From: Methylobacterium oryzae
Lineage (GTDB): Bacteria; Pseudomonadota; Alphaproteobacteria; Rhizobiales; Beijerinckiaceae
Direction of reading: 5' to 3'
NCBI RefSeq assembly: GCF_021398735.1
Contig: NZ_CP090349.1
Span: 2,293,501 to 2,357,500, forward strand
Length of the DNA stretch: 64,000 bases
Each line of letters begins with the position of its first letter. Positions within the stretch are counted from its first letter, which is position 1. The position numbers and the translations under genes were made by a program. The notes under the pieces were generated by a model. That model was not told where the DNA came from, ran no database searches, and saw only the letters and a list, made by a program, of their open reading frames with translations. Below are positions 1 to 64,000 of the stretch, piece by piece.

Positions 1-540
1 GCTACGCGATGCCCGAGGAGCGGACTCGGGAGGTCGGGCCCCCTCGTCCGGCTTCGGGGGTATTGGACAGGAGCCCCGGCCGGCCATCCGAGACCTGGAT
101 GTTGGCGTCGACGATGGTCACGCCGATGGGGCCTCCGAACTGCTCAAGGCCCTCGATCTCGGCGCCGCTACCCTCGACCATCCCCGCGGCCGGCGCGACC
201 TCGGAGGCCTGGACCAAGGCTGGCTTCAGGGTCACGGAAATCCGGGCCGGCCAAGCCGGTGCGTACGATGACCAGTCCGCATCCATCGCCGGCTCCCCCG
301 CGGGCCCTCGACGGTTTGATATGACGCCCATAATCTATTATGATCGTCATCTATCGTCAACGGCCTTCCCATCTGCCAAGCGAGGCTTTCTTGGACAATC
401 GGGCCGCGCATCCCGAGCCGGCGGTCGGCGAGGCCCGGGGCCCACGCGAGGTCCTCGAAGCCCGGGGCGTTGCCTGTGTCAGCGCCGATCTCCCGGCCGT
501 CGCGACGCGCGGTCGTCACGCCCTCCCTGGTCAAAGGGAT
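1..540. other. Stretch without a recognisable gene
   Basis: Open frames exist on both strands, including one of about 110 codons on the minus strand from 331 to 2, but none shows a motif I recognise. The stretch abuts the truncated 3' end of an IS3 remnant, so it may be decayed DNA. The minus-strand frame could also be a small gene of unknown function. Confidence 0.4.
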
Positions 541-1110
541 TCTGCGGAACCTCGAGCCTTTCGCGACGCCCGATGCGCCGAACCCGATCCTGGCCCGCTT
601 GCCAGCAATCCGCTCGCAGCAGTGCGGTGACACGGCAGCAGCCGCAGCGCCCGCACTCGGATGCCAGGGTGATGATGGCAGGGGTCAACGCGTCCTCTTC
701 GGCCGACACGGAGGGCACATCGCGTCGCGTGCCGCGGCGCTGGTCGACGGTCCGGCAGGCGTGGCGTTCCGGAAGACCGTACCTCTCCCGGATATCTGCA
801 ACCGCCTAGCGGCGTCGCTCGGATGCTACGAGGCTCCGGCCGCCACGTCCGCCAACATCTGCTTCTTCAAGGTCAGATCGGCCACGAGCCGCCGCGGCCG
901 AGCCTTCTCGCGGTCTGGATCCTTCATCTTCCGAGCCTGATCGACTCGGAGACCGGCGTACGCCTTGCGCCAGCGTGAGGCACTCTGCTCAGAGATCTCC
1001 GCTTCCTCGCACGCAAGCGCCAAGTTCTTGCCCCGGGCTGTCTGCACCTCGATCTGGTGCAGCTTCGGCGCGCCCTGCTCCGCGCGCGTCGTCCGACCGC
1101 GCCGCCTGTC
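541..1110 (-). mobile_element. Degraded IS3-family insertion sequence remnant (OrfA plus 5' part of OrfB)
   Basis: Reading leftward from about 1110, one frame gives a typical IS3 OrfA: a KLHQIEV start region, an EISEQSASRWRKAY helix-turn-helix segment, then a GLRVDQARKMKD and RRLVADLTLKKQML leucine-zipper-like segment ending near 826. A second frame from about 795 to 543 matches the start of OrfB (LPERHACRTVDQ, then CGCCRVTALLRADCWQ, then RRERLEVPQ). Similarity stops abruptly after LEVPQ, so the DDE catalytic core is missing. OrfA also lacks an intact upstream start and there is no intact -1 frameshift arrangement. The element is therefore dead. It resembles the IS407/IS511-type group of IS3, judged from memory of the protein pattern. 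No terminal inverted repeats were identified. Confidence 0.72.
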
Positions 1111-1385
1111 CGGCTCCTCCGGTCCTGGCAGATCCTCTCGATCAGCTCGGTCCGAAGGCGGCCGGTCAGGTCAGCCTGGACGCAGGCCGGGCGCCGTCCT
1201 CGTCGGAGGCTTAAACCGTCCCGCCTGCCCACGCGTCGACCGGGCCTCGGCATGCCCTCGAGGCTACCGCCTTCAGCCCCGACGGCACCGCCGCGCGGGA
1301 CGTTCTCGCTGCCGCTGCACGCCCGCCGGGGCTCGAATCCGGACGGGCCATCCGGTTCGCCGGTCGGAGCTTTCCTGTCTCGCCC

Positions 1386-1577
1386 CTAGGCTTTCATCTC
1401 GGCGAGCATCTTCGCGCCCTCGGTCAGAAAGAACGCCTTGATCTTCGGGTTGCGGACCCGCAGGGTGCAGTGCCTCGCGATCTCGCTCATCGACCGGTTC
1501 TTCGGATTGTTGAGGAGATCGGTCAGGTACGTCTGAGCCTGGGCCTCGGTGTCGATGGTGAATGGCTGGGGGTCCAC
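1386..1577 (-). CDS. Small hypothetical protein, 63 aa
   Basis: A 63-residue frame starts at a GTG preceded by a good GAGAGG ribosome site about six bases upstream and ends at a TAG. The product is soluble and mixed in charge, with segments such as FTIDTEAQAQTYLTDLL and EIARHCTLRVRNPKIKAF, and a predicted helical C-terminus ending KMLAEMKA. I do not recognise a family. The plausible protein composition and the ribosome site argue for a real gene rather than chance. It lies between an IS remnant and a small membrane protein gene on the same strand. Confidence 0.5.
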   Translation of the reverse strand: MDPQPFTIDTEAQAQTYLTDLLNNPKNRSMSEIARHCTLRVRNPKIKAFFLTEGAKMLAEMKA

Positions 1578-1669
1578 GAAGCACCTCTCGCTTTGACCTG
1601 CCCGGCGCGCCGTGGCGCGCCTCTCGATGCCCCGCCGACCGATGAATGGCGAGTCCGTGTCGAGCGCCC

Positions 1670-1849
1670 TTAGCGCGTCGCCTGCAAATCGATGATCGGG
1701 CCGCCGATGTCGAAGAATTCGTCGTCGGTGAACTCTGCCAACTCGATCTCCTCGCGCGGACGCTGAAACGGCAGGAACGCGGAGATCATTCCGAGACACA
1801 GCGCCCCGGCAATCAGGACGGCCAACAGCGCGAGGGTCATGGTCAACAT
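1670..1849 (-). CDS. Small single-pass membrane protein, 59 aa
   Basis: The frame starts at ATG 1849, with an alternative ATG at 1840, and ends with TAA. Residues about 4-28 form one strongly hydrophobic helix (LALLAVLIAGALCLGMISAF). An acidic, cytoplasmic-looking tail follows (PREEIELAEFTDDEFFDIGG). The combination of a clean membrane segment and an ordered acidic tail supports a genuine small gene. No family is recognised and nothing nearby suggests a role. It is on the same strand as the 63-aa gene downstream, 92 bp away. Confidence 0.55.
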   Translation of the reverse strand: MLTMTLALLAVLIAGALCLGMISAFLPFQRPREEIELAEFTDDEFFDIGGPIIDLQATR

Positions 1850-2040
1850 CGGAACGCAATGCGATGTCAGACATATAGAACGGTAATCTTAAAACTTGCT
1901 TTCGGTGCACGGGATACCGCCCGGTAACCGCCGGCCGCGAAGCTGCCGCCGGGCCGCGTTGCGTATCGGCTCGGCTCACACGCTGGTGAGATCAGGCGCT
2001 CCCCCGCCCCGTGAGCAGATCGGGGCGGGGCCGAGCGGAC

Positions 2041-2340
2041 TTACCGACCGAGGGACGGGCCGCCCGACGTGCCGCCAGTGCCGGGCGGCCCACTCGTGGG
2101 GGTGCCGCCAATGTTGACGCCCGGCGTCGTGCCCGGGATCGACGAGTTGCTCGGGTTGGCCTCATTTCCACGGGTGACCGGGCTCGGTCCAAGATCCCGG
2201 GCACCCGGGCCGGCACCTCCGGTTGTCGCCGGCGGGGCGACCCCGGTGTTTCCAGCGCCGCCTGTCACCGTTTGCGCTGAGACCGGCGCGGCCAGGGCGA
2301 TGGACAAGGCTCCTGCGAGCGCCGCGAGCGTGCGAGTCAT
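2041..2340 (-). CDS. Small exported Gly/Pro/Thr-rich protein, 99 aa
   Basis: The product has an N-terminal signal peptide (MTRTLAALAGALSIALAAPVSAQ, cleavage expected after the AxA at about residue 22). A low-complexity tail rich in glycine, proline, threonine and asparagine follows, with no cysteine. The mature part is probably disordered in the periplasm or outside the cell. A protein of the same architecture is encoded at 45648-45938, so this looks like a small family within this genome. Function unknown. Confidence 0.65.
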   Translation of the reverse strand: MTRTLAALAGALSIALAAPVSAQTVTGGAGNTGVAPPATTGGAGPGARDLGPSPVTRGNEANPSNSSIPGTTPGVNIGGTPTSGPPGTGGTSGGPSLGR

Positions 2341-2412
2341 GAAGTCGTCCCTGCGATTGCTGTGGCACAGGAACGGTTCATGTCGAGGGAAGTTCAGGGA
2401 CGGGCGCGTCCA

Positions 2413-2731
2413 TCACCCGCGCGCCGCTCGCCAGCCCGCGGCCTCGACCTCGCGGCAGAGTAAGCGCTCGCCGGAGCCCGTGTCGATCATGGTCCGGTCG
2501 TAGTCCCTGCTTCCGGGAAGCTGGTCGATCTCGTCGCCCTTGCGCGGGATGTCGCCCTCGATCGCGCAGACAGCCCGCGTGAGCGCTGCCGTGGGCGCCA
2601 CGGGCTTCTCCATTTCCGGCCGGTCTCGACGCCACTGGCGCACTAAGCACGCTTCCAGTCCGACGGCGGATGCGGGTCCGGCAGATCACCCCGGTGTCGC
2701 CGTCGGTGACCGAAACGCGGCCGATCGGCAA
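2413..2731 (-). pseudogene. Remnant of a thermonuclease-like (SNase domain) protein
   Basis: From 2731 leftward one frame gives GRVSVTDGDTGVICRTRIRR, which resembles the opening of the staphylococcal-nuclease domain (DGDT then RIR). That frame then loses similarity. A second frame from about 2643 to the stop at 2413 gives CAIEGDIPRKGDEIDQLPGS followed by YDRTMIDTGSGERLLC and a final AGWR. This matches the short C-terminal domain that often follows SNase domains (consensus CxIKGNI, PG, YxxT, GERWFC, AGWR). The central nuclease part is missing and the two pieces are out of frame, so I read this as an internally deleted gene. The second piece could still be translated from GTG 2643 or ATG 2613 as a 67-77-aa protein. 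Confidence 0.5.
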
Positions 2732-4102
2732 ACGCTGGGATCAGCCCGCAGCGATAAAAACCGGTCAGCCTGACCTCACCCGCAGCCTGTTCCCTCGGCG
2801 ACAGCGCTATCGAGGGGGGCAGCAACGGCGGTGCGCATCCCGGTGCACCCCGAGGGTGACTGATCGGAGCAGGCGTCTCGCTGGTCCAGAAATGGAGAGT
2901 TCGTCGCGGGACCGTCGAGCATTTCGCCTGTGCGAGACCACCATTCGCGCTCGAATGTATCACCGCGGGAACGTTATTTAGTTGCATGCCCGCGCATTGG
3001 CTGCGATTTCAGCTCAAGCAGACAATGTTATATCATCATCGATAGGTAAATTATTACTGAATTATCATCTGGCCGACATCGAGGATCATCGTGTCGAAAT
3101 ATAGATCCAGCTCGTCCGGCTGAATTCTGCAGTGGCCCTCACTGCTGCCGGAGGGAGCCGCATTCCATGTGTATCGTGAGACAAAAGTGCAAGTGCTCGA
3201 CCCGCGTTCGGTATCAAATCGGGCAATCGCTTGGTTCACGCGACAAGTGCGCGCATCCGGTCGTGCGCTGGATCGGCTTCTCTAAACGTCGACGTAGTGA
3301 GATATCTCGGAGACGATCTGTCGGACAAGAAAGAATCAGCGTCATTCAGTTGAGTTGGGCACAGACATTTGGTCGACCGGTCAGTGTAGCGACGACCGGA
3401 ATCGTTCAGCCTATGGCGACGGTGGTGCCGTTCGAATCGCCCTCGCGTTGACCGGCTCGAAGCCGATCGCGAGACGAAGAGACCGTTCTCGAGACGGCCG
3501 GTCTGGGGGTTCGCGGCCGAGGGGCGCGGCTAACGATCAGCCCTGCAGGCTGTCGGCGACGTCGTCGGGGATCTGTACCCCACTGACCGGAAATCGTGAC
3601 GCTCTCCGCCTCGCCGGTCTCACCGCCGGCCACCACCTTCGGCGCCGCTGCGCCCGGCATCCGGCGTCCGGCATCCGCTTGGCCAGATTCTCGGCCTTCT
3701 TCGCCACCCCGCTCCCGGCCCGCGCCGGCGTCCTGTCCGCGGCCGACAGTTCCTCGAAGGCGCGCTGGAACTGCCCCGCTGGCGCGTGCCGAACCCGCCC
3801 GCCACCTTCCTGCGGCGTAGCGCGGGCTCGTCAGGGAGGGCGCCGGCAAGTTCGCGTTGCGCACCCCGCGTTGCGCGACGCAAGTGAGCGAACTGCCGGT
3901 TGCGCACTCACAGGGTGCGCACCGTCCGGCTTCGCGACTGCCTGGGGTGGAGAGCGGAAGCCACCTCAGGCCAAGGGTCGACACTGGACAGGCGGTCTCG
4001 CGCAGCTGAACGTCAAGATTGACGCGGATCATTCTGCCAATCCCGTCGTATCTTCTCTTTCGCCGTTCGACGGGGCAGCGCAAGCGTCGCCGTCGCGTTA
4101 GG
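2732..4102. other. Gene-poor stretch, partly AT-rich
   Basis: About 1.4 kb without a gene I can support. The part from about 2930 to 3350 is visibly richer in A and T than the rest of the window. It has a 61-codon minus-strand frame (3239-3054) without a ribosome site. The GC-rich part 3560-3950 has minus-strand pieces such as FQRAFEELSAADRTPAR and VQIPDDVADSLQG that look like fragments of decayed protein, but I cannot name the family. I take this as part of the same decayed accessory stretch as the IS remnant. Confidence 0.4.
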
Positions 4103-4129
4103 ATGGTTGAACGTCGTGATGAAGCGATC

Positions 4130-5116
4130 ATGAAAGCGGATCGACCGGACGGTGTGAGGCCGCGCCGTGTCCTCTTCCTGGGAGCAACCGGCACAATCGG
4201 CCGGGCAACGGTTCGGGCACTGGTCTCGCGCGGCCACGAGGTCGTCTGCCTCGTCAGGCGCCCTGCCGAAACCGCAATCCCCTCAGGCGCTACCGCGCGC
4301 ATCGTGGATCTGACCGACACGGTGTCGCTGGCGCGCGACGGTGTCCGCGGCGAACGCTTCGACGCCCTGGTGTCGTGCCTCGCCTCGCGCACGGGGCTGC
4401 CCGACGATGCCTGGGCGATCGATTACGGCGCGCAGGTCGAGGCCTTGCACGCGGGCCGGACGGCCGGCGTCACGCATGTCGTGCTTCTGTCGGCGATCTG
4501 CGTCCAGAAGCCGATCCTCGCTTTTCAGCACGCCAAGCGCGCCTTCGAGGCAGAGCTGATCGCATCGGGGCTCGACTACACGATCGTTCGGCCCACCGCC
4601 TTCTTCAAATCGCTCTCGGGACAGATCGAACGCGTGAAACGCGGCAAGCCATTTCTGGTGTTCGGGGACGGGACCTTGACGGCCTGCAAGCCGATCAGCG
4701 ACGACGACCTTGGCCGCTATCTCGCGGACTGCCTCGACGATGGGGACCGCCGCAATCGCGTTCTGCCGATCGGCGGCCCGGGCGAGGCGATCACGCCGCG
4801 CGCGCAGGGCGAGCGGCTCTTCGCCCTTCTGGGGCGCGAACCGCGCTTCACGCACATTCCGGTCGTGCTGCTGGACGCGATCGTCGCCGTTCTGACGACG
4901 ATGGGCCGATGGGTGCCGGCCCTGGCCGCCAAGGCCGAACTCGCGCGGATCGGGCGCTACTACGCGACGGAGTCCATGCTCGTCCTGGACCCGGCGACCG
5001 GGCGATACGATGCCCAGGCCACTCCGTCGACGGGATCGGAGACGCTCTTCGACTACTATGCGCGCGTGGTCCGTGGCGAGGCGGTCGCCGAGCGCGGCGA
5101 CCACGCGGTGTTCTGA
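4130..5116 (+). CDS. bciA: Divinyl (proto)chlorophyllide 8-vinyl reductase, NADPH type (BciA)
   Basis: This enzyme reduces the 8-vinyl group of divinyl (proto)chlorophyllide in bacteriochlorophyll synthesis. The protein is an atypical short-chain dehydrogenase. It has a Rossmann glycine motif GATGTIG at about residues 17-23, then VSCLASRTG, then the HAKRAFEAELIASGLDYTIVRPTAFFKSLSGQ core and the TACKPISDDDLG motif shared with plant DVR and Rhodobacter BciA. The length (about 328 aa from ATG 4130) fits BciA. An in-frame ATG at 4103 is an alternative; 4130 has a GAAG site upstream. No other photosynthesis gene is near, so it stands alone. It could also be a related NAD(P)H-binding epimerase, but the CKPIS segment favours BciA. 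Confidence 0.82.
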   Translation: MKADRPDGVRPRRVLFLGATGTIGRATVRALVSRGHEVVCLVRRPAETAIPSGATARIVDLTDTVSLARDGVRGERFDALVSCLASRTGLPDDAWAIDYGAQVEALHAGRTAGVTHVVLLSAICVQKPILAFQHAKRAFEAELIASGLDYTIVRPTAFFKSLSGQIERVKRGKPFLVFGDGTLTACKPISDDDLGRYLADCLDDGDRRNRVLPIGGPGEAITPRAQGERLFALLGREPRFTHIPVVLLDAIVAVLTTMGRWVPALAAKAELARIGRYYATESMLVLDPATGRYDAQATPSTGSETLFDYYARVVRGEAVAERGDHAVF

Positions 5117-5430
5117 CGACGCGCGACAGGAGGTGTCGGCTTTTCCGGCAGTTTCACTCCGGAGCAGACCGGCATCTTTCGGCCAGCTTCTGCCGCCGCG
5201 CATGGCTCTCCCCAACGTCTCAGATGAATGGTTCCCTGCCCGACCGCATCTGGATTGTGGACGCATCGAAGCGGGCGTAGCCGTAGACATCGCTCGAGAT
5301 CCTCTCGAGGTCGCTCGCTGCATCCGCTTTGCGCACTTGAGACAAGGGCGGTTAACTCCGCGGGTGGAAGATGCAACCACGCCCTCTGTGGCCGTCTCTT
5401 CATCATTCCAGCGTTGGCTAACCCGCTCCC
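5117..5430. other. Intergenic stretch with a possible 41-codon minus-strand frame
   Basis: There is no clear gene. On the minus strand, 5345-5220 reads from a TTG through KADAASDLERISSDVYGYAR to a TGA. It looks protein-like but is too short and lacks a ribosome site, so it may be a fragment of an older gene. Confidence 0.3.
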
Positions 5431-6054
5431 ATGATCCGCATTCTCGGCAAGGCCAGTTCGATCAATGTTCGCAAGGTGCTTTGGACCTGTGCCGAGATCG
5501 GATTGGATTACGATCGCCAGGACTACGGCAGCGGTTTCCAAGCAACGGATACCCCGGAATTTCTGGCTCGCAACCCGAACGGCCTCGTGCCCGTGATTGA
5601 AGACGCGGCAGGGGCCTTGTGGGAGTCAAATACGATCTGCCGCTACCTCGCTGCGAGCGCCACTCGGACGGATCTGCTCCCTGCTGACCCACGTGGACGC
5701 GCTCTGGTTGAACAATGGATGGACTGGCAAGCGACCGAGTTGAACGCGTCTTGGCGGGCGGCTTTCCTCGGCCTCGTTCGTCGTGATCCGGCCTACGCCG
5801 ATCCAGACCGGATAGTGGCGGGGGTCGAGGCCTGGAACGCGAATATGGGGATCCTTGACCACCATCTCTCCTCAACCGGAGCTTATGTGACCGGAGGAGC
5901 CTTCACGTTGGCGGATGTCGTTCTCGGCTTGTCCGTAAACCGTTGGCGCATGACGCCAATGGAGCGCCCGAGCTATCCCGCCGTCTCGGCCTATCATGAT
6001 CGCCTTCTCGCTCGATCCGGCTACCGAGACCACGGGGCGAATGGGATTCCTTAG
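5431..6054 (+). CDS. Glutathione S-transferase family protein, 207 aa
   Basis: The N-terminal thioredoxin-like domain (residues about 1-80) has SSINVRKVLWTCAEIGLDYD, then the glutathione-binding NPNGLVPVIED loop with its cis-proline and a WESNTICRYL helix. The remainder is the helical GST C-terminal domain, with GGAFTLADVVLG near residue 155 containing the conserved N-capping Thr-Leu-Ala-Asp. Length is normal. The substrate is unknown; members usually conjugate or reduce electrophiles with glutathione in the cytoplasm. It follows bciA on the same strand after 314 bp, so co-transcription is uncertain. Confidence 0.85.
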   Translation: MIRILGKASSINVRKVLWTCAEIGLDYDRQDYGSGFQATDTPEFLARNPNGLVPVIEDAAGALWESNTICRYLAASATRTDLLPADPRGRALVEQWMDWQATELNASWRAAFLGLVRRDPAYADPDRIVAGVEAWNANMGILDHHLSSTGAYVTGGAFTLADVVLGLSVNRWRMTPMERPSYPAVSAYHDRLLARSGYRDHGANGIP

Positions 6055-6643
6055 TGGAATGCCAACCGCGCCTTCAATCCGAGGTTGCTGGACGATCGAT
6101 AAGTGGCGGCTTTCGGCAGGCAACGACCGCTCTCCGAACGCCTGGGTTGGGTAGCTTGCGAATCGGCAACGTGGCGTGGATTCCCGCCGGTCAGCTTCGG
6201 CGTCGCGGATCTGTCGGAGCGCACGCCGTCATCCGGCCGCGTCGATATCCCTTCCGGCCCCCGGCGGGTACAGGTCAATGATCGGAACGTGCAGAACAAG
6301 AACTTCATTAGCGCTCTTGCTTTTTGTGGCGAAGGCTATAGACAGTACCGACGACTAAGATGATAAATCAACAGCCTCCGCGTCGGCGCAAAGCGCCACT
6401 CTCGAGTTTAAGAAAGACGTTCTTGGTCGGCATCTTACCGGAAGAAGGGAGCAGAATATCTGCTTCGGCCGCCACAGCTACGTTTATTTATTTTCATCCA
6501 AATCCGTTCGATTAAGACTGTGGCCCCAAATGAATACGCGCTCACCCGATAGCAAGAACTCGAGAGGCCACCCGTGACCGAGAGATGGTCTGATTGTTGC
6601 CCCGACCGCAGAAGATAGCAATCCGTTTCGTCAGGACATCATC
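6055..6643. other. AT-richer intergenic stretch
   Basis: About 590 bp without a supportable gene. From about 6280 to 6640 the base composition is clearly lower in GC than the surroundings, continuing into the glycosyltransferase gene. This suggests the two arrived together. Confidence 0.4.
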
Positions 6644-7655
6644 ATGCGATATGAACATGGTGTTTCTGTTGTTCTTGCCACGCATAACGGATCGAGATTT
6701 ATCCGCGAACAGCTTGAAACTCTCGTCGGGCAAACAGTACATCCTCTTGAGATCATCGTTTCCGACGATGCATCTACGGATGACACGCTAGAAATTGTCC
6801 GAAATCTCTCTTGCGGCAGCGCAACCGAGTTCAAAATCCATGAGAACGTGCCCGCGCTCGGCTTTCGAAGCAATTTCTTGAGAGCCGCTCGGTTGGCGCG
6901 TGGAAAATTCGTCGCCTTCTGCGATCAGGACGATATCTGGGACACGAAGAAGATCGAGTTTTGCTCACCCTATCTGGACGATCGCAGCGTCTCGATGATC
7001 GCCCATACGGCCATCACTATCGACTCCAACAATCGCGAGCTTGGCGTCTTTCGGCAAGGCATTCATCGTACCGGCCTCAGAAAACCGCTCACCTACGATC
7101 CGTGGTTGACGTTCTTCGGATTTTCGATCGTCTTTCGACGAGAACTCTTGGATCTGTGGGATGTCGATGACCGTTTTATCGATTTCATTGTCCCCAGCGA
7201 GATGATCGCTCACGACCGTTGGGTAATGTTCCTGGCGCAAGTCGTCGGTCAGACCGTCGAGATCGATGTACCCCTGGTCCGCTATCGGCAGCACGCCCAT
7301 AATCTGTTCGGAAACGGTGAGCGCGAGCGGAGCGCGGGTCGGAGGACGGTAGCTTGGGGGCTTGGATCCCTACAGGGAAGCCACGACCGCCATGATCGAT
7401 ATCGTCGAGCGGCTTCCGGAAGCGACGGCTGAGCATTTTCCACTCTTCGATCGGGCAAGGGCGGCCGCTTTCTTTCGCAGCGCGCTTGACCAGCTCGAGA
7501 AGCGCGAAGCGATCTATCGAACTGAGACGCGCCTGGAGGCACTCCAGGGCCTGTCGGCACGTGTCGCCGGTGGAACCTATCGGGCGGTTCACAACGGCCG
7601 TCCACGATGGCGATCGATCGCGAAAGATCTCAGATTCGCACTCCTTCGTCGTTGA
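6644..7655 (+). pseudogene. Family 2 glycosyltransferase interrupted by a single-base frameshift
   Basis: The first 230 or so codons encode a GT2 (GT-A fold) glycosyltransferase. They show VSVVLATHNGSRFIREQL at the start, VSDDASTDDTLEIV, then the donor/metal motif FCDQDDIWD, and an AHDRW acceptor-side motif. The frame then runs out near 7432. A +1 shift at the run of five G at 7356-7360 restores a continuous frame (LDPYREATTAMIDIVERLPE) to the TGA at 7653-7655, giving about 336 aa, normal for this family. The gene is lower in GC than its neighbours, which points to transfer. A sequencing error in the G run would give the same picture. Sugar donor and acceptor are unknown. The start ATG has AGGAC upstream. 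Confidence 0.72.
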
Positions 7656-7978
7656 CCGCCTTGGCGGGCTTGCAACAGGTCCCGTCGAACGTCTTCATCC
7701 ACGCCTTTACGACACAGCATCGCCTGTCATTCTGACTTAAGCTTCGGTTTTACCGGACACTGGGTTTAGGCTTGCTATGACGCCGAGATTTACCGGCGAT
7801 CGGCAAAAATTACGCTCCACGACGAGCACTGCGATCGAGCAGGGAGTTTGGGCCAACGCTTCGGACGGTCGCCACCTCATGGTCGAGATGCCGGGTCCCG
7901 CCCCGAACAAAGATTTCCGAACCGCCGACGGATGGCCGCTCGCGAACCGTCATACAGACCTCGCCACATGGTCCTGCG
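7656..7978. other. Intergenic stretch, nothing recognised
   Basis: About 320 bp between the frameshifted glycosyltransferase and the convergent LysR gene. A plus-strand frame opens at 7777 but overlaps the LysR gene and has no recognisable motif. Confidence 0.35.
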
Positions 7979-8869
7979 TCACCGGATGGCTGCGTTGCGC
8001 AGCCAGTCGATCAGCACCCCGACGCGTCCCGCCTGGGCCGGATGTCGCGGGTGGACGACCCAGTAGGGGTGCGCGTCGAGGACGGGGCCGAAGGGTTGAG
8101 TCAGCGTGCCGCTCGCTAGGTCGTCGGCGGTCAGTACGACCGAGACCAGCGCTATGCCCTGACCGGCGATCGCGGCCTGGATGACGTGACCTTCGTCGCT
8201 GAAGCGGATGCCCGCACCGCCATCGATATCGGTGATCCCGGCCTTCCGCAGCCAGGCCGGCCAGGTCGGCGTCTCGTCGGTCAGGTCGGGCCACTCGAAG
8301 TGCAGCAGGGGGTGGCGGGCCAGATCGCTCTCGGATCGAATGGCGAGACGCGGACTGCAAGCGGGTGCGACCCGGTCGACCACCAGCCTGTGCGCGTCGA
8401 GGCCGGGATAGGGACCGGGCCCGTATCGGACGGCGACGTCCACGCCGTCGCGGGCGAAGTCGACCAGGCTGTCGGACGCGTGCAGTCGCAGATCGCAACC
8501 GGGATGCGCGGCCCGGAAGTCGGCGAGCCGGGGCACGAGCCACTTCGCCACGAAGGCGGTCGGGGCCGAGAGCGTGAGAACGCCGGCCGCGTGCCGGCCG
8601 CGGATCTCATCGATGGCTCGGGCGAACGCGTCGAAACCGTCGCGCAGCACGGGCAGGAGAACGGTGCCCTCGGCGGTCAGCCGGACCCGGCGCGTCTCGC
8701 GGTGGAAGAGACGCAGCCCCGGGGTCTGCTCGAGAAGCCGGATCTGATGACTGATGGCGGTCGCCGTGACACCCAGCTCGTCGGCGGCAGCGCGGAAGCT
8801 CAGGCGGCGCCCGGCCGCCTCGAAGGCCCGGAGCGCCGCGAGGGGAGGAAGCGATCTCCGCATCGTCAT
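7979..8869 (-). CDS. LysR-family transcriptional regulator (GcvA-like)
   Basis: A DNA-binding regulator of 296 aa. The N-terminal winged helix-turn-helix (residues about 8-65) contains LPPLAALRAFEAAGRRLSF and ATAISHQIRLLE. The C-terminal effector domain starts near residue 93 (GVLTLSAPTAFVAKWLVPRL) and has the DGVDVAVRYGPG segment typical of the GcvA subgroup. It is transcribed away from the quinone-oxidoreductase-like gene at 8965, with 95 bp between the starts. By the usual LysR arrangement it probably controls that gene and itself. The effector is unknown. Confidence 0.88.
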   Translation of the reverse strand: MTMRRSLPPLAALRAFEAAGRRLSFRAAADELGVTATAISHQIRLLEQTPGLRLFHRETRRVRLTAEGTVLLPVLRDGFDAFARAIDEIRGRHAAGVLTLSAPTAFVAKWLVPRLADFRAAHPGCDLRLHASDSLVDFARDGVDVAVRYGPGPYPGLDAHRLVVDRVAPACSPRLAIRSESDLARHPLLHFEWPDLTDETPTWPAWLRKAGITDIDGGAGIRFSDEGHVIQAAIAGQGIALVSVVLTADDLASGTLTQPFGPVLDAHPYWVVHPRHPAQAGRVGVLIDWLRNAAIR

Positions 8870-8964
8870 GGCTGAACGTAGCTCATCGGCCTCGTGAGGA
8901 GAACGCGTTCGTCATCCCGCAGCCCGGCTGACACAAGGTTGGCCGGTCAGGACGGGAGGCTCTC

Positions 8965-9921
8965 TTGAAGGCGATGGTGTTGACGAAGTTCGGGGGGCCG
9001 GACAGCTTCGAGCTCCGGGAGCTGCCAGACCCTCGGCCGGGACCCCGGCAGGTCCGCGTGGCCGTGCATGCCACGTCGATCAACCCGCTCGACGGCCAGA
9101 TCCGCCGCGGCGACTACGCCGCTCAGGTCGCGCTGCCGGCCATCATCGGGCACGACGTGTCCGGCGTCGTCGACCAGGTCGGATCCGACGTGACCGAGTT
9201 CCGCGCGGGGGATGAGGTCTATTACACGCCGCGGATCTTCGGCGGTCCGGGATCGTACGCTGAGTACCACGTCGCGGATGCCGGCATCGTCGCGCGCAAG
9301 CCGGTCAACCTCACCCATTCCGAGGCCGCGAGCGTCAGCCTCGTCGGCGTGACCGTCTGGGAAGGGCTGGTCGAGCGGGCCCGATTGCAGGTCACAGAGA
9401 CCGTCCTCGTCCACGGCGGTGCCGGGGGCGTCGGGGCGATCGCCGTCCAGGTCGCGAAGGCCATCGGGGCACGGGTCCTGGCGACGGCGCGCGGCAGCGA
9501 CGTGGCGCGCGTCGAGCGGCTCGGCGCCTCCGCCGTCATCGATTTCGAGCGCGAGGACTATGTAGACGCCGTCGATCGCCTGACCGAGGGCAGGGGCGTC
9601 GACGTCGTCCTGGACACGATCGGCCGCGACACGCTCGCGCGCTCCCCGCGCATCCTCCGCGAGGACGGGCGCGTCGTCACCCTGGTCGACACCGCGACGC
9701 CTCAGAACCTCATCGACGCTTGGGGCCGGAACGCCACCTACCACTTCGTCTTCTCGCGCCAGGACGGCCGCAAGCTCGACGCCGTGACGCGCCTCCTCGA
9801 GCGCGGCCTCGTGGTGCCGCGAGTCGGCCTGGAGTTTCCCCTCGACGAGGTCGCCAGCGCCCACGCGCGCTCCGAGGAGGGTCGGCTCGGAGGCAAGATC
9901 GTGCTCCGGGTGAGATCGTGA
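8965..9921 (+). CDS. Medium-chain zinc-less dehydrogenase, quinone-oxidoreductase-like
   Basis: An NADPH:quinone reductase/zeta-crystallin-type protein of 318 aa. The N-terminal GroES-like domain has [14 protein letters not shown] and [12 protein letters not shown]. The nucleotide domain has the AxxGxxG-type motif [20 protein letters not shown] near residues 150-169. The structural-zinc cysteines of zinc alcohol dehydrogenases are absent. The start is taken as TTG 8965 because a strong GGGAGG lies six bases upstream; ATG 8974 is the alternative. It is divergent from the LysR gene, which likely regulates it. The substrate is unknown. Confidence 0.86.
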
Positions 9922-10329
9922 GGCGGCCAGACCTCGATCGCTGTCCCTGACGTGACACCGGCAGCGTCCGGCGCCGCGAAGGGAAGCGGCTCACCTGAGA
10001 TCGAACCCGCGGAAACGGTGATGTCGCACCGTGGCAAGCCCGACCGGTCGGCGGGTCGAGCGGCACCCGGAGGCACGCGATCCTGCCGTCGACGACCTCG
10101 GTTACGTCCGTTCCGGTGACCGCGACCGGCCCGATCCCGACCCGCCTTCCATCGAAGGGATCCCAGGCGGTGGTGCCCGACGGCTACGTCGACCGGGGTG
10201 AACCGGTTGAGGGTCAGGGATCCTCGCGCGACCTGGGCACGACGGATCTTCCCGGCGGGAACCCGACCCGACCGCGAACTTAAAGATCTGAGACGCCGGA
10301 TACTCGGCCGGTGCCGGTCGAATGCCGAC
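9922..10329. other. Intergenic stretch containing a possible gene remnant
   Basis: About 400 bp without an intact gene. The minus strand between about 10183 and 10046 looks like the C-terminal part of a small protein (separate entry). The rest shows nothing I recognise. Confidence 0.4.
10046..10183 (-). pseudogene. Possible remnant of a SnoaL/NTF2-like protein
   Basis: Following an in-frame stop (10184-10186), the minus strand reads PSGTTAWDPFDGRRVGIGP, then VTGTDVTEVVDGRIACLRVPLDPPTG. The pattern TGTDV-E-VVDGRI--L-V-LDP is typical of the last two strands of NTF2/SnoaL-like domains. No start or N-terminal part is present, and after PPTG the frame continues into sequence that is antisense to the preceding gene. 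I read it as a fragment; chance similarity cannot be excluded. Confidence 0.3.
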
Positions 10330-10494
10330 CTACGCGCGCCCGAAGTGACGGAGCACGAGGGGCTCGGTCCGGGTAAGCTTGAGGCCGCGCGGCTGCGAGC
10401 GGCCGCTCCGGCCGGCGACGATGGCCAGGCCGACGAGGCCGACCGATCCGGTCAAAGCCACGGCCACACACCACCAGAAGGCGACATCGAGCAT
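10330..10494 (-). CDS. Small membrane protein, 54 aa
   Basis: ATG 10494 to TAG 10330. The N-terminal half is one membrane helix (AFWWCVAVALTGSVGLVGLA). A basic tail follows (GRSGRSQPRGLKLTRTEP), consistent with an inside-facing C-terminus. No strong ribosome site is visible and no family is recognised. The overlapping plus-strand frame is arginine/proline-rich and less protein-like. Confidence 0.42.
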   Translation of the reverse strand: MLDVAFWWCVAVALTGSVGLVGLAIVAGRSGRSQPRGLKLTRTEPLVLRHFGRA

Positions 10495-10752
10495 GGCTGT
10501 CCACGGGGCTCCGGTTGCACCCGAACTGTCGGACCGTACGGTAAACGGAGCGTTAAACGCGCGTTCGACCGAATAGCGTCAGCGCCTGCGGCCCGAGCGC
10601 CGTGTACTGCCGAGACATGGGCGCCGAATTCGGGCGCCGGAGAGCGTCGCTGAGCTCTCGGCGCGTCGATCCTACGCCCAATGGATGAAGGCGCGGAACG
10701 GAGCGCTGCCGCTACGACCCGAATCCGGTGCGGATGACCTTCAGGGACAGAG

Positions 10753-11880
10753 ATGCAGATCGGGATCGTCGGCTGCGGTTACGTCGCCGACTTCTACATG
10801 ACGACCCTCGTGAACCACCCCGAACTGCGCCTCGCCGGCGTCTACGACCGGGACCCGGAGCGGCGCGCCGTCTTCTGCCGTCACTACAACGCCCGCGCCT
10901 TCGACAGCCTCGAGGCCCTGCTCGCCGAGCCGGAGATCGGCCTCATCCTGAATCTGACCAACCCGCACAGTCACTACGTCGTGACCAAGGCCGCCCTGGA
11001 GGCCGGCAAGCACGTCTACTCCGAGAAGCCGCTCGCCATGGAGTACGCCCAGGCCGAAGCGCTGGTGGAACTCGCCGAGGCGAAGGGCCTCTCGCTGAGC
11101 GGCGCGCCCGCGAGCATCCTGGGCGAGGCGGGCGCGACCGTGCGGGAGGCCGTCGCGTCCGGCCAGGTCGGGTCGGTCCGGCTCGTCTACGCCGAGTTGG
11201 AGGACGGGCCGGTGTTCCAGGAGCCGGTGCATGAATGGCGGAGCGTGACCGGCGCCCCCTGGCCGGCCGAGGACGAGTACCGGGTCGGCTGCACCCTGGA
11301 GCACGCCGGCTACTACCTGACCTGGATGAGCCTGATGTTCGGCCCGGTCGAGCGCATGACTGCCTTCGCGTCGCGCCTGTACCCAGACAAGGGCACCGGC
11401 CAGCCCCCGGACTCGGTCGCCAACGACTTCTCGACAGCGTGCCTGGAGTTCCGATCCGGCGTCGTCGCGCGGATCACCTGCGGCCTCGTCGCGCCGCAGG
11501 ACCGCTCCCTGCACATCATCGGCGACCGGGGCGTCCTGACCGTGACCGATTCGTGGGCCAGCCAGGGCCCGGTCTATCTCCGTTCGCCGAGCGGCGAGGC
11601 GCCCGGGCGGCTCGGCCGGCTGCTGCACCGGATCCAGCGCTACCTGCCCGGGCGGATCTTCCTCGGTCGGAAGCTGCCGACTCCCCGCTTCGGGGGCAAG
11701 CTGCCCAGCTACCCGTCGCAGATGGATTTCGCCCGCGGACCCGCGGCCCAGGCCGCGGCGATCCGGGCGGGCGTTCCGGCGCCGCTCCCGGCGCGGTTCG
11801 TGCTGCACATCACCGAGATCGCGCTCGCCATGCAGAATGCCGGCGGCGGCGCCGTGATCCAGCTGAGATCCAGGTTCTAG
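10753..11880 (+). CDS. Gfo/Idh/MocA-family oxidoreductase, 375 aa
   Basis: An NAD(P)-dependent sugar or sugar-alcohol dehydrogenase of the Gfo/Idh/MocA type. The Rossmann motif IGIVGCGYVADFY is at residues 3-15. Further on are LILNLTNPHSHYVVTKAALEAGKHVYSEKPLA with the family EKP lysine near residue 95, and the C-terminal alpha/beta substrate domain. The histidine-containing CTLEHAGYYLTWM stretch is in the expected catalytic region. The start has AGGGACAG just upstream. It is followed after 2 bp by a second member of the family, so the two are surely co-transcribed. The substrate cannot be deduced from sequence. Confidence 0.88.
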   Translation: MQIGIVGCGYVADFYMTTLVNHPELRLAGVYDRDPERRAVFCRHYNARAFDSLEALLAEPEIGLILNLTNPHSHYVVTKAALEAGKHVYSEKPLAMEYAQAEALVELAEAKGLSLSGAPASILGEAGATVREAVASGQVGSVRLVYAELEDGPVFQEPVHEWRSVTGAPWPAEDEYRVGCTLEHAGYYLTWMSLMFGPVERMTAFASRLYPDKGTGQPPDSVANDFSTACLEFRSGVVARITCGLVAPQDRSLHIIGDRGVLTVTDSWASQGPVYLRSPSGEAPGRLGRLLHRIQRYLPGRIFLGRKLPTPRFGGKLPSYPSQMDFARGPAAQAAAIRAGVPAPLPARFVLHITEIALAMQNAGGGAVIQLRSRF

Positions 11881-11882
11881 CC

Positions 11883-12965
11883 ATGGCACAGACCGTCTCG
11901 TGGGGCGTCCTCGGCACCGGGGTCATCGCCCAGCGCTTCGTCAGCGACCTTCTCGGGCGGCCGGACGCGCGCCTCACAGCCGTCGGGGCGCGGAGCACGG
12001 GGAGCGCCCAGGCCTTCGCCGCGGCCTTCTCTCAGGCGTCCGGCGCGCCGGCCGCCGTCGCCGGCGTCGAGGCCCTGGCCGCGCGGCCGGATATCGACGT
12101 CGTCTACATCGCCACGCCCAACAGCGACCACATGGACAGCGCGCTGGCCTGCATCGAGGCCGGCAAGTCGGTCCTGATCGAGAAGCCGATCGCGCTCTCG
12201 GGCGGGCAGGCGCGGCGCATCGCGGAGGCGGCGCGGCGGAAGGGCGTCTTCTGCATGGAAGCGATGTGGATGCGCTTCACGCCCGGCGTCGTGCGGGCTA
12301 AGGCGATGCTGGAGGCGGGAGAGATCGGCGATCCCCTGCATCTCGACGCCCGCCTGTTCTTCCCCCGCGCGTTGAACCCGCCCGGACGGACGGACGATCC
12401 GGCCGAAGGCGGGGTGATCCTCGATCTCGGGGTCTACCCCGTGTCGCTGGCGCTCCACCTGTTCGGCGCACCCACGGAGGTCTCGGGCGTCGGCCTCGAT
12501 CGGGGCGGTGCGGCGGCGCAGCAGGCCGCGCTCGCGCTCGGCTGGAACGCCAGGACCGCGACCCTGAGCTGCGGCTCGACCGGAGAGGCCGACAACGCCG
12601 CCGTGATCGTCGGCACGCGCGGCCGCATCCACCTGCACCGGCAGTTCCTGTGCCCGCCCTTCCTCACGCGCGTGCGCACCGCCGCCGCGCCGGCGCCCGC
12701 CGACCGTGCCCCGCCGCGCCGCCAGGCCGTCGACCGACTGGCCTTCGCGAAACGCCTCCTGCAGCCGCTGGACTTCCGCCGCGTCGCGCTGATCCCGACG
12801 CCGTACCTCGGGTTCGGGCTGCGGCATCAGATCGACGAGGTGCATCGCTGCCTGCTCGCCGGCGCCCGCGAGAGCCCGATCATGCCGCTCGCGGACAGCA
12901 TCCGCACCCTCGACATCCTCGATCGCGTCCGCGCCCGGCCGCAGCCGCTGGAGGCCGTCGCCTAG
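11883..12965 (+). CDS. Gfo/Idh/MocA-family oxidoreductase, 360 aa
   Basis: The second Gfo/Idh/MocA protein of the pair. The Rossmann motif WGVLGTGVIAQRFV is at residues 6-19. VVYIATPNSDHMDSALACIEAGKSVLIEKP carries the EKP lysine. FCMEAMWMRFTP and GVILDLGVYPVSLALHLFG fit the dimeric dihydrodiol dehydrogenase/glucose-fructose oxidoreductase branch. No signal peptide is present, so a cytoplasmic enzyme is expected. The gene starts 2 bp after the stop of the upstream family member. The two proteins are clearly different branches, not a recent duplication. They may act in sequence on one sugar. Confidence 0.88.
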   Translation: MAQTVSWGVLGTGVIAQRFVSDLLGRPDARLTAVGARSTGSAQAFAAAFSQASGAPAAVAGVEALAARPDIDVVYIATPNSDHMDSALACIEAGKSVLIEKPIALSGGQARRIAEAARRKGVFCMEAMWMRFTPGVVRAKAMLEAGEIGDPLHLDARLFFPRALNPPGRTDDPAEGGVILDLGVYPVSLALHLFGAPTEVSGVGLDRGGAAAQQAALALGWNARTATLSCGSTGEADNAAVIVGTRGRIHLHRQFLCPPFLTRVRTAAAPAPADRAPPRRQAVDRLAFAKRLLQPLDFRRVALIPTPYLGFGLRHQIDEVHRCLLAGARESPIMPLADSIRTLDILDRVRARPQPLEAVA

Positions 12966-13045
12966 GAGGGGCGTCCGGACCGGGCGCCCGTCCCGAGCGG
13001 ATGATCCGTCCGGGCAGGTCGCGGCGCCGTTCCCGGCGGTCGAGG

Positions 13046-13189
13046 TCAGGTCGTCTTCGTCGCCTTGGCGGGAGGCAGCCTGCGCAGAATCCGCGCGATA
13101 TGCGCGCGCAGGGCCGACGTCTCGGATCCCGGCCCGGCCTGCCCGGCGGGTTCGGCTGGCTCCTGGAGGGTGACGAGAAGGTCGGTCAT
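13046..13189 (-). CDS. Small hypothetical protein, 47 aa
   Basis: ATG 13189 to TGA 13046. The product begins MTDLLVTLQEPAEPAG and ends in a basic helix (LRAHIARILRRLPPAKATK). It has no membrane segment and no known family. It converges with the Gfo/Idh operon. Evidence is limited to protein-like composition. Confidence 0.33.
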   Translation of the reverse strand: MTDLLVTLQEPAEPAGQAGPGSETSALRAHIARILRRLPPAKATKTT

Positions 13190-13759
13190 CGACGAGGGCG
13201 CTGTGATGGGAGACCGACTCTACCGTCGAGCCTGGCCGGTGAATACATCATTTCATAGATTTTCTCGACCGGGACTTAAAGTGTTTAGGCCGGCGATAGA
13301 CGCGGCCCGATGTCGGAAACAGGGGTGTGTGTCCCACCGGCCGCGACATTCGCGCCGGTGAATTGCATCGCCGATGTCTTGATGGAGACCCGCGGCCGCA
13401 GTCCCATCACAATGCCGGCCGCATCACATATCCGTCACCGTCCGCCACGACGATCGGAGGCCTCGGTACTTTACCACCCCTTCGACCGATCTCCGATGTA
13501 TCGTCGCGCACGGCGACTGAGAGGCTGCCGTAGCCGGCGAAGACAGGCGCAGGAGGGAAACCGTCTGTGCGCTGCGTGACGGATACAGTTGACCATTGCG
13601 GTTTCACCGTCCCTGGGCGTACAACCAACAGCCAAGCCATGCGTCCAGTGCAACTAGGAATTGCGCAACTTATTGGTGCGCTAAGCAGTTTTCGGTTGTG
13701 TTTTTTTCCGCGACTCTGGGTAAGTGCCACTCATCCCGCATGCTGAAGGTTTCCGTTCG
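13190..13759. other. Intergenic stretch upstream of the XRE regulator
   Basis: About 570 bp with no supportable gene. It has scattered AT-rich patches (for example around 13230-13280 and 13650-13710) that could hold promoters for the flanking genes, but no element clear enough to name. Confidence 0.35.
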
Positions 13760-14191
13760 ATGTCGTCCTCCCCGAAGCCCAAGTCCGCCACCGAGACCGA
13801 TCGCTCGATCGGCGGCCGCATCGCGGCGCTCCGCGTGGCACAGGGCCTGAGCCAGACCGATCTCGGTCAGGCCATCGGCGTCAGCTTCCAGCAGGTTCAG
13901 AAGTACGAGAAGGGGCGCAACCGCATCGGCGCAGGGCGTCTTCAGGCCATCGCCGACCTGCTGAGGGTGCCGGTGGACACGTTCTTCGCGGATCCGCGGG
14001 ACAACGGCGGCGGACGCGTCGGACCCGCGGCCCTGTTCGAGGATCCGAAGGTCATGGAACTCGTCCTGGCCTTCACCAGCATCACCGACGAGACGACCCG
14101 CGGCGGGATCCTGTCGATCGTCAAGGCCGCCGCCACCCTCCAGGAGAGCCGCTCGGCCGCGCAGCGTCCGGACGCCGTCGACGAGGCGTGA
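13760..14191 (+). CDS. XRE-family helix-turn-helix regulator, 143 aa
   Basis: A small DNA-binding protein. The Cro/C1-type helix-turn-helix spans about residues 15-75 (IAALRVAQGLSQTDLGQAIGV, then FQQVQKYEKGRNRIGAGRL). The helical C-terminus is of unknown role. This architecture (short N-terminal tail, HTH, about 60-residue tail) is common in alphaproteobacteria, for example in stress and symbiosis regulators. I chose ATG 13760 with GAAGG 11 bases upstream; a start at 13724 would only add a short tail. It stands alone between intergenic stretches. Confidence 0.85.
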   Translation: MSSSPKPKSATETDRSIGGRIAALRVAQGLSQTDLGQAIGVSFQQVQKYEKGRNRIGAGRLQAIADLLRVPVDTFFADPRDNGGGRVGPAALFEDPKVMELVLAFTSITDETTRGGILSIVKAAATLQESRSAAQRPDAVDEA

Positions 14192-14357
14192 CGGCGCGGC
14201 CCTGTCCATCTCTTACCGCGACGGAACATACCGGCGCCCCCGAGCCGCGCGCAGCGTGGCGGCGCGATTTAATCCAAATTAAACCAAGACAAAGACCCGT
14301 AAAGATGTAGAGAAGCTGCCGCGTCCGGAGCTGATCTACAGCGCGTGAGCGGACGGC

Positions 14358-15965
14358 ATGCTTCGCTCTGACGTTGGAAACCGGGTCCTGACCATGCCGA
14401 TCGAGACGTCGAGAGCCTGGGGCCGCGGCGAGCTGTACGAGACCCTGTGCCTCCTCGTGATCGGCGTCGGGATCTGGTTCGTCGGCGTCACGCTCGGGAC
14501 CTTCGCGTATCTGAACAGCGTCGTCGCCACCTACAACCTCACGGACCTGCTGCTGCTCGCCGCCTGCATGGGCGTGGCGCAGTGGGGCGCCAGCATCCGC
14601 AAATCGATCATCCTCCGGCGGCTCATGCTCGAGCGCGCCGCCGCCGCCGCGCAGGCCGAGGCGATCGCCCGGCACGACGGGCTGACCGGTCTGGCGAACC
14701 GTCGCCGCTTCATCGACGCCGTGGAACGGGCGCACGCGCCGGGCGCCGCGGACGCGGCGGTGCTCCTCATCGACCTCGACCGGTTCAAGCCGGTCAACGA
14801 CCTCTACGGCCACGCGGCCGGGAATGCGGTCCTGTGCGCCGTGGCCGAGCGTCTGCAGCAGCTCGTGCCGTCGGGCGGCCTGGCGGCCCGTCTGGGCGGC
14901 GACGAGTTCGCCATGCTGGTCCCGCTCCGCTACGAGAGCGAGGCGCTGCGGCGCCTCGCCCAGGCGGTCATCGCGCGCATCGCCGAGCCGGTGACGTGGA
15001 GCCAGAACGACCTGAAGGTCGGGGCCACAGTCGGCGTCGCCGCGGTGTCGGCCGAGCACGGGGACGCCGACGCGATCCTGCACGCGGCCGACCTCGCCAT
15101 GTACCAGGGCAAGAAGGACGGGCGCGGCAATGTCCGCTTCTTCCGCAGCGCCATGGACGCGGAGCTGCGCGCCCGCGCCCGCATGGAGACGGAACTTCGC
15201 CTCGCCATCGAGACGGGCGCGATCGAGCCCTTCTACCAGCCGGTGGTGTCGCTCCCCGAGAAGGAGATCGTCGGGGTCGAGGTCCTGGCGCGCTGGCGCC
15301 ACCCGACGCGCGGGGTGGTGGGCCCGAGCGAGTTCATCCCGGTGGCCGAGGAGACCGGGATGATCGCGGATCTCAGCTACAGCCTGATCCGCCGCGCCTG
15401 CCTGGATGCCCGGGCCTGGCCGCCGCACCTGATCCTCGCGGTGAACATCGCCCCGCAGCAGTTCCAGGACGCGTGGCTCGCCCAGCGCATCCTCGGGATC
15501 CTGACCGAGACCGGCTTCCCGCCGCAGCGCCTGGAGGTCGAGATCACCGAGAGCGCCCTGATCCAGGACCTGGAGGCGACCCGGACGACCCTGCTGTCGC
15601 TGCGCGAACTCGGCGTGCGCATCGCGCTGGACGATTTCGGAACCGGCTATTCCAGCCTGTACCACCTGCGCGAACTGAAGTTCGACAAGCTGAAGATCGA
15701 CCGCAGCTACGTCGACGCCATCACGATGAGCGACGAGCGGGCGAAGCTCGTCGACGCCATCATCAAGCTCGGGGCGAGCCTCGGCCTCTCCACCACCGCC
15801 GAGGGGATCGAGACCGACGCCAGCCTCGACTGGCTCTCCGAACAGGGCTGCCATTTCGGCCAGGGCTACCTGTTCGGCCACGCCATGCCGAAGGCCGAGA
15901 TGGACGGCGTGCTCGCCGCCGTGCGATCCCCGGCCCCGTTCCAGGATCTCGCGCGGGCCTCGTGA
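14358..15965 (+). CDS. Membrane GGDEF-EAL protein (c-di-GMP synthesis and breakdown)
   Basis: A 535-aa two-domain c-di-GMP enzyme. Two hydrophobic segments near residues 30-50 and 58-76 anchor it. A GGDEF domain follows (about 98-255) with an intact GGDEF at 180-184 and no RxxD inhibitory site before it. The EAL domain (about 275-525) has EVLARW, NIAPQQF, EITESAL, DDFGTGYSS, KIDRSYV and AEGIET, so the phosphodiesterase residues look complete. Both activities are possible, and one may dominate or be regulatory. No periplasmic sensor domain is visible between the membrane segments. It ends at a hairpin shared with the convergent MBL gene. Confidence 0.92.
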   Translation: MLRSDVGNRVLTMPIETSRAWGRGELYETLCLLVIGVGIWFVGVTLGTFAYLNSVVATYNLTDLLLLAACMGVAQWGASIRKSIILRRLMLERAAAAAQAEAIARHDGLTGLANRRRFIDAVERAHAPGAADAAVLLIDLDRFKPVNDLYGHAAGNAVLCAVAERLQQLVPSGGLAARLGGDEFAMLVPLRYESEALRRLAQAVIARIAEPVTWSQNDLKVGATVGVAAVSAEHGDADAILHAADLAMYQGKKDGRGNVRFFRSAMDAELRARARMETELRLAIETGAIEPFYQPVVSLPEKEIVGVEVLARWRHPTRGVVGPSEFIPVAEETGMIADLSYSLIRRACLDARAWPPHLILAVNIAPQQFQDAWLAQRILGILTETGFPPQRLEVEITESALIQDLEATRTTLLSLRELGVRIALDDFGTGYSSLYHLRELKFDKLKIDRSYVDAITMSDERAKLVDAIIKLGASLGLSTTAEGIETDASLDWLSEQGCHFGQGYLFGHAMPKAEMDGVLAAVRSPAPFQDLARAS

Positions 15966-15966
15966 G

Positions 15967-15986
15967 GCGCGGGATTCCGCCCGCGC
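15967..15986. terminator. Hairpin between convergent genes
   Basis: GCGCGGG and CCCGCGC form a perfect 7-bp stem with a 6-nt loop. It starts 1 base after the GGDEF-EAL stop and lies 16 bases from the stop of the opposing MBL gene. No T-tract follows, so it may be a factor-assisted or bidirectional terminator. Confidence 0.5.
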
Positions 15987-16002
15987 GGCCGCATCACGTC
16001 GG

Positions 16003-16905
16003 TCAGCGCGGCGCCCTGTAGGCGGAGCCGTCGGCGGCCCCGAGCGGGTGCTCCACGAACCGGCCCGTCTCCGGCACCGCGACCCGGTCGAAGTCCGCCG
16101 CCAGGGCGTCGAGGGCGCGGCGCATCTCGGCGCCCTGGAGCGGCCGGCCGTGTCCGGTGATAACCCGCTCCGGGGCGAGCGCGGCGAGCGCCCGCACCGA
16201 CGCGCGCGCCGCCGGCCAGTCGATCGTCAGGTACATCGGCGGCCCGTGCAACTCCGGCGCCTGCGTCGCGACCGCGTAGGCGGATTCCTGCGCCGTGGTG
16301 ATGAAGGCGTCGCCCGCGATCAGCGTCCGGTCGGATTCGCGCCAGAGCGAGACGTGGCCCGGCGCGTGGCCGGGCGTGTGGATCCAGCGCCAGCCGGGCA
16401 GGGGCGGCACCGAACCGTCCTCCGGCAGGAGGCGGAGCCGCCCTGAGACGTCGACCGGGCTCGTCGGGAACAGCGGCGACAGGCGGCCGAGGAGCCCGCC
16501 GCCGACGCTCGGATCCGGCGTCGGGTAGGCGGCGCTGCCGTCGAGATAGGGCCGCTCCAGGGCGTGCACGTAGACCGGGACGTCCCAGTCCTCCGCGAGG
16601 TCCTCCAGGACGCCGACATGGTCGAAATGGCCATGGGTCAGGACGATCGCGGCCGGCCGGGCGCCTTCGCCGAAGCGGGCCCGGGCCGCGGCCTCGATCC
16701 CGCGCTTCGCGCCCATCACGCCGGCGTCGATCAGGACCCAACCCCGGTCGCCCGCGCCGGGGGGCCCCACGAACACGACGTTGACCAGGACGTGGCGCTG
16801 ATAGGCGACGTCATCGGCGATGGCGTGGGTGGCGTCGTCCCGCTCGGCGTCGCGGCGGGGATCGTCGGCCCGGGCCTGCGGGTCGACGGGGATCTGCTGG
16901 GCCAT
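16003..16905 (-). CDS. MBL-fold metallo-hydrolase, 300 aa
   Basis: A metallo-beta-lactamase-fold hydrolase. The metal motif THGHFDHVG (HxHxDH) is near residue 90. A second-metal histidine in IHTPGHAPGHVSLW and the aspartate in LIAGDAF near residue 197 follow, with a GHG motif near 250. This is the glyoxalase-II-like general group; the substrate is not evident. There is no signal peptide. It converges on the GGDEF-EAL gene, and its 5' side faces the SCO-like gene across about 240 bp. Confidence 0.85.
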   Translation of the reverse strand: MAQQIPVDPQARADDPRRDAERDDATHAIADDVAYQRHVLVNVVFVGPPGAGDRGWVLIDAGVMGAKRGIEAAARARFGEGARPAAIVLTHGHFDHVGVLEDLAEDWDVPVYVHALERPYLDGSAAYPTPDPSVGGGLLGRLSPLFPTSPVDVSGRLRLLPEDGSVPPLPGWRWIHTPGHAPGHVSLWRESDRTLIAGDAFITTAQESAYAVATQAPELHGPPMYLTIDWPAARASVRALAALAPERVITGHGRPLQGAEMRRALDALAADFDRVAVPETGRFVEHPLGAADGSAYRAPR

Positions 16906-17148
16906 CTGGGGCGGCTCCCGTGCACGGTCGCGGAGGGGACGGTCGGGCCCGCGGCCCGAGTGTCCCGGCGCCGGATGGCGCGAGCGCCCGTACCCTGGCC
17001 AACCGGCCGCTCCCAGGCGTGTTCCTGACGTCGTCGCCTCTCCAGGTCCGGCCCCGCACGGGAGGCCGCGGCCTCACGCCTGTCGACACGGACCCCATAT
17101 TGGCGGCATCGATACCGGCCACCCCGACGCGCCGTCGCAGGTCACAGC

Positions 17149-17814
17149 ATGGCACCGAGCCCTCTCGCCCTCATCGCCTCCGCCGCCCTCGTCGCCGTGA
17201 TCGCTACCGGCACCGGGGCGATCGTCCTCCAGCAGGGATCGCGGTTCAGCCATTCCCGGAAGGTCGGCGGCCCGTTCACGATGGCGGATCTCGACGGCCG
17301 CCCGGTGACCCAGGCCGATCTCCGCGGCAAGCCGTCCGTCCTGTTCTTCGGCTTCACCCACTGCCCGGACGTCTGCCCGACCACGCTCGCGACCCTGGCG
17401 TCGGCCCTCGGCCGGATGGGCCGCGACGCGGATCGCCTCAACGTCGTCTTCGTCACCCTCGACCCGGAGCGGGACACGCCCGACACCCTGCGGGCGTACC
17501 TGGCCTCGTTCGATCCGCGGATCCGCGGCTTCGTCGGCACGCCGCAGCAGGTCGCCCGCATGACCGACGCCTACCACGTCGCCTACAAGCGCGTGCCGAC
17601 CAAGGACGGCGACTACACGATGGAGCATTCCGCCACCGTGGCGCTGTTCGACAGGACCGGCCGCATGGTCGGCGAGATCGGCTACGGCGAGGACGAGGCC
17701 AACACCTTCGCGAAGCTGATCACCCTGGCGCTGCCGGGGCAGTGCCCGCCGGGGGGCGGCGCCAACCTCTGGACGACCGACGGCAGCACCGGCAACTGCG
17801 GTCCGCGGAGCTGA
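17149..17814 (+). CDS. SCO1/SenC-family copper-binding protein
   Basis: A thioredoxin-fold protein that delivers copper to, or maintains thiols of, the CuA site of cytochrome oxidase. Residues about 5-28 form an N-terminal membrane anchor. The copper motif CPDVCP is near residue 67, and the third ligand histidine lies in TMEHSATVALFD near 160. The length (221 aa) is normal, with a short Cys/Gly-containing tail. No cytochrome oxidase subunit is nearby. It precedes the OpgG-like gene on the same strand by 87 bp. Confidence 0.9.
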   Translation: MAPSPLALIASAALVAVIATGTGAIVLQQGSRFSHSRKVGGPFTMADLDGRPVTQADLRGKPSVLFFGFTHCPDVCPTTLATLASALGRMGRDADRLNVVFVTLDPERDTPDTLRAYLASFDPRIRGFVGTPQQVARMTDAYHVAYKRVPTKDGDYTMEHSATVALFDRTGRMVGEIGYGEDEANTFAKLITLALPGQCPPGGGANLWTTDGSTGNCGPRS

Positions 17815-17901
17815 GCCGCGGCCGGGAAATTGCGCCGCCGCGCCGGCGTGGCTAGAGGGCGGCGCGGGTCGCGAGGCCCGACCGAATCCGGGGGTTCCAG
17901 C

Positions 17902-19491
17902 TTGATCACGCGCCGCGTCCTGACCGCCATCGGGCTCCTCGCCCTCGCGCCGTATCCCGGCCTCGCCCGGGCCGCCGGCGGCGGGCCGCGCCTCGCACCG
18001 CCCGAGCCCATGGACCTCGACCGGCTGAAGGATCTCGCCCGGACGCTGCGGGACCGGCCCTACGCGCCGCCCCCGGAGGCGCCCGCCTCGGCGGCCCTCG
18101 ACGCCCTGACCTACGGGCCGCTCCAGGAGATCCGCTACCCGCCGGGCCACGCCCTGTTCGCCGACAGCCCGTACCCGGTGACCTTCTTCCACCTCGGCAA
18201 CTTCTTCCGCCATCCCGTGAAGGTCTACGCCCTGGAGGGCGGGCAGGCCCGCGAGGTGCTCTACAGCCACGACCTGTTCACCTACCCGCCGGGCAACCCG
18301 GCCAAGGACGTTCCGGACGGGGCGGGCTTCGCGGGGTTCCGGTTCCAGAAGGCGCCCGCCGGGCAGCCGGGCGACGACGGCGACTGGCTGGCCTTCCTGG
18401 GCGCGTCGTACTTCCGCGCCGCCGGGGACGGAGCCCAGTACGGGGCCTCGGCCCGGGGCATCGCGATCGACACGGCGCCCGGGCCCGGGAAGACCGAGGA
18501 ATTCCCGGTCTTCACGCGCTTCTACGTCAGCCCGGCCGCGGACGGCGCCGTGACCGTGCTGGCGCTCCTCGAGGGCCGGAGCCTCACCGGCGCCTACCGG
18601 TTCGTCGCCCGGAAGGAGCCGCACGTCGTCATCGACGTCGCCTGCACGGTCTACATGCGCAAGGCGGTCGAGCGGTTCGGCATGGCGCCCCTGACCTCGA
18701 TGCTGTGGTACTCGGAGGGCATGAGCCGCTTCCTCGCGAGCGACTGGCGGCCCGAGGTGCACGATTCCGACGGGCTGCTGATGCAGACCGGCGCCGACGA
18801 GCTGATCTGGCGGCCGCTCAACAACCCGCCCCGCCTCAGCGTCAGCGCCTTCGCCGACCGGTCGCCGAAGGGCTTCGGCCTGCTCCAGCGCGACCGCGCC
18901 TACGAGAACTACATCGACGACGGCTTCGAGGAGAACCGTCCCGACATCTGGGTCGAGCCGCAGGGCGACTGGGGCCGCGGCAGCGTCCAGCTCGTGGAGA
19001 TCCCGACCCATCAGGAGACCGACGACAACATCGTCGCTCTCTGGGTGCCGGACGACGCGCCGCAGGCCGGGTCGGACCGCAGCTTCGCCTACCGGCTGCG
19101 CTGGACCGTCAAGGAGCCGGTCGCCACCGACCTCGCCCGGTGCGTCGCGACCCGGGCCACCAAGGCCGCGTGGCTCGCGGATGCCGACAGACGCCCGGGC
19201 CGGGCCAACCTCGTGCGGCAGTTCGTGCTGGAATTCGAGGGCGCGGCCCTGTCGGGCCTCGATCCCGAGAAGGCCACGGTCGCGCTCACCCTGTCGCGCG
19301 GCAGCGTGGAGGAAGTCGGCGCCACCTGGGCGCCCTACGGCAAGCCGAGCCCCTGGCGGGTCTTTCTCAAGGTCTACGCCGAGGGTCCGGATCCGGTGGA
19401 GATGCGTCTGCAGCTGAAGTCCGGGGAGAGGCTGCTCTCGGAGACCTGGGCCTACCAATACTACCCGCAGGCACCCAGCACGGTACTGTGA
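17902..19491 (+). CDS. Periplasmic glucan biosynthesis protein, OpgG/OpgD (MdoG/MdoD) family
   Basis: This family shapes or releases osmoregulated periplasmic glucans. The start is taken as TTG 17902 after GGGGG. A signal peptide with an arginine pair (MITRRVLTAIGLLALAPYPGLARA) precedes the mature part, which allows Tat export as in OpgD. The mature protein shows LDALTYGPLQEIRYPPGHALFA, then LTSMLWYSEGMSRF and DGLLMQTGADELIWRPLNNP. SPKGFGLLQRDR and DDNIVALWVP follow, all typical family blocks. It is about 529 aa. No opgH glucosyltransferase is in the window. Whether it is OpgG or OpgD cannot be settled here. Confidence 0.88.
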   Translation: MITRRVLTAIGLLALAPYPGLARAAGGGPRLAPPEPMDLDRLKDLARTLRDRPYAPPPEAPASAALDALTYGPLQEIRYPPGHALFADSPYPVTFFHLGNFFRHPVKVYALEGGQAREVLYSHDLFTYPPGNPAKDVPDGAGFAGFRFQKAPAGQPGDDGDWLAFLGASYFRAAGDGAQYGASARGIAIDTAPGPGKTEEFPVFTRFYVSPAADGAVTVLALLEGRSLTGAYRFVARKEPHVVIDVACTVYMRKAVERFGMAPLTSMLWYSEGMSRFLASDWRPEVHDSDGLLMQTGADELIWRPLNNPPRLSVSAFADRSPKGFGLLQRDRAYENYIDDGFEENRPDIWVEPQGDWGRGSVQLVEIPTHQETDDNIVALWVPDDAPQAGSDRSFAYRLRWTVKEPVATDLARCVATRATKAAWLADADRRPGRANLVRQFVLEFEGAALSGLDPEKATVALTLSRGSVEEVGATWAPYGKPSPWRVFLKVYAEGPDPVEMRLQLKSGERLLSETWAYQYYPQAPSTVL

Positions 19492-19584
19492 GCGGCGGTC
19501 GTCGCCGGACGGCCCGTCGCCCGAACCGGTCCGGCTCCGGGCGGTTCCGCCCCGGACCCGCCCATCGTCGCATCGGAGACCGCC

Positions 19585-19815
19585 ATGACCGGCGAGACAC
19601 CGCCCGGCCCGCACCTCCCGGAGGTGCTGACGCGGCTCCTCAAGGCGCCCCGGGCGGCGATCTGGCCGACTCCGGAGGACCGGAACCGCCTGCGCCCCGG
19701 CCGGTCGCGACCGCGGCAGCCGAGCCGCGCCGTCCTGGGTGTCTGGATCTGGGCGATCCTCTACAACGTTCTCGGCTTCGCGATCCTCGCGGCCCTGTGG
19801 TGGACGATGCGCTGA
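19585..19815 (+). CDS. Small single-pass membrane protein, 76 aa
   Basis: A hydrophilic, Pro/Arg-rich N-terminal half is followed by one C-terminal membrane helix (VWIWAILYNVLGFAILAALWW) ending in TMR, suggesting an N-in tail-anchored arrangement. It sits between the OpgG-like gene and a secreted-protein gene that starts 4 bp after its stop, so the three may be one transcript. No family recognised. Confidence 0.6.
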   Translation: MTGETPPGPHLPEVLTRLLKAPRAAIWPTPEDRNRLRPGRSRPRQPSRAVLGVWIWAILYNVLGFAILAALWWTMR

Positions 19816-19819
19816 CCCG

Positions 19820-20185
19820 ATGAGCCGACACGCCCAGATCCCCGGCCGAGCGATTCTCGCGGCAATCCTCCTGCTCGGCCTCGCCCCCTCCGCGGCGCAG
19901 AGCCAGGGGGACGCGCTCAACGCCGACGACGGCACCGGGGCGGTCAAAGTCTGCTCGCCCGTGGCGATGCCGCGCTGGCGGTCCATGACCCCGGTGCCGA
20001 AGACCTGGACCTTCCTGGACTGCATGGGCTTCGCGGGCGAGATGGGCGCGACCCACTTCCAGCTCGGCTGCCTCTTCGCCAACGTCACGCCCCACGCCCA
20101 GAAATACGCCTGGGGCGCGATGGTGCCGATCGAGAAGTCGGCCATGGCCAAAGCGCAGCCGCCGATCCCCAATTGCGGCTGGTAG
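19820..20185 (+). CDS. Exported cysteine-containing small protein, 121 aa
   Basis: A signal peptide (about residues 1-28, ILAAILLLGLAPSAAQSQ) precedes a roughly 93-aa mature protein. Four cysteines sit in the order VCSP, LDCMGFAGEMG, LGCLF and a final NCGW, which could form two disulfides in the periplasm. The family is not known to me. It begins 4 bp after the small membrane protein and converges with the DUF6894-like gene 9 bp away. Confidence 0.62.
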   Translation: MSRHAQIPGRAILAAILLLGLAPSAAQSQGDALNADDGTGAVKVCSPVAMPRWRSMTPVPKTWTFLDCMGFAGEMGATHFQLGCLFANVTPHAQKYAWGAMVPIEKSAMAKAQPPIPNCGW

Positions 20186-20194
20186 GGCCCGCGC

Positions 20195-20461
20195 TCAGCC
20201 GTCGGAGGGCTGCCAGTCCAGGTCGAGGGTGAGGCGGGCGCGGAAGACCGTGCTGCCGGTCGCGTCGCGGACCCGCGCCTCCAGCACCAGGCCGGCATCT
20301 CCGGGGGCCGGTCGGTCCGCCCGGACGCGGAGCCGGTCATGCACGGCCTCGATCAGGGCCTCGGTCGCCGACAGGCACGCCTCGTGACGATCGGCGAAGG
20401 GCAGCCCCTCCTCGTCGAGGGACAGGCCGCGGTCGTCGGTGAAATCGGTGAAGTAGCGCAT
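20195..20461 (-). CDS. DUF6894-like small protein, 88 aa
   Basis: The product begins MRYFTDFTDDRGLSLDEEGL and continues HEACLSATEALIEAVHDRL, then ends in beta strands (GLVLEARVRDATGSTVFRARLTLDL). This is the pattern of the DUF6894 group, small alphaproteobacterial proteins starting RYFF or RFFLN with a D-EG motif and two final strands. Function unknown. A second member is encoded 504 bp away on the other strand. Confidence 0.68.
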   Translation of the reverse strand: MRYFTDFTDDRGLSLDEEGLPFADRHEACLSATEALIEAVHDRLRVRADRPAPGDAGLVLEARVRDATGSTVFRARLTLDLDWQPSDG

Positions 20462-20965
20462 GGCGCAGAACCTCACGGCCAGCTGAGGAGCGTGCGCCGC
20501 GACCTGAGCGGTGTCGTTAACCTGTGTGTGGGCGCCGCACGGCCTCGCGCGACGGGCCGCCGGATCCTCGCGCCGCGGCGACCGCGCGAAGAACGCGGCC
20601 GCGCGGGCCGCGATCCACCCGCCCTCAGAAAAATGTATGAGTGTGGACAGACGCCGCGCGTGCGGCCGGACTGATTCGGCCCCGAACCCTCTGCACGAAA
20701 GTACGATATGGCCGGCGCGGTCGGCCCGGTACCCGTCGGTGCGCGAACTGCCGCAGCCGCCCTCGCGCGGGTTGCCCTCGCTCGGGTTGCCCTTGCGCGG
20801 GCCGCCCGTCTCGGCGGACACTCGGCGGCCGGTAACCCGCGCGGCGTGGTTCGCGCCGATCCGACACGCCGCTCAGGCCCGCGACGCCGTTCCCGATGGC
20901 GCGGCACGCGGTCTTCGGCGGGCGCCCCGAAGGCCCCGCTGGCCGATCCTCGAAGGGGATGTCAC
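20462..20965. other. Intergenic stretch between two DUF6894-like genes
   Basis: About 500 bp without a supportable gene. It contains the three-copy 15-bp tandem repeat listed separately, and presumably divergent promoters for the two flanking genes. Confidence 0.4.
20761..20805. repeat. Three tandem copies of a 15-bp unit
   Basis: CCTCGCGCGGGTTGC, CCTCGCTCGGGTTGC and CCTTGCGCGGGCCGC follow one another directly. They differ at one position between copies 1 and 2 and at three between copies 1 and 3. Confidence 0.7.
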
Positions 20966-21199
20966 CTGCCCCGCTTCTTCCTCAACGTCCGGCGGCACGG
21001 CACGCTGATCGCCGATCGGGAGGGCGACGATCTGCCCGATCGGACGGCGGCCGAGCACCTCGCTCGCGACATCCTGCGCGAGATGCGCCGGCTGCCGCAC
21101 GTCTACGGCGCGCCGCGCGGCTGGCGCGCCGACACCTTCGTCATCACCGACGAGGCCGGCGCGGTGGTGGCCGAAGTCCCCTACGCCAGCGTGCTCTGA
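20966..21199 (+). CDS. DUF6894-like small protein with an apparent CTG start, 77 aa
   Basis: The protein reads (M)PRFFLNVRRHGTLIADREG, then TAAEHLARDILREMRRL and a final beta pair (FVITDEAGAVVAEVPYASVL). Family members begin MPRYFFN or similar, and here the codon at that position is CTG. A strong AAGGGGA lies seven bases upstream of it, and no ATG, GTG or TTG fits the family start. The last 19 bases overlap the convergent Crp/Fnr gene. Function unknown. Confidence 0.66.
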   Translation: MPRFFLNVRRHGTLIADREGDDLPDRTAAEHLARDILREMRRLPHVYGAPRGWRADTFVITDEAGAVVAEVPYASVL

Positions 21200-21900
21200 G
21201 GCCGCCGCAGCGGGCCGATCAGGCGCTCGTACTCGGCCTCGGCCGGGCCGTAGGTCTGGCCGGCGGCCTCCTCCAGGCGGGTGCGGCTCAGGACCCGGAT
21301 CCGGCCGCGCCGGGCCCGGATCAGGCCGGCGCCCTCCAGAGTGTGGATCGCGACCGTGACGGTCGGGCGGCGCACGCCGAGCATGATCGACAGGAACTCG
21401 TGCGTCACCGACAGGTCGTCGCCGTCCTGCCGGTCGTGGTACATGAGGAGCCACCGCGCGAGCCGCTCCTCGGCGGGCGCGCCCGCGTTGGCGATCGCGG
21501 TCTGGGCGACCTGGACCAGGAAGGTCTGGACGTAGCGCAGCAGCAGGTTGCGCATCGACGGGCTGGATTTCAGGGCGTCGCGCAGGGCCGGCACGGAGAT
21601 CCGGCGCCCTCGGCCTGCGACCTGCATGAAAATCTGGTACGGGATCGTGTCGGTTCCGAGCAGCAGCGCCGGTGCGGCCATGCCGTCGCGTCCGAACAGG
21701 CCGACCTCGATCCGGCCGCCCTCGGCGAGAGTCGACACCACCGAGCACAGGCCGGTGTCGATGAAGACCGCGTGCGGGATCGCGGCGGCCGGCTCGACGA
21801 GCACTTTGCCGAGGGGCAGGTCGATCGCCTCCAGATGAGGCCCGAGCAGTGCGCCGTCCGCCTCGGATAGGGCGGCCAGAAGGCGGTTCTGATGCGGCAT
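21181..21900 (-). CDS. Crp/Fnr-family transcriptional regulator, 239 aa
   Basis: The N-terminal cyclic-nucleotide-binding-like domain (residues about 10-140) has LPLGKVLVEPAAAIPHAVFIDTG and IEVGLFGRDGMAAPALLLG. No Fnr-type cysteine cluster is present. The C-terminal winged helix has LSVTHEFLSIMLGVRRPTVTVA as the recognition region, followed by a basic wing (GLIRARRGRIRVLSR). The ligand is unknown. Alphaproteobacterial relatives often act in stress or photoresponse control. I take ATG 21900 because the domain begins right after it. It overlaps the DUF6894-like gene tail to tail. Confidence 0.86.
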   Translation of the reverse strand: MPHQNRLLAALSEADGALLGPHLEAIDLPLGKVLVEPAAAIPHAVFIDTGLCSVVSTLAEGGRIEVGLFGRDGMAAPALLLGTDTIPYQIFMQVAGRGRRISVPALRDALKSSPSMRNLLLRYVQTFLVQVAQTAIANAGAPAEERLARWLLMYHDRQDGDDLSVTHEFLSIMLGVRRPTVTVAIHTLEGAGLIRARRGRIRVLSRTRLEEAAGQTYGPAEAEYERLIGPLRRPQSTLA

Positions 21901-22325
21901 CGGCAAACGCGTACGCAGAAATCGACCTCCGCGCAGCGGCTCTCGTGCGGGAACCGCGGCGCACCCCCGAGCCATGCTCGGATCAACACGGAATAGCGAG
22001 CGGATATTGCATCTAGCGGGGGAAGCGTCTGCAACCAGACAAAGCTTTGCCGGCGGATTTCGGATGTCCTGGCAAATGCGCGCGGATGATTGCGCAAACC
22101 TTCCTTTAAGATCTGCCCTCAGACTGCCGGGCGGCGGATCGGGATCTGACTGGAACGCTGCGCGTCCCGCAGCGCCGAGCACTTGCCAACAACGGCGTGC
22201 ACGGTCGCGCTTTGACGCGCGGGTCGGATCGCGTTACAGAAAGTGCGACGGAGCAAGCAAGAACCATGCCGTGAGCAGCGTGGCTCCGGCTGGCGAACCG
22301 CGCCGGAAGGGCATCGGGGCCTCGC
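21901..22325. other. Divergent regulatory stretch between the Crp/Fnr gene and rpoN
   Basis: About 425 bp between two genes transcribed apart. It should contain both promoters. No clear operator or gene seen; parts around 21980-22110 are AT-richer. Confidence 0.4.
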
Positions 22326-23900
22326 ATGAGTTTGGTGCAACGGCTGGAAGTGCGTCAGGGCCAGGCCCTGGTGATGACGCCGCAGCTCCTGCAGGCGATC
22401 AAGCTTCTCCAACTCTCGCACCTCGATCTCTCGGCCTACGTCGAGGCCGAGCTGGAACGCAACCCGCTGCTGGAGCGCGCCGAGCCGGACCTGCCGGCCG
22501 CGGGTGACACCGCCGAATCGGGCAGCCATGCCGAGGAGGCGGGGGCCGACGGCTTCGACGCGCCGGAGCCCGACTCGTGGCTCTCGGCCGACCTCAACCC
22601 GAGCCGCGGCGAGATCGAGAGCGACTTCGACACGCGCCTCGACAACGTCTTCCCCGACGAGAGCCCCGTCCAGGCGCGCGAGGCGGGCGGGGGCGACATG
22701 CTCTCGCTGACGCCGCCGCCCTACGGCAGCACCGGCGGCAGCTTCGACGCCGAGGCGCCCGATTTCGAGGCGACCCTCACGGCCGAGACTTCGCTGCGCG
22801 AGCACCTCGCGGGCCAGCTCGACCTCGCGACCCGGGAGCCGGCCGAGCGGCTGATCGGCGGCTTCCTGATCGACGCCGTCGACGAGGCCGGCTACCTGCG
22901 CGAGACGGTGGAGGGCGTGGCCGAGCGGCTCGGCGCCGACCCGGCCCTCGTCGGCCGGATGCTGGCGCTGGTCCAGACCTTCGACCCGCCCGGGATCGCG
23001 GCCCGCGACCTCGCCGAGTGCCTCGCGATCCAGTTGCGCGAGCGCGACCGGTTCGACCCGGCGATGCAGGCGCTGGTCTCGCGGCTCGACCTCGTGGCCA
23101 AGCGCGACTTCGCGGCCCTGCGCCGGCTCTGCGGCGTCGACGACGAGGACCTCGTCGACATGCTGGGCGAGATCCGCCGCCTGGATCCGAAGCCCGGCCG
23201 GGCCTTCGGGTCGAGCGCCGTCGAGGTCCTGGTCCCGGACGTATTCGTGCGCGCGGCGCCGGACGGCTCCTGGCTGGTCGAGCTGAACAGCGAGGCGCTG
23301 CCCCGGGTCCTGGTGAACCAGAGCTACTACGCCCGCGTCTCGCGCAACGCCGCCGCGGAGGGCGACAAGGCCTTCCTGTCGGAAGCTCTCCAGAACGCCA
23401 ACTGGCTGACCCGCTCGCTGGAGCAGCGCGCCCGCACCATCCTGAAGGTCGCCACCGAGATCGTCCGCCAGCAGGACGGGTTCTTCGTCCACGGCGTCAC
23501 GCACCTGCGGCCGCTGAACCTCAAGACCGTGGCCGAGGCGATCGGCATGCACGAATCGACCGTCTCGCGGGTCACCTCCAACAAGGCCATCGGCACGAGC
23601 CGCGGGACCCTGGAGATGAAGTACTTCTTCACCGCGGCGATCCCCGGGGCGGCCGGCGCGGCCGCCCACTCCTCCGAGGCGGTGCGCCACCGCATCAAGC
23701 AGCTCGTCGACGGCGAGACGCCGGACGACGTGCTGTCCGACGACGCCCTGGTGCAGAAGCTGCGCGGGGAGGGCGTCGACATCGCGCGGCGCACGGTGGC
23801 GAAGTACCGGGAATCCCTGCGGATCCCGAGCTCGATCGAGCGCCGCCGGGAGCGCTTCGCCCACGGTTCGGGCCAGCACGTCGCCCTGGCGCTGCGCTGA
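22326..23900 (+). CDS. rpoN: RNA polymerase sigma-54 factor
   Basis: Sigma-54 directs RNA polymerase to -24/-12 promoters that need an enhancer-binding ATPase. All regions are present: region I glutamine/leucine-rich (QALVMTPQLLQAIKLLQLSH, with ELERNPLLE), an acidic region II (about residues 50-150), and the core-binding domain. The helix-turn-helix HESTVSRVTSNK is near residue 400, and the RpoN box ARRTVAKYRESL is near residue 483. The length of 524 aa is normal. The usual alphaproteobacterial neighbours (lptB upstream, hpf and ptsN downstream) are absent; glmU follows instead. Confidence 0.97.
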   Translation: MSLVQRLEVRQGQALVMTPQLLQAIKLLQLSHLDLSAYVEAELERNPLLERAEPDLPAAGDTAESGSHAEEAGADGFDAPEPDSWLSADLNPSRGEIESDFDTRLDNVFPDESPVQAREAGGGDMLSLTPPPYGSTGGSFDAEAPDFEATLTAETSLREHLAGQLDLATREPAERLIGGFLIDAVDEAGYLRETVEGVAERLGADPALVGRMLALVQTFDPPGIAARDLAECLAIQLRERDRFDPAMQALVSRLDLVAKRDFAALRRLCGVDDEDLVDMLGEIRRLDPKPGRAFGSSAVEVLVPDVFVRAAPDGSWLVELNSEALPRVLVNQSYYARVSRNAAAEGDKAFLSEALQNANWLTRSLEQRARTILKVATEIVRQQDGFFVHGVTHLRPLNLKTVAEAIGMHESTVSRVTSNKAIGTSRGTLEMKYFFTAAIPGAAGAAAHSSEAVRHRIKQLVDGETPDDVLSDDALVQKLRGEGVDIARRTVAKYRESLRIPSSIERRRERFAHGSGQHVALALR

Positions 23901-23975
23901 TCGGCCCGGACGGGGTTGCGCCGGGCGCCCGTCCGGCCCATCCGTCTTGGCCCTCGATCGATGCCTGGACCCGCG

Positions 23976-25352
23976 ATGACCCCGACCGGAACGCCCTCGC
24001 GCAGCCTCACCGCCATCGTGCTCGCGGCCGGGAAGGGCACGCGGATGCGCTCGGACCTGCCGAAAGTGCTGCACCGGATCGCCGGGCGCAGCATGCTCGG
24101 CCACGTCCTGGCCGCCGTCCAGGCGGCGGGCGCGGGCCGGATCACCGTGGTGGCCGAGCCCGGCCGCGACGACGTCGCCGCCGAGATCGCGCGGGCGGCC
24201 CCCGGCGCCCGGGTCTTCCCGCAGGCCGAGCGCCTCGGCACCGCCCATGCGGTCCTGGCGGCCCGGGAGATCCTGACCGACCCCGACGACGACGTGGTGA
24301 TCGCCTTCGGCGACACGCCGCTCGTCTCGGCCGACACCTTCCTGCGTCTCCGCGCGCCCCTGGCCGACGGCGCCGCGGTGGCCGTGCTGGCCTTCGAGAC
24401 GGCGACACCCTCCGGCTACGGGCGGGTGCTGACCGAGGGCGACCGCGTGCTCGCCATCCGCGAGGAGAAGGACGCGAGCGCGGCCGAGCGGGCCGTGACC
24501 CTGTGCAATGCCGGGCTGATGGCGCTCGCCGGACGGCACGCCCTGGCCCTGCTCACCCGCATCGGCAACGACAACGCCGCCGGCGAGTACTACCTGCCCG
24601 ACGCGGTCGCGCTCGCGGTCGCCGACGGGCTGCCCGTCACGGTCGTGCCGGTGGACGAGGCCGAGGCGCAGGGCGTGAACGACCGGGTGCAGCTCAGCGT
24701 CGCGGAGGCCGCGATCCAGGCGCAGCTGCGCCGCAGCGCCATGCTGGGCGGCGCCACGCTGATCGCCCCCGAGACGGTGTTCCTCAGCCACGACACGGTG
24801 CTGGGGCGCGACGTGATCGTGGAGCCCAACGTCGTGTTCGGCCCCGGCGTGCGGGTCGCGGAGGGCTGCACCGTGCGGGCCTTCGCGCATCTCACCGAGA
24901 CCAGCCTGGAGGCGGGCGTGAAGATCGGGCCGTTCGTGCGGCTGCGCGGCCACGCCGTTCTGGAGGCCGGCGCGGAGCTCGGCAATTTCGTCGAGCTGAA
25001 GAACGCCCGGATGGGGGCCGGCGCCAAGGCCGCGCACCTCACCTATCTCGGCGACGCGGAGGTCGGCGCCAAGGCCAATATCGGCGCCGGCACGATCACC
25101 TGCAATTACGACGGCGTGCTCAAGCACCGGACCACGATCGGCGCGGGCGCTTTCATCGGCTCGAACTCGGCCCTGGTCGCCCCCGTCTCGGTGGGGGAGG
25201 GGGCCTACGTCGCCTCCGGCTCGGTGATCACCGACGACGTGCCGGCGGACGCCATGGCGGTGGCCCGGGGCCGGCAGGCGGTGAAGCCGGGCTGGGCCGG
25301 GGAGAAGCGCGCGGCGCTGCAGGCCGAGAAGGCGCGGCGCGGCAAGGCGTGA
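23976..25352 (+). CDS. glmU: Bifunctional GlcNAc-1-P uridyltransferase / GlcN-1-P acetyltransferase
   Basis: GlmU acetylates glucosamine-1-P and then makes UDP-GlcNAc for peptidoglycan and lipid A. The N-terminal pyrophosphorylase has LAAGKGTRMRSDLPKVLH near residues 16-33. The C-terminal left-handed beta helix runs from about residue 255, with KIGPFVRLRG, ELGNFVELKNA, GAGTITCNYDG and GAFIGSNSALVAPVSVGEGA. I use ATG 23976; ATG 23961 would add five residues and neither has a good ribosome site. It lies directly before glmS, so the two consecutive steps are encoded together. Confidence 0.96.
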   Translation: MTPTGTPSRSLTAIVLAAGKGTRMRSDLPKVLHRIAGRSMLGHVLAAVQAAGAGRITVVAEPGRDDVAAEIARAAPGARVFPQAERLGTAHAVLAAREILTDPDDDVVIAFGDTPLVSADTFLRLRAPLADGAAVAVLAFETATPSGYGRVLTEGDRVLAIREEKDASAAERAVTLCNAGLMALAGRHALALLTRIGNDNAAGEYYLPDAVALAVADGLPVTVVPVDEAEAQGVNDRVQLSVAEAAIQAQLRRSAMLGGATLIAPETVFLSHDTVLGRDVIVEPNVVFGPGVRVAEGCTVRAFAHLTETSLEAGVKIGPFVRLRGHAVLEAGAELGNFVELKNARMGAGAKAAHLTYLGDAEVGAKANIGAGTITCNYDGVLKHRTTIGAGAFIGSNSALVAPVSVGEGAYVASGSVITDDVPADAMAVARGRQAVKPGWAGEKRAALQAEKARRGKA

Positions 25353-25498
25353 GGCCGGGCACGCCGCGCGGGCGGGGCTGGCCCTGCGCCGTGCCGATCC
25401 GGTAGAAGTCCCGCTCGGCCCCGCACGGCGCGGGGCGGCCCGGACCTTGCGCACGACCTGCGCGTGGCCATCCGGGCGCGACAGCGAGAGACACTCCT

Positions 25499-27325
<1,827 letters not shown>

Positions 27326-27364
27326 CCGTCGCCGATCACACCCACGTCCGGTTCGGAAGCGGCG

Positions 27365-27457
27365 CCGTCTTTGCGAGCGGAGCGAAGCAATCCAGTCTGC
27401 GCTATGCTGCCAGAGGTTGCGCGACGCTGGGTTGCTTCGCTGCGCTCGCAAAGACGG
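27365..27457. repeat. Dispersed palindromic repeat, copy 1
   Basis: The outer 26 bases at each end pair with one mismatch (left CCGTCTTTGCGAGCGGAGCG, right arm ending CGCTCGCAAAGACGG), around a variable centre of about 40 bp. It lies between glmS and the M20 peptidase gene. Related copies are at 39066, 51520, 56329 and 57550. Confidence 0.9.
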
Positions 27458-27493
27458 TCTGCGCAATCCTGCTGACCCCGGTATGAGGCCCCC

Positions 27494-28645
27494 ATGACCG
27501 CCCATGACACCGACGTCCTCCGCTGGCTCGACGGGCAGGAGGGCGCGATGCTGGCGCTCCTCGAGGAATTGGTGAACATCGATTCCGGCTCCTACGACAA
27601 GCCGGGCGTCGACGCGGTCGGCATCCGCATCGCGGAGTTCCTCGCCGGCCACGGCATCCCGGTGACCACGATCCCGGTCGACGGCTACGGCGACGCGCTG
27701 AAGGCGAGCGTGGCCGGATCGGGCGGCGGCAACCGGCCGGTCGTGCTCATGGGCCACCGCGACACCGTCTTCCCGAAGGGGGAGCCGGCCCGCCGGCCGT
27801 TCCGGGTCGCCGACGGCCGCGCCTATGGGCCGGGCGTCGCCGACATGAAGGCGGGCCTCGTGATGAACGCCTTCGTGCTGGCCGCCTATCACCGCGCCGG
27901 CGGCGCGCCGGTGCCGCTCGTCGGCCTGTTCACCAGCGACGAGGAGATCGGCTCGCCGGCCTGCCGGCCGATCATCGAGGAGACCGCCCGGGGCGCCCGC
28001 GCGGTGCTGAATTCCGAGCCGGGGCGGCCGACCGGCAACGTCGTCACCGGCCGCAAGGGCGGGGTGTTCATGCACCTCGAGGTGCTCGGCAGGGCGGCCC
28101 ATTCCGGCGGCAACTACGCCGACGGGCGCAGCGCCATCCTAGAGCTCGCCCACAAGACCGTCGCGCTCCACGCGCTGACCGACCTCGACCGCGGCACCAC
28201 GGTCAATGTCGGCCTGGTCTCCGGCGGCCAGTCGGTGAACACCGTGGCGCCCCGGGTCACCTGCGAGATCGACCTGCGCTACGTGACCCCGCCCGACCGC
28301 GAGGCCGCCATGGACCGGATCGCCGCGATCGTGGCCGGATCGACGGTGCCGGACACGACCGCGCATCTCACCATCAAGGGCGAGTTCCTGCCGCTCGTGC
28401 AGGACGAGGCCTCGCGGGCGCTGTTCGACACCTACGCAAGGGTGAGCGCGGAGGGCGGCAACCCCGTCACCGGCGAGTTCGCAGGCGGCTGCGCCGATTC
28501 GGGCTTCACCGCCAGCGTCGGGTGCCCCACGCTCTGCGCCGTGGGCCCGGTGGGCGGCAAGGCCCACTCGCCCGAGGAGTACCTGGAGGTGGGAAGCCTT
28601 GTGCCGCGGGCGCGCGCGATGGCCGAGACCATCGCGGCGCTCTGA
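27494..28645 (+). CDS. M20-family metallopeptidase (glutamate carboxypeptidase-like)
   Basis: A zinc peptidase of 383 aa resembling carboxypeptidase G2. The expected metal and catalytic residues appear in order: MGHRDTVFP (His, Asp), GPGVADMKAG (bridging Asp), SDEEIGS (catalytic Glu pair), NSEPGRPTG, and KAHSPEEY (last His). The dimerisation domain (about 178-290) has RAAHSGGNYADGRSA. There is no signal peptide, so a cytoplasmic role is likely, unlike secreted CPG2. The substrate is not deducible. It converges with the aldo/keto reductase gene, 4 bp between stops. Confidence 0.9.
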   Translation: MTAHDTDVLRWLDGQEGAMLALLEELVNIDSGSYDKPGVDAVGIRIAEFLAGHGIPVTTIPVDGYGDALKASVAGSGGGNRPVVLMGHRDTVFPKGEPARRPFRVADGRAYGPGVADMKAGLVMNAFVLAAYHRAGGAPVPLVGLFTSDEEIGSPACRPIIEETARGARAVLNSEPGRPTGNVVTGRKGGVFMHLEVLGRAAHSGGNYADGRSAILELAHKTVALHALTDLDRGTTVNVGLVSGGQSVNTVAPRVTCEIDLRYVTPPDREAAMDRIAAIVAGSTVPDTTAHLTIKGEFLPLVQDEASRALFDTYARVSAEGGNPVTGEFAGGCADSGFTASVGCPTLCAVGPVGGKAHSPEEYLEVGSLVPRARAMAETIAAL

Positions 28646-28649
28646 CGGT

Positions 28650-29645
<996 letters not shown>

Positions 29646-29738
29646 GCGGGCCTCCCGTGATGCGGCCCGGACTTCGCACGGGCCGACGGCGGCGATAATC
29701 CGTGACCTGCGGCGCAGGCTGTTCTATGCGGCTCAACA

Positions 29739-30626
29739 GTGAGACGCGCCGACCTCCCCGCCCTGTCGCTCTTCGCCGCGGTCGCGGCGCGCCGGAGTTT
29801 CCGCGGCGCCGCACGCGATCTCGGGCTCTCGGTCTCGGCGGTGAGCCACGCGATCAACGGCCTGGAGGCGAGCCTCAGCGTGCGCCTCCTCGCGCGGACG
29901 ACCCGCAGCGTCGCCCCGACCGAGGCGGGCCAGCGCCTGCTCGACGGTCTCGAGCCCGCCCTCGCGGCGATCGCCGACGCGGTCGAGGTGGCGACCGCCG
30001 CGGAGCGGCGGCTCACCGGGACGCTGCGGATCTCGGTGCCGCGGTCGGCCGCCGAGATGCTGCTGCTGCCGCTCGCCGTCGCGTTCACCCGCGCGCATCC
30101 GGGCGTCGAGATCGAGATCCGCGCGCAGGACGGCTTCCGCGACATCGTCGCCGAGGGGTTCGATGCCGGCGTCCGCTTCGCCGAGAGCCTGGACCAGGAC
30201 ATGATCGCGGTGCCGCTCGGGCCGCCGCAGCGCGGCGCGATCGTCGCCGCGCCGGACTATCTCGCCCGCCACGGGACGCCCGCGGACCCGCAGGACCTGC
30301 ACCGGCATGTCTGCGTCCGGCGCCGCTTCCCGAGCGGTGGCCTCTACCTCTGGGAACTCGAGAAGGACGGGATCGCCCAGTCGATCCCGGTCACCGGCAC
30401 CCTCGTCCTCGACGATGACGGGCTGGTGGCCGAAGCGGCGCGCGGCGGCGCCGGTCTCGCCCACCTCTTCGAGGCGCAGGTGGCGGCCGACATCGCGGCC
30501 GGCCGTCTGATCCGGGTCCTCGACGCGTGGTGCCCGCCCTTCCCCGGCTTCTTCCTCTACTACCCGAGCCGCCGCCAGATGCGGCCGCTGCTCCGGAGCT
30601 TCGTCGATCACGTCAGGGGCCGCTAG
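29739..30626 (+). CDS. LysR-family transcriptional regulator
   Basis: The N-terminal helix-turn-helix (LPALSLFAAVAARRSFRGAA, then SVSAVSHAINGLEASL) occupies about residues 5-62. The effector domain starts near residue 92 (GTLRISVPRSAAEMLLLP) and has EGFDAGVRFAES, as in the CrgA/GcvA-like branch. The start is GTG 29739, where the N-terminal HTH begins in the usual position. It is transcribed away from the aldo/keto reductase gene, its most likely target. Confidence 0.9.
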   Translation: MRRADLPALSLFAAVAARRSFRGAARDLGLSVSAVSHAINGLEASLSVRLLARTTRSVAPTEAGQRLLDGLEPALAAIADAVEVATAAERRLTGTLRISVPRSAAEMLLLPLAVAFTRAHPGVEIEIRAQDGFRDIVAEGFDAGVRFAESLDQDMIAVPLGPPQRGAIVAAPDYLARHGTPADPQDLHRHVCVRRRFPSGGLYLWELEKDGIAQSIPVTGTLVLDDDGLVAEAARGGAGLAHLFEAQVAADIAAGRLIRVLDAWCPPFPGFFLYYPSRRQMRPLLRSFVDHVRGR

Positions 30627-30640
30627 CGCCGCCGGCCCGC

Positions 30641-31771
30641 CTACGGGCGCAGGGCCGCCACGAGGCGCAGCAGGAAGCCGTCGAGGGCCGCCTTGTCGAT
30701 CCAGCGCAGGACCGCGACGAGGTCGTGCTCGGGGTCGCACCAGATCACGTTGTTGCCCGCCCCGAGGGCGCTGAAGGCCGAGGCCGGCAGTTCCGGCTTG
30801 GCGGCCGCGCCGCGGTTCAGCCACCAGAGGTAGCCGTAGCTGTCGAGGGTCGGAGAGGGCGTCAGCATGGCGCGGATCCAGCGCTCCGAGAGGAGCTGCC
30901 GCCCGTTCCAGGCGCCGCCGCGGGCGACGAGGAGACCGAAGCGGGCGTGGTCGTCGGCCCCGATGAACAGGCCGCCGCCCCAGTGGCCGCCGCCGGGGAC
31001 CGACTGGACCCGCGCGCCGTCGACCGCGACCCAGGCCGTGTCGTAGCCGTGCCACGCCCAGTCGCGGGAGGCGCCGATCGGATCCATGATCCGCTCGCGG
31101 AGCACGTCCGGGAGGGCCCGGCCGAAGCGGCGCATCAGGCAGTACGACAGCAGGTTCACCCGGACGTCGTTGTACTCGTAGTAGGTGCCGGGGCACCGCA
31201 GCGCCCGCGCCTCGCCCTTGCGGCTGTTGTCGGCGCCCGGGCCGATCTGCCGGAAATGATCGACCTGATCGGACTTGCCGAACAGCGTTCCCTGCCACTC
31301 GCTCGACTGCTGCAGGAGGTGGCTCCACGTGATCGCGCCGTTGTGCGGGCCGTCGAGGAGCGGGTCGGGTACGCTGTCGCGCACCGGCGCGTCGACGTCG
31401 GGGATCAGGCCGTCGTCGTGGGCGAGGCCGGCCAGCACCGCGAGGTAGCTCTTGGCGATCGAGAAGGTCATGTCCGGGCGGGCCGTGTCGCCCCAGGCGG
31501 CGACGCGCCGGCCGGCCTTCAGGATCACGCCCGCCGGGCCGCCGCGCGGGCGCACCGGCCCGTCGACGGCGCTCCAGGGCCCCGTCTCGTTCCACTCGAC
31601 GATCCCGACGTAGCGCCCGTCGGGATAGTACAGGCTGCGCGGCCACGCGCTCTCGTGGGCCTGCGCGAACGCCACCGCGTCCGCGAGCCGCCCGGCATCG
31701 AGCCCCGCCGCACCCGGGTCCTGCTCCGCCCAGTCATCCGTCGGCCAGTACGGCCCGGTCGCTTCGGTCAC
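30641..31771 (-). CDS. Serine hydrolase of the class C beta-lactamase/esterase family
   Basis: A 376-aa penicillin-binding-protein-fold hydrolase. The nucleophile motif is SIAK (in MTFSIAKSYLAV, near residue 150). The second box sits in TYYEYNDVRVNLL and the third in GGGHWGGGLFIG near residue 270. No signal peptide is present, so a cytoplasmic esterase or amidase is more likely than an antibiotic-resistance enzyme. It converges with the LysR gene (14 bp). It ends upstream of the PQQ locus and is probably unrelated to it. Confidence 0.85.
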   Translation of the reverse strand: MTEATGPYWPTDDWAEQDPGAAGLDAGRLADAVAFAQAHESAWPRSLYYPDGRYVGIVEWNETGPWSAVDGPVRPRGGPAGVILKAGRRVAAWGDTARPDMTFSIAKSYLAVLAGLAHDDGLIPDVDAPVRDSVPDPLLDGPHNGAITWSHLLQQSSEWQGTLFGKSDQVDHFRQIGPGADNSRKGEARALRCPGTYYEYNDVRVNLLSYCLMRRFGRALPDVLRERIMDPIGASRDWAWHGYDTAWVAVDGARVQSVPGGGHWGGGLFIGADDHARFGLLVARGGAWNGRQLLSERWIRAMLTPSPTLDSYGYLWWLNRGAAAKPELPASAFSALGAGNNVIWCDPEHDLVAVLRWIDKAALDGFLLRLVAALRP

Positions 31772-31914
31772 GCGCGTCTCCTGACGGTCCTCTCCGGTCC
31801 GGGCGCATGCAGGGCCTGCGCCGCAGATCGGACCCTCCGTAGAGCCATCGGCCCCGGGAGGGCAGGGCGCGCGCCGCGGTTCGGGGCTCGCCCCGCACGA
31901 CGGGGCCGGATGTG

Positions 31915-32892
31915 TCAGCCCTTCCCGGTGAAGCGCACGGCGCAGCCCGGACGGGCCGCGACGAGGTCCGCGCCGCGCGCGCGGCCCAGGACCATGCAGG
32001 CGGTCGACAGCCCGTCGGCGACGAGCCCCGTCGGCGCAGTGACCGTCACCGACGACAGGCCGCGCGGCGACCGGCCGGTGGCCGGGTCGAAGATGTGGTG
32101 GTCGGTGCGGTCGTGCGAGAAGCTCATGTTGTAGTCGCCCGAGGTCGCGGCGAAGCCGGTGAACGGGGCGATGACGGCGGCGATGTCGCCGGGATGGCGG
32201 GGATCGGCCAGCCCGAGGCGCCAGGGCGCGCCGTCCGGATGCGCGCCGGCGGCGCCGAACTCGCCGGTATCCACGAAGGCGTCGTCGATGCCGCGCGCCC
32301 GGAAAGCCGCCATGACCTGGTCGGCCGCGTAGCCCTGTATCAAGGCGTTCAGCGTCAGGGCCGTCCCGGGCTCCAGGACGATCCGGTCCGTCGCGACCCG
32401 CACGCGCCGCCAGCCGACCCGCGACAGGGCCCCCCGCAGGGCCTCCGCCCCGGGGCGCTCGCCGCGGGCGGCCGCGCCGGCCCAGACCGGCCAGAGCGGC
32501 TGGACGGTCGGGTCGAAGGCGCCGCCGGTCTCGGCCGCGAGGGCGAGGGCGAAGCGCAGCAGGGCGAGCAGGTGCGGGTCGGGCGCCTCGAGGGACCCGT
32601 CCCGGTTGAGGCGGGCCAGGGCGCTGTCGGCCCGGAACAGGCTGGCGGCCGCCTCCACGGCGCGCATCGCCGCGAACCCGTCGTCGAGCGCAGCCTCGAC
32701 CGCGGACGGGTCGGGCCCGGCGGCGGTCAGGGCCACGGTGGTGCCGAAGGCGAGGCCGGCGCGGGTGCGCAGCGCCAGCCCGCGCGACGCCGCGGCGGCG
32801 CGGAACGCCGCGACGCCGCCGAGCGCGGCCAGCCCCGCGGCCCCGACGAGGAGCCGGCGCCGGGCCGGCGCGAAGGGCGGCGGCGCGCTCAT
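31915..32892 (-). CDS. apbE: FAD:protein FMN transferase (ApbE family)
   Basis: ApbE attaches FMN covalently to threonine or serine in exported redox proteins. The N-terminus has a twin-arginine-like export signal (ARRRLLVGAAGLAALGGVAAF). The body shows LTLNALIQGYAADQV, FVDTGEFGAAGAHP (in place of the usual G(N/D)xGGE block) and HHIFDPATGRSPRGLSSVTV, typical of the FAD/Mg site. It is 325 aa. Its ATG overlaps the TGA of the upstream NosR-like gene (ATGA), so translation is coupled. The NosR-like protein carries an ApbE target motif and is the obvious substrate. Confidence 0.92.
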   Translation of the reverse strand: MSAPPPFAPARRRLLVGAAGLAALGGVAAFRAAAASRGLALRTRAGLAFGTTVALTAAGPDPSAVEAALDDGFAAMRAVEAAASLFRADSALARLNRDGSLEAPDPHLLALLRFALALAAETGGAFDPTVQPLWPVWAGAAARGERPGAEALRGALSRVGWRRVRVATDRIVLEPGTALTLNALIQGYAADQVMAAFRARGIDDAFVDTGEFGAAGAHPDGAPWRLGLADPRHPGDIAAVIAPFTGFAATSGDYNMSFSHDRTDHHIFDPATGRSPRGLSSVTVTAPTGLVADGLSTACMVLGRARGADLVAARPGCAVRFTGKG

Positions 32893-35096
32893 CCGACGGT
32901 CACCGGCCGGTGCGCGGCGCGGCGGCCCCGCTTGCGCGCCACGACCTGCGGCACGCACTGCCCGGGATCGTGGATGATCGTCACGCACTCCATGCACTGG
33001 AAGCACTCGGCGTAGTCGACCCGGCCGGAGGGCGCGATGGCGCCGTAGCGGCAGCGGACCTTGCAGAGCTGGCACGGCGAGCCGCACTCCGCCCGGCGCG
33101 GGATCCAGTCGAGGACGCGGACCCGCCCGAGGAGGGCGAGGGCGGCGCCGAGCGGGCACAGGTAGCGGCAGAAGCCCTTGTAGACGAGCAGGTTGAGCAC
33201 CAGCAGCCCGGCCGCGTAGGCAACGAACGGCCACGCCCGGACGAAGTACAGGGTGATGGCGGTCTTGAACGGCTCGACCTCGGACAGGGTGTCGGCGAGG
33301 GGCGACCCCGCGGCGGCGGCACCGAGGATGCCGGCGAGCACGACGTATTTCAGCGACCGCAGCGACCGGTCGAGGCCGGGCGGCACCGCGACCGGGCGGA
33401 TGCGCAGCGGCCGGGCGAGCAGCGCGACGAGTTCCTGCAGCGCGCCGAAGGGGCAGAGCCAGCCGCAGAACGTGCCGCGCCCCCAGGCCACCAGGGCGGC
33501 CAGCGCGAAGGCCCAGAGCACCAGCGAGGGCGGGTCGTAGAGCAGGAAGGCGAGGTCGTGGGTCACGGTGGCGGCCCGCACGAGGCCGACGAGGGTCACG
33601 ATCGAGAGTTGCGCCTGCGCGTACCAGCCGACGAAGCCGAGGGTCAGCGCCAGGAAGCCGAGGCGGAAGAGGGGGAAGCGGCGCTGGTCCGCCACCAGCC
33701 CGCGATGGCGGCTCAGGAGCGGCACCAGCACCGCGAGCATCAGCCCGATCAGCGCGAGTTCGGGCGCCCGGGCCCGCCAGGAGTCGGTCCAGCTCGGCCC
33801 GTCATCGGGCCGGACCCGCGTGAACAGGTCGGCGGGCAGGACGGTCTCGACCGTGAAGGTCCGGGCGATCTTCTCCGACAGGATCTGCCCGCGCTCGCGG
33901 ACGATCGTCTCGGTCAGCACCCAGGGCGCGGACGGGTCGAAGCCGGCGGCCTGGTCGATCCGCAGGATCGTCCAGGGGCCGGGCGGCAGCCCCTCGGCGA
34001 GGCCGGCGTCGCGGCGCTCCACCGCCATGTCGCGCGCGTTCACGATCAGGCCGGCCTGGCCGATCGCCAGCCGGTCGGGGACGGCGCCCAGCACGAACCG
34101 GTCGCCGACCGGGTTCTCGGGCGCGTCCTCCGGCCCGGCGCTGACGACCATCACGGCGTGGTTGCCGGGACCGAGCTCGCGCATGAGCGCGTCGTAGCGC
34201 GCCGGCCCCAGCAGGTTGCGGCCGATCGAGGGCGGGTCCAGGGCGGCGACGTAGAGGTCGGTCAGCACGGCGTCGGCCGGACCCTCGGACGGATCGGCCA
34301 CGCCGGTGCCCCGGAAGGCCGCGGCGGCGTCCGCGTTCGTGACCGTTAACCGCCGGACCCAGCCCCGGGCGAGGAGGTCGGCCAGGGTCAGGGGCTCGTA
34401 GAGGTCGAGCTTCGCCTCGACCTTCAGGCCGACATTGGCCGCCCCGAAGCCGAGCTTCGCGCGGGCGACCGCCAGCGCCGAGGCCAGGATGGACTGGTTG
34501 ATCACCCGGGTCGAGGCGGTGGCCATGGAGATGCCGTCGACGGTGGTCTGCGGCGCGGCGCCGGCGGCCCGCGCGTTGGGCCGCCCGACCCGGATCGCCT
34601 GCCGGGCCGACAGGCCGGCATACTGCTCGACGAAGGCGAGGAGCGGCTCCGGGCCGAGCCCCTCGAGGAAGACCGGCTCGTGGTGCGAGAGCACCGTCAC
34701 GTCCCGGAAGGTCCCGTCGGGGGCGAGCGCGATCAGCAGGTCGGGGGGCGTGCCCCCGAAGCCAGGGATCGGCGCGAGGTCGACGGATTCGAACGCGTAG
34801 GCGAAGACCTCGTAGGACCCGGCCTGCTGCTTCAGGATCGGCCAGACCGGGAGCCTGTCGTCCTTCTCGCCGACCACCAGCGGGGGCGGGAAGTGGCGTT
34901 CGACGCCCGCGCGATCGAGCTGGCCGGCCCGGGCCGGAAGGGTCGACAGGAGCAGGGCGAGAAGGAGCAGCGCGGCGCGCAGGAGCAGGCCCGCGCCCCG
35001 GGCCAGGGCGGTGCGCGGCGCGGGCGGCCTGGGAGACGGTGCGCTCCGCAGCGGCCGCGCCTTATCCCTCCCTCCGCCCCTGGCCGCGTCGGTCAC
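32889..35096 (-). CDS. NosR-like membrane flavoprotein with polyferredoxin domain
   Basis: About 735 aa. A signal/anchor region (GAGLLLRAALLLLALLLSTLPARA) is followed by a periplasmic FMN-binding domain with DGISMAT at about residues 187-193, which fits the flavinylation motif Dxx(S/T)xAT. A large periplasmic part follows, then several membrane helices (from about residue 415). CGWLCPFGALQE and CRYLCPLGAA loops come next. The protein ends with two 4Fe-4S-type cysteine sets, CGSPCQLCKVRC and CFQCMECV...CV. The architecture matches NosR/NapH-type proteins that pass electrons between the quinone pool or cytoplasm and periplasmic enzymes. No nos gene is nearby; the context is PQQ alcohol oxidation. 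The start is taken at GTG 35096 because the frame has no suitable ATG, so it is uncertain. Confidence 0.85.
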   Translation of the reverse strand: MTDAARGGGRDKARPLRSAPSPRPPAPRTALARGAGLLLRAALLLLALLLSTLPARAGQLDRAGVERHFPPPLVVGEKDDRLPVWPILKQQAGSYEVFAYAFESVDLAPIPGFGGTPPDLLIALAPDGTFRDVTVLSHHEPVFLEGLGPEPLLAFVEQYAGLSARQAIRVGRPNARAAGAAPQTTVDGISMATASTRVINQSILASALAVARAKLGFGAANVGLKVEAKLDLYEPLTLADLLARGWVRRLTVTNADAAAAFRGTGVADPSEGPADAVLTDLYVAALDPPSIGRNLLGPARYDALMRELGPGNHAVMVVSAGPEDAPENPVGDRFVLGAVPDRLAIGQAGLIVNARDMAVERRDAGLAEGLPPGPWTILRIDQAAGFDPSAPWVLTETIVRERGQILSEKIARTFTVETVLPADLFTRVRPDDGPSWTDSWRARAPELALIGLMLAVLVPLLSRHRGLVADQRRFPLFRLGFLALTLGFVGWYAQAQLSIVTLVGLVRAATVTHDLAFLLYDPPSLVLWAFALAALVAWGRGTFCGWLCPFGALQELVALLARPLRIRPVAVPPGLDRSLRSLKYVVLAGILGAAAAGSPLADTLSEVEPFKTAITLYFVRAWPFVAYAAGLLVLNLLVYKGFCRYLCPLGAALALLGRVRVLDWIPRRAECGSPCQLCKVRCRYGAIAPSGRVDYAECFQCMECVTIIHDPGQCVPQVVARKRGRRAAHRPVTVG

Positions 35097-35140
35097 CCAT
35101 CCGGACCGAGCACGGACGCCGGCGGCAGTGCGCGACCGGG

Positions 35141-35280
35141 CCCCTGTCCCGTTCGGGAGAGGGACAGGGTGAGGGATCGGGACGTCGAGGATGGAGCACG
35201 CTGTCGACGTGCGGGCCGGGAGAGCCTGTCCCGGATGCCGCACGTCCCTCACCCTGTCCCTCTCCCGAACGGGACAGGGG
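35141..35280. repeat. Perfect 36-bp inverted repeat with 68-bp spacer
   Basis: The arm at 35141-35176 (starting CCCCTGTCCCGTTCGGGAGA) is repeated exactly in reverse complement at 35245-35280. Each arm also folds on itself (CCCTGTCCC with GGGACAGGG). It lies between the YVTN-propeller gene and the NosR-like gene, like a pair of REP elements. It could limit transcription from one to the other. Confidence 0.92.
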
Positions 35281-35305
35281 ACCCGCGCTCCGGACTGCGG
35301 ACGAG

Positions 35306-36313
35306 TCACGGCACCGCACCGGCGGCGCGCCCGTCCGTCGCCTGCGCCGAAGGCATCGGCCGCGCCGCCGCGCCCCAGGGGAAGCGGCCGACCTTCACGG
35401 TCTTGATCGGCCGGAACGTCGCGGCGTCGATCACCGTCACGTCGCCGGAGACGCCGTTGGTGGTGAAGAGCCGCGTGCCCGCCGCGTTGAGCGCGAGCTG
35501 CCAGACCCGGCGGCCGACCAGGATGTAGCTCTCCACCCGGTAGGTCGCGGTATCCACCACGGCGACCCGGTCGGACGGCCCCAGCGCCACGAAGGCGTGG
35601 CGCCCGTCCTTGGCCATCTGGATGCCCACCGGCTGGATCCGGTCGGCCGCGATTCCCTTCACGGCGAACTCGATCGTCGCGATCACCGCGCGTGTGGCGA
35701 CGTCGATCACCGACACGGTGCCGCCGATCTCCGAGGACGCCCACAGCCGGGACCCGTCGGCCGTGAAGGCGGCGAAGCGCGGCCGCTGCCCGACCGGCGT
35801 CGCGTCCACGGCCGCGAGTGTCGCCGTGTCGATCCAGTGGACCATGTTGGTCGTCTCGGAGGTCGTGACGGCCGTGCGCCCGTCCGGGCTCACCGCGACG
35901 CCCTCCGGCTCGATGCCGACGTCGATCTGCGCCAGCACCCGGCGGGTCTGCGCGTCCACCACCGTGGTGGTGGCGTTCTCCTCGTTGGCGATGAACAGGG
36001 TGCGCCCGTCGGGCGCCAGGGCGAACTGCTCCGGGTCCTCGCCCGAGGGCAGGTCGTGCCGCACCTGCCCGGTCTCCGGGTCGATCACCTGCACGGCGTC
36101 GGAGTCGCTGGCGCAGACGTAGAGCGACCGCCCGTCGCGCGAGAAGGTCAGCCCGCGGGGCCGACGGCCGACCGGGAAGGTGCGCAGCACCTCCAGGCTG
36201 TCGCCGTCGATCACCGAGACGGTGTTGTCGCGCTCGTTCGAGACGAAGATCTCCTCGGCCCGCGCGGGGCCCGCGAGGCAGAGCAGTAGCGCGAGGGCGG
36301 CGAGCCGGGTCAT
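35306..36313 (-). CDS. YVTN-type beta-propeller protein of PQQ alcohol-oxidation loci
   Basis: An exported 335-aa protein. The signal peptide (MTRLAALALLLCLAGPARA) is followed by seven or so YVTN-like repeats, for example VSNERDNTVSVIDGDSLEVL, VCASDSDAVQVIDPETGQV, IANEENATTTVVDAQTRRVL and TNGVSGDVTVIDAATFRPI. This type recurs beside PQQ-dependent alcohol dehydrogenases (the family described as PQQ-dependent catabolism-associated beta-propeller). The role is unknown; a periplasmic scaffold or sensor is possible. Its ATG overlaps the stop of the upstream binding-protein gene by four bases. Confidence 0.88.
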   Translation of the reverse strand: MTRLAALALLLCLAGPARAEEIFVSNERDNTVSVIDGDSLEVLRTFPVGRRPRGLTFSRDGRSLYVCASDSDAVQVIDPETGQVRHDLPSGEDPEQFALAPDGRTLFIANEENATTTVVDAQTRRVLAQIDVGIEPEGVAVSPDGRTAVTTSETTNMVHWIDTATLAAVDATPVGQRPRFAAFTADGSRLWASSEIGGTVSVIDVATRAVIATIEFAVKGIAADRIQPVGIQMAKDGRHAFVALGPSDRVAVVDTATYRVESYILVGRRVWQLALNAAGTRLFTTNGVSGDVTVIDAATFRPIKTVKVGRFPWGAAARPMPSAQATDGRAAGAVP

Positions 36314-37563
36314 TCTGACGTCCCCGAGAAGGCGCGGCAGGCACTCTCGGGCGCGTCGAGGCCGAGCGTGTCGAGTTCCGTGCGGTGGTGGAGGAAGCCC
36401 TCGATCGGCGCCGTCGCGGTGACGGCCCCGGGCCAGAGCAGGAAGACCGGCTGGCGCAGCTGCCCGTCCCAGGCGCGGAAGCTCAGGGGGCGGCCCTTGA
36501 AGCCGCCGATCTCGAAGCCGGGCGCCGTCAGGGCGGCGCGGACCGCCGCGGGGTCGGTGCTGCGCGCCTTCACGGCCGCCTCGCCGACGACGTGCACCGC
36601 CATCCAGCCGGCCCAGTCGACGGGCCGCATGGCGCGGCCGGCGAGCTTCCGGAACCGCCCCTGGAGCTGGACGGCGGCCCAGGCCTCGACGGGCCGACCC
36701 CAGGCGGCCGGCGCGAGGCCCTGCGTGCCGACGAGGGGCCGGGGCGAGGCGGTGTTGTAGTTGAGGCTCGCGCCGAACGCGCCGGCCTCGTCGGCCACCG
36801 CGACCACGTCGTGCTCGGGCCCGCGGGTCGGCAGGGCGAACTCGCGCAGGGCCGTGTCGCGGACGTCGCCCCCCTGCGGGTCGTAGCGCGTCTCGGCGAC
36901 GATCCGCGCGCCGAACTTCCTCGCGCTGCGCCGCAGCGCCTCGGCGAAGAGCGCGTCAGCTGGCGCCGGCCCGGTCACCAGCAGGATCCGGGACCAGCGC
37001 TTGAACGCCAGGAACTGCACCAGCGCGTCGGACAGCATGGCGCGGGACGGCAGGACGTGGAGCAGGTTCCGGCGGCAATCGGCGTCGCGCAGGCGCGTGT
37101 CCGGGGCGCCGATGTTAAGGAGCACGCTGCCCTTCGCCTCCGGCAGGTCGGCCAGGGCGAGGACGTCGGCGGCCGGGGCGTTGAGCACCACGAAGCGCCG
37201 GTCGGCGAGGTCCCGGAAAGCCTGGCGGATGTCGGCGGCCGGCTCGACGATCGTGGTGCCGAGGTCGAAGCCGAGGCCGAGGAACCGGCCGGTGGCGTTG
37301 GAATCGCGCAGGCCGAGTTCCGCGCCCTTGGCGCCCTCGTCGTCGGGGATCGGGTCCTCGTTGTTCAGCGGCGCCGGCCGCTCGACCCGCCGCTCCAGGT
37401 AGCGGATCGTCAGGGGCGGGCCTGCCGGCGCGGGCGCGGCCCGCCCCTGCGCGACCGGCGCCAGGGTCGCCATGGCCGCCACGGCCGCCAGCACGACGGC
37501 GCGCCGCAGGCCGGCCCATGGCCCGCCGCGCATCCCGGGCCGCCGCGCACCGGAGGACACCAT
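36310..37563 (-). CDS. ABC-type periplasmic binding protein of the PQQ alcohol dehydrogenase system
   Basis: An exported protein of 417 aa with a signal peptide in residues about 18-43 (LRRAVVLAAVAAMATLAPVAQG). The mature part has a branched-chain-amino-acid-binding-like fold with IRYLERRVERPAPLNNEDP, KGAELGLRDSNATGRFLG and WSRILLVTGPAPADALFAE. The family is known from PQQ-dependent alcohol catabolism loci, where an ABC permease and ATPase are often nearby. None is present in this window. It opens the leftward half of the locus, divergent from the PedF-like cytochrome gene. Confidence 0.86.
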   Translation of the reverse strand: MVSSGARRPGMRGGPWAGLRRAVVLAAVAAMATLAPVAQGRAAPAPAGPPLTIRYLERRVERPAPLNNEDPIPDDEGAKGAELGLRDSNATGRFLGLGFDLGTTIVEPAADIRQAFRDLADRRFVVLNAPAADVLALADLPEAKGSVLLNIGAPDTRLRDADCRRNLLHVLPSRAMLSDALVQFLAFKRWSRILLVTGPAPADALFAEALRRSARKFGARIVAETRYDPQGGDVRDTALREFALPTRGPEHDVVAVADEAGAFGASLNYNTASPRPLVGTQGLAPAAWGRPVEAWAAVQLQGRFRKLAGRAMRPVDWAGWMAVHVVGEAAVKARSTDPAAVRAALTAPGFEIGGFKGRPLSFRAWDGQLRQPVFLLWPGAVTATAPIEGFLHHRTELDTLGLDAPESACRAFSGTSE

Positions 37564-37649
37564 CCCCGCCCGTCTCCTCCAGCCCCGCGGCGCTCGTCTT
37601 TGGCCGGGAGTCTAGGAGCGGAGTTGCGCCCTCCGATATTAGACCAAGG

Positions 37650-37671
37650 TGCACAAACCGGGTTTGGTGCA
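37650..37671. promoter_or_regulatory. Imperfect inverted repeat in the divergent promoter region
   Basis: TGCACAAAC and GTTTGGTGCA face each other around CGG, complementary except for one missing base on the left. It lies about 87 bp upstream of the binding-protein start and 110 bp upstream of the cytochrome start, so a regulator bound here could act on both. The LuxR-type regulator at 41351 is one candidate. Confidence 0.4.
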
Positions 37672-37780
37672 GCGCAACACAAGTCGTCGATGGCGCTAAT
37701 CTGGCCGATCCGTACCAAAGCATAATGGGTCCGCCGCCCGGTACTTGCTAACCGTTGTGCAACGACGACGGGAGGGGCGG

Positions 37781-38209
37781 ATGCGCACGATGAAGACGGC
37801 GGCGGGCGGCGTGCTCGCGGCGCTGGGACTGGCCCTGGCCGCCGGCGGCGCCCTCGGGCACGGCGATGTCCAGCCCCAGCCGGTCAACACCGACGGCCTC
37901 AAGCCGCTGGGCGCCGAGTGGGTCGCCGAGAACCCCTACAAGGACGACAAGCACGCCATCGCGATCGGCGCCTCGGGCTTCAACCAGAACTGCGCCCGCT
38001 GCCACGGCCTGGAGATGATCTCCGGCGGACTCGCCCCGGACCTGCGCTACCTGCCGCAGGGCAAGGAGGGCGACGAGTACTTCGTCGAGCGCATGAAGCA
38101 CGGCGCCGTCATCAACGGCGTGACCAAGATGCCGGCCTTCGAGGGTGTGATCTCGCAGGAGGGCCTGTGGGCGATCCGGAGCTACATCGAGTCGAAGCAT
38201 GAGGAGTAG
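37781..38209 (+). CDS. pedF: Cytochrome c of the c-550 PedF type
   Basis: An exported single-heme cytochrome of 142 aa. The signal peptide (TAAGGVLAALGLALAAGGALGHG) is followed by the heme motif CARCH near residue 74. The distal methionine is likely in TKMPAF near residue 115. Family blocks GLAPDLRYLPQGKEGDEYFV and EGLWAIRSYIE match the c-550 PedF group found with PQQ ethanol dehydrogenases, for which it is the natural electron acceptor. The start ATG 37781 has GGGAGG five bases upstream. It overlaps the next gene by 11 bases. Confidence 0.9.
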   Translation: MRTMKTAAGGVLAALGLALAAGGALGHGDVQPQPVNTDGLKPLGAEWVAENPYKDDKHAIAIGASGFNQNCARCHGLEMISGGLAPDLRYLPQGKEGDEYFVERMKHGAVINGVTKMPAFEGVISQEGLWAIRSYIESKHEE

Positions 38210-39059
38210 CGCACGGCTCCTTCTCGCCTGCGGCCTGCTCATGGCCCTCCGGTTCCAGCCGGAAGCGGCGGCGCGCCCCCTCGACCAGATCGTGGCCGAC
38301 GGCACCCTGCGGGTGGCGGTCTACGGCGACAACGCGCCGTTCTCCGCGGAGGAGACCGGCAGGCCCCGCGGCATCGACGTCGATCTCGCCCGCGCGATCG
38401 CCGACGCGCTCAAGGTGAAGCTCGACCTGCGCGTGGTCGACGCCGGCGAGAACGTCGACGGCGACCTGCGCCTGACCCTGTGGCGCGGCGACCTCGCCGG
38501 CACGCCGCTCGCCGACCTGATGCTGCACGTGCCGACTGACCGGCAGCTCGCCCTGCGCAACGAGCAGGTGTTCTTCACGGCGCCGTATTTCGAGCAGGAG
38601 ATCGCCTTCGCGTACCGCAAGGGCGCGCTGGACGGCTTCGACAGCCTCGACGACATCGGCGACCGGAGCGTCGCGCTGGAGGGCACGGGCGCCGCCGACC
38701 TGATGCTGCTGACCGCCCAGGGCGGCCGCTTCCGCCCGAACCTGAAGCACTACAGGAGCTTCGAGGAGGCCGCGAAGGCCTACCTCGCCGGCGAGGCGCC
38801 GATCCTGGCCGGGAGCCGCGCGGCGATCGCGGCGGCCCTGTTTGCCGCGAAGGTCCCGAAGGACGACAACCCGATCGCCACGGTCCCGTCGACGGGGCTG
38901 GTGAAAACGCGCTGGGAGATCGGCGGCGCGGTGAGGACCGATTCCCGCGACCTCGCCTACGCGGTCGGGGACGCGATCACGGCACTGAACGCGGAGGGTC
39001 GGCTCAGGGCGATCTGCGAGAGCTACGGCGTCACCTACGCGCCGCCGAAGGGGTATTGA
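38199..39059 (+). CDS. MoxJ/XoxJ-like quinoprotein-associated periplasmic binding protein
   Basis: A 286-aa exported protein with a signal peptide ([21 protein letters not shown]). Its fold is like the polar-amino-acid binding proteins: [20 protein letters not shown], then [20 protein letters not shown] and a later [15 protein letters not shown] block. Members associated with quinoprotein dehydrogenases, such as MxaJ and XoxJ, are thought to help activate or mature the enzyme rather than import solutes. The gene overlaps pedF by 11 bases and precedes the dehydrogenase gene, with a palindromic repeat between. Confidence 0.88.
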
Positions 39060-39065
39060 GCGCAT

Positions 39066-39158
39066 CCGTCATCGCGAGCGCAGCGAAGCGATCCAGACAG
39101 CGCGCCATCGTGGGATGCTGTGCTGCCCTGGGTCGCTTCGCTGCGCTCGCGATGACGG
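39066..39158. repeat. Dispersed palindromic repeat, copy 2
   Basis: The outer 26 bases of each end are perfectly complementary (left arm starts CCGTCATCGCGAGCGCAGCG). It starts 6 bp after the MoxJ-like stop and may end or attenuate the upstream transcript before the dehydrogenase gene. Confidence 0.92.
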
Positions 39159-39262
39159 TAAGAGCGAACATCAGATCTCCCGAACGAGACCTCCGTCGGA
39201 TTCGCGCCAATCCGAGCGCCGATCTCGACGAATACATTGCATTCGCCGGTCCGCAGAGTGGC

Positions 39263-39286
39263 CTTATTGGACCAATGGCCAATAAG
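39263..39286. promoter_or_regulatory. Nested inverted repeat upstream of the alcohol dehydrogenase gene
   Basis: CTTATTGG (39263-39270) and CCAATAAG (39279-39286) are perfect complements around ACCAATGG. Inside lies a second palindrome, ATTGGACCAAT. It sits about 120 bp upstream of the ATG in an AT-richer stretch, where a regulator such as the LuxR-type protein encoded downstream could bind. Confidence 0.5.
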
Positions 39287-39406
39287 ACTTTCCTGAGAAG
39301 CCCGATAGCTTCGTCCTCCAAGGGGGCGCCCCGCGACTCGTGCGGCCCGCGTCGAAACCCGGATGCCCCGGCCACACGGACCGGGGCCGACCACGGAGGA
39401 CACGTC

Positions 39407-41176
39407 ATGAGAATGCGGACCCGGTTCCTCGCCGCGGTGGGCGTCGCCGCCCTCGTGGCGGGCGGCGCCCTGCCGGCCATGGCCCAGGGGGTCACCGAGC
39501 AGGACATCATCAACGACGCCAAGACGCCCGGCGACGTGGTCACCTACGGCCTCGGCCCGCAGGCCCAGCGCTTCAGCCCGCTGAAGACGCTCAACCGCGA
39601 CAACATCAAGGGCCTCGTCCCGGCGTGGTCGTTCTCGTTCGGCGGCGAGAAGCAGCGCGGCCAGGAGAGCCAGGCGCTGGTCAAGGACGGCATCATCTAC
39701 GTCACGGGCTCGTACTCGCGCATGTACGCGATCGATTCCCGCAGCGGCGAGAAGAAGTGGGAGTACGACGCCCGCCTGCCGGAGGGCATCCTGCCCTGCT
39801 GCGACGTCGTGAACCGCGGCGCCGCGCTCTACAAGGACAACGTCTACTTCGGCACGCTCGACGCCAAGCTCGTCGCGCTCAACACCAAGACCGGCAAGGT
39901 CGTCTGGCGGAAGGAGATCGACGACTTCAAGGCCGGCTACAGCTACACGGCCGCCCCGATCATCGTGAAGGGCAAGATCATCACCGGCGTGTCGGGCGGC
40001 GAGTTCGGCGTGATCGGGCGGATCGAGGCCCGCGACGCCGAGACCGGCGAGGTCGTGTGGAAGCGGCCCGTGATCGAGGGCCACATGGGCGAGCTCAACG
40101 GCAAGCCCTCGACCATGACCGGCAAGGTCAACGAGAGCTGGCCCGGCGACATGTGGAAATTCGGCGGCGGCGCCACGTGGCTCGGCGGCACCTACGATCC
40201 CGAGACCAACCTGATCTACTTCGGCACCGGCAACCCCGGCCCGTGGAACTCCTGGCTGCGGCCGGGCGACAACAAGTGGACCTCCTCGCGGCTCGCCCTC
40301 AACCCCGACAACGGCGAGATCGTCTGGGGCTTCCAGACCACCCCGCACGACGGCTGGGACTTCGACGGCGTCAACGAGTTCGTGCCGTTCGACCTGAACA
40401 AGGGCGGCAAGACCATCAAGGCCGGCGCCACCGCCGACCGCAACGGCTTCTTCTACGTCCTCGACCGGACCAACGGGAAGTTCATCTCGGCGACGCCGTT
40501 CGTCGAGAAGATCAACTGGGCCAAGGGCATCGATGAGAACGGCCGCCCGATCTACAACGAGGAGAACCGCCCCGGCGACCCGAGCAAGGCGACCGGCAAC
40601 GACAAGATTGGCAAGTCGGTCTTCGCGGTGCCGAGCTTCCTCGGCGGCAAGAACTGGATGCCGATCGGCTACAGCCCCGACACCAAGCTGTTCTACGTGC
40701 CCTCCAACGAGTGGGGCATGGATATCTGGAACGAGCCGGTGAACTACAAGAAGGGTGCCGCCTACCTCGGCGCCGGCTTCACCATCAAGCCGGTCTTCGA
40801 CGACCATATCGGCTCGCTCAAGGCGATCGACCCGGCCTCCGGCAAGGTCGTGTGGGAGTACAAGAACAAGGCCCCGCTCTGGGCCGGCGTGCTCACCACC
40901 GCGGGCAACCTCGTCTTCACCGGCACGCCGGAGGGCTTCCTGAAGGCCTTCGACGCCAAGACCGGCGAGGAGGTCTGGAAGTTCCAGGTCGGGACCGGCG
41001 TGGTCTCCTCGCCGATCACCTGGGAGCAGGACGGCGAGCAGTGGGTCGGCGTCGCGGCCGGCTGGGGCGGCGCGGTGCCGCTCTGGGGCGGCGAGGTCGC
41101 CAAGTCGACGGCCGGCATCAACCAGGGCGGCAGCTTCTGGGCGTTCAAGCTGCCGAAGACGGTGGCGTCGCGCTGA
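39407..41176 (+). CDS. exaF: PQQ-dependent alcohol dehydrogenase, lanthanide type (ExaF-like)
   Basis: A periplasmic quinoprotein of 589 aa oxidising alcohols, probably ethanol and similar. The signal peptide ([20 protein letters not shown]) leads to an eight-bladed propeller with tryptophan-docking repeats such as [13 protein letters not shown]. The vicinal disulfide Cys131-Cys132 ([10 protein letters not shown]) is present. Metal ligands are likely Glu199 and Asn276. The catalytic Asp318 is followed two residues on by Asp320 (WDFDG), the mark of lanthanide-dependent members such as XoxF, ExaF and PedH. The overall sequence is of the ethanol-dehydrogenase branch, not MxaF or XoxF. A perfect GGAGGA site precedes ATG 39407. 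Confidence 0.9.
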
Positions 41177-41192
41177 AGGCGCTCAATCGGAA

Positions 41193-41220
41193 GCGTGCCG
41201 GCCCCCGCGGGTCGGCACGC
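41193..41220 (+). terminator. Hairpin after the alcohol dehydrogenase gene
   Basis: GCGTGCCG and CGGCACGC form a perfect 8-bp stem with a 12-nt loop, 16 bases after the stop codon. There is no T-run, so this is a likely but not classical terminator. Confidence 0.55.
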
Positions 41221-41350
41221 CCAGGTCCCGGGGCCGGGCGGTCGTCTCAACACCCGCTTGCGCCCCGGGGCCGCATCGATCACCTTCGGACCTCCCGCCC
41301 GCGTATTCGGCGGATCCTGTGAGGATCTCGAGCGAAGGACCGAGGTCTCC

Positions 41351-42010
41351 GTGCATCTCCTGATCGTCGATGACCACCCGCTGTTCCGCGACGCCCTGGC
41401 GGCCACGATCCGCCTCGCGCACCCGGACGCGGTGCTGCACGAGGCCGACGGGATCGAGGCGGCCTGCGCGGTGCTCGCCGCGAACCGCGGCATCGACCTG
41501 ACGCTCCTCGACCTGTCCATGCGCGGCGTCACCGGCTTCGACGGGCTGATCACCATCCGGGCGAGCTTCCCGCGCATCCCGATCCTGATCGTCTCCGGCC
41601 ACGAGGATCCGCGCATCGTCCGCGAGGCCCTGCAGCACGGGGCGGCGGGCTTCGTCCCCAAGGCCATGGACAAGGCGACGCTCACCCGGGCGATCACCGA
41701 GGTGATGAGCGGGGCGCTGTTTCTGCCGCCCGGGCTCGCCGAGGCCGGTGCGCCCGCGCCCCGGTCCAAGAAGGCGCCACTGGCCGAGCGCCTCGCCCGG
41801 CTGACGCCGCAGCAATTGCGGGTCCTGATGATGATCCGTCAGGGCAAGCTCAACAAGCAGATCGCCCACGAGCTCCAGGTCGGCGACTCGACCGTGAAGG
41901 CGCACGTCTCGGAGATCCTGCGCAAGCTCGAGGTCATCAGCCGCACGCAGATCGTGATCGACACGGCGTCCCTCGACTTCGACCAGATCCACAACAGCCA
42001 CTCGGCCTGA
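41351..42010 (+). CDS. LuxR-type (NarL-family) response regulator
   Basis: The 219-aa product has an N-terminal receiver domain (HLLIVDDHPLFRDAL, with phospho-acceptor Asp in LTLLDLSM and the lysine in GFVPKAM) and a C-terminal LuxR helix-turn-helix (TPQQLRVLMMIRQGKLNKQIAHEL, then DSTVKAHVSEILRKL). The layout and sequence resemble AgmR/ExaE/ErbR, which activate PQQ alcohol dehydrogenase genes in pseudomonads. Its position just after exaF supports the same role. The start is GTG 41351. No partner histidine kinase is adjacent. Confidence 0.86.
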   Translation: MHLLIVDDHPLFRDALAATIRLAHPDAVLHEADGIEAACAVLAANRGIDLTLLDLSMRGVTGFDGLITIRASFPRIPILIVSGHEDPRIVREALQHGAAGFVPKAMDKATLTRAITEVMSGALFLPPGLAEAGAPAPRSKKAPLAERLARLTPQQLRVLMMIRQGKLNKQIAHELQVGDSTVKAHVSEILRKLEVISRTQIVIDTASLDFDQIHNSHSA

Positions 42011-42396
42011 CGACGCGATCGCGGGATCCGGCCTGCGGCTCGGGGATCGCCGCGACGGCGGCTGCGCGTCCGCACCCGCCCCGTGCAGCGACCGGATTAT
42101 ATGCGCCCGCCGCAGAACAAACCCAAGTTATGGGTCGACTCATTCTTCTGGCGCAGCCCTGATCCCCTCGCGGCATCCCTCAATCGAGATCGATATGAGG
42201 CTATCTATCGGCGTGCGAGCCGATTGATCCGGTGACCTCGCCGGCTCCTCGCGACGGTGGATCAGGTTGTGACCGGCATCGATGGTCCGACGACGCGCGG
42301 GCGACATCAGCAGATCGACACCCACGCCCTCCTGACCACCGGCCGCCACCGGCGCCGCGCCACCGTCGGGGCCGCGCCCGAGCCGGAGCCGGTGCC
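42011..42396. other. Intergenic stretch upstream of the efflux operon
   Basis: About 385 bp without a gene. A short inverted repeat ACCCA-AGTTA-TGGGT at 42121-42135 sits in an AT-richer patch and might belong to the operon promoter. Nothing else recognised. Confidence 0.35.
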
Positions 42397-44445
42397 GTGA
42401 CCCTCCCCGCATGGCGCGACTGGGCCTTCGCGCTGAAGACCTACGCGGCGGCGATGCTCGCCCTGTACCTCGCGCTCTGGATCGACCTGCCGCGGCCCTA
42501 CTGGGCCCTCGGCACCGTCTACATCACCAGCCAGGTCCTCTCCGGCGCGACGCGCGCGAAGGCCGCGTACCGGGTCTGCGGCACCGTGCTCGGCGCGGCG
42601 GTCAGCGTCGTGCTGGTGCCGAACCTCGTGAACGCGCCGATCCTGCTGAGCCTCGCGGTGGCGCTGTGGGTCGCGCTCTGCCTCTACGTCTCCCTCCTCG
42701 ACCGAACCCCCGCGAGCTACCTGCCGATGCTCGCCGGCTACACGGCGGCGCTGATCGGTTTCCCCGCCGTCGACGATCCCGGGGCGATCTTCGACACGGC
42801 GGTGGCGCGGGCCGAGGAGATCTCCCTCGGCATCGTCTGCGCCAGCCTCGCCGCCACGCTGATCCTGCCGCAATCGGCGGCCCCGCTCATCGTCGGACGG
42901 CTGAACGACTGGTCGGCGGAGGCCCGGGCCTGGATCCGGAGCGCCCTCGCGGCCGCCCGCGCGCCGGAGGCCGTTGGGCCGAGCCAGGGCCGGCGCCTGC
43001 GCCTCGCCTCGGACGCGATCGGCCTCGACGCCCTCGGCCTCGCCCTGCGCAACGAGGCGACGGGCGCGGAGCGCGCCGCCGAGGCCTTCGCGCCCCTCCG
43101 TCAGCACATGCTGATGGTCCTGCCGATCGTCGCCGCCGTGGCGGACCGCGTCGCCGCCCTCGAGCAAGCCGGCGCTGTTCCGGCGCGGGTCCGGGCCTTC
43201 CTGTCGGACCTCATCGCCTGGCTCGCCGACGAGGTCGACGATCCGGATCGCGCCGCGCGGCTGCGCGACCGGATCGACGGGTTCGAGCCCGCCCTCGGCC
43301 GAGCGCCGGACTGGAACACGCTCCTCCTCGCGAGCCTCGCGGCGCGCCTGCGCGACGTCATCGACCTGCGCCAGGATCTGCGGGTACTGCGCGGCCACCT
43401 CGCGGTCGGCACCGCGCCCCGCGCGCCGCTCGCCTTCGCCTACACGGCCCGCGTCCGGTCGATCCGCCACCGGGACCACGGGCTGGCCGCGTTCTCGGCC
43501 TTCGGGGTGTTCGCGGGCCTGCTCGCCTGTTGCACCATCTGGATCGCCACCGGCTGGCCGGACGGCTCCGCGGCGCCGATGATGGGCGCGGTCGCCTGCT
43601 GCCTGTTCGCCGCGCAGGACGATCCCGCGCCGCAGATCCTGAGCTTCGCCAACTCGGCGATCGTCGGCGCCCTCGGCGCGGGCCTCTACCTGTTCGCCGT
43701 GCTGCCGCTCGCCACCTCCTTCGAGATGCTGGCGCTCGCGCTCGCACCGGCCCTGATCCTGTGCGGCCTGATGATGACGCAGCCGCGCACCGCCCCGATG
43801 GGCATGGGCGCGGCGCTGAACGGCGCGACCCTGCTGGCCCTCCAGAACGGTTACAGCGGGGACTTCGCGCCCTTCGCCAACGGGGTGATCGCCTCGGTGG
43901 TGGGCATGTGGATCGCCGCCGCGGTGACCCGGGTGATCCGCTCGGTCGGCGCCGGCTGGAGCGCGCGGCGGCTGATCGGGATCAACCGGCGCAGCCTCGC
44001 GGCCGCCGCGGACGGGCGCGGCACCGGCCACGGGCTCGAACTCGCGGCCCTCATGCTCGACCGCGTCGGCCTGATCGCGCCGCGGCTGGCGAGCCTGCCC
44101 GCGGACACGTCCGCCTCCGTGGGCGACCTGCTGGCCGATGTCCGGGTGGGCATCAACCTCGTGGAGGTTCGCCGGGTGCGCCGGCGGCTGACGGGCCCGG
44201 CCCGCAACACCGTCGACCGGGTCCTCGCGCTGGCGGCGCGCCAGCTGCGCGGCCGGACCGACCGGCCGGACGCGGCGCTGCTCGCGGCGCTGGACGAGGC
44301 GCTCGACGCCGTCGCGGGCGCGGCCCCGTCGCCGGAGCGGCGCGCCGCCCTGATCGGCCTCACCGGCCTGCGCCGCGGGCTCTTCGCCGACGCGGCGGCC
44401 TACCGGGCGGCGCCCGCCCTGGACCACCGGGAGATGGCGGCATGA
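42397..44445 (+). CDS. FUSC-family inner-membrane transporter (AaeB-like)
   Basis: A 682-aa protein of the fusaric-acid-resistance/aromatic-acid-exporter family. Two hydrophobic blocks of several helices each (residues about 10-165, starting WAFALKTYAAAMLALYLALW, and about 365-525) are separated by long soluble segments, as in AaeB. WALGTVYITSQVLSGATRAKAAYR matches the first FUSC block. The start is GTG 42397 with GGAG upstream. The stop overlaps the next gene (ATGA). With the DUF1656 protein and the HlyD protein it should form an efflux pump for aromatic or organic acids. Confidence 0.9.
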   Translation: MTLPAWRDWAFALKTYAAAMLALYLALWIDLPRPYWALGTVYITSQVLSGATRAKAAYRVCGTVLGAAVSVVLVPNLVNAPILLSLAVALWVALCLYVSLLDRTPASYLPMLAGYTAALIGFPAVDDPGAIFDTAVARAEEISLGIVCASLAATLILPQSAAPLIVGRLNDWSAEARAWIRSALAAARAPEAVGPSQGRRLRLASDAIGLDALGLALRNEATGAERAAEAFAPLRQHMLMVLPIVAAVADRVAALEQAGAVPARVRAFLSDLIAWLADEVDDPDRAARLRDRIDGFEPALGRAPDWNTLLLASLAARLRDVIDLRQDLRVLRGHLAVGTAPRAPLAFAYTARVRSIRHRDHGLAAFSAFGVFAGLLACCTIWIATGWPDGSAAPMMGAVACCLFAAQDDPAPQILSFANSAIVGALGAGLYLFAVLPLATSFEMLALALAPALILCGLMMTQPRTAPMGMGAALNGATLLALQNGYSGDFAPFANGVIASVVGMWIAAAVTRVIRSVGAGWSARRLIGINRRSLAAAADGRGTGHGLELAALMLDRVGLIAPRLASLPADTSASVGDLLADVRVGINLVEVRRVRRRLTGPARNTVDRVLALAARQLRGRTDRPDAALLAALDEALDAVAGAAPSPERRAALIGLTGLRRGLFADAAAYRAAPALDHREMAA

Positions 44446-44651
44446 TGGGCGAGATCGACCTCTGCGGCGTGTTCGTGCCGGGCCTCGCCCTCTGGATGGC
44501 GCTGGCCTTCGCCCTCGGCCTGCCGCTGCGCAGCCTGCTCGCGGCGACCGGCCTCTACCGCCTCGTCTGGCACCGGCCGCTCTTCGACCTCGCCCTCTAC
44601 GTCGTCCTGCTCGGCGGCGTGGTGACCCTCGCCCACCGGACCCTGCCATGA
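44442..44651 (+). CDS. DUF1656 small membrane protein (AaeX-like)
   Basis: A 69-aa protein with two membrane helices (VPGLALWMALAFALGLPLRSLL and LFDLALYVVLLGGVVTLA), the standard shape of DUF1656/AaeX. It overlaps the FUSC gene before it and the HlyD gene after it by four bases each, so all three are translated together. The role in the pump is unknown. Confidence 0.88.
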   Translation: MMGEIDLCGVFVPGLALWMALAFALGLPLRSLLAATGLYRLVWHRPLFDLALYVVLLGGVVTLAHRTLP

Positions 44652-45574
44652 CCGCCCTGTTCTCCGCCCTCGGCCGCCTCCTAGTCACCCTCGGCATGGT
44701 CGCCGCGGCGCTGATCGTCGGCCTCGGCCTGTGGGACTACTACATGGACGCCCCCTGGACCCGGGACGGGCGCGTGCGCGCCGACGTGGTGGCGGTGGCC
44801 CCCGACGTCTCCGGCCTCGTCACCGAGGTGCTGGTGGAGGACAATCAGGTCGTGCGGAAGGGCGACGTCCTGTTCCGGATCGATCCGGACCGGTTCCGCC
44901 TGGGGCTGCGGCAGGCGGAGGCGATGGTGGAGGGCCGCAAGGCGACCGCCGAGCAGGAGGCGGCCGACTACGCCCGCTACAGCAGGCTCTCCGACGCGGC
45001 GGTGTCGCAGCAGCGGGTCGAGGCCGCCAAGGCGGCCGACCTGTCGGCGCGGGCCGCCTACGAGCAGGGCTTGGCGGATCGCGACCTCGCCAAGCTCAAC
45101 CTGGAACGCTCGGCGGTGCGCGCCCCGGTCAACGGCCGGATCACCAACATGGAGCTGCGGCCGGGCGCCTACGTCACCACCGGACGTGGCGTGATGGCGC
45201 TGATCGACAGCGACACCGTCCGGGTCGAGGGCTACTTCGAGGAGACGAAGCTGACGCGGATCCGCGTCGGCGCGCCCGTGACCGTCGAGCTCATGGGCGA
45301 GGACGGGGCGCTCCGCGGCCACGTCGCCAGCATCGCCGGCGGCATCGGCGAGACCGGCCGCAGCGACGCCTCCAACCTGCTCGCGAACGTGAACCCGACC
45401 TTCTCGTGGGTGCGCCTCGCCCAGCGCATCCCGGTGCGGATCAGCCTCGACGGCGGCACGGCGGATCCGCGGCTGGTGAGCGGCCGGACCGCGACGGTCT
45501 CGATCGCGCCGGCGGCCGGCGGGGAACCCCTGCGCTGGCCCTGGACGGCGTGGCGCGAGGCGCTCGCCCGCTGA
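44648..45574 (+). CDS. HlyD-family periplasmic adaptor (AaeA-like)
   Basis: A membrane-fusion protein of 308 aa. The N-terminal membrane anchor (LGRLLVTLGMVAAALIVGLGLW) is followed by a lipoyl-like domain (APDVSGLVTEVLVEDNQVVRKGD). A coiled-coil hairpin (about residues 90-160) and the beta-barrel domain (VRVEGYFEETKLTRIRVGAPV) come next. YYMDAPWTRDGRVRADVVAVAP is typical of the EmrA/AaeA branch. It would link the FUSC transporter to the periplasm or an outer-membrane channel. No outer-membrane factor gene is nearby. Confidence 0.92.
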   Translation: MTALFSALGRLLVTLGMVAAALIVGLGLWDYYMDAPWTRDGRVRADVVAVAPDVSGLVTEVLVEDNQVVRKGDVLFRIDPDRFRLGLRQAEAMVEGRKATAEQEAADYARYSRLSDAAVSQQRVEAAKAADLSARAAYEQGLADRDLAKLNLERSAVRAPVNGRITNMELRPGAYVTTGRGVMALIDSDTVRVEGYFEETKLTRIRVGAPVTVELMGEDGALRGHVASIAGGIGETGRSDASNLLANVNPTFSWVRLAQRIPVRISLDGGTADPRLVSGRTATVSIAPAAGGEPLRWPWTAWREALAR

Positions 45575-45647
45575 AGGCGCGACCGAACCATCCGGGCGCG
45601 CCCGGGTTGGCCTCACACCACAGCCCAACGACCTGTCAGGAGGCCCC

Positions 45648-45938
45648 ATGTCGAAGACGATCCTCGCCCTCGCCACGTCATTCGTACTCGCCACGTCCGG
45701 GGCGGCGCTGGCCCAGGCGCCGCAGACCGGCGGCGCCAACCAGGGCAACGTCAACAAGTCCGGCGCGGTCGGCGGCACCGGGACCGGGACCGGCTCGATG
45801 GAGAGCACCGGGTCTACCGGCGCCGGCATGGCGCCCGGCACCAGCGGCGGCCCGCGGGTCAGCACGCCCGGCGCCCCCGCCGGCAGCAGCTCGGGCAACG
45901 GCGCCACCGGCAGCGGCGCTGCGCCCAGCGGGAAGTAG
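45648..45938 (+). CDS. Small exported Gly/Ser/Thr-rich protein, 96 aa
   Basis: The signal peptide (MSKTILALATSFVLATSGAALAQ) is followed by a low-complexity mature part rich in Gly, Thr, Ser and Pro (NKSGAVGGTGTGTGSMESTG and similar). It has AGGAGG just upstream of the start. The architecture matches the protein at 2041-2340. Function unknown. It is followed by a strong hairpin. Confidence 0.72.
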   Translation: MSKTILALATSFVLATSGAALAQAPQTGGANQGNVNKSGAVGGTGTGTGSMESTGSTGAGMAPGTSGGPRVSTPGAPAGSSSGNGATGSGAAPSGK

Positions 45939-45946
45939 GCCCCGCC

Positions 45947-45983
45947 GGTTCTCCCTCCCACCTGCGCGGGGGGAGGGAGAACC
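45947..45983. terminator. Strong hairpin terminator between convergent operons
   Basis: GGTTCTCCCTCCC and GGGAGGGAGAACC form a perfect 13-bp stem with an 11-nt loop. It lies 8 bp after the stop of the small exported protein and 37 bp beyond the end of the leftward operon (46021), so it probably ends transcription from both sides. Confidence 0.85.
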
Positions 45984-46020
45984 CGTCAGGTCCCGATCCG
46001 GACCGGCGTGTGCCCCGGCC

Positions 46021-47493
46021 CTACGCGCCGAGCCCGCCCACGCACAGGTACTTGGTGTTCAGGTAATCCTCGATGCCCTGGTACGAGCCCTCTCGGCCGA
46101 GGCCGGATTCCTTCACGCCGCCGAAGGGCGCCACCTCGGTGGTGATGATCCCCTCGTTGATCCCGACCATGCCGTATTCCAGCGCCTCCGCGACTCGGAA
46201 GGTCCGGCCGAGGTCGCGGGTGTAGAAGTAGCAGGCGAGCCCGTACTCGGTGTCGTTGGCCATGCGGATCGCCTCCGCCTCGTCGCGGAAGCGGAACAGC
46301 GGCGCCAGCGGCCCGAAGGTCTCTTCCCGGGCCACCGCCATGGCGGGGGTGGCGCCGGTGATCACCGTCGGCTCGAAGAACTGGCCGCCCAGCGCGTGGC
46401 GGTGGCCGCCCGCCACCACCCGGCCGCCCTTCTCCACGGCGTCGCGGATATGGGCCTCGGTCTTCTCCACGGCCGCCATGTCGATCAGCGGCCCCTGGGC
46501 GACGCCGTCCTCGACGCCGTTGCCGACCTTCAGGCGGTTGGCCGCCTCGGCCATCTTCTCCGCGAAGGCGTCGTAGATCCCGTCCTGCACCAGGAACCGG
46601 TTGGTGCAGATGCAGGTCTGGCCGGAATTGCGGTACTTGGCGAGCATCGCGCCGGCCACCGCCTTGTCGAGGTCGGCGTCGTCGAACACGATGAAGGGCG
46701 CGTTGCCGCCGAGCTCCATCGAGACCTTCTTCACCGTGTGGGCGGCCTGCTCCAGCAGCACCTTGCCGACCTCGGTGGAGCCGGTGAACGTGATCTTCTT
46801 GACGAGCGGGTTGCCGGTCATCTCGGCGCCGATGGCGCGGGCCGAGCCGGTGAGGATCGAGACCGTGCCGGCCGGGAAGCCGGCGCGCTCGCACAGGACG
46901 CCCCAGGCGAGGCCGGAGAGCGGGGTCTGCGAGGCGGGCTTGATCACGATCGGGCAGCCGGCGGCCAGAGCCGGGGCGATCTTGCGGGCGATCATCGAGG
47001 ACGGGAAGTTCCACGGCGTGATCGCCGCCACGACGCCGACCGGCTCCTTGGTGACGAGAATCTTGCGGTCGCCCCAGGGGGAGGGGACCACGTCGCCGTA
47101 GACGCGGCGCGCCTCTTCCGCGAACCACAGCACGTAGGCGGCCGACATGGCGACCTCGCCGCGGGACTCGGTCAGCGACTTGCCCTGCTCGGCGGTGAGG
47201 ATCTGCGCCAGATCCTCCTGATGCTCGGTCACGAGCGCCGCGAGCTTGCGCAGCAGCACGGCGCGCTCGTTGGCGGTCTTGGCGCGCCACGCCGGGTAGG
47301 CCTCGTGCGCCGCCTTGATCGCCTGCCGGGTCTCGTCGGCGCCGGCATTCGGCACCTTGGCGATCAGCGCGCCGGTCGCCGGGTTGGTGACGTCGATGCT
47401 GCCGGAACCGGCCTTCGACCATGCGCCGCCGATCAGGCAGGCATCGACCAGCAGGGCGCGGTCCTTCAGGGAGGGGGTCTCGAACTCAGGCAT
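46021..47493 (-). CDS. gabD: NAD(P)-dependent succinate-semialdehyde dehydrogenase (GabD-like)
   Basis: It oxidises succinate semialdehyde to succinate. The 490-aa protein has the GabD hallmarks VYGDVVPSPWGDRKILVTKE, ITPWNFPSSMIARKIAPALA, the active-site glutamate in SMELGGNAPFIVF and the cysteine in YRNSGQTCICTNRF. The ending GGVKESGLGREGSYQGIEDY is also typical. It is the last gene of a six-gene leftward operon and overlaps the CoA-transferase gene by 8 bases. In this setting it could drain succinate semialdehyde to the TCA cycle, with the upstream decarboxylase making the aldehyde. Confidence 0.92.
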   Translation of the reverse strand: MPEFETPSLKDRALLVDACLIGGAWSKAGSGSIDVTNPATGALIAKVPNAGADETRQAIKAAHEAYPAWRAKTANERAVLLRKLAALVTEHQEDLAQILTAEQGKSLTESRGEVAMSAAYVLWFAEEARRVYGDVVPSPWGDRKILVTKEPVGVVAAITPWNFPSSMIARKIAPALAAGCPIVIKPASQTPLSGLAWGVLCERAGFPAGTVSILTGSARAIGAEMTGNPLVKKITFTGSTEVGKVLLEQAAHTVKKVSMELGGNAPFIVFDDADLDKAVAGAMLAKYRNSGQTCICTNRFLVQDGIYDAFAEKMAEAANRLKVGNGVEDGVAQGPLIDMAAVEKTEAHIRDAVEKGGRVVAGGHRHALGGQFFEPTVITGATPAMAVAREETFGPLAPLFRFRDEAEAIRMANDTEYGLACYFYTRDLGRTFRVAEALEYGMVGINEGIITTEVAPFGGVKESGLGREGSYQGIEDYLNTKYLCVGGLGA

Positions 47494-49498
47494 CCAACGG
47501 TTCCTTCGGCGGCCGCGGCATGTCGGGCTGGGACATGCCGGACCGCGGCTTGAGAGGCACGCTCTGGGCCGTATTCCTCGCCTGCGCCTCGGCTTTTGTC
47601 TCGAAGACATGGGGAGCCAGGTCGCGGCTCGCCAACGAGGCGCCGAGTTTCAATCGCAAGAACGCGCTCGTGGTATACCGGGACGCGGTCTCGTAATAGC
47701 GGTTTTCGAGATAGGCGATCGCCGAGAAGTAGGCGTCGCTCACCGTCGGGTCGATCTCGAACCCGTCGTAATTGGCGATCAGGTGGACCTTCCTGCCGAT
47801 CTCCTGGCAGGCGCGCTCGTATTCGCGGCGCACCAGCTCGACGTCGTCGATGGTCCGGACCTGGAAGCCCTCGAGGTTCGAGAACAGGATGTTGCGCTCC
47901 GGGTCGTAGCTGATCCGCTCCGACAGCGAGAGGCCCAGCAGCCAGGGCTCCAGCGCCATCACGGACTCGCGGAACAGGCGCGGATCCATCGGCTGCGGAT
48001 CCTGCACGATTGGGGTGAAGCCCATCTGGCCGAGGATGTCGCGCGCGATGTCGATGCCCGGCGCGACCTCGACCAGCTCCATGCCGGCCCGCGTCCGGCG
48101 GAACACGCAGCGCTCGGTCACGTAGAGCACCGGCTGGCCGCGCTCGGCCGCGTAGGCCCCCGAGAAGGTCACCTGCTCGACCGCGGCGATGAATTTCCGC
48201 GAGCGGCCCTCGCTGAGGATCCGGATACCGCCGTCCTCCACCGCCACCTTGAGGCCGTCGGCCGTGAACGTGCCGGCGAAGACGAGGCTCTTGGCGTTCT
48301 GCGAGATGTTGATGAACCCGCCCGCGCCCGCGAGCTTCTTGCCGAACCGGCTGACGTTGACGTTGCCCTCGGCGTCGCACTGGGCGAGGCCCAGGCAGGC
48401 GAGATCGAGGCCGCCGCCGTCGTAGAAGTCGAACTGCTGGTTCTGGTGCAGCACCGCGGCCGGGTTGAGGGCGGCGCCGAAATCCAGCCCACCCTGCGGC
48501 AGGCCGCCGATCACGCCGGGCTCGGCGGTCAGCGTCAGGTATTTCAGCACCCGCTCCTCGGCGGCGACCGCCGCGACGCCCTCGGGCATGCCGATACCGA
48601 GATTGACCACGCCGCCCGGCGGGAGCTCGAAGGCGCAGCGCCGGGCGATGACCTTGCGGGTGTCGAGCGGCATCGGGGCGATCCGGTCGAGCGGCACGCG
48701 CTGGCGGCCCGTGAAGGCGTGGTTGTAGGGCGTGCCGTAGGTCTGGCGGTGGTTCTCGGGCGTGCTGAGCACCACGCAATCGACCAGCACGCCGGGCACC
48801 TGCACCTCGCGCGGGTTGAGAGAGCCGGCCTCGGCGAGCCGCTCGACCTGGGCGATGACGAAGCCACCCGAGTTCTTCGCCGCCATGGCGGCGGCGAGGT
48901 TGTCGAGGGTGAGCGCCTCGCGCTCCATGGTAATGTTGCCGGCGGGGTCGGCCGTGGTGCCGCGGATCAGCGCGACGTTGACCGGGAAGGCCTTGTAGTG
49001 GAGCCAGGCCTCGCCGCCGAGCTCGACCACGCTGACGAGGTCTTCCTGCGTCACGGCGTTGAGCTTGCCGCCCTCCAGACGGGGGTCGACGAAGGTGCGT
49101 AACCCCACTTTGGTGATGTGGCCCGGCGTGTGGGCGGCGATCTCGCGGTAGAGGTGCGAGACCACGCCGAGCGGCAGGTTGTAGGCCTCGATCTCGCCCG
49201 CCACCGCCATGGCGCCGAGCTTCGGCACGAGCGCCCAGTGGCCGCCGACGACGCGGCGGACGAGGCCCGGGATCGCGAGCTTGTTGAGGCCGCGCTCCTT
49301 GCCGTCGCCGGGGGCGGCGGCGAACATCAGGCCGATCCCGTGCGGGCCGTTGCCGGATTCGAAGCGGCGGGCGAGCGCCAGGATCAGCTCGTCGGGCGTG
49401 CCGATCCCGACGAAGCCCGAGACCGCCACCATGTCGCCGTCCTGCAGGATGGCGGCGGCCTCGTCGGCGCTGACGATCTTGTTCTTCAGGCTGCCCAT
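47486..49498 (-). CDS. Class I acyl-CoA:carboxylate CoA-transferase (propionate/4-hydroxybutyrate CoA-transferase-like)
   Basis: Transfers CoA between carboxylic acids. It begins IVSADEAAAILQDGDMVAVS and has two Pct/YdiF-type halves. The catalytic glutamate is in NLGIGMPEGVAAVA near residue 308. At 670 aa it is about 140 residues longer than simple propionate CoA-transferases. The extra C-terminal domain (from about 540, with RISYDPERNILFSNLEGFQV and YYETASRYTTSAFLRLKLG) looks like a small alpha/beta domain. It lies between phaC (24 bp upstream) and gabD, so activation of a hydroxy acid to its CoA ester for the PHA synthase is the likely role. Confidence 0.88.
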   Translation of the reverse strand: MGSLKNKIVSADEAAAILQDGDMVAVSGFVGIGTPDELILALARRFESGNGPHGIGLMFAAAPGDGKERGLNKLAIPGLVRRVVGGHWALVPKLGAMAVAGEIEAYNLPLGVVSHLYREIAAHTPGHITKVGLRTFVDPRLEGGKLNAVTQEDLVSVVELGGEAWLHYKAFPVNVALIRGTTADPAGNITMEREALTLDNLAAAMAAKNSGGFVIAQVERLAEAGSLNPREVQVPGVLVDCVVLSTPENHRQTYGTPYNHAFTGRQRVPLDRIAPMPLDTRKVIARRCAFELPPGGVVNLGIGMPEGVAAVAAEERVLKYLTLTAEPGVIGGLPQGGLDFGAALNPAAVLHQNQQFDFYDGGGLDLACLGLAQCDAEGNVNVSRFGKKLAGAGGFINISQNAKSLVFAGTFTADGLKVAVEDGGIRILSEGRSRKFIAAVEQVTFSGAYAAERGQPVLYVTERCVFRRTRAGMELVEVAPGIDIARDILGQMGFTPIVQDPQPMDPRLFRESVMALEPWLLGLSLSERISYDPERNILFSNLEGFQVRTIDDVELVRREYERACQEIGRKVHLIANYDGFEIDPTVSDAYFSAIAYLENRYYETASRYTTSAFLRLKLGASLASRDLAPHVFETKAEAQARNTAQSVPLKPRSGMSQPDMPRPPKEPLDA

Positions 49499-49522
49499 GC
49501 GGCACTCCCCCGAGCCTGCACG

Positions 49523-50653
49523 TTATCCCCGCTTGCCGAGCCAGTCGGCGATGCCGGAGCCCAGCAGCTTCTGTGCCTTGCCGCCGACGAAGACGCCGAC
49601 ATGGCCGCCGGGCAGACCCATCTCGGTGTAGTCGGTGGTGCCGATCTTATCCTTCAGCGCCTGCGAGGTGGCCGGCGGGATGATGTGGTCGTCCTGGGCG
49701 AAGACGTTCAGCACCGGGCAGGTGATGGCCTTCAGGTCCACCCGCCGGCCGCCGAGCTCGAAGGCGCTCTCGACCAGCTTGTTGTCCTGGTAGAGGTCCT
49801 TCAGCCACTGCTTGGCGGCCTCGCCGGGATGGTCCGGACGGTCGGCGATCCACTTCTCCATCCGGAGGAAGTTCAGGAACTTTTTCTTGTCGTCGAGGGC
49901 GTCGAGCAGGTCGAGGTTGTACTTCGTCATGGTGCGCATCGGCGTCATCATCGAGAACACCGAGCCCATGAAGGCGCCGGGCAGCGACCCCTGCGCCTCG
50001 ATCAGCCGGTCGACATCCTCGGGCGTGAGCGAGCGGGTCCAGACGTTGATGAAGCCGTGGCCGGCCCGGTTCTCCCGCGTGTCGGCGTGGAAGTCGATCG
50101 GCGTGATCGTCAGCACCATCGCGTTGACGGTCTCGGGGTAGAGCGCCGCGTAGCAGGTGGTGAAGACGCCGCCCTCGCAGATGCCGAGCAGGCTCACTCG
50201 CTCGCGCCCGGCCGCCTCCTGGATGAAGGCGACGCACTCGGCGAGGTAGCCGTCCACGTAATCGTCGATGGTGACGTAGCGGTCGGCCCGGCCCGGATTG
50301 CCCCAGTCGACCACGTAGAGGTCGAGGCCGAGATTCAGGAGATTGCGGACGAGCGAGCGGTCCTCCTGCAGGTCGGCCATCGTGTAGCGGCCGATCAGGC
50401 CGTAGACGATGAGCACCGGCGGCAGGCCCGCGCTCTCGGCGAGCGGCCGGTAGCGGTAGAGGCTGACCTTGTCCTGGCTCCAGACCAGGTCCTTCGGCGT
50501 GGTGGCGATCTCGACATCGGCGTCGCTGACATCGGCGAACAGCCTGGCGCCCTCGCTGATGCGGCGGCCGAGGGTGCCGACCTCGGCCAGCAACGCGGCC
50601 GGGGTGAGATTCAGCGGGGCGGCGGGCCCCTTCGGCTTCTCCTGATCAGCCAT
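49523..50653 (-). CDS. phaC: Class III polyhydroxyalkanoate synthase subunit PhaC
   Basis: Catalytic subunit that polymerises hydroxyacyl-CoA into polyester. The 376-aa length fits class III/IV rather than class I (about 560-600). The lipase-like box GICEGG carries Cys159. The aspartate is in FAQDDHIIPP (about 322) and the histidine in GGHVGVF (351). VVDWGNPGRADRYVTIDDYV matches PhaC. It overlaps phaE by 8 bases. Class III is unusual for Methylobacterium, whose main synthase is class I. Confidence 0.93.
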   Translation of the reverse strand: MADQEKPKGPAAPLNLTPAALLAEVGTLGRRISEGARLFADVSDADVEIATTPKDLVWSQDKVSLYRYRPLAESAGLPPVLIVYGLIGRYTMADLQEDRSLVRNLLNLGLDLYVVDWGNPGRADRYVTIDDYVDGYLAECVAFIQEAAGRERVSLLGICEGGVFTTCYAALYPETVNAMVLTITPIDFHADTRENRAGHGFINVWTRSLTPEDVDRLIEAQGSLPGAFMGSVFSMMTPMRTMTKYNLDLLDALDDKKKFLNFLRMEKWIADRPDHPGEAAKQWLKDLYQDNKLVESAFELGGRRVDLKAITCPVLNVFAQDDHIIPPATSQALKDKIGTTDYTEMGLPGGHVGVFVGGKAQKLLGSGIADWLGKRG

Positions 50654-51476
50654 GGGCGTCCTCCCCGACCCGTGAACCGCCGGCTCTCGCGGTCTTGCCG
50701 GCCTGCCGACGCTCGCGGCGGAGCGCCCGGACTTCCCGGCGCAGCTCGGTCAGGCTCTTGTGGACGTCGTCGAGCTCGGCCCGGGTCGGCTGGCCGTAGA
50801 ACTCGGACAGGAAGGCCGCGACGTCCTGCTGGGCGAGCCGGAGGTCCGTGGAGGCCCGCAGGACCGCCCGCTGCGAGGCCAGGAACGCGTCGGAGCGCTG
50901 GACCTCCAGGAGGACCGCGTTGGCGGTCTCGATCCACCGGCTCATCATCTCGCGGGCGGAGGCGAAGCTCTCGCCGTTTTCGGCGCGGGCATTGGCCTCC
51001 TTCGCGAAGGTCCCGGCCGCCCGCGTCCAGGCCTGCAGCATCACGGCCTGATGCTCGCTCTGCGCCCGCCGCAGGCTCGCCCAGGCGGTGAACAGCGCCG
51101 CGTAGCGCCGCTCGGTCTGCCACAGGTCGGCGAGCTGCGGGCCCTCGGCCATGCGGGTCAGGGCGGCGTCGAACTCGGCCGAGCCGCCGAGCCAGGCCTG
51201 CGGATCGAAGATCCGGGCGAGCACCGCTCCGGCCGTCGGGTCCGGTGCGCCGGGGCCGCCCTGGAGCGAGCGCGTCAGCGTCTGCGAGAGGGCGCTGGCG
51301 GCGGTCCAGGCCTCGGTCAGCTTGGCCTGCGCCGCGGCGAGATCCGCGAGGTCGCCGCCCGGGAAGGCCGGCCAGCCGAACCCGGTCGCGGACTGCCCGG
51401 CGCCCGGGGTGAAGAAGCCCGCGCCGGCCCGCGTCCAGAACTCGCTCATCGCCCGGAACGCGTCGAACTGGTCCAT
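50646..51476 (-). CDS. phaE: Class III polyhydroxyalkanoate synthase subunit PhaE
   Basis: Accessory subunit that activates PhaC in class III synthases. The 276-aa protein is mostly helical. It has the family-like segments MDQFDAFRAMSEFW, LFTAWASLRRAQSEHQAVML and AFLSEFYGQPTRAELDDVHK, then a basic coiled-coil tail (LTELRREVRALRRERR). PhaE proteins vary greatly in sequence, so the adjoining phaC is the stronger evidence. The start is ATG 51476. A palindromic repeat separates it from the alcohol dehydrogenase gene upstream. Confidence 0.85.
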   Translation of the reverse strand: MDQFDAFRAMSEFWTRAGAGFFTPGAGQSATGFGWPAFPGGDLADLAAAQAKLTEAWTAASALSQTLTRSLQGGPGAPDPTAGAVLARIFDPQAWLGGSAEFDAALTRMAEGPQLADLWQTERRYAALFTAWASLRRAQSEHQAVMLQAWTRAAGTFAKEANARAENGESFASAREMMSRWIETANAVLLEVQRSDAFLASQRAVLRASTDLRLAQQDVAAFLSEFYGQPTRAELDDVHKSLTELRREVRALRRERRQAGKTARAGGSRVGEDAHG

Positions 51477-51519
51477 GCTGGCGTCTCTCCTCACAGCCCC
51501 GAGGCTGAAACCGTCGCCC

Positions 51520-51611
51520 CCGTCCCCGCGAGCGGAGCGAAGCAATCCAGCAGCGCCATGCTCAACGACGGCGCGCCACCCTGGGTCGCTTCGCTGCGCT
51601 CGCGATGACGG
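51520..51611. repeat. Dispersed palindromic repeat, copy 3
   Basis: Same family as the 27365 copy; the stem is perfect near the centre-facing ends but has a two-base mismatch close to the tip. It lies inside the PHA operon between phaE and the alcohol dehydrogenase gene, where it might alter expression between the two halves. Confidence 0.88.
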
Positions 51612-51663
51612 TGTGGGCTGGACTGATCGGGCGACAGCCCCGGCATCACCGCCGTCGTCATGC

Positions 51664-52839
51664 TCACGCCGCCGGGCGCGCCTCTCCCAGCGCCTCGGCG
51701 TAGATCGCGAAGGCGTCGTCGTAGGTGACCTCGCGCGGGTTGTTCACGAGGAGCCGCGTCTGCTTCATCGCGTCGGTGGCCATGCGCTCTAGGTCCTGCC
51801 GGGCGACGCCGACCTCGGCGAGCGAGGCCGGAACCTTGCAGTCGCGGCAGATCGCGTCGAGACTCTCCACGAAGCGCTTGGCGGCCTCGGGCCGCGGCAG
51901 GTCCGCGGCCGCGGGGTCGAGGATCGGCGCGAGCTCAGCGTAGAGTCCTTCAGCGTGCGAGAGGTTGAAGCGCATCACCCCCATCAGCACCAGGGCGTTC
52001 GAGAGCCCGTGCGGCACGTGGAAGATCGCGCCGACCGGGTAGGCGAGGGCGTGCACCGCCGCCACCGGCGCGTTGGCGAAGGCCATGCCGGCCAGCATCG
52101 AGCCGAGCAGCATGCCGGAGCGCGCCTCGAGGTTCTTCCCGTCCGTGCAGGCAGTCCGGATGTTGGCCGAGAGCAGCGCCAGGGCCTGCTTGGCGAGCTG
52201 GTCGGAGATCGGGTTCTTCTTGTTCTTGCTGGTGAAGGCCTCGATGGCGTGGACCATGGCGTCGATGCCGGTCGCCGCGGTGACGTGCGACGGCAGGCCG
52301 AGCGTCAGCTCCGGGTCGAGCACCGCCCAGTCGGGCAGGAGCTTCGGCGCGACGACGCCCTTCTTCTCGGTGGTCGGCGTCGTGACGATCGAGATCGGCG
52401 TCACCTCCGAGCCGGTGCCGGCCGTGGTCGGCACCAGGATCAGCGGCAGGCGGTCGCCCTTGGCGAGGCCGACGCCGTAGATCGCGTCGAGCGGCTCGTC
52501 GGACTTGGCGAGGTAGGCCACGAGCTTGGCGGTATCGAGCGCCGAGCCGCCACCGATCGACAGGACGAGGTCGGTCCCGAGCTCGCGGGCGCGCTTGGCC
52601 GCCGCCTCGATCACCGTCGAGGGCGGGTCGGCGACCACGTCCTCGTAGACGTCGAGGGTGACGCCCGCGGCGGCCAGGGCCGCCTCGGCGGCCTGGGTGA
52701 GGCCGGCGCCGCGCACGCCCTTGTCGGTGACGAGGAGGACGCGCTTGGCCCCGAAGCTGCCGACGATCTCCGGCAGCTTCTTCGCGGCGCCGGCCTCGAA
52801 CAGCACGTTCGGCGTGGTCTGGAAGGTGAACGGGTTCAT
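51664..52839 (-). CDS. Iron-containing (group III) alcohol dehydrogenase, possible 4-hydroxybutyrate dehydrogenase
   Basis: A 391-aa iron-type dehydrogenase. The NAD-binding motif is SIGGGSALDTAK near residues 94-105. TTAGTGSEVTPISI follows, and the metal ligands are in GIDAMVHAIEAFTS (Asp, His), AAVHALAYPVG and VPHGLSNALVL. Members include 4-hydroxybutyrate, 1,3-propanediol and lactaldehyde dehydrogenases, and sequence alone does not separate them. It lies 43 bp after a TPP decarboxylase gene and upstream of PHA synthase, CoA-transferase and succinate-semialdehyde dehydrogenase genes, which points to reduction of succinate semialdehyde. Confidence 0.9.
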   Translation of the reverse strand: MNPFTFQTTPNVLFEAGAAKKLPEIVGSFGAKRVLLVTDKGVRGAGLTQAAEAALAAAGVTLDVYEDVVADPPSTVIEAAAKRARELGTDLVLSIGGGSALDTAKLVAYLAKSDEPLDAIYGVGLAKGDRLPLILVPTTAGTGSEVTPISIVTTPTTEKKGVVAPKLLPDWAVLDPELTLGLPSHVTAATGIDAMVHAIEAFTSKNKKNPISDQLAKQALALLSANIRTACTDGKNLEARSGMLLGSMLAGMAFANAPVAAVHALAYPVGAIFHVPHGLSNALVLMGVMRFNLSHAEGLYAELAPILDPAAADLPRPEAAKRFVESLDAICRDCKVPASLAEVGVARQDLERMATDAMKQTRLLVNNPREVTYDDAFAIYAEALGEARPAA

Positions 52840-52882
52840 CGCGCTGCCCTGTCTTGCGTGCCGACCATCTGCGAAACCGGCC

Positions 52883-54535
52883 TCACTCGGCCGGCTCGAA
52901 ATCCTTCACCTTGGCGCGCAGCTCGTCGACCAGCACGCGGGTGTTCTCCGAGTAGTCGATCGGCACCGCCACGAGGTGCACCCCGCCCGCCGCGAAGGCC
53001 CGGTCCAGCGTCGGCACGAGGTCGTTGACCGACTCGACCCGGTGGCCGGTCGCCCCGTACGACTTGGCGTAGAGGACGAAGTCCGGGTTGCTGAAGGTCA
53101 TGCCGTAATCGGCGAACTTGTCGACCGCCTGCTTCCAGCGGATCATCCCGTAGGCCGAGTCGTCGAGCACCAGCACCACGAGGTTGAGCTTCAGCCGGAC
53201 GGCGGTCTCCATCTCCTGGCTGTTCATCATGAACCCGCCGTCGCCGCAGACGGCCATCACGCGCCGCTTCGGGTAGAGCATCGCCGCCATCATGGCCGAG
53301 GGCAGGCCCGCGCCCATCGTGGCCAGCGCGTTGTCGAGGAGCAGCGTGTTGGCGACGTAGGTTCGGTAGTTCCGGGCGAACCAGATCTTGTACATGCCGT
53401 TGTCGAGGCACACGATCCCGTCCTCCGGGATCACCCGGCGCACGTCACGCACGAGGCGCTGCGGCGTCACCGGGAAGCGGTCCTCGCCGGCCCGGTCGGC
53501 GATGTGGCCGAGGATGTGCTCGCGCAGGTGCAGCAGCGCGCCCGCGTTCGGGAGCTTGCCGTCGAGCTTGTCGGCCAGGAGCTTCAGCGTCGGGCCAAGG
53601 TCGCCCACCACCTCGGCATCCGGATAGTACACCTGCTCGACGTTGGCCGGCATGTAGCCGATGTGGACGACCTTCTGGTCGGCCTGGCCCATGAAGAACG
53701 GCGGCTTCTCGATCGTATCGTGGCCGATGGCGATGATCAGGTCGGCCTTGTCGATCGCCTCGTGGACGTAGTCGCGCTCGGAGAGGGCCGCGGTGCCCAT
53801 GTAGAGGTCGGTCCCGCCCGCGACGGTGCCCTTGCCCATCTGGGTGGTGAAGAACGGGATGCCGGTGCGCTGCACGAAGCCGCCGAGCTCGCCGGTGGCG
53901 CGGGGGCGGCTCGCGGCGGCGCCCAGCATGATCAGCGGGCGCTTGGCCTTCAGGATCATGTCCGCGGCGCGCGCGATCGCGGTCGGGTGGGCGACCGGGA
54001 TGTCGATCGGGTGCGAGGGGACGAGGTCCGCCTCGGCCTCCTCGGAGGCGATGTCCTCGGGCAGCTCCAGCAGCACCGGGCCGGGCCGCTCCTCGGTGGC
54101 GACCCGGAAGGCGTCGCGCACGATGGTGGGGATCGAGGAGGCCGAGACGATCTGCCGGGCCATCTTGGTGATCGGCTTCATCGACGAGATCACGTCGACG
54201 ATCTGGAACTTGGCCTGGCGCGAGGACAGGATGCCCTTCTGGCCGGTGATGATGATCATCGGCATGGCGCCGAGATGGGCGTAGGCCGCGCCGGTGGAGA
54301 AGTTCAGGGCGCCCGGGCCGAGCGTCGAGAGGCAGACGCCGGGGCGGCCGGTGAGCCGGCCGTGGGTGGCGGCCATGAAGCTCGCCGCCTGCTCGTGGCG
54401 GGTCAGGACCAGCTCGATCTTGGAGTTGCGCAGAGATTCGACGACGTCGAGGTTCTCCTCCCCGGGAATCCCGAAGATGCGGTCGACGCCCTCGTTCTCG
54501 AGGGCCGCGACGAGGAGATCTGAACCTTTGGGCAT
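52883..54535 (-). CDS. TPP-dependent decarboxylase, acetolactate synthase-like (possible 2-oxoglutarate decarboxylase)
   Basis: A 550-aa enzyme with the three TPP-family domains. The N-terminal pyrimidine domain has IFGIPGEENLDVVESL with the activating glutamate, then RHEQAASFMAATHGRLTG and GVCLSTLGPGALN. The central domain is typical. The C-terminal domain has the TPP/Mg motif GDGGFMMNSQEMETA then LDDSAYGMI. The PGEENL segment and overall pattern resemble the cyanobacterial 2-oxoglutarate decarboxylase, once labelled acetolactate synthase. No small regulatory subunit gene (ilvH) is adjacent, and the downstream gabD makes a succinate-semialdehyde-forming role attractive. A true acetolactate synthase remains possible. 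It is the first gene of the operon. Confidence 0.85.
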   Translation of the reverse strand: MPKGSDLLVAALENEGVDRIFGIPGEENLDVVESLRNSKIELVLTRHEQAASFMAATHGRLTGRPGVCLSTLGPGALNFSTGAAYAHLGAMPMIIITGQKGILSSRQAKFQIVDVISSMKPITKMARQIVSASSIPTIVRDAFRVATEERPGPVLLELPEDIASEEAEADLVPSHPIDIPVAHPTAIARAADMILKAKRPLIMLGAAASRPRATGELGGFVQRTGIPFFTTQMGKGTVAGGTDLYMGTAALSERDYVHEAIDKADLIIAIGHDTIEKPPFFMGQADQKVVHIGYMPANVEQVYYPDAEVVGDLGPTLKLLADKLDGKLPNAGALLHLREHILGHIADRAGEDRFPVTPQRLVRDVRRVIPEDGIVCLDNGMYKIWFARNYRTYVANTLLLDNALATMGAGLPSAMMAAMLYPKRRVMAVCGDGGFMMNSQEMETAVRLKLNLVVLVLDDSAYGMIRWKQAVDKFADYGMTFSNPDFVLYAKSYGATGHRVESVNDLVPTLDRAFAAGGVHLVAVPIDYSENTRVLVDELRAKVKDFEPAE

Positions 54536-54799
54536 GCGACGTCTCGCTGATGTAACGGTGTTCCCCGGCCGTCCGGGCCGATTCCGGCACTGTGATCGCG
54601 AGGCCGTGAACGACACGAGACGGAGGAACACCCCCCGAATACTCGGTTCGTTAGAGGGCCCCCCTGTAGGGTGGTCAAGGGCCGTCCGGGCCCGTGACGT
54701 CACAGAGCCGGCCGGATGCTAACGTGCGGTCCGCCGCCCCGGCTTCGGGCCGGTCGAGCGCACCGGCGGGGCCGACCCGGCTGCCGCGATGGGACAGCG

Positions 54800-56287
54800 A
54801 TGGATCGCATCGAGAGCGACAAGACCGTGCCGCCGGAGGACCGGGAGGCGGATGCCCCGGCCGTGGACTCGGTGCTGGCACCGGTCGCCGATTTCCCGCG
54901 GATCGACCTCCGCGCGGGCGTCGAGGCCTGGGACAAGCGGCGCAAGGCCGGCAAGCGGCTGCGCGCCGAGGTGCCCCACGCGGGCCAGGCCGCCCTGGCT
55001 TCCGATCCCGACCGGCCCGACCCGGTCGCCCTGATCGAGGCCGCCCACGCGGGCCGCCAGCCGCACCTGATCCCGCTACGGGTCGCCCGGATGGCGAGCT
55101 CGCCCTTCGCGTTCCTGCGCGGGGCCGCGCACGTCATGGCCTGGGACCTGTCGCGCGGGCCGCGCAGCGGCATCGACGTCGTGATGAACGGCGACGCGCA
55201 CACCGACAATTTCGGCCTGTTCGGCACGCCGCAGCGCGACATCGTCCTCGACCTCAACGATTTCGACGAGGTCACGATCGGCCCGTGGGAGTGGGACCTC
55301 AAGCGCCTCGCGGCCGGGCTGGCGGTCGCCACCGACGACGCGGGCCTGCCGGCGGGCGAGCGGCGGGCGGCCGTCATGGAGGCGGTCTCCGGCTACCAGC
55401 ACACGATGCGGCGCCTCGCGCCGCAGGGCTCCCTCGACGTCTGGTACCAGACGACCCGCGCCGACGGTCCGCACATCGCCGGGCTCCAAATGAACGCGGA
55501 GGCCCGGGCGGTGGTCCGCCGGGCGGTCGACAAGGCGCGGCGTCGCAACAACCGCAGCCTGCTCGCCCAGGTGGCCGAGCGGCGCACCGACGGCACCTGG
55601 CAATTGCAGACCGACGCGCCGATCCTGACACCCGTGGACGCGGCGACCCGCGAGGGCGTCGTCACCGGACTGGAGCGCTACGCCGAGACCCTGCCGCGGG
55701 AGCGGCGCTTCATGCTCGACCGCTACCACGTGGTCGACGTCGCCCACCGCGTCGTCGGCGTCGGCAGCGTCGGGACCCGGGCCTACCTCGCCCTGCTGTT
55801 CGGCAATTCCGACGCCGACGCGCTCTTCCTGCAGGTCAAGGAGGCGGTCCGACCGGCGCACGCGCCGTACCTGCCGGGCGTGCCGGCGCCGTTCTCCGGG
55901 CACGAGGGCGAGCGGGTGATCTACGGCCAGCGCCTGCTCCAGGCGGTGGGCGACCCGCTGCTCGGCTGGACCAGCATCGCGGGCCGCCCGTTCTACGTGC
56001 GCCAGATGAAGAACCTGAAGGGCGCGATCCCGCTGGCGCGGATGTCCGGCGCGCCGCTCCTGACCTTCTCGTACGCCTACGGGACGCTGCTGGCGCGCGC
56101 CCACGCGCGGACCGGGGACGCGGCGGCGATCGCCGGCTATTGCGGCAGCGGCAAGCACCACGACCTGAGCGGGGCGATCGCCGACTGGGCCGCGGCCTAC
56201 GCGGAGCGCAATGCGGCCGACTTCGCCCTGTTCCGCGCGGCGATCGCGAGCGGCCGCCTGGAGGCCGCAGCGGATCCGTGCCTGTGA
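54800..56287 (+). CDS. DUF2252 family protein, 495 aa
   Basis: A soluble protein of the DUF2252 family, related to aminoglycoside-phosphotransferase/kinase folds. It has PLRVARMASSPFAFLRGAAHVM, then MNGDAHTDNFGLFG (comparable with the HGDxHxxN catalytic loop) and VLDLNDFDEVTIGPWEWDLKRL. A later FYVRQMKNLKGAI block is also typical. The biochemical role is unknown. The start ATG 54800 was chosen as the first ATG; a short disordered N-terminal region follows. It is divergent from the PHA operon across about 265 bp. Confidence 0.88.
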   Translation: MDRIESDKTVPPEDREADAPAVDSVLAPVADFPRIDLRAGVEAWDKRRKAGKRLRAEVPHAGQAALASDPDRPDPVALIEAAHAGRQPHLIPLRVARMASSPFAFLRGAAHVMAWDLSRGPRSGIDVVMNGDAHTDNFGLFGTPQRDIVLDLNDFDEVTIGPWEWDLKRLAAGLAVATDDAGLPAGERRAAVMEAVSGYQHTMRRLAPQGSLDVWYQTTRADGPHIAGLQMNAEARAVVRRAVDKARRRNNRSLLAQVAERRTDGTWQLQTDAPILTPVDAATREGVVTGLERYAETLPRERRFMLDRYHVVDVAHRVVGVGSVGTRAYLALLFGNSDADALFLQVKEAVRPAHAPYLPGVPAPFSGHEGERVIYGQRLLQAVGDPLLGWTSIAGRPFYVRQMKNLKGAIPLARMSGAPLLTFSYAYGTLLARAHARTGDAAAIAGYCGSGKHHDLSGAIADWAAAYAERNAADFALFRAAIASGRLEAAADPCL

Positions 56288-56328
56288 CGGTGCGGTCTGC
56301 TCGCGGCCGGTCGATGCCGTCCGCACGT

Positions 56329-56411
56329 CCGTCCTCGCGAGCGGAGCGAAGCGATCCAGATCGCGCGACGCCGGCCAGCCTCGCGCTGTCCTGGGTCACT
56401 TCGCTCCGCTC
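56329..56411. repeat. Dispersed palindromic repeat, copy 4
   Basis: Left arm starts CCGTCCTCGCGAGCGGAGCG. The right arm matches it in reverse complement except at two positions, both of which would be G-U pairs in RNA. It lies between convergent genes for the DUF2252 protein and a LysR regulator. Confidence 0.9.
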
Positions 56412-56461
56412 GTGAGGACGGCACGGAATGCGTCGACCGTCGCGTTCAAGCGGAAAGCGTA

Positions 56462-57400
56462 TCAGATGATGCCCGGCGCCGGCGGCTCGTGGGCCAGCCG
56501 GACCAGGAGGTCCCGCAGCCAGCGGTGGGCCGGGTCGTGGTCGTAGGAGGCGTGCCACAGCATCGACACGGGCACGTCGTCGAGGGGCACCGGCACGGGG
56601 CTGACGCTCAGCGCCAGGGCGCTGGCGAAGGAGGTGGCGAGCCGGGCGTGCATCGTGGCGATCACCGGCGCCGCGCGGACCATGAACGGGACCACGAGGA
56701 AGCGCGGGGTCGTCACCGCCAGGGTGCGCGAGCGCCCGATCAGCGCGAGGGCGTCGTCGACGACCCCGTGGGCGGTCTCGCGCAGGGACGTCAGCACGTG
56801 GGGGAAGCGCAGGTAATCGTCGAGCCCGATCGGCGGCTCCAGGCCGATCAGGGCGGCGTTGAACAGCACCACGTAGCTGTCCCGGTAGAGGAGGCGCTGC
56901 TTGTGGTGGAGCTGCCCCTCCGAGAACAGGCCGATGGCGAGGTCGACCCGGTCGGCGTCGAGCTCGTCGAGGATGCGGGTCCGGTCGACGGAGCGCAGCA
57001 GCAGCCGGATGCCGGGCGCGTCCCGGCGGAGCTGCGCGATCAGCCGCGGCCCGAGCAGCGCCTCGACGCTGTCGGGCAGACTCACCGTGAAGGTGCGCGC
57101 GACGGTGGCCGGATCGAACCGCTCCTCCCGGTGCACCAGCGCCTGCACCTGCCGGAGGGTGGCGCGCAGCGGCTCGGCGATCTTGAGGGCGCGGGGCGTG
57201 GGCCGCATCCCGTCCGGCGCCCGGGTCAGGAGCTCGTCGTCGAACAGGCGGCGCAGGCGGGCGAGGCTCGAGCTCATCGCCGACTGGCCGATCCCGACCC
57301 GCGCGGCGGCCCGCGTGACGCTGCGCTCGTCGAGCAGCGCGTCGAGGGCGACCAGCAGGTTCAGGTCGATCCGGCTGAGATCGATATGGTCGATGGCCAC
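56462..57400 (-). CDS. LysR-family transcriptional regulator (NodD/SyrM-like branch)
   Basis: A 312-aa regulator from GTG 57400. The helix-turn-helix region (DLSRIDLNLLVALDALLDERSV, then IGQSAMSSSLARLRRLFDDEL) is the pattern of the NodD/SyrM/NahR-like branch. The effector domain (FTVSLPDSVEALLGPRLIAQ and DRVDLAIGLF) occupies the rest. It converges with the DUF2252 gene. The target is unknown; no gene is directly divergent from it because the upstream 945 bp hold no clear gene. Confidence 0.88.
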   Translation of the reverse strand: MAIDHIDLSRIDLNLLVALDALLDERSVTRAAARVGIGQSAMSSSLARLRRLFDDELLTRAPDGMRPTPRALKIAEPLRATLRQVQALVHREERFDPATVARTFTVSLPDSVEALLGPRLIAQLRRDAPGIRLLLRSVDRTRILDELDADRVDLAIGLFSEGQLHHKQRLLYRDSYVVLFNAALIGLEPPIGLDDYLRFPHVLTSLRETAHGVVDDALALIGRSRTLAVTTPRFLVVPFMVRAAPVIATMHARLATSFASALALSVSPVPVPLDDVPVSMLWHASYDHDPAHRWLRDLLVRLAHEPPAPGII

Positions 57401-58345
57401 GGGCGTCGCGTTCGGTGGAGGGTCGGAGTGCCGACATAGCAGATGCGACGGCTTGCCCGTCATCCCGAAGTCGCGCCGCGGCGTCCCGGAGTGACGGCAG
57501 GGCTCGGCCCATGTGACGGTGCCAGCGACTGATAATTCTGCGGCACCGACGTCCTTGCGAGCGGAGCGAAGCGAGCCAGCAGCGCGACGCCTGCCGATGT
57601 TGCGCGGCCCTGGGTCGCTTCGCTGCGCTCGCGAGGACGGAGAGGGGCGTCGACCGGGGCGCGGCTCAGTTTTCCTTGACAATGTTCCTATTTTGTGCTT
57701 CCTGACCGCACCTGTCCGCGGCGGCCCGGGAGCGATCCCGGGGCGTCCTTCGGGGGCCCGCCCGGTGGCTGACCGTGCGGGTCCGGGGACGGGGCGGCGC
57801 CCGCGTCGGTGGCTCTCAGCCGCCATCGCCCCGGGCGGCGGACCGGTGCGGGGCGTGCCTCGGATGCGGGCGTGAGACCGGGCGGCACTGTGCCCGGCGG
57901 GGTGAGGAAATGCCCCCGCGCCGACCCGCCTCTGGGCCGACCCTGAGCGACCTGCGGACCCGCCCACTACGAGGCGGGGGACGGCTGGAAGGCCACGGCG
58001 CCGATGCGGGTTCCGGAGGTGCGGGCACGGCGTACGAGCACGGCGTGCCTGCACCTCGACAGAGACCGCTAACGGGGAGTCGCAGGACCGGGACGTCGGA
58101 GACGCCGCGACGAGACAGACGGCACCGGCCGGGGACCATGCCCGGCCGATGCCGCGGGGCGCCGCGGGGATCGGATCCCGCGCGTACTTGGCCGACACCT
58201 GGGTTCCCGCGGCGTCCCGCGTCCCTCGTGCTCGCCTCCCGGGCCATGCCCCCGGCGCCACGCGCGCGCGGGGACGATCACGCGTGTCCGGTGCCGGCAC
58301 CTCGGGACGAGCCGGGGAGAGCGATGGTTCGCGCCCCGCCGGTCC
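57401..58345. other. 945 bp without a supportable gene
   Basis: It contains repeat copy 5 (57550-57640). Just beyond is an AT-richer patch with a perfect TTGACA (57676-57681) but no good -10 box 17 bases on. The GC-rich remainder (57710-58345) has only arginine/proline-rich open frames on both strands. Confidence 0.5.
57550..57640. repeat. Dispersed palindromic repeat, copy 5
   Basis: Left arm CGTCCTTGCGAGCGGAGCGA and right arm ending CGCTCGCGAGGACG, complementary apart from two positions. Same family as the copies at 27365, 39066, 51520 and 56329. Confidence 0.9.
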
Positions 58346-59989
58346 TCAGGCCGGCAGCGGCTCGCGCGGCTCGGTGTGGTCGAACAGCCGGGGCGGCGCG
58401 ATCGCGTCCCGGGCGCCCATCCGGGCGACGAGATGATCGGCGACCCGCAGGGCGTTGGCGATGATCGTCAGCGTCGGGTTCACGGCGCCGATCGACGGGA
58501 AGAAGCTGGCGTCGGTCACGTAGAGGTTGTCCAGCTCGTGCGCCTTGCAGTTCGGATCGAGCACCGACGTCCTCGGATCCTCGCCGAACCGCAGGGTGCC
58601 CGCTTGATGGGCCGTCCCGCCGATCGGGACGTTCTTGCCGAGGTAGAGCGAGCGGTCGAACAGGTGCGGGTGGATGTCGGTGAAGCTGCAGATCTCGCGC
58701 AGCTTGTGCCGGAGCCGCTTGTGCGCCTCGACGTTCGTCTCGGTGAGGTCGAGATGGACCGCGCCGTCCTTGTAGAAGATCCGGTTCTGCGGCAGCGGCA
58801 CGTCCTCGGAGGTCAGCCAGAAGTCGACGGAGTGCTTGGCGATCCAGTCGAAGGGCTTGTCGGGGAACCATTGCAGGAAGCCCGGCAGGCCCTCGCCGTG
58901 GATCTGGGCCCCGTCCGACTTGCCGACCATCTGGATGTGGCCGAGGGGGAAGTCCCAGCCATCCTTCGGGTCCGGATCGCCGAAGTAGAAGTCGTTGAGG
59001 CCGAGCGTCTTCTGGAATCGGGTCGGGTTCGGGACCTTCGAGATCGCCAGCACCGTCGAGTTGTTGTGGCGCATGTAGTTGCGCCCGACCTGGTCCGAGC
59101 CGTTGGCGAGGCCGTTCGGGTGCCGGTCGCTGGCCGAGCGCAGCAGCAGCAGCGCCGAGGAGAGGGCGCCGCAGGCCACCACCACGAGGTCGGCCGAGGC
59201 CTCGAACGGTGCGCCGTCGCGGTTCCCGACGACGCCCGTGACGGTGCGGCCGGAGGCGTCGGTGACGAGGCGCTCGACGTAGGTGCGGGTGAGCAGCGTC
59301 AGGTTCGGGCAGTCGCGCAGGGCGGGGTCGACCACCATGGTCTGGGCGTCGGACTTGCCGTTGGTGGGGCAGGGGAAGCCGTCGAACGATTCGCACTTGA
59401 TGCAGGGCGAGGTCGGCACCGCGCGGCCGTCCTTCTCCACCAGCCGCACGCCCACCGGCAGGTGGAACGGGTGGTGGCCGGCCCGCTTCAGGTTGTCGAA
59501 CAGCTCCTGGATCCGCGGCTCGTGCGCTACCGGCGGATGGGCGTAGGGCTTGGTCGACCAGGGCTCGGTCGGGTCCTCGCCGCGCAGGCCGTGGACGTGG
59601 AACAGCTCCTCGGCCGCCTGATAGTACGGCTCGAAGACGTCGTAGCCGACGGGCCAGGCCGGCGCGACGCCGTCCTGGTGGCGGATCTCGGAGAAGTCCC
59701 TCTCGCGGAGGCGGAAGAGGATCGAGCCGTAGAACTTCGAGTTTCCGCCGACGTAGTAGTGCAAGCCCGGGTGGAAGCTCTTGCCGTCGGACGAGTACCA
59801 CGTCTCCTTGGCCTGGTAGTAGCCGTCGACGATCACCGCCTGACTGTCCCAGTTCCGCGGCTCGCGCAGCAGGTAGTCGCCGCGCTCGATCAGCAGGATG
59901 CGCTTGCCCGTCTGGGCGAGACGCCACGCCATCGTGCCGCCGCCGGGACCGGACCCGACAATGATGACGTCGTAGTGCTCACCGGGCAT
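58346..59989 (-). CDS. GMC-family FAD oxidoreductase, 547 aa
   Basis: A glucose-methanol-choline-type flavoenzyme. The N-terminal ADP-binding motif is IIVGSGPGGGTMAWRLAQTG (residues 9-28), with the ribose-binding glutamate in LLIERGD. The C-terminal signature is NLYVTDASFFPSIGAVNPTL near residue 495, with the catalytic His/Asn region. Three cysteines in SPCIKCESFDGFPC near residue 195 are unusual among simple choline dehydrogenases and could bind a metal or form a disulfide. There is no signal peptide and no gluconate-dehydrogenase-type partner subunit nearby. Substrate unknown. Confidence 0.88.
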   Translation of the reverse strand: MPGEHYDVIIVGSGPGGGTMAWRLAQTGKRILLIERGDYLLREPRNWDSQAVIVDGYYQAKETWYSSDGKSFHPGLHYYVGGNSKFYGSILFRLRERDFSEIRHQDGVAPAWPVGYDVFEPYYQAAEELFHVHGLRGEDPTEPWSTKPYAHPPVAHEPRIQELFDNLKRAGHHPFHLPVGVRLVEKDGRAVPTSPCIKCESFDGFPCPTNGKSDAQTMVVDPALRDCPNLTLLTRTYVERLVTDASGRTVTGVVGNRDGAPFEASADLVVVACGALSSALLLLRSASDRHPNGLANGSDQVGRNYMRHNNSTVLAISKVPNPTRFQKTLGLNDFYFGDPDPKDGWDFPLGHIQMVGKSDGAQIHGEGLPGFLQWFPDKPFDWIAKHSVDFWLTSEDVPLPQNRIFYKDGAVHLDLTETNVEAHKRLRHKLREICSFTDIHPHLFDRSLYLGKNVPIGGTAHQAGTLRFGEDPRTSVLDPNCKAHELDNLYVTDASFFPSIGAVNPTLTIIANALRVADHLVARMGARDAIAPPRLFDHTEPREPLPA

Positions 59990-60092
59990 GTACCGTCTCC
60001 GTCCGGACCTGCGTCCTGGCAGGCAACTCGCGAGCCGCTTTTCGGATCATCTCACGGTTCCGTTAAGCCCGTGCCGCGTCGCGGACTCCGCC

Positions 60093-60112
60093 GCGGACTC
60101 CGCGGAGTCCGC
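60093..60112. promoter_or_regulatory. Perfect 20-bp palindrome between divergent genes
   Basis: GCGGACTCCGCGGAGTCCGC is identical to its reverse complement. It is preceded directly by another half-like copy, GCGGACTCCGCC (60081-60092). It lies 88 bp upstream of the hybrid kinase start and 104 bp upstream of the GMC start, a suitable place for a dimeric repressor or activator. Confidence 0.55.
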
Positions 60113-60199
60113 AACCGGCGGTTAAGGGCCTTTCCCAACGCCGCCTTCAGGTTCGGCTGCGATCCTGCGGCGAACCGGCCCGACGCCGGGGAGGCCGGA

Positions 60200-62230
<2,031 letters not shown>

Positions 62231-62276
62231 GGGTGCGCGTTGACAGGCGGGCGGGTCCCACGCCAACAGGAGGCCC

Positions 62277-62558
62277 ATGTCGACAGCCAGCCCTCCGTCG
62301 CCCGCACCGCGCTCGTCGAGCGGCGCGCTTGCCGCCTGGGGCGCCGCCTTCCTCGTGATCGCCACCGTGCTCATCGGCGCCCTAGCGCCCGCGCGGCACG
62401 GGGCACCGGTCATCTCTGCGGCCGACGACCCGGCCTGCGTCGAGTGGACCGACGGCTGCAAGGTCTGCCAGCGCTTGGCCGAGGGGCCGGCCTGCTCGCT
62501 GCCCGGCATCGCCTGCCAGCCCGGCGCGCTGCAGTGCCTGCACCGCCGCGAGGGGTGA
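62277..62558 (+). CDS. Small membrane-anchored Cys-rich protein, 93 aa
   Basis: A Ser/Pro-rich N-terminus, one membrane helix (ALAAWGAAFLVIATVLIGALAP) and a C-terminal part with six cysteines (PACVEWTDGCKVCQRLAEG, ACSLPGIACQPGALQCLH). In the periplasm these could form three disulfides. AGGAGG lies a few bases upstream of the start. No family with a known role is recognised. It sits between the hybrid kinase gene (46 bp) and gluQ (16 bp). Confidence 0.68.
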   Translation: MSTASPPSPAPRSSSGALAAWGAAFLVIATVLIGALAPARHGAPVISAADDPACVEWTDGCKVCQRLAEGPACSLPGIACQPGALQCLHRREG

Positions 62559-62574
62559 TCCGGCGGTCCGGCCC

Positions 62575-63435
62575 GTGACTGCCGCGGCGCCGGTGCTGCG
62601 CTTCGCGCCGAGCCCGAACGGGCGGCTGCACCTCGGCCATGCCTTCTCGGCGCTGCTTAACGCGGATCTCGCCGCCCGGATGGGCGGCCTCTGCCGCCTG
62701 CGGATCGAGGACATCGATCCCGCGCGCTCGAAGCCGGCCTTCGTCGACGGAATCGTCACCGACCTCGCCTGGCTCGGGCTGACCTATCCGGAACCGGTCC
62801 GGCACCAGTCCCGGCACATGGCAGACTACCGGGCCGCCCTCGACGGGCTGATCGGCCGCGGGCTCGCCTATCCCTGCTTCTGCTCGCGTGGCCAGATCCG
62901 GGCGCGCATCGCCTCCGACGGCGACAGCCCCCGCGATCCGGACGGGGTGCCGCTCTATCCCGGAACCTGCCGCGACCTGGGCTCGGCGGCGGCGGAGCGG
63001 ATCGACCGGGGCGACCCGCATACCTGGCGGCTCGACGTGGCGGCCGCGATGCGCTGCGCCGGCCCGACGCTCGGCTACGTCGCCTTCGGCGAGGCCGGCG
63101 CGCACCGGGTCGCGGCGGATCCGACACGCTGGGGGGATGCGGTGATCGCCCGACGCGACGTGCCGACGAGCTACCATCTCGCCGTGGTCCACGACGACGC
63201 GGTGGAGGGTGTCACCCACGTGGTGCGCGGCCGCGACCTGGAGGCGGCCACCGACCTGCACGTGCTCCTGCAGACCCTGCTCGGCCTTCCGGTCCCGCGC
63301 TACCGCCACCACCCGCTGCTGCTCGATGACGGGGGCGAGAAGCTGTCCAAGTCGCGCGACGCGCAATCCCTCGCCGACCTCCGGCAGGCCGGCCAGACGC
63401 CCGAGGCTGTCCGCGCCCGGCTCGGCTTCGCCTGA
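62575..63435 (+). CDS. gluQ: Glutamyl-Q tRNA(Asp) synthetase
   Basis: GluQ attaches glutamate to the queuosine base of tRNA-Asp. It is a 286-aa paralogue of the catalytic half of GluRS. The HIGH-type motif is in RFAPSPNGRLHLGHAFSAL. The zinc-site cysteines lie in YPCFCSR and YPGTC, and the KMSKS-type motif is GEKLSKSRDA. It lacks an anticodon-binding domain, as expected for this family. The start is GTG 62575. It is 16 bp downstream of the small Cys-rich protein gene and converges with an M23 peptidase gene. Confidence 0.94.
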   Translation: MTAAAPVLRFAPSPNGRLHLGHAFSALLNADLAARMGGLCRLRIEDIDPARSKPAFVDGIVTDLAWLGLTYPEPVRHQSRHMADYRAALDGLIGRGLAYPCFCSRGQIRARIASDGDSPRDPDGVPLYPGTCRDLGSAAAERIDRGDPHTWRLDVAAAMRCAGPTLGYVAFGEAGAHRVAADPTRWGDAVIARRDVPTSYHLAVVHDDAVEGVTHVVRGRDLEAATDLHVLLQTLLGLPVPRYRHHPLLLDDGGEKLSKSRDAQSLADLRQAGQTPEAVRARLGFA

Positions 63436-63451
63436 GCGGCAGCGCGCTCCC

Positions 63452-64000
63452 TCAGCGAACCGCCGCGTCGCGCTGGGCGAGGGCGGTGGCGCTCTTCGAC
63501 TTCTGCATGGTGGCGTCGATCTGCTCGCGCTGGCGCTTGAAATCGGCGAGCAGGCGCCCGTCGAGCTCCCGGCCGCGGGGGACGCGGATCTTCATCGGGT
63601 CGACGAAGTGGCCGTTGATGATCACCTCGTAGTGGAGGTGCGCGCCGGTCGACAGGCCGGTCGAGCCGACGTAGCCGACGATCTGGCCCTGCCGGACCTT
63701 GACGCCCTCGCGGATGCCGCGGCCGAACCGCGACATGTGGTTGTAGGTCGTCACGTAGCCGTTGACGTGCTGCAGCTCGACCCGGTTGCCGTAGCCCGAG
63801 GTCATCTCCGCGCGGATCACCACGCCGTTGCCGGCCGCCATGATCGGGGTGCCGATCGGGTTCGACCAGTCGACGCCCGTGTGCAGCTTGGCGTAGCCCA
63901 GCACCGGGTGGCGGCGGTAACCGAAGCCGGAGCGCATGATCCCGTCGGCGATGGGCTTGCGCAGCAGGAACTTCTTCAGCGACCGGCCCTGCTCGTCGAG
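63452..64000 (-). CDS. M23-family metallopeptidase, C-terminal part (truncated by window end)
   Basis: Reading leftward from the window edge the frame is open (DEQGRSLKKFLLRKPIADGI) and continues through GYRRHPVLGYAKLHTGVDWSNP, with the first zinc ligands, and GAHLHYEVIINGHFVDP with the HxH pair, to the stop at 63452. This is the LytM/M23 endopeptidase domain, which cuts peptidoglycan cross-bridges in the periplasm. At least 180 residues of this protein lie in the window and the N-terminal part, with export signal, is outside. A basic helical tail (KRQREQIDATMQKSK) ends it. Confidence 0.9.
   Translation of the reverse strand, partial: LDEQGRSLKKFLLRKPIADGIMRSGFGYRRHPVLGYAKLHTGVDWSNPIGTPIMAAGNGVVIRAEMTSGYGNRVELQHVNGYVTTYNHMSRFGRGIREGVKVRQGQIVGYVGSTGLSTGAHLHYEVIINGHFVDPMKIRVPRGRELDGRLLADFKRQREQIDATMQKSKSATALAQRDAAVR

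Follow-up and report, generated by a model that had tools for sequence, protein, structure and literature searches.

The closest described relative of the locus analysed here is the ghbD-phaE-phaC2-ghbT-acs operon on pSymA of Sinorhizobium meliloti HM006, for which a 2025 preprint proposes a route from succinate semialdehyde (SSA) through GHB and GHB-CoA to poly(4-hydroxybutyrate), with SSA supposedly derived from host GABA (PMC12636752). GhbD of HM006 reduces SSA with NADH or NADPH, preferring NADH; SSA and GHB increase in nodules; and PHA granules depend on loci orthologous to the PhaE and PhaC genes described below (PMC12636752). The preprint, which measured granules and metabolites and in whose text NMR and GC-MS are absent, identifies the system as a host-incompatibility factor, notes two pseudogenes upstream of ghbD, and cites attKLM as the GHB catabolism of Agrobacterium. 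A 2-oxoglutarate decarboxylase paired with a succinate semialdehyde dehydrogenase (SSADH) forms the cyanobacterial OgdA/KGD bypass, and docking placed Lys386 and Lys471 of KGD in contact with 2-oxoglutarate (PMC10418658; for the bypass see also PMC5160925). Pathways engineered in Halomonas bluephagenesis make P(3HB-co-4HB) using ogdA, sucD, 4hbD and orfZ, and in an engineered Halomonas the 4HB fraction rose 24-fold when two SSADH genes were deleted; the 2020 review describes wild-type 4HB copolymers as arising only from structurally related precursors (PMC7147479). Here, we analyse an operon of Methylobacterium oryzae that, judged from its sequence and its relatives, very probably encodes a TCA-fed poly(4-hydroxybutyrate) storage route starting from 2-oxoglutarate.

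Results

The window is a 64,000-nt stretch of M. oryzae assembly GCF_021398735.1 (contig NZ_CP090349.1, positions 2,293,501 to 2,357,500, forward strand). Positions 46021–54535 hold six open reading frames, all on the - strand, with start and stop codons that agree with this span. The features, in the direction of transcription, are:

52883..54535, - strand: TPP-dependent decarboxylase, predicted 2-oxoglutarate decarboxylase, 550 aa (NF006187/PRK08322)
51664..52839, - strand: iron-type dehydrogenase (ADH), GhbD orthologue, predicted succinate semialdehyde reductase / 4-hydroxybutyrate dehydrogenase, 391 aa (PF00465/PF25137)
51512..51617, no strand: interspersed repeat within the ADH-PhaE gap, 106 nt (copies elsewhere in the window)
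50646..51476, - strand: PhaE, class III PHA synthase subunit, 276 aa, ATG at 51476 (PF09712)
49523..50653, - strand: PhaC, class III PHA synthase catalytic subunit, 376 aa (TIGR01836 and motifs)
47486..49498, - strand: YdiF-type CoA-transferase with C-terminal extension, GhbT orthologue, predicted acetyl-CoA:4-hydroxybutyrate CoA-transferase, 670 aa (PF01144)
46021..47493, - strand: SSADH, GabD type, 490 aa (TIGR01780)
45947..45983, no strand: perfect 13-bp hairpin with an 11-nt spacer at the operon end, without a T-run

The original prediction described six leftward genes, mostly tightly spaced or overlapping, and this is what the open frames give: the intergenic gaps are 43 bp (TPP/ADH), 187 bp (ADH/PhaE), -8 bp (PhaE/PhaC), 24 bp (PhaC/CoA-transferase) and -8 bp (CoA-transferase/SSADH), so that ADH/PhaE is the one junction of five that is neither tight nor overlapping. 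The identical gene order is found in other genomes, and chance therefore does not account for it. The repeat in the ADH-PhaE gap has a 79% identical copy at 57541–57646 and a shorter one at 56323–56359. We located the hairpin that had been predicted at the operon end; its pattern (≤3 mismatches) was found in 0 of 100 shuffles, and folding of the hairpin strand gave z = -3.56. Because no T-run lies 3' of it, it is not a canonical intrinsic terminator. We also rejected it as a conserved terminator, since a simple search of 13 Methylobacterium loci recovered a near-identical arm only in L063, with different hairpins at eight loci and none at four. Rfam and tRNA scans of the window found nothing.

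Profile matches agreed with the predicted families of all six proteins. PhaE scored 72 against a cut-off of 25.7 for PF09712, and 78.4 for TIGR01834, under its cut-off of 154.95. PhaC exceeded the class III model TIGR01836 (383.4 vs 365.3), is 59% identical to HM006 PhaC, and carries GICEGG at 157, AQDDH at 319 and GGHVG at 349, which we take to be the catalytic motifs. The CoA-transferase matched CoA_trans PF01144 (113.3 vs 23) and, over residues 8–515, the YdiF structure 2ahu; it is 59% identical to HM006 GhbT over residues 4–640, with the motif TAEPGVIGG at 324. OrfZ/Cat2 is an AcetylCoA_hydro-type CoA-transferase; for that model, PF02550, the window protein scored 23.7 against a cut-off of 24, over residues 5–46 only. 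The SSADH exceeded TIGR01780 (690.7 vs 646.35), matched the SSADH structure 3jz4 (E=3.1e-201), is 61% identical to the AttK-like SSADH of pRltTA1A, and fell under the cut-off of the narrower NADP-dependent model NF008415 (732.4 vs 828).

The iron-type dehydrogenase matched PF00465 (163.2 vs 31.3) and PF25137, and is 66.7% identical to HM006 GhbD over 390 aa. A single clade (support 96/98) holds 23 ADHs including the window enzyme and GhbD, all but one of them (22/23) from PHA cassettes. By this orthology, we predict that the window enzyme is a succinate semialdehyde reductase / 4-hydroxybutyrate dehydrogenase. It scored far under the cut-off of the C. necator-type 4-hydroxybutyrate dehydrogenase model NF058672 (254 vs 500).

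We next consider the TPP enzyme. It scored 831.6 bits against a cut-off of 509 for NF006187 (PRK08322), a family whose name, 'acetolactate synthase large subunit', is an annotation and no proof of function; scores for the acetolactate synthase models TIGR02418 (402.7 vs 551.1) and TIGR00118 (348.4 vs 538.35) were under cut-off. We compared 12 positions of KGD, leaving out Gln254 and Tyr531, with positions inferred by motif from published residue numbers and not from the KGD sequence. On this basis, Lys383 and Lys468 are the inferred counterparts of KGD Lys386 and Lys471, and both are kept in 80/80 orthologues (the best 80 of at least 585 confirmed relatives); the residues aligned to them in the catabolic ALS 1ozf are His and Gln. 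The window-type enzyme agrees with Microcystis KGD at 8 of the 12 positions, as numbered in the excerpted paper, with KGD Val382, Ala384, His385 and Leu467 replaced by Asn, Met, Tyr and Met at the motif-inferred positions. Three cassettes (G227, G795 and G691) encode a TPP enzyme of 40–42% identity with 11 of the 12 compared positions as in Microcystis KGD; in cassettes L145, L155 and L156 the TPP enzyme has the KGD residues Val, Ala, His and Leu, with His in place of Lys471. The TPP homologues listed are the nearest 120 of 7924, and a plasmid search for such homologues returned no cyanobacteria among 15 records.

We then probed the neighbours of the TPP gene at the best 80 loci, at 8 further loci and in 20 other genomes of the family (21 had a TPP match; G121 was omitted), accepting a match if it lay ≤9 kb away on the strand of the TPP gene and exceeded identity thresholds that we set. 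Citrate-symporter, aconitase, isocitrate-dehydrogenase-like or KgtP-type genes lie near 10 of the best 80 orthologues (of at least 585), from Bradyrhizobium, Methylobacterium, Rhodopila and Belnapia, and also on one Bosea plasmid; the other 70 loci have no such gene on the same strand within ≤9 kb, some flanks being shorter. Upstream of the gene in Bradyrhizobium L077–L079 are a citrate symporter (2HCT), an AcnA aconitase and an isocitrate-dehydrogenase-like gene. The order on the Bosea plasmid is acnA-IDH-TPP-ADH-PhaE-PhaC-CoAT-phaP-hydrolase-acs-ppa-adk-citrate:H+ symporter, and citMHS in G426 scored 579.2 against a cut-off of 259.7. A KgtP-type permease (PRK10406) lies ≤3 kb from the TPP gene at 5 of these best 80 loci. 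The probed citrate-symporter, aconitase, IDH and KgtP genes are all absent from the window. Such genes for the supply of citrate or 2-oxoglutarate near orthologues suggest that the substrate of the TPP enzyme is very probably 2-oxoglutarate. At L145, two genes were labelled TctA and TctC by eye, with no NCBIfam match at E 1e-60. One of the 80 loci, L083, which lacks the cassette, has a stop within the TPP stretch.

The original prediction had proposed looking for co-occurrence of the gene families elsewhere, and the cassette does recur: ADH, PhaC and CoA-transferase genes occur together at 16 of the best 80 TPP loci (of at least 585). Starting instead from PhaC, in partly overlapping samples of 199 family, 397 order and 385 class genomes, we found the cassette in 5 of 11 other genomes and not in the remaining 6. 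A zinc-type ADH replaces the iron ADH in L112. Five cassettes (L077, L078, L080, L144 and L160) include phasin genes, and the acs of L080 is a partial match only. We found no acs match anywhere in the window, and none within 9 kb of the TPP gene in the 12 Methylobacterium cassettes. The class I label of the other PhaC was assigned by eye, as was the AMP-ligase reading of L146 and L147.

Relative to the HM006 ghb operon, the ADH (67%), PhaC (59%) and CoA-transferase (59%) are orthologous and in identical order. The claim that this gene order is undescribed thus fails for the core, reported as ghbD-phaE-phaC2-ghbT-acs without the TPP enzyme (PMC12636752); this first gene of the operon is what is new here. 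The TPP gene of HM006 is present but split into two pieces in different frames, whereas that of the window is open; the broken gene probably explains the two pseudogenes upstream of ghbD. The HM006 operon is followed by acs, whereas the window operon has its own SSADH and no acs; HM006 also carries attKLM-type catabolism genes on the same replicon. PhaC matched 42 plasmid records, of which we inspected 15, 13 of them from Rhizobium or Sinorhizobium; one of these 13 rhizobial loci has an open TPP gene, nine have a broken or partial one, and at three none was detected.

Discussion

Our data best support the predicted path from 2-oxoglutarate through 4-hydroxybutyrate to polyester, given the GhbD clade, the supply genes near TPP orthologues and the Methylobacterium locus L073, where the order is KgtP-TPP-GabD orthologue, with GabD directly after TPP and no PHA genes. 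The TPP enzyme would decarboxylate 2-oxoglutarate to succinate semialdehyde, which the GhbD-type dehydrogenase, by orthology with the HM006 enzyme, would reduce to 4-hydroxybutyrate, preferably with NADH. The CoA-transferase would then form 4-hydroxybutyryl-CoA, probably with CoA from acetyl-CoA and release of acetate; consistent with acetate recycling, acs, pyrophosphatase and adenylate kinase genes adjoin the cassette of one relative. PhaE/PhaC would polymerise 4-hydroxybutyryl-CoA, the predicted monomer, and the SSADH could send surplus succinate semialdehyde to succinate, serving as an OGDH bypass and relief valve. In sum, carbon and reducing power drained at 2-oxoglutarate would be banked. 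A GabD in the same operon would also divert aldehyde from the polymer, a counter-point to storage.

That competing SSADH fits a rival reading, in which the operon serves chiefly to carry 2-oxoglutarate to succinate through the TPP enzyme and SSADH, as a bypass and redox valve, with 4-hydroxybutyrate and polymer as a minor overflow sink. The TPP-GabD arrangement of L073 fits this reading, as do TPP orthologues accompanied by an aldehyde dehydrogenase (ALDH) and no PHA genes: an ALDH ~31% identical to the window SSADH follows TPP at 19 of the best 80 loci (of at least 585), two of which are cassette loci, and at 11 of 20 family loci. However, OGDH E1 is present in the M. oryzae genome, so that a bypass is not needed; the PhaE/PhaC pair and CoA-transferase stay together in Methylobacterium, Bradyrhizobium, Bosea and S. 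meliloti plasmids; and in relatives the cassette also includes phasins and acs. We therefore regard a primary bypass as unlikely.

A second alternative, that the TPP enzyme is an acetolactate synthase or pyruvate decarboxylase unrelated to the substrate of the dehydrogenase and that succinate semialdehyde comes from GABA or other amino acids, the kind of source that the preprint assumes in bacteroids, draws on the family name and on HM006, which makes granules and GHB despite the broken TPP gene beside ghbD. We rejected acetolactate synthase as the predicted function based on the two model scores, the pocket lysines and the genes near orthologues, which indicate citrate and 2-oxoglutarate. We likewise rejected the GABA shunt as an aldehyde source in this genome, where no GABA transaminase or glutamate decarboxylase scored over cut-off, although there are weaker aminotransferase matches, the best at 240 bits against a cut-off of 506.65. 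This alternative is thus very unlikely. A polymer of another hydroxyacid, such as lactate, or 3-hydroxypropionate from oxaloacetate via malonate semialdehyde, the main alternative in the original prediction, is without support in the material examined and highly improbable given the GhbD orthology, the SSADH score over the TIGR01780 cut-off, and the aconitase and IDH-like neighbours of orthologues.

We lean towards the view that the operon represents an ancestral, self-sufficient storage system, of which nodule rhizobia inherited a plasmid form and lost the decarboxylase, with host GABA supplying SSA. Citrate or 2-oxoglutarate would be burned no further than 2-oxoglutarate, decarboxylated and stored as poly(4-hydroxybutyrate); the full form would come with dedicated citrate uptake, aconitase and IDH as well as a phasin and a means of recycling acetate. 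Nodule rhizobia may have dispensed with the decarboxylase because succinate semialdehyde reaches them from the plant as GABA; what had been a carbon store would thereby have become the host-incompatibility factor of HM006. The operon would also provide a source for the succinate semialdehyde whose supply was an assumption in the S. meliloti study (PMC12636752). If correct, one operon of a wild-type strain would encode every enzyme that leads from a TCA intermediate to a polymer in medical use, a route thought, according to the 2020 review, to require a fed precursor in wild bacteria (PMC7147479).

The cyanobacterial bypass shares with the window the pairing of a ThDP enzyme with SSADH and, by position, the two 2-oxoglutarate-contact lysines. 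By contrast, the window couples them to a predicted 4HB dehydrogenase, a CoA-transferase and a PHA synthase, and OGDH E1 is encoded in the same genome. The chemical steps from 2-oxoglutarate to polymer are identical to those of the engineered H. bluephagenesis pathway, as far as the excerpted review sets them out; that pathway is man-made and uses C. kluyveri OrfZ as CoA-transferase, whereas the window has all steps in one natural operon. The attKLM-like cluster of R. leguminosarum TA1 is related to the Fe-dehydrogenase (52%) and SSADH (61%) of the window; unlike the window operon, attKLM, which we take to be the genes also named blcABC, is catabolic, includes a lactonase and lacks a PHA synthase. 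With the TPP gene open here and broken in HM006, the M. oryzae operon seems to be the full, TCA-fed version of a system of which only a part had been described.

Organization of the operon

In the window, which comes from a 6.65-Mb genome, six minus-strand genes fill positions 46021–54535. Profiles and PDB sequence matches support the families named in the original prediction, PhaE scoring above the cut-off of PF09712 (72 versus 25.7) and below that of TIGR01834 (78.4 versus 154.95):

52883–54535, minus strand: TPP enzyme of the PRK08322 family
51664–52839, minus strand: iron-type alcohol dehydrogenase (ADH)
50646–51476, minus strand: PhaE
49523–50653, minus strand: class III PhaC
47486–49498, minus strand: YdiF-type CoA-transferase
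46021–47493, minus strand: GabD-type SSADH

Intergenic gaps, in gene order, are 43, 187, −8, 24 and −8 bp, and the perfect 13-bp hairpin predicted at the operon end is present, with no T-run behind it. Upstream lie a divergent DUF2252 gene and, farther out, a LysR regulator. A palindromic interspersed repeat occurs at 51512–51617, 56323–56421 and 57541–57646; the first copy, between the ADH and PhaE genes, may affect the mRNA. The C-terminal part of the CoA-transferase (47486–47953) extends ~155 residues past the YdiF-matched part (8–515); this extension has no Pfam match and can be aligned as far as residue 640 with GhbT of Sinorhizobium meliloti HM006.

Dehydrogenase and polymer steps

A plasmid search with PhaC led to pSymA of S. 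meliloti HM006, the strain of a preprint (PMC12636752). According to the available text of that preprint, the ghbD-phaE-phaC2-ghbT-acs loci are required for bacteroid PHA granules, purified GhbD reduces succinate semialdehyde (SSA) with NADH or NADPH as cofactor, and SSA and 4-hydroxybutyrate (4HB) build up in nodules; its authors propose the 4HB polyester as product and suppose host GABA to be the source. The same text contains neither "NMR" nor "GC-MS". Over 390 residues the window dehydrogenase shares 66.7% identity with HM006 GhbD, and PhaC and the CoA-transferase are 59% identical to their HM006 counterparts. A tree with 29 rows, 28 of them distinct, groups the window dehydrogenase and GhbD in a single 23-member dehydrogenase clade (support 96/98); PHA cassettes supply 22 members and a TPP-ADH pair (locus L034) the remaining one. 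Outside this clade lie the AttL type and the other iron-type ADH of the genome, both of which the tree tool warns are long branches. At L034 (6460–10354), which shares its genus (g8) with the cassette carrier G048, the pair is followed by an M24 peptidase gene where PHA genes stand elsewhere. A zinc-type ADH after TPP replaces the iron-type enzyme at L112 (9690–10820), which retains PhaC and CoA-transferase genes, and at L086, where an IDH-like gene precedes TPP and no PHA gene was found nearby.

PhaE and PhaC of the operon constitute a second synthase, because another PhaC, the genome's sole other match (E ≤ 0.001), is encoded at a different site with 25% identity; by eye, it is a class I enzyme. 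Phasin genes occur in the cassettes of L077, L078, L080, L144 and Bosea, and none was found in the 64-kb window. The Bosea cassette also carries acs, pyrophosphatase and adenylate kinase genes, L080 has a partial acs with the latter two, and S. meliloti has acs; these neighbours would suit a CoA-transferase that is driven by acetyl-CoA and sets acetate free. An alpha/beta hydrolase gene behind the CoA-transferase in several non-Methylobacterium cassettes (L077 16402–17457, the Bosea plasmid L160 12484–13428, L144 4863–5786, L145 12708–13625) may encode a depolymerase or a hydrolase of oligomers. A point against the pathway is the SSADH of the operon, which competes with the making of polymer.

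Substrate of the TPP enzyme

Four lines of evidence lead us to predict that the TPP enzyme is a 2-oxoglutarate decarboxylase: orthologue neighbours, pairing with ALDH/GabD, pocket residues and the aldehyde source in the genome. Neighbours were examined at the best 80 of at least 585 TPP relatives, the nearest named ones being Methylobacterium sp. UNC378MF (98% identity) and M. fujisawaense (97%). Three Bradyrhizobium loci (L077–L079) share the order 2HCT citrate symporter, AcnA, IDH-like gene, TPP, ALDH (in two), iron-type ADH, PhaE, PhaC and CoA-transferase, with phasin in two and the hydrolase in all three. The IDH-like protein has isocitrate dehydrogenase PRK08997 as best model, below its cut-off (428.6 versus 510), and the symporter belongs to Pfam 2HCT yet scores under the TIGR00783 cut-off (455 versus 549). 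A Bosea vaviloviae plasmid has the order acnA-IDH-TPP-ADH-PhaE-PhaC-CoAT-phaP-hydrolase-acs-ppa-adk-citrate:H+ symporter. A citMHS match exceeds its cut-off in genome G426, and a 2HCT gene lies upstream at L074 of M. dankookense. KgtP-type permease genes lie within 3 kb of TPP at L073, L075, L076, L079 and L080; all three proteins tested exceeded the cut-off of PRK10406, which we take to be KgtP. Within 9 kb on the TPP strand, at least one citrate/2-oxoglutarate supply gene was found at 10 of the best 80 loci (5/16 with the cassette, 5/64 others) and none at the remaining 70, which weighs against this substrate; the 64-kb window likewise lacks the probed citrate-symporter, aconitase, IDH and KgtP genes. 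At L073 the order is KgtP, TPP and a GabD orthologue (80%), with no PHA genes, and an ALDH other than the GabD orthologue follows TPP at 19 of the best 80 loci and 11/20 family loci.

Docking in Microcystis KGD places Lys386 and Lys471 in contact with 2-oxoglutarate (PMC10418658, available text). Their counterparts by motif position, Lys383 and Lys468, are kept in all of the best 80 of at least 585 orthologues; six of seven TPP paralogues in the genome are readable at both sites and none of the six has either lysine, and the acetolactate synthase 1ozf has His and Gln there. Window-type enzymes agree with reported KGD residues at 8/12 positions. Cassette TPP enzymes of G227, G795 and G691, 40–42% identical to the window's, match 11/12, with His at the Lys471 place. 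The family name, which would make the window protein an acetolactate synthase, counts against the prediction. We rejected this reading on model scores, pocket lysines and orthologue neighbours: the window enzyme falls below the cut-offs of both acetolactate synthase models, TIGR02418 and TIGR00118. The window enzyme and that of L145, the only one of the latter three enzymes scored (794 versus 509), both exceed the PRK08322 cut-off; the name of that model is an annotation. The genome encodes the OGDH E1 SucA, and no GABA transaminase or glutamate decarboxylase exceeded its cut-off there.

Distribution and integrity

TPP orthologues (E ≤ 1e-100) occur in 22/199 family genomes, own included. ADH, PhaC and CoA-transferase genes adjoin TPP at 16 of the best 80 of at least 585 loci, including 12/17 labelled Methylobacterium and 4/30 labelled Bradyrhizobium. 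A PhaC-first search (family E ≤ 1e-60; order and class E ≤ 1e-80) matched 11 other genomes (four family, two order, five class). The TPP-ADH-PhaE-PhaC-CoAT cassette is present in five (G048, its CoA-transferase cut by a contig end, G227, G426, G691, G795) and was not found in G043, G106, G129, G698, G710 and G722, some contigs being short. The PhaC lineage is thus rare, about half of its seen carriers having the cassette. A record labelled Frankia sp. RB7 (L105) carries a TPP gene with 79% identity to that of the window, a value like those of Bradyrhizobium; the label may be wrong.

The TPP gene is open in the window, in Bosea and Methylobacterium sp. 4-46, and at 79 of the best 80 of at least 585 orthologue loci, including all 16 with the cassette; L083 has one stop. 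On the 4-46 plasmid pM44601 (L162 8974–10081), PhaC is split over two frames, with TPP and ADH open. Among 13 Rhizobium/Sinorhizobium plasmid loci, the TPP gene upstream of the ghbD homologue is uninterrupted in one (L161), broken or partial in nine (L163, L159, L168, L170, L172–L174, L176, L177) and without a match over 60 bits in three (L169, L171, L175). The nine include R. johnstonii 3841 pRL10, with two copies, both broken. They also include HM006 (L163 4470–6064), where the TPP gene preceding ghbD is split into two fragments lying in separate reading frames, probably the two pseudogenes annotated within 2783 bp upstream (PMC12636752, available text); that text nowhere contains "ketoglutarate", "oxoglutarate", "decarboxylase" or "acetolactate". 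Partial matches (39–40%) to the IDH-like protein upstream of TPP on two S. meliloti plasmids (L161 4390–4965, L163 2167–2694) are possibly relics of an aconitase-IDH module.

Comparison with known systems

GhbD orthology, orthologue neighbours and the pocket lysines support the proposed pathway from 2-oxoglutarate through SSA and 4HB to polyester, its TPP step being a prediction. Open-licence PMC literature yielded the preprint and engineered pathways; the titles and abstract openings listed contained no description of a natural TPP-ADH-PhaE-PhaC-CoAT-SSADH operon, which does not prove absence. The available text of PMC7147479 states that wild-type strains depended on related precursors for making 4HB copolymers, and that ogdA of Synechococcus was employed in engineered Halomonas. 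Like the HM006 ghb operon, the window operon has orthologous ADH, PhaC and CoA-transferase genes. The claim that the gene order was undescribed therefore does not extend to the core, since ghbD-phaE-phaC2-ghbT appears in the available preprint text (PMC12636752); the new, testable part is the 2-oxoglutarate entry.
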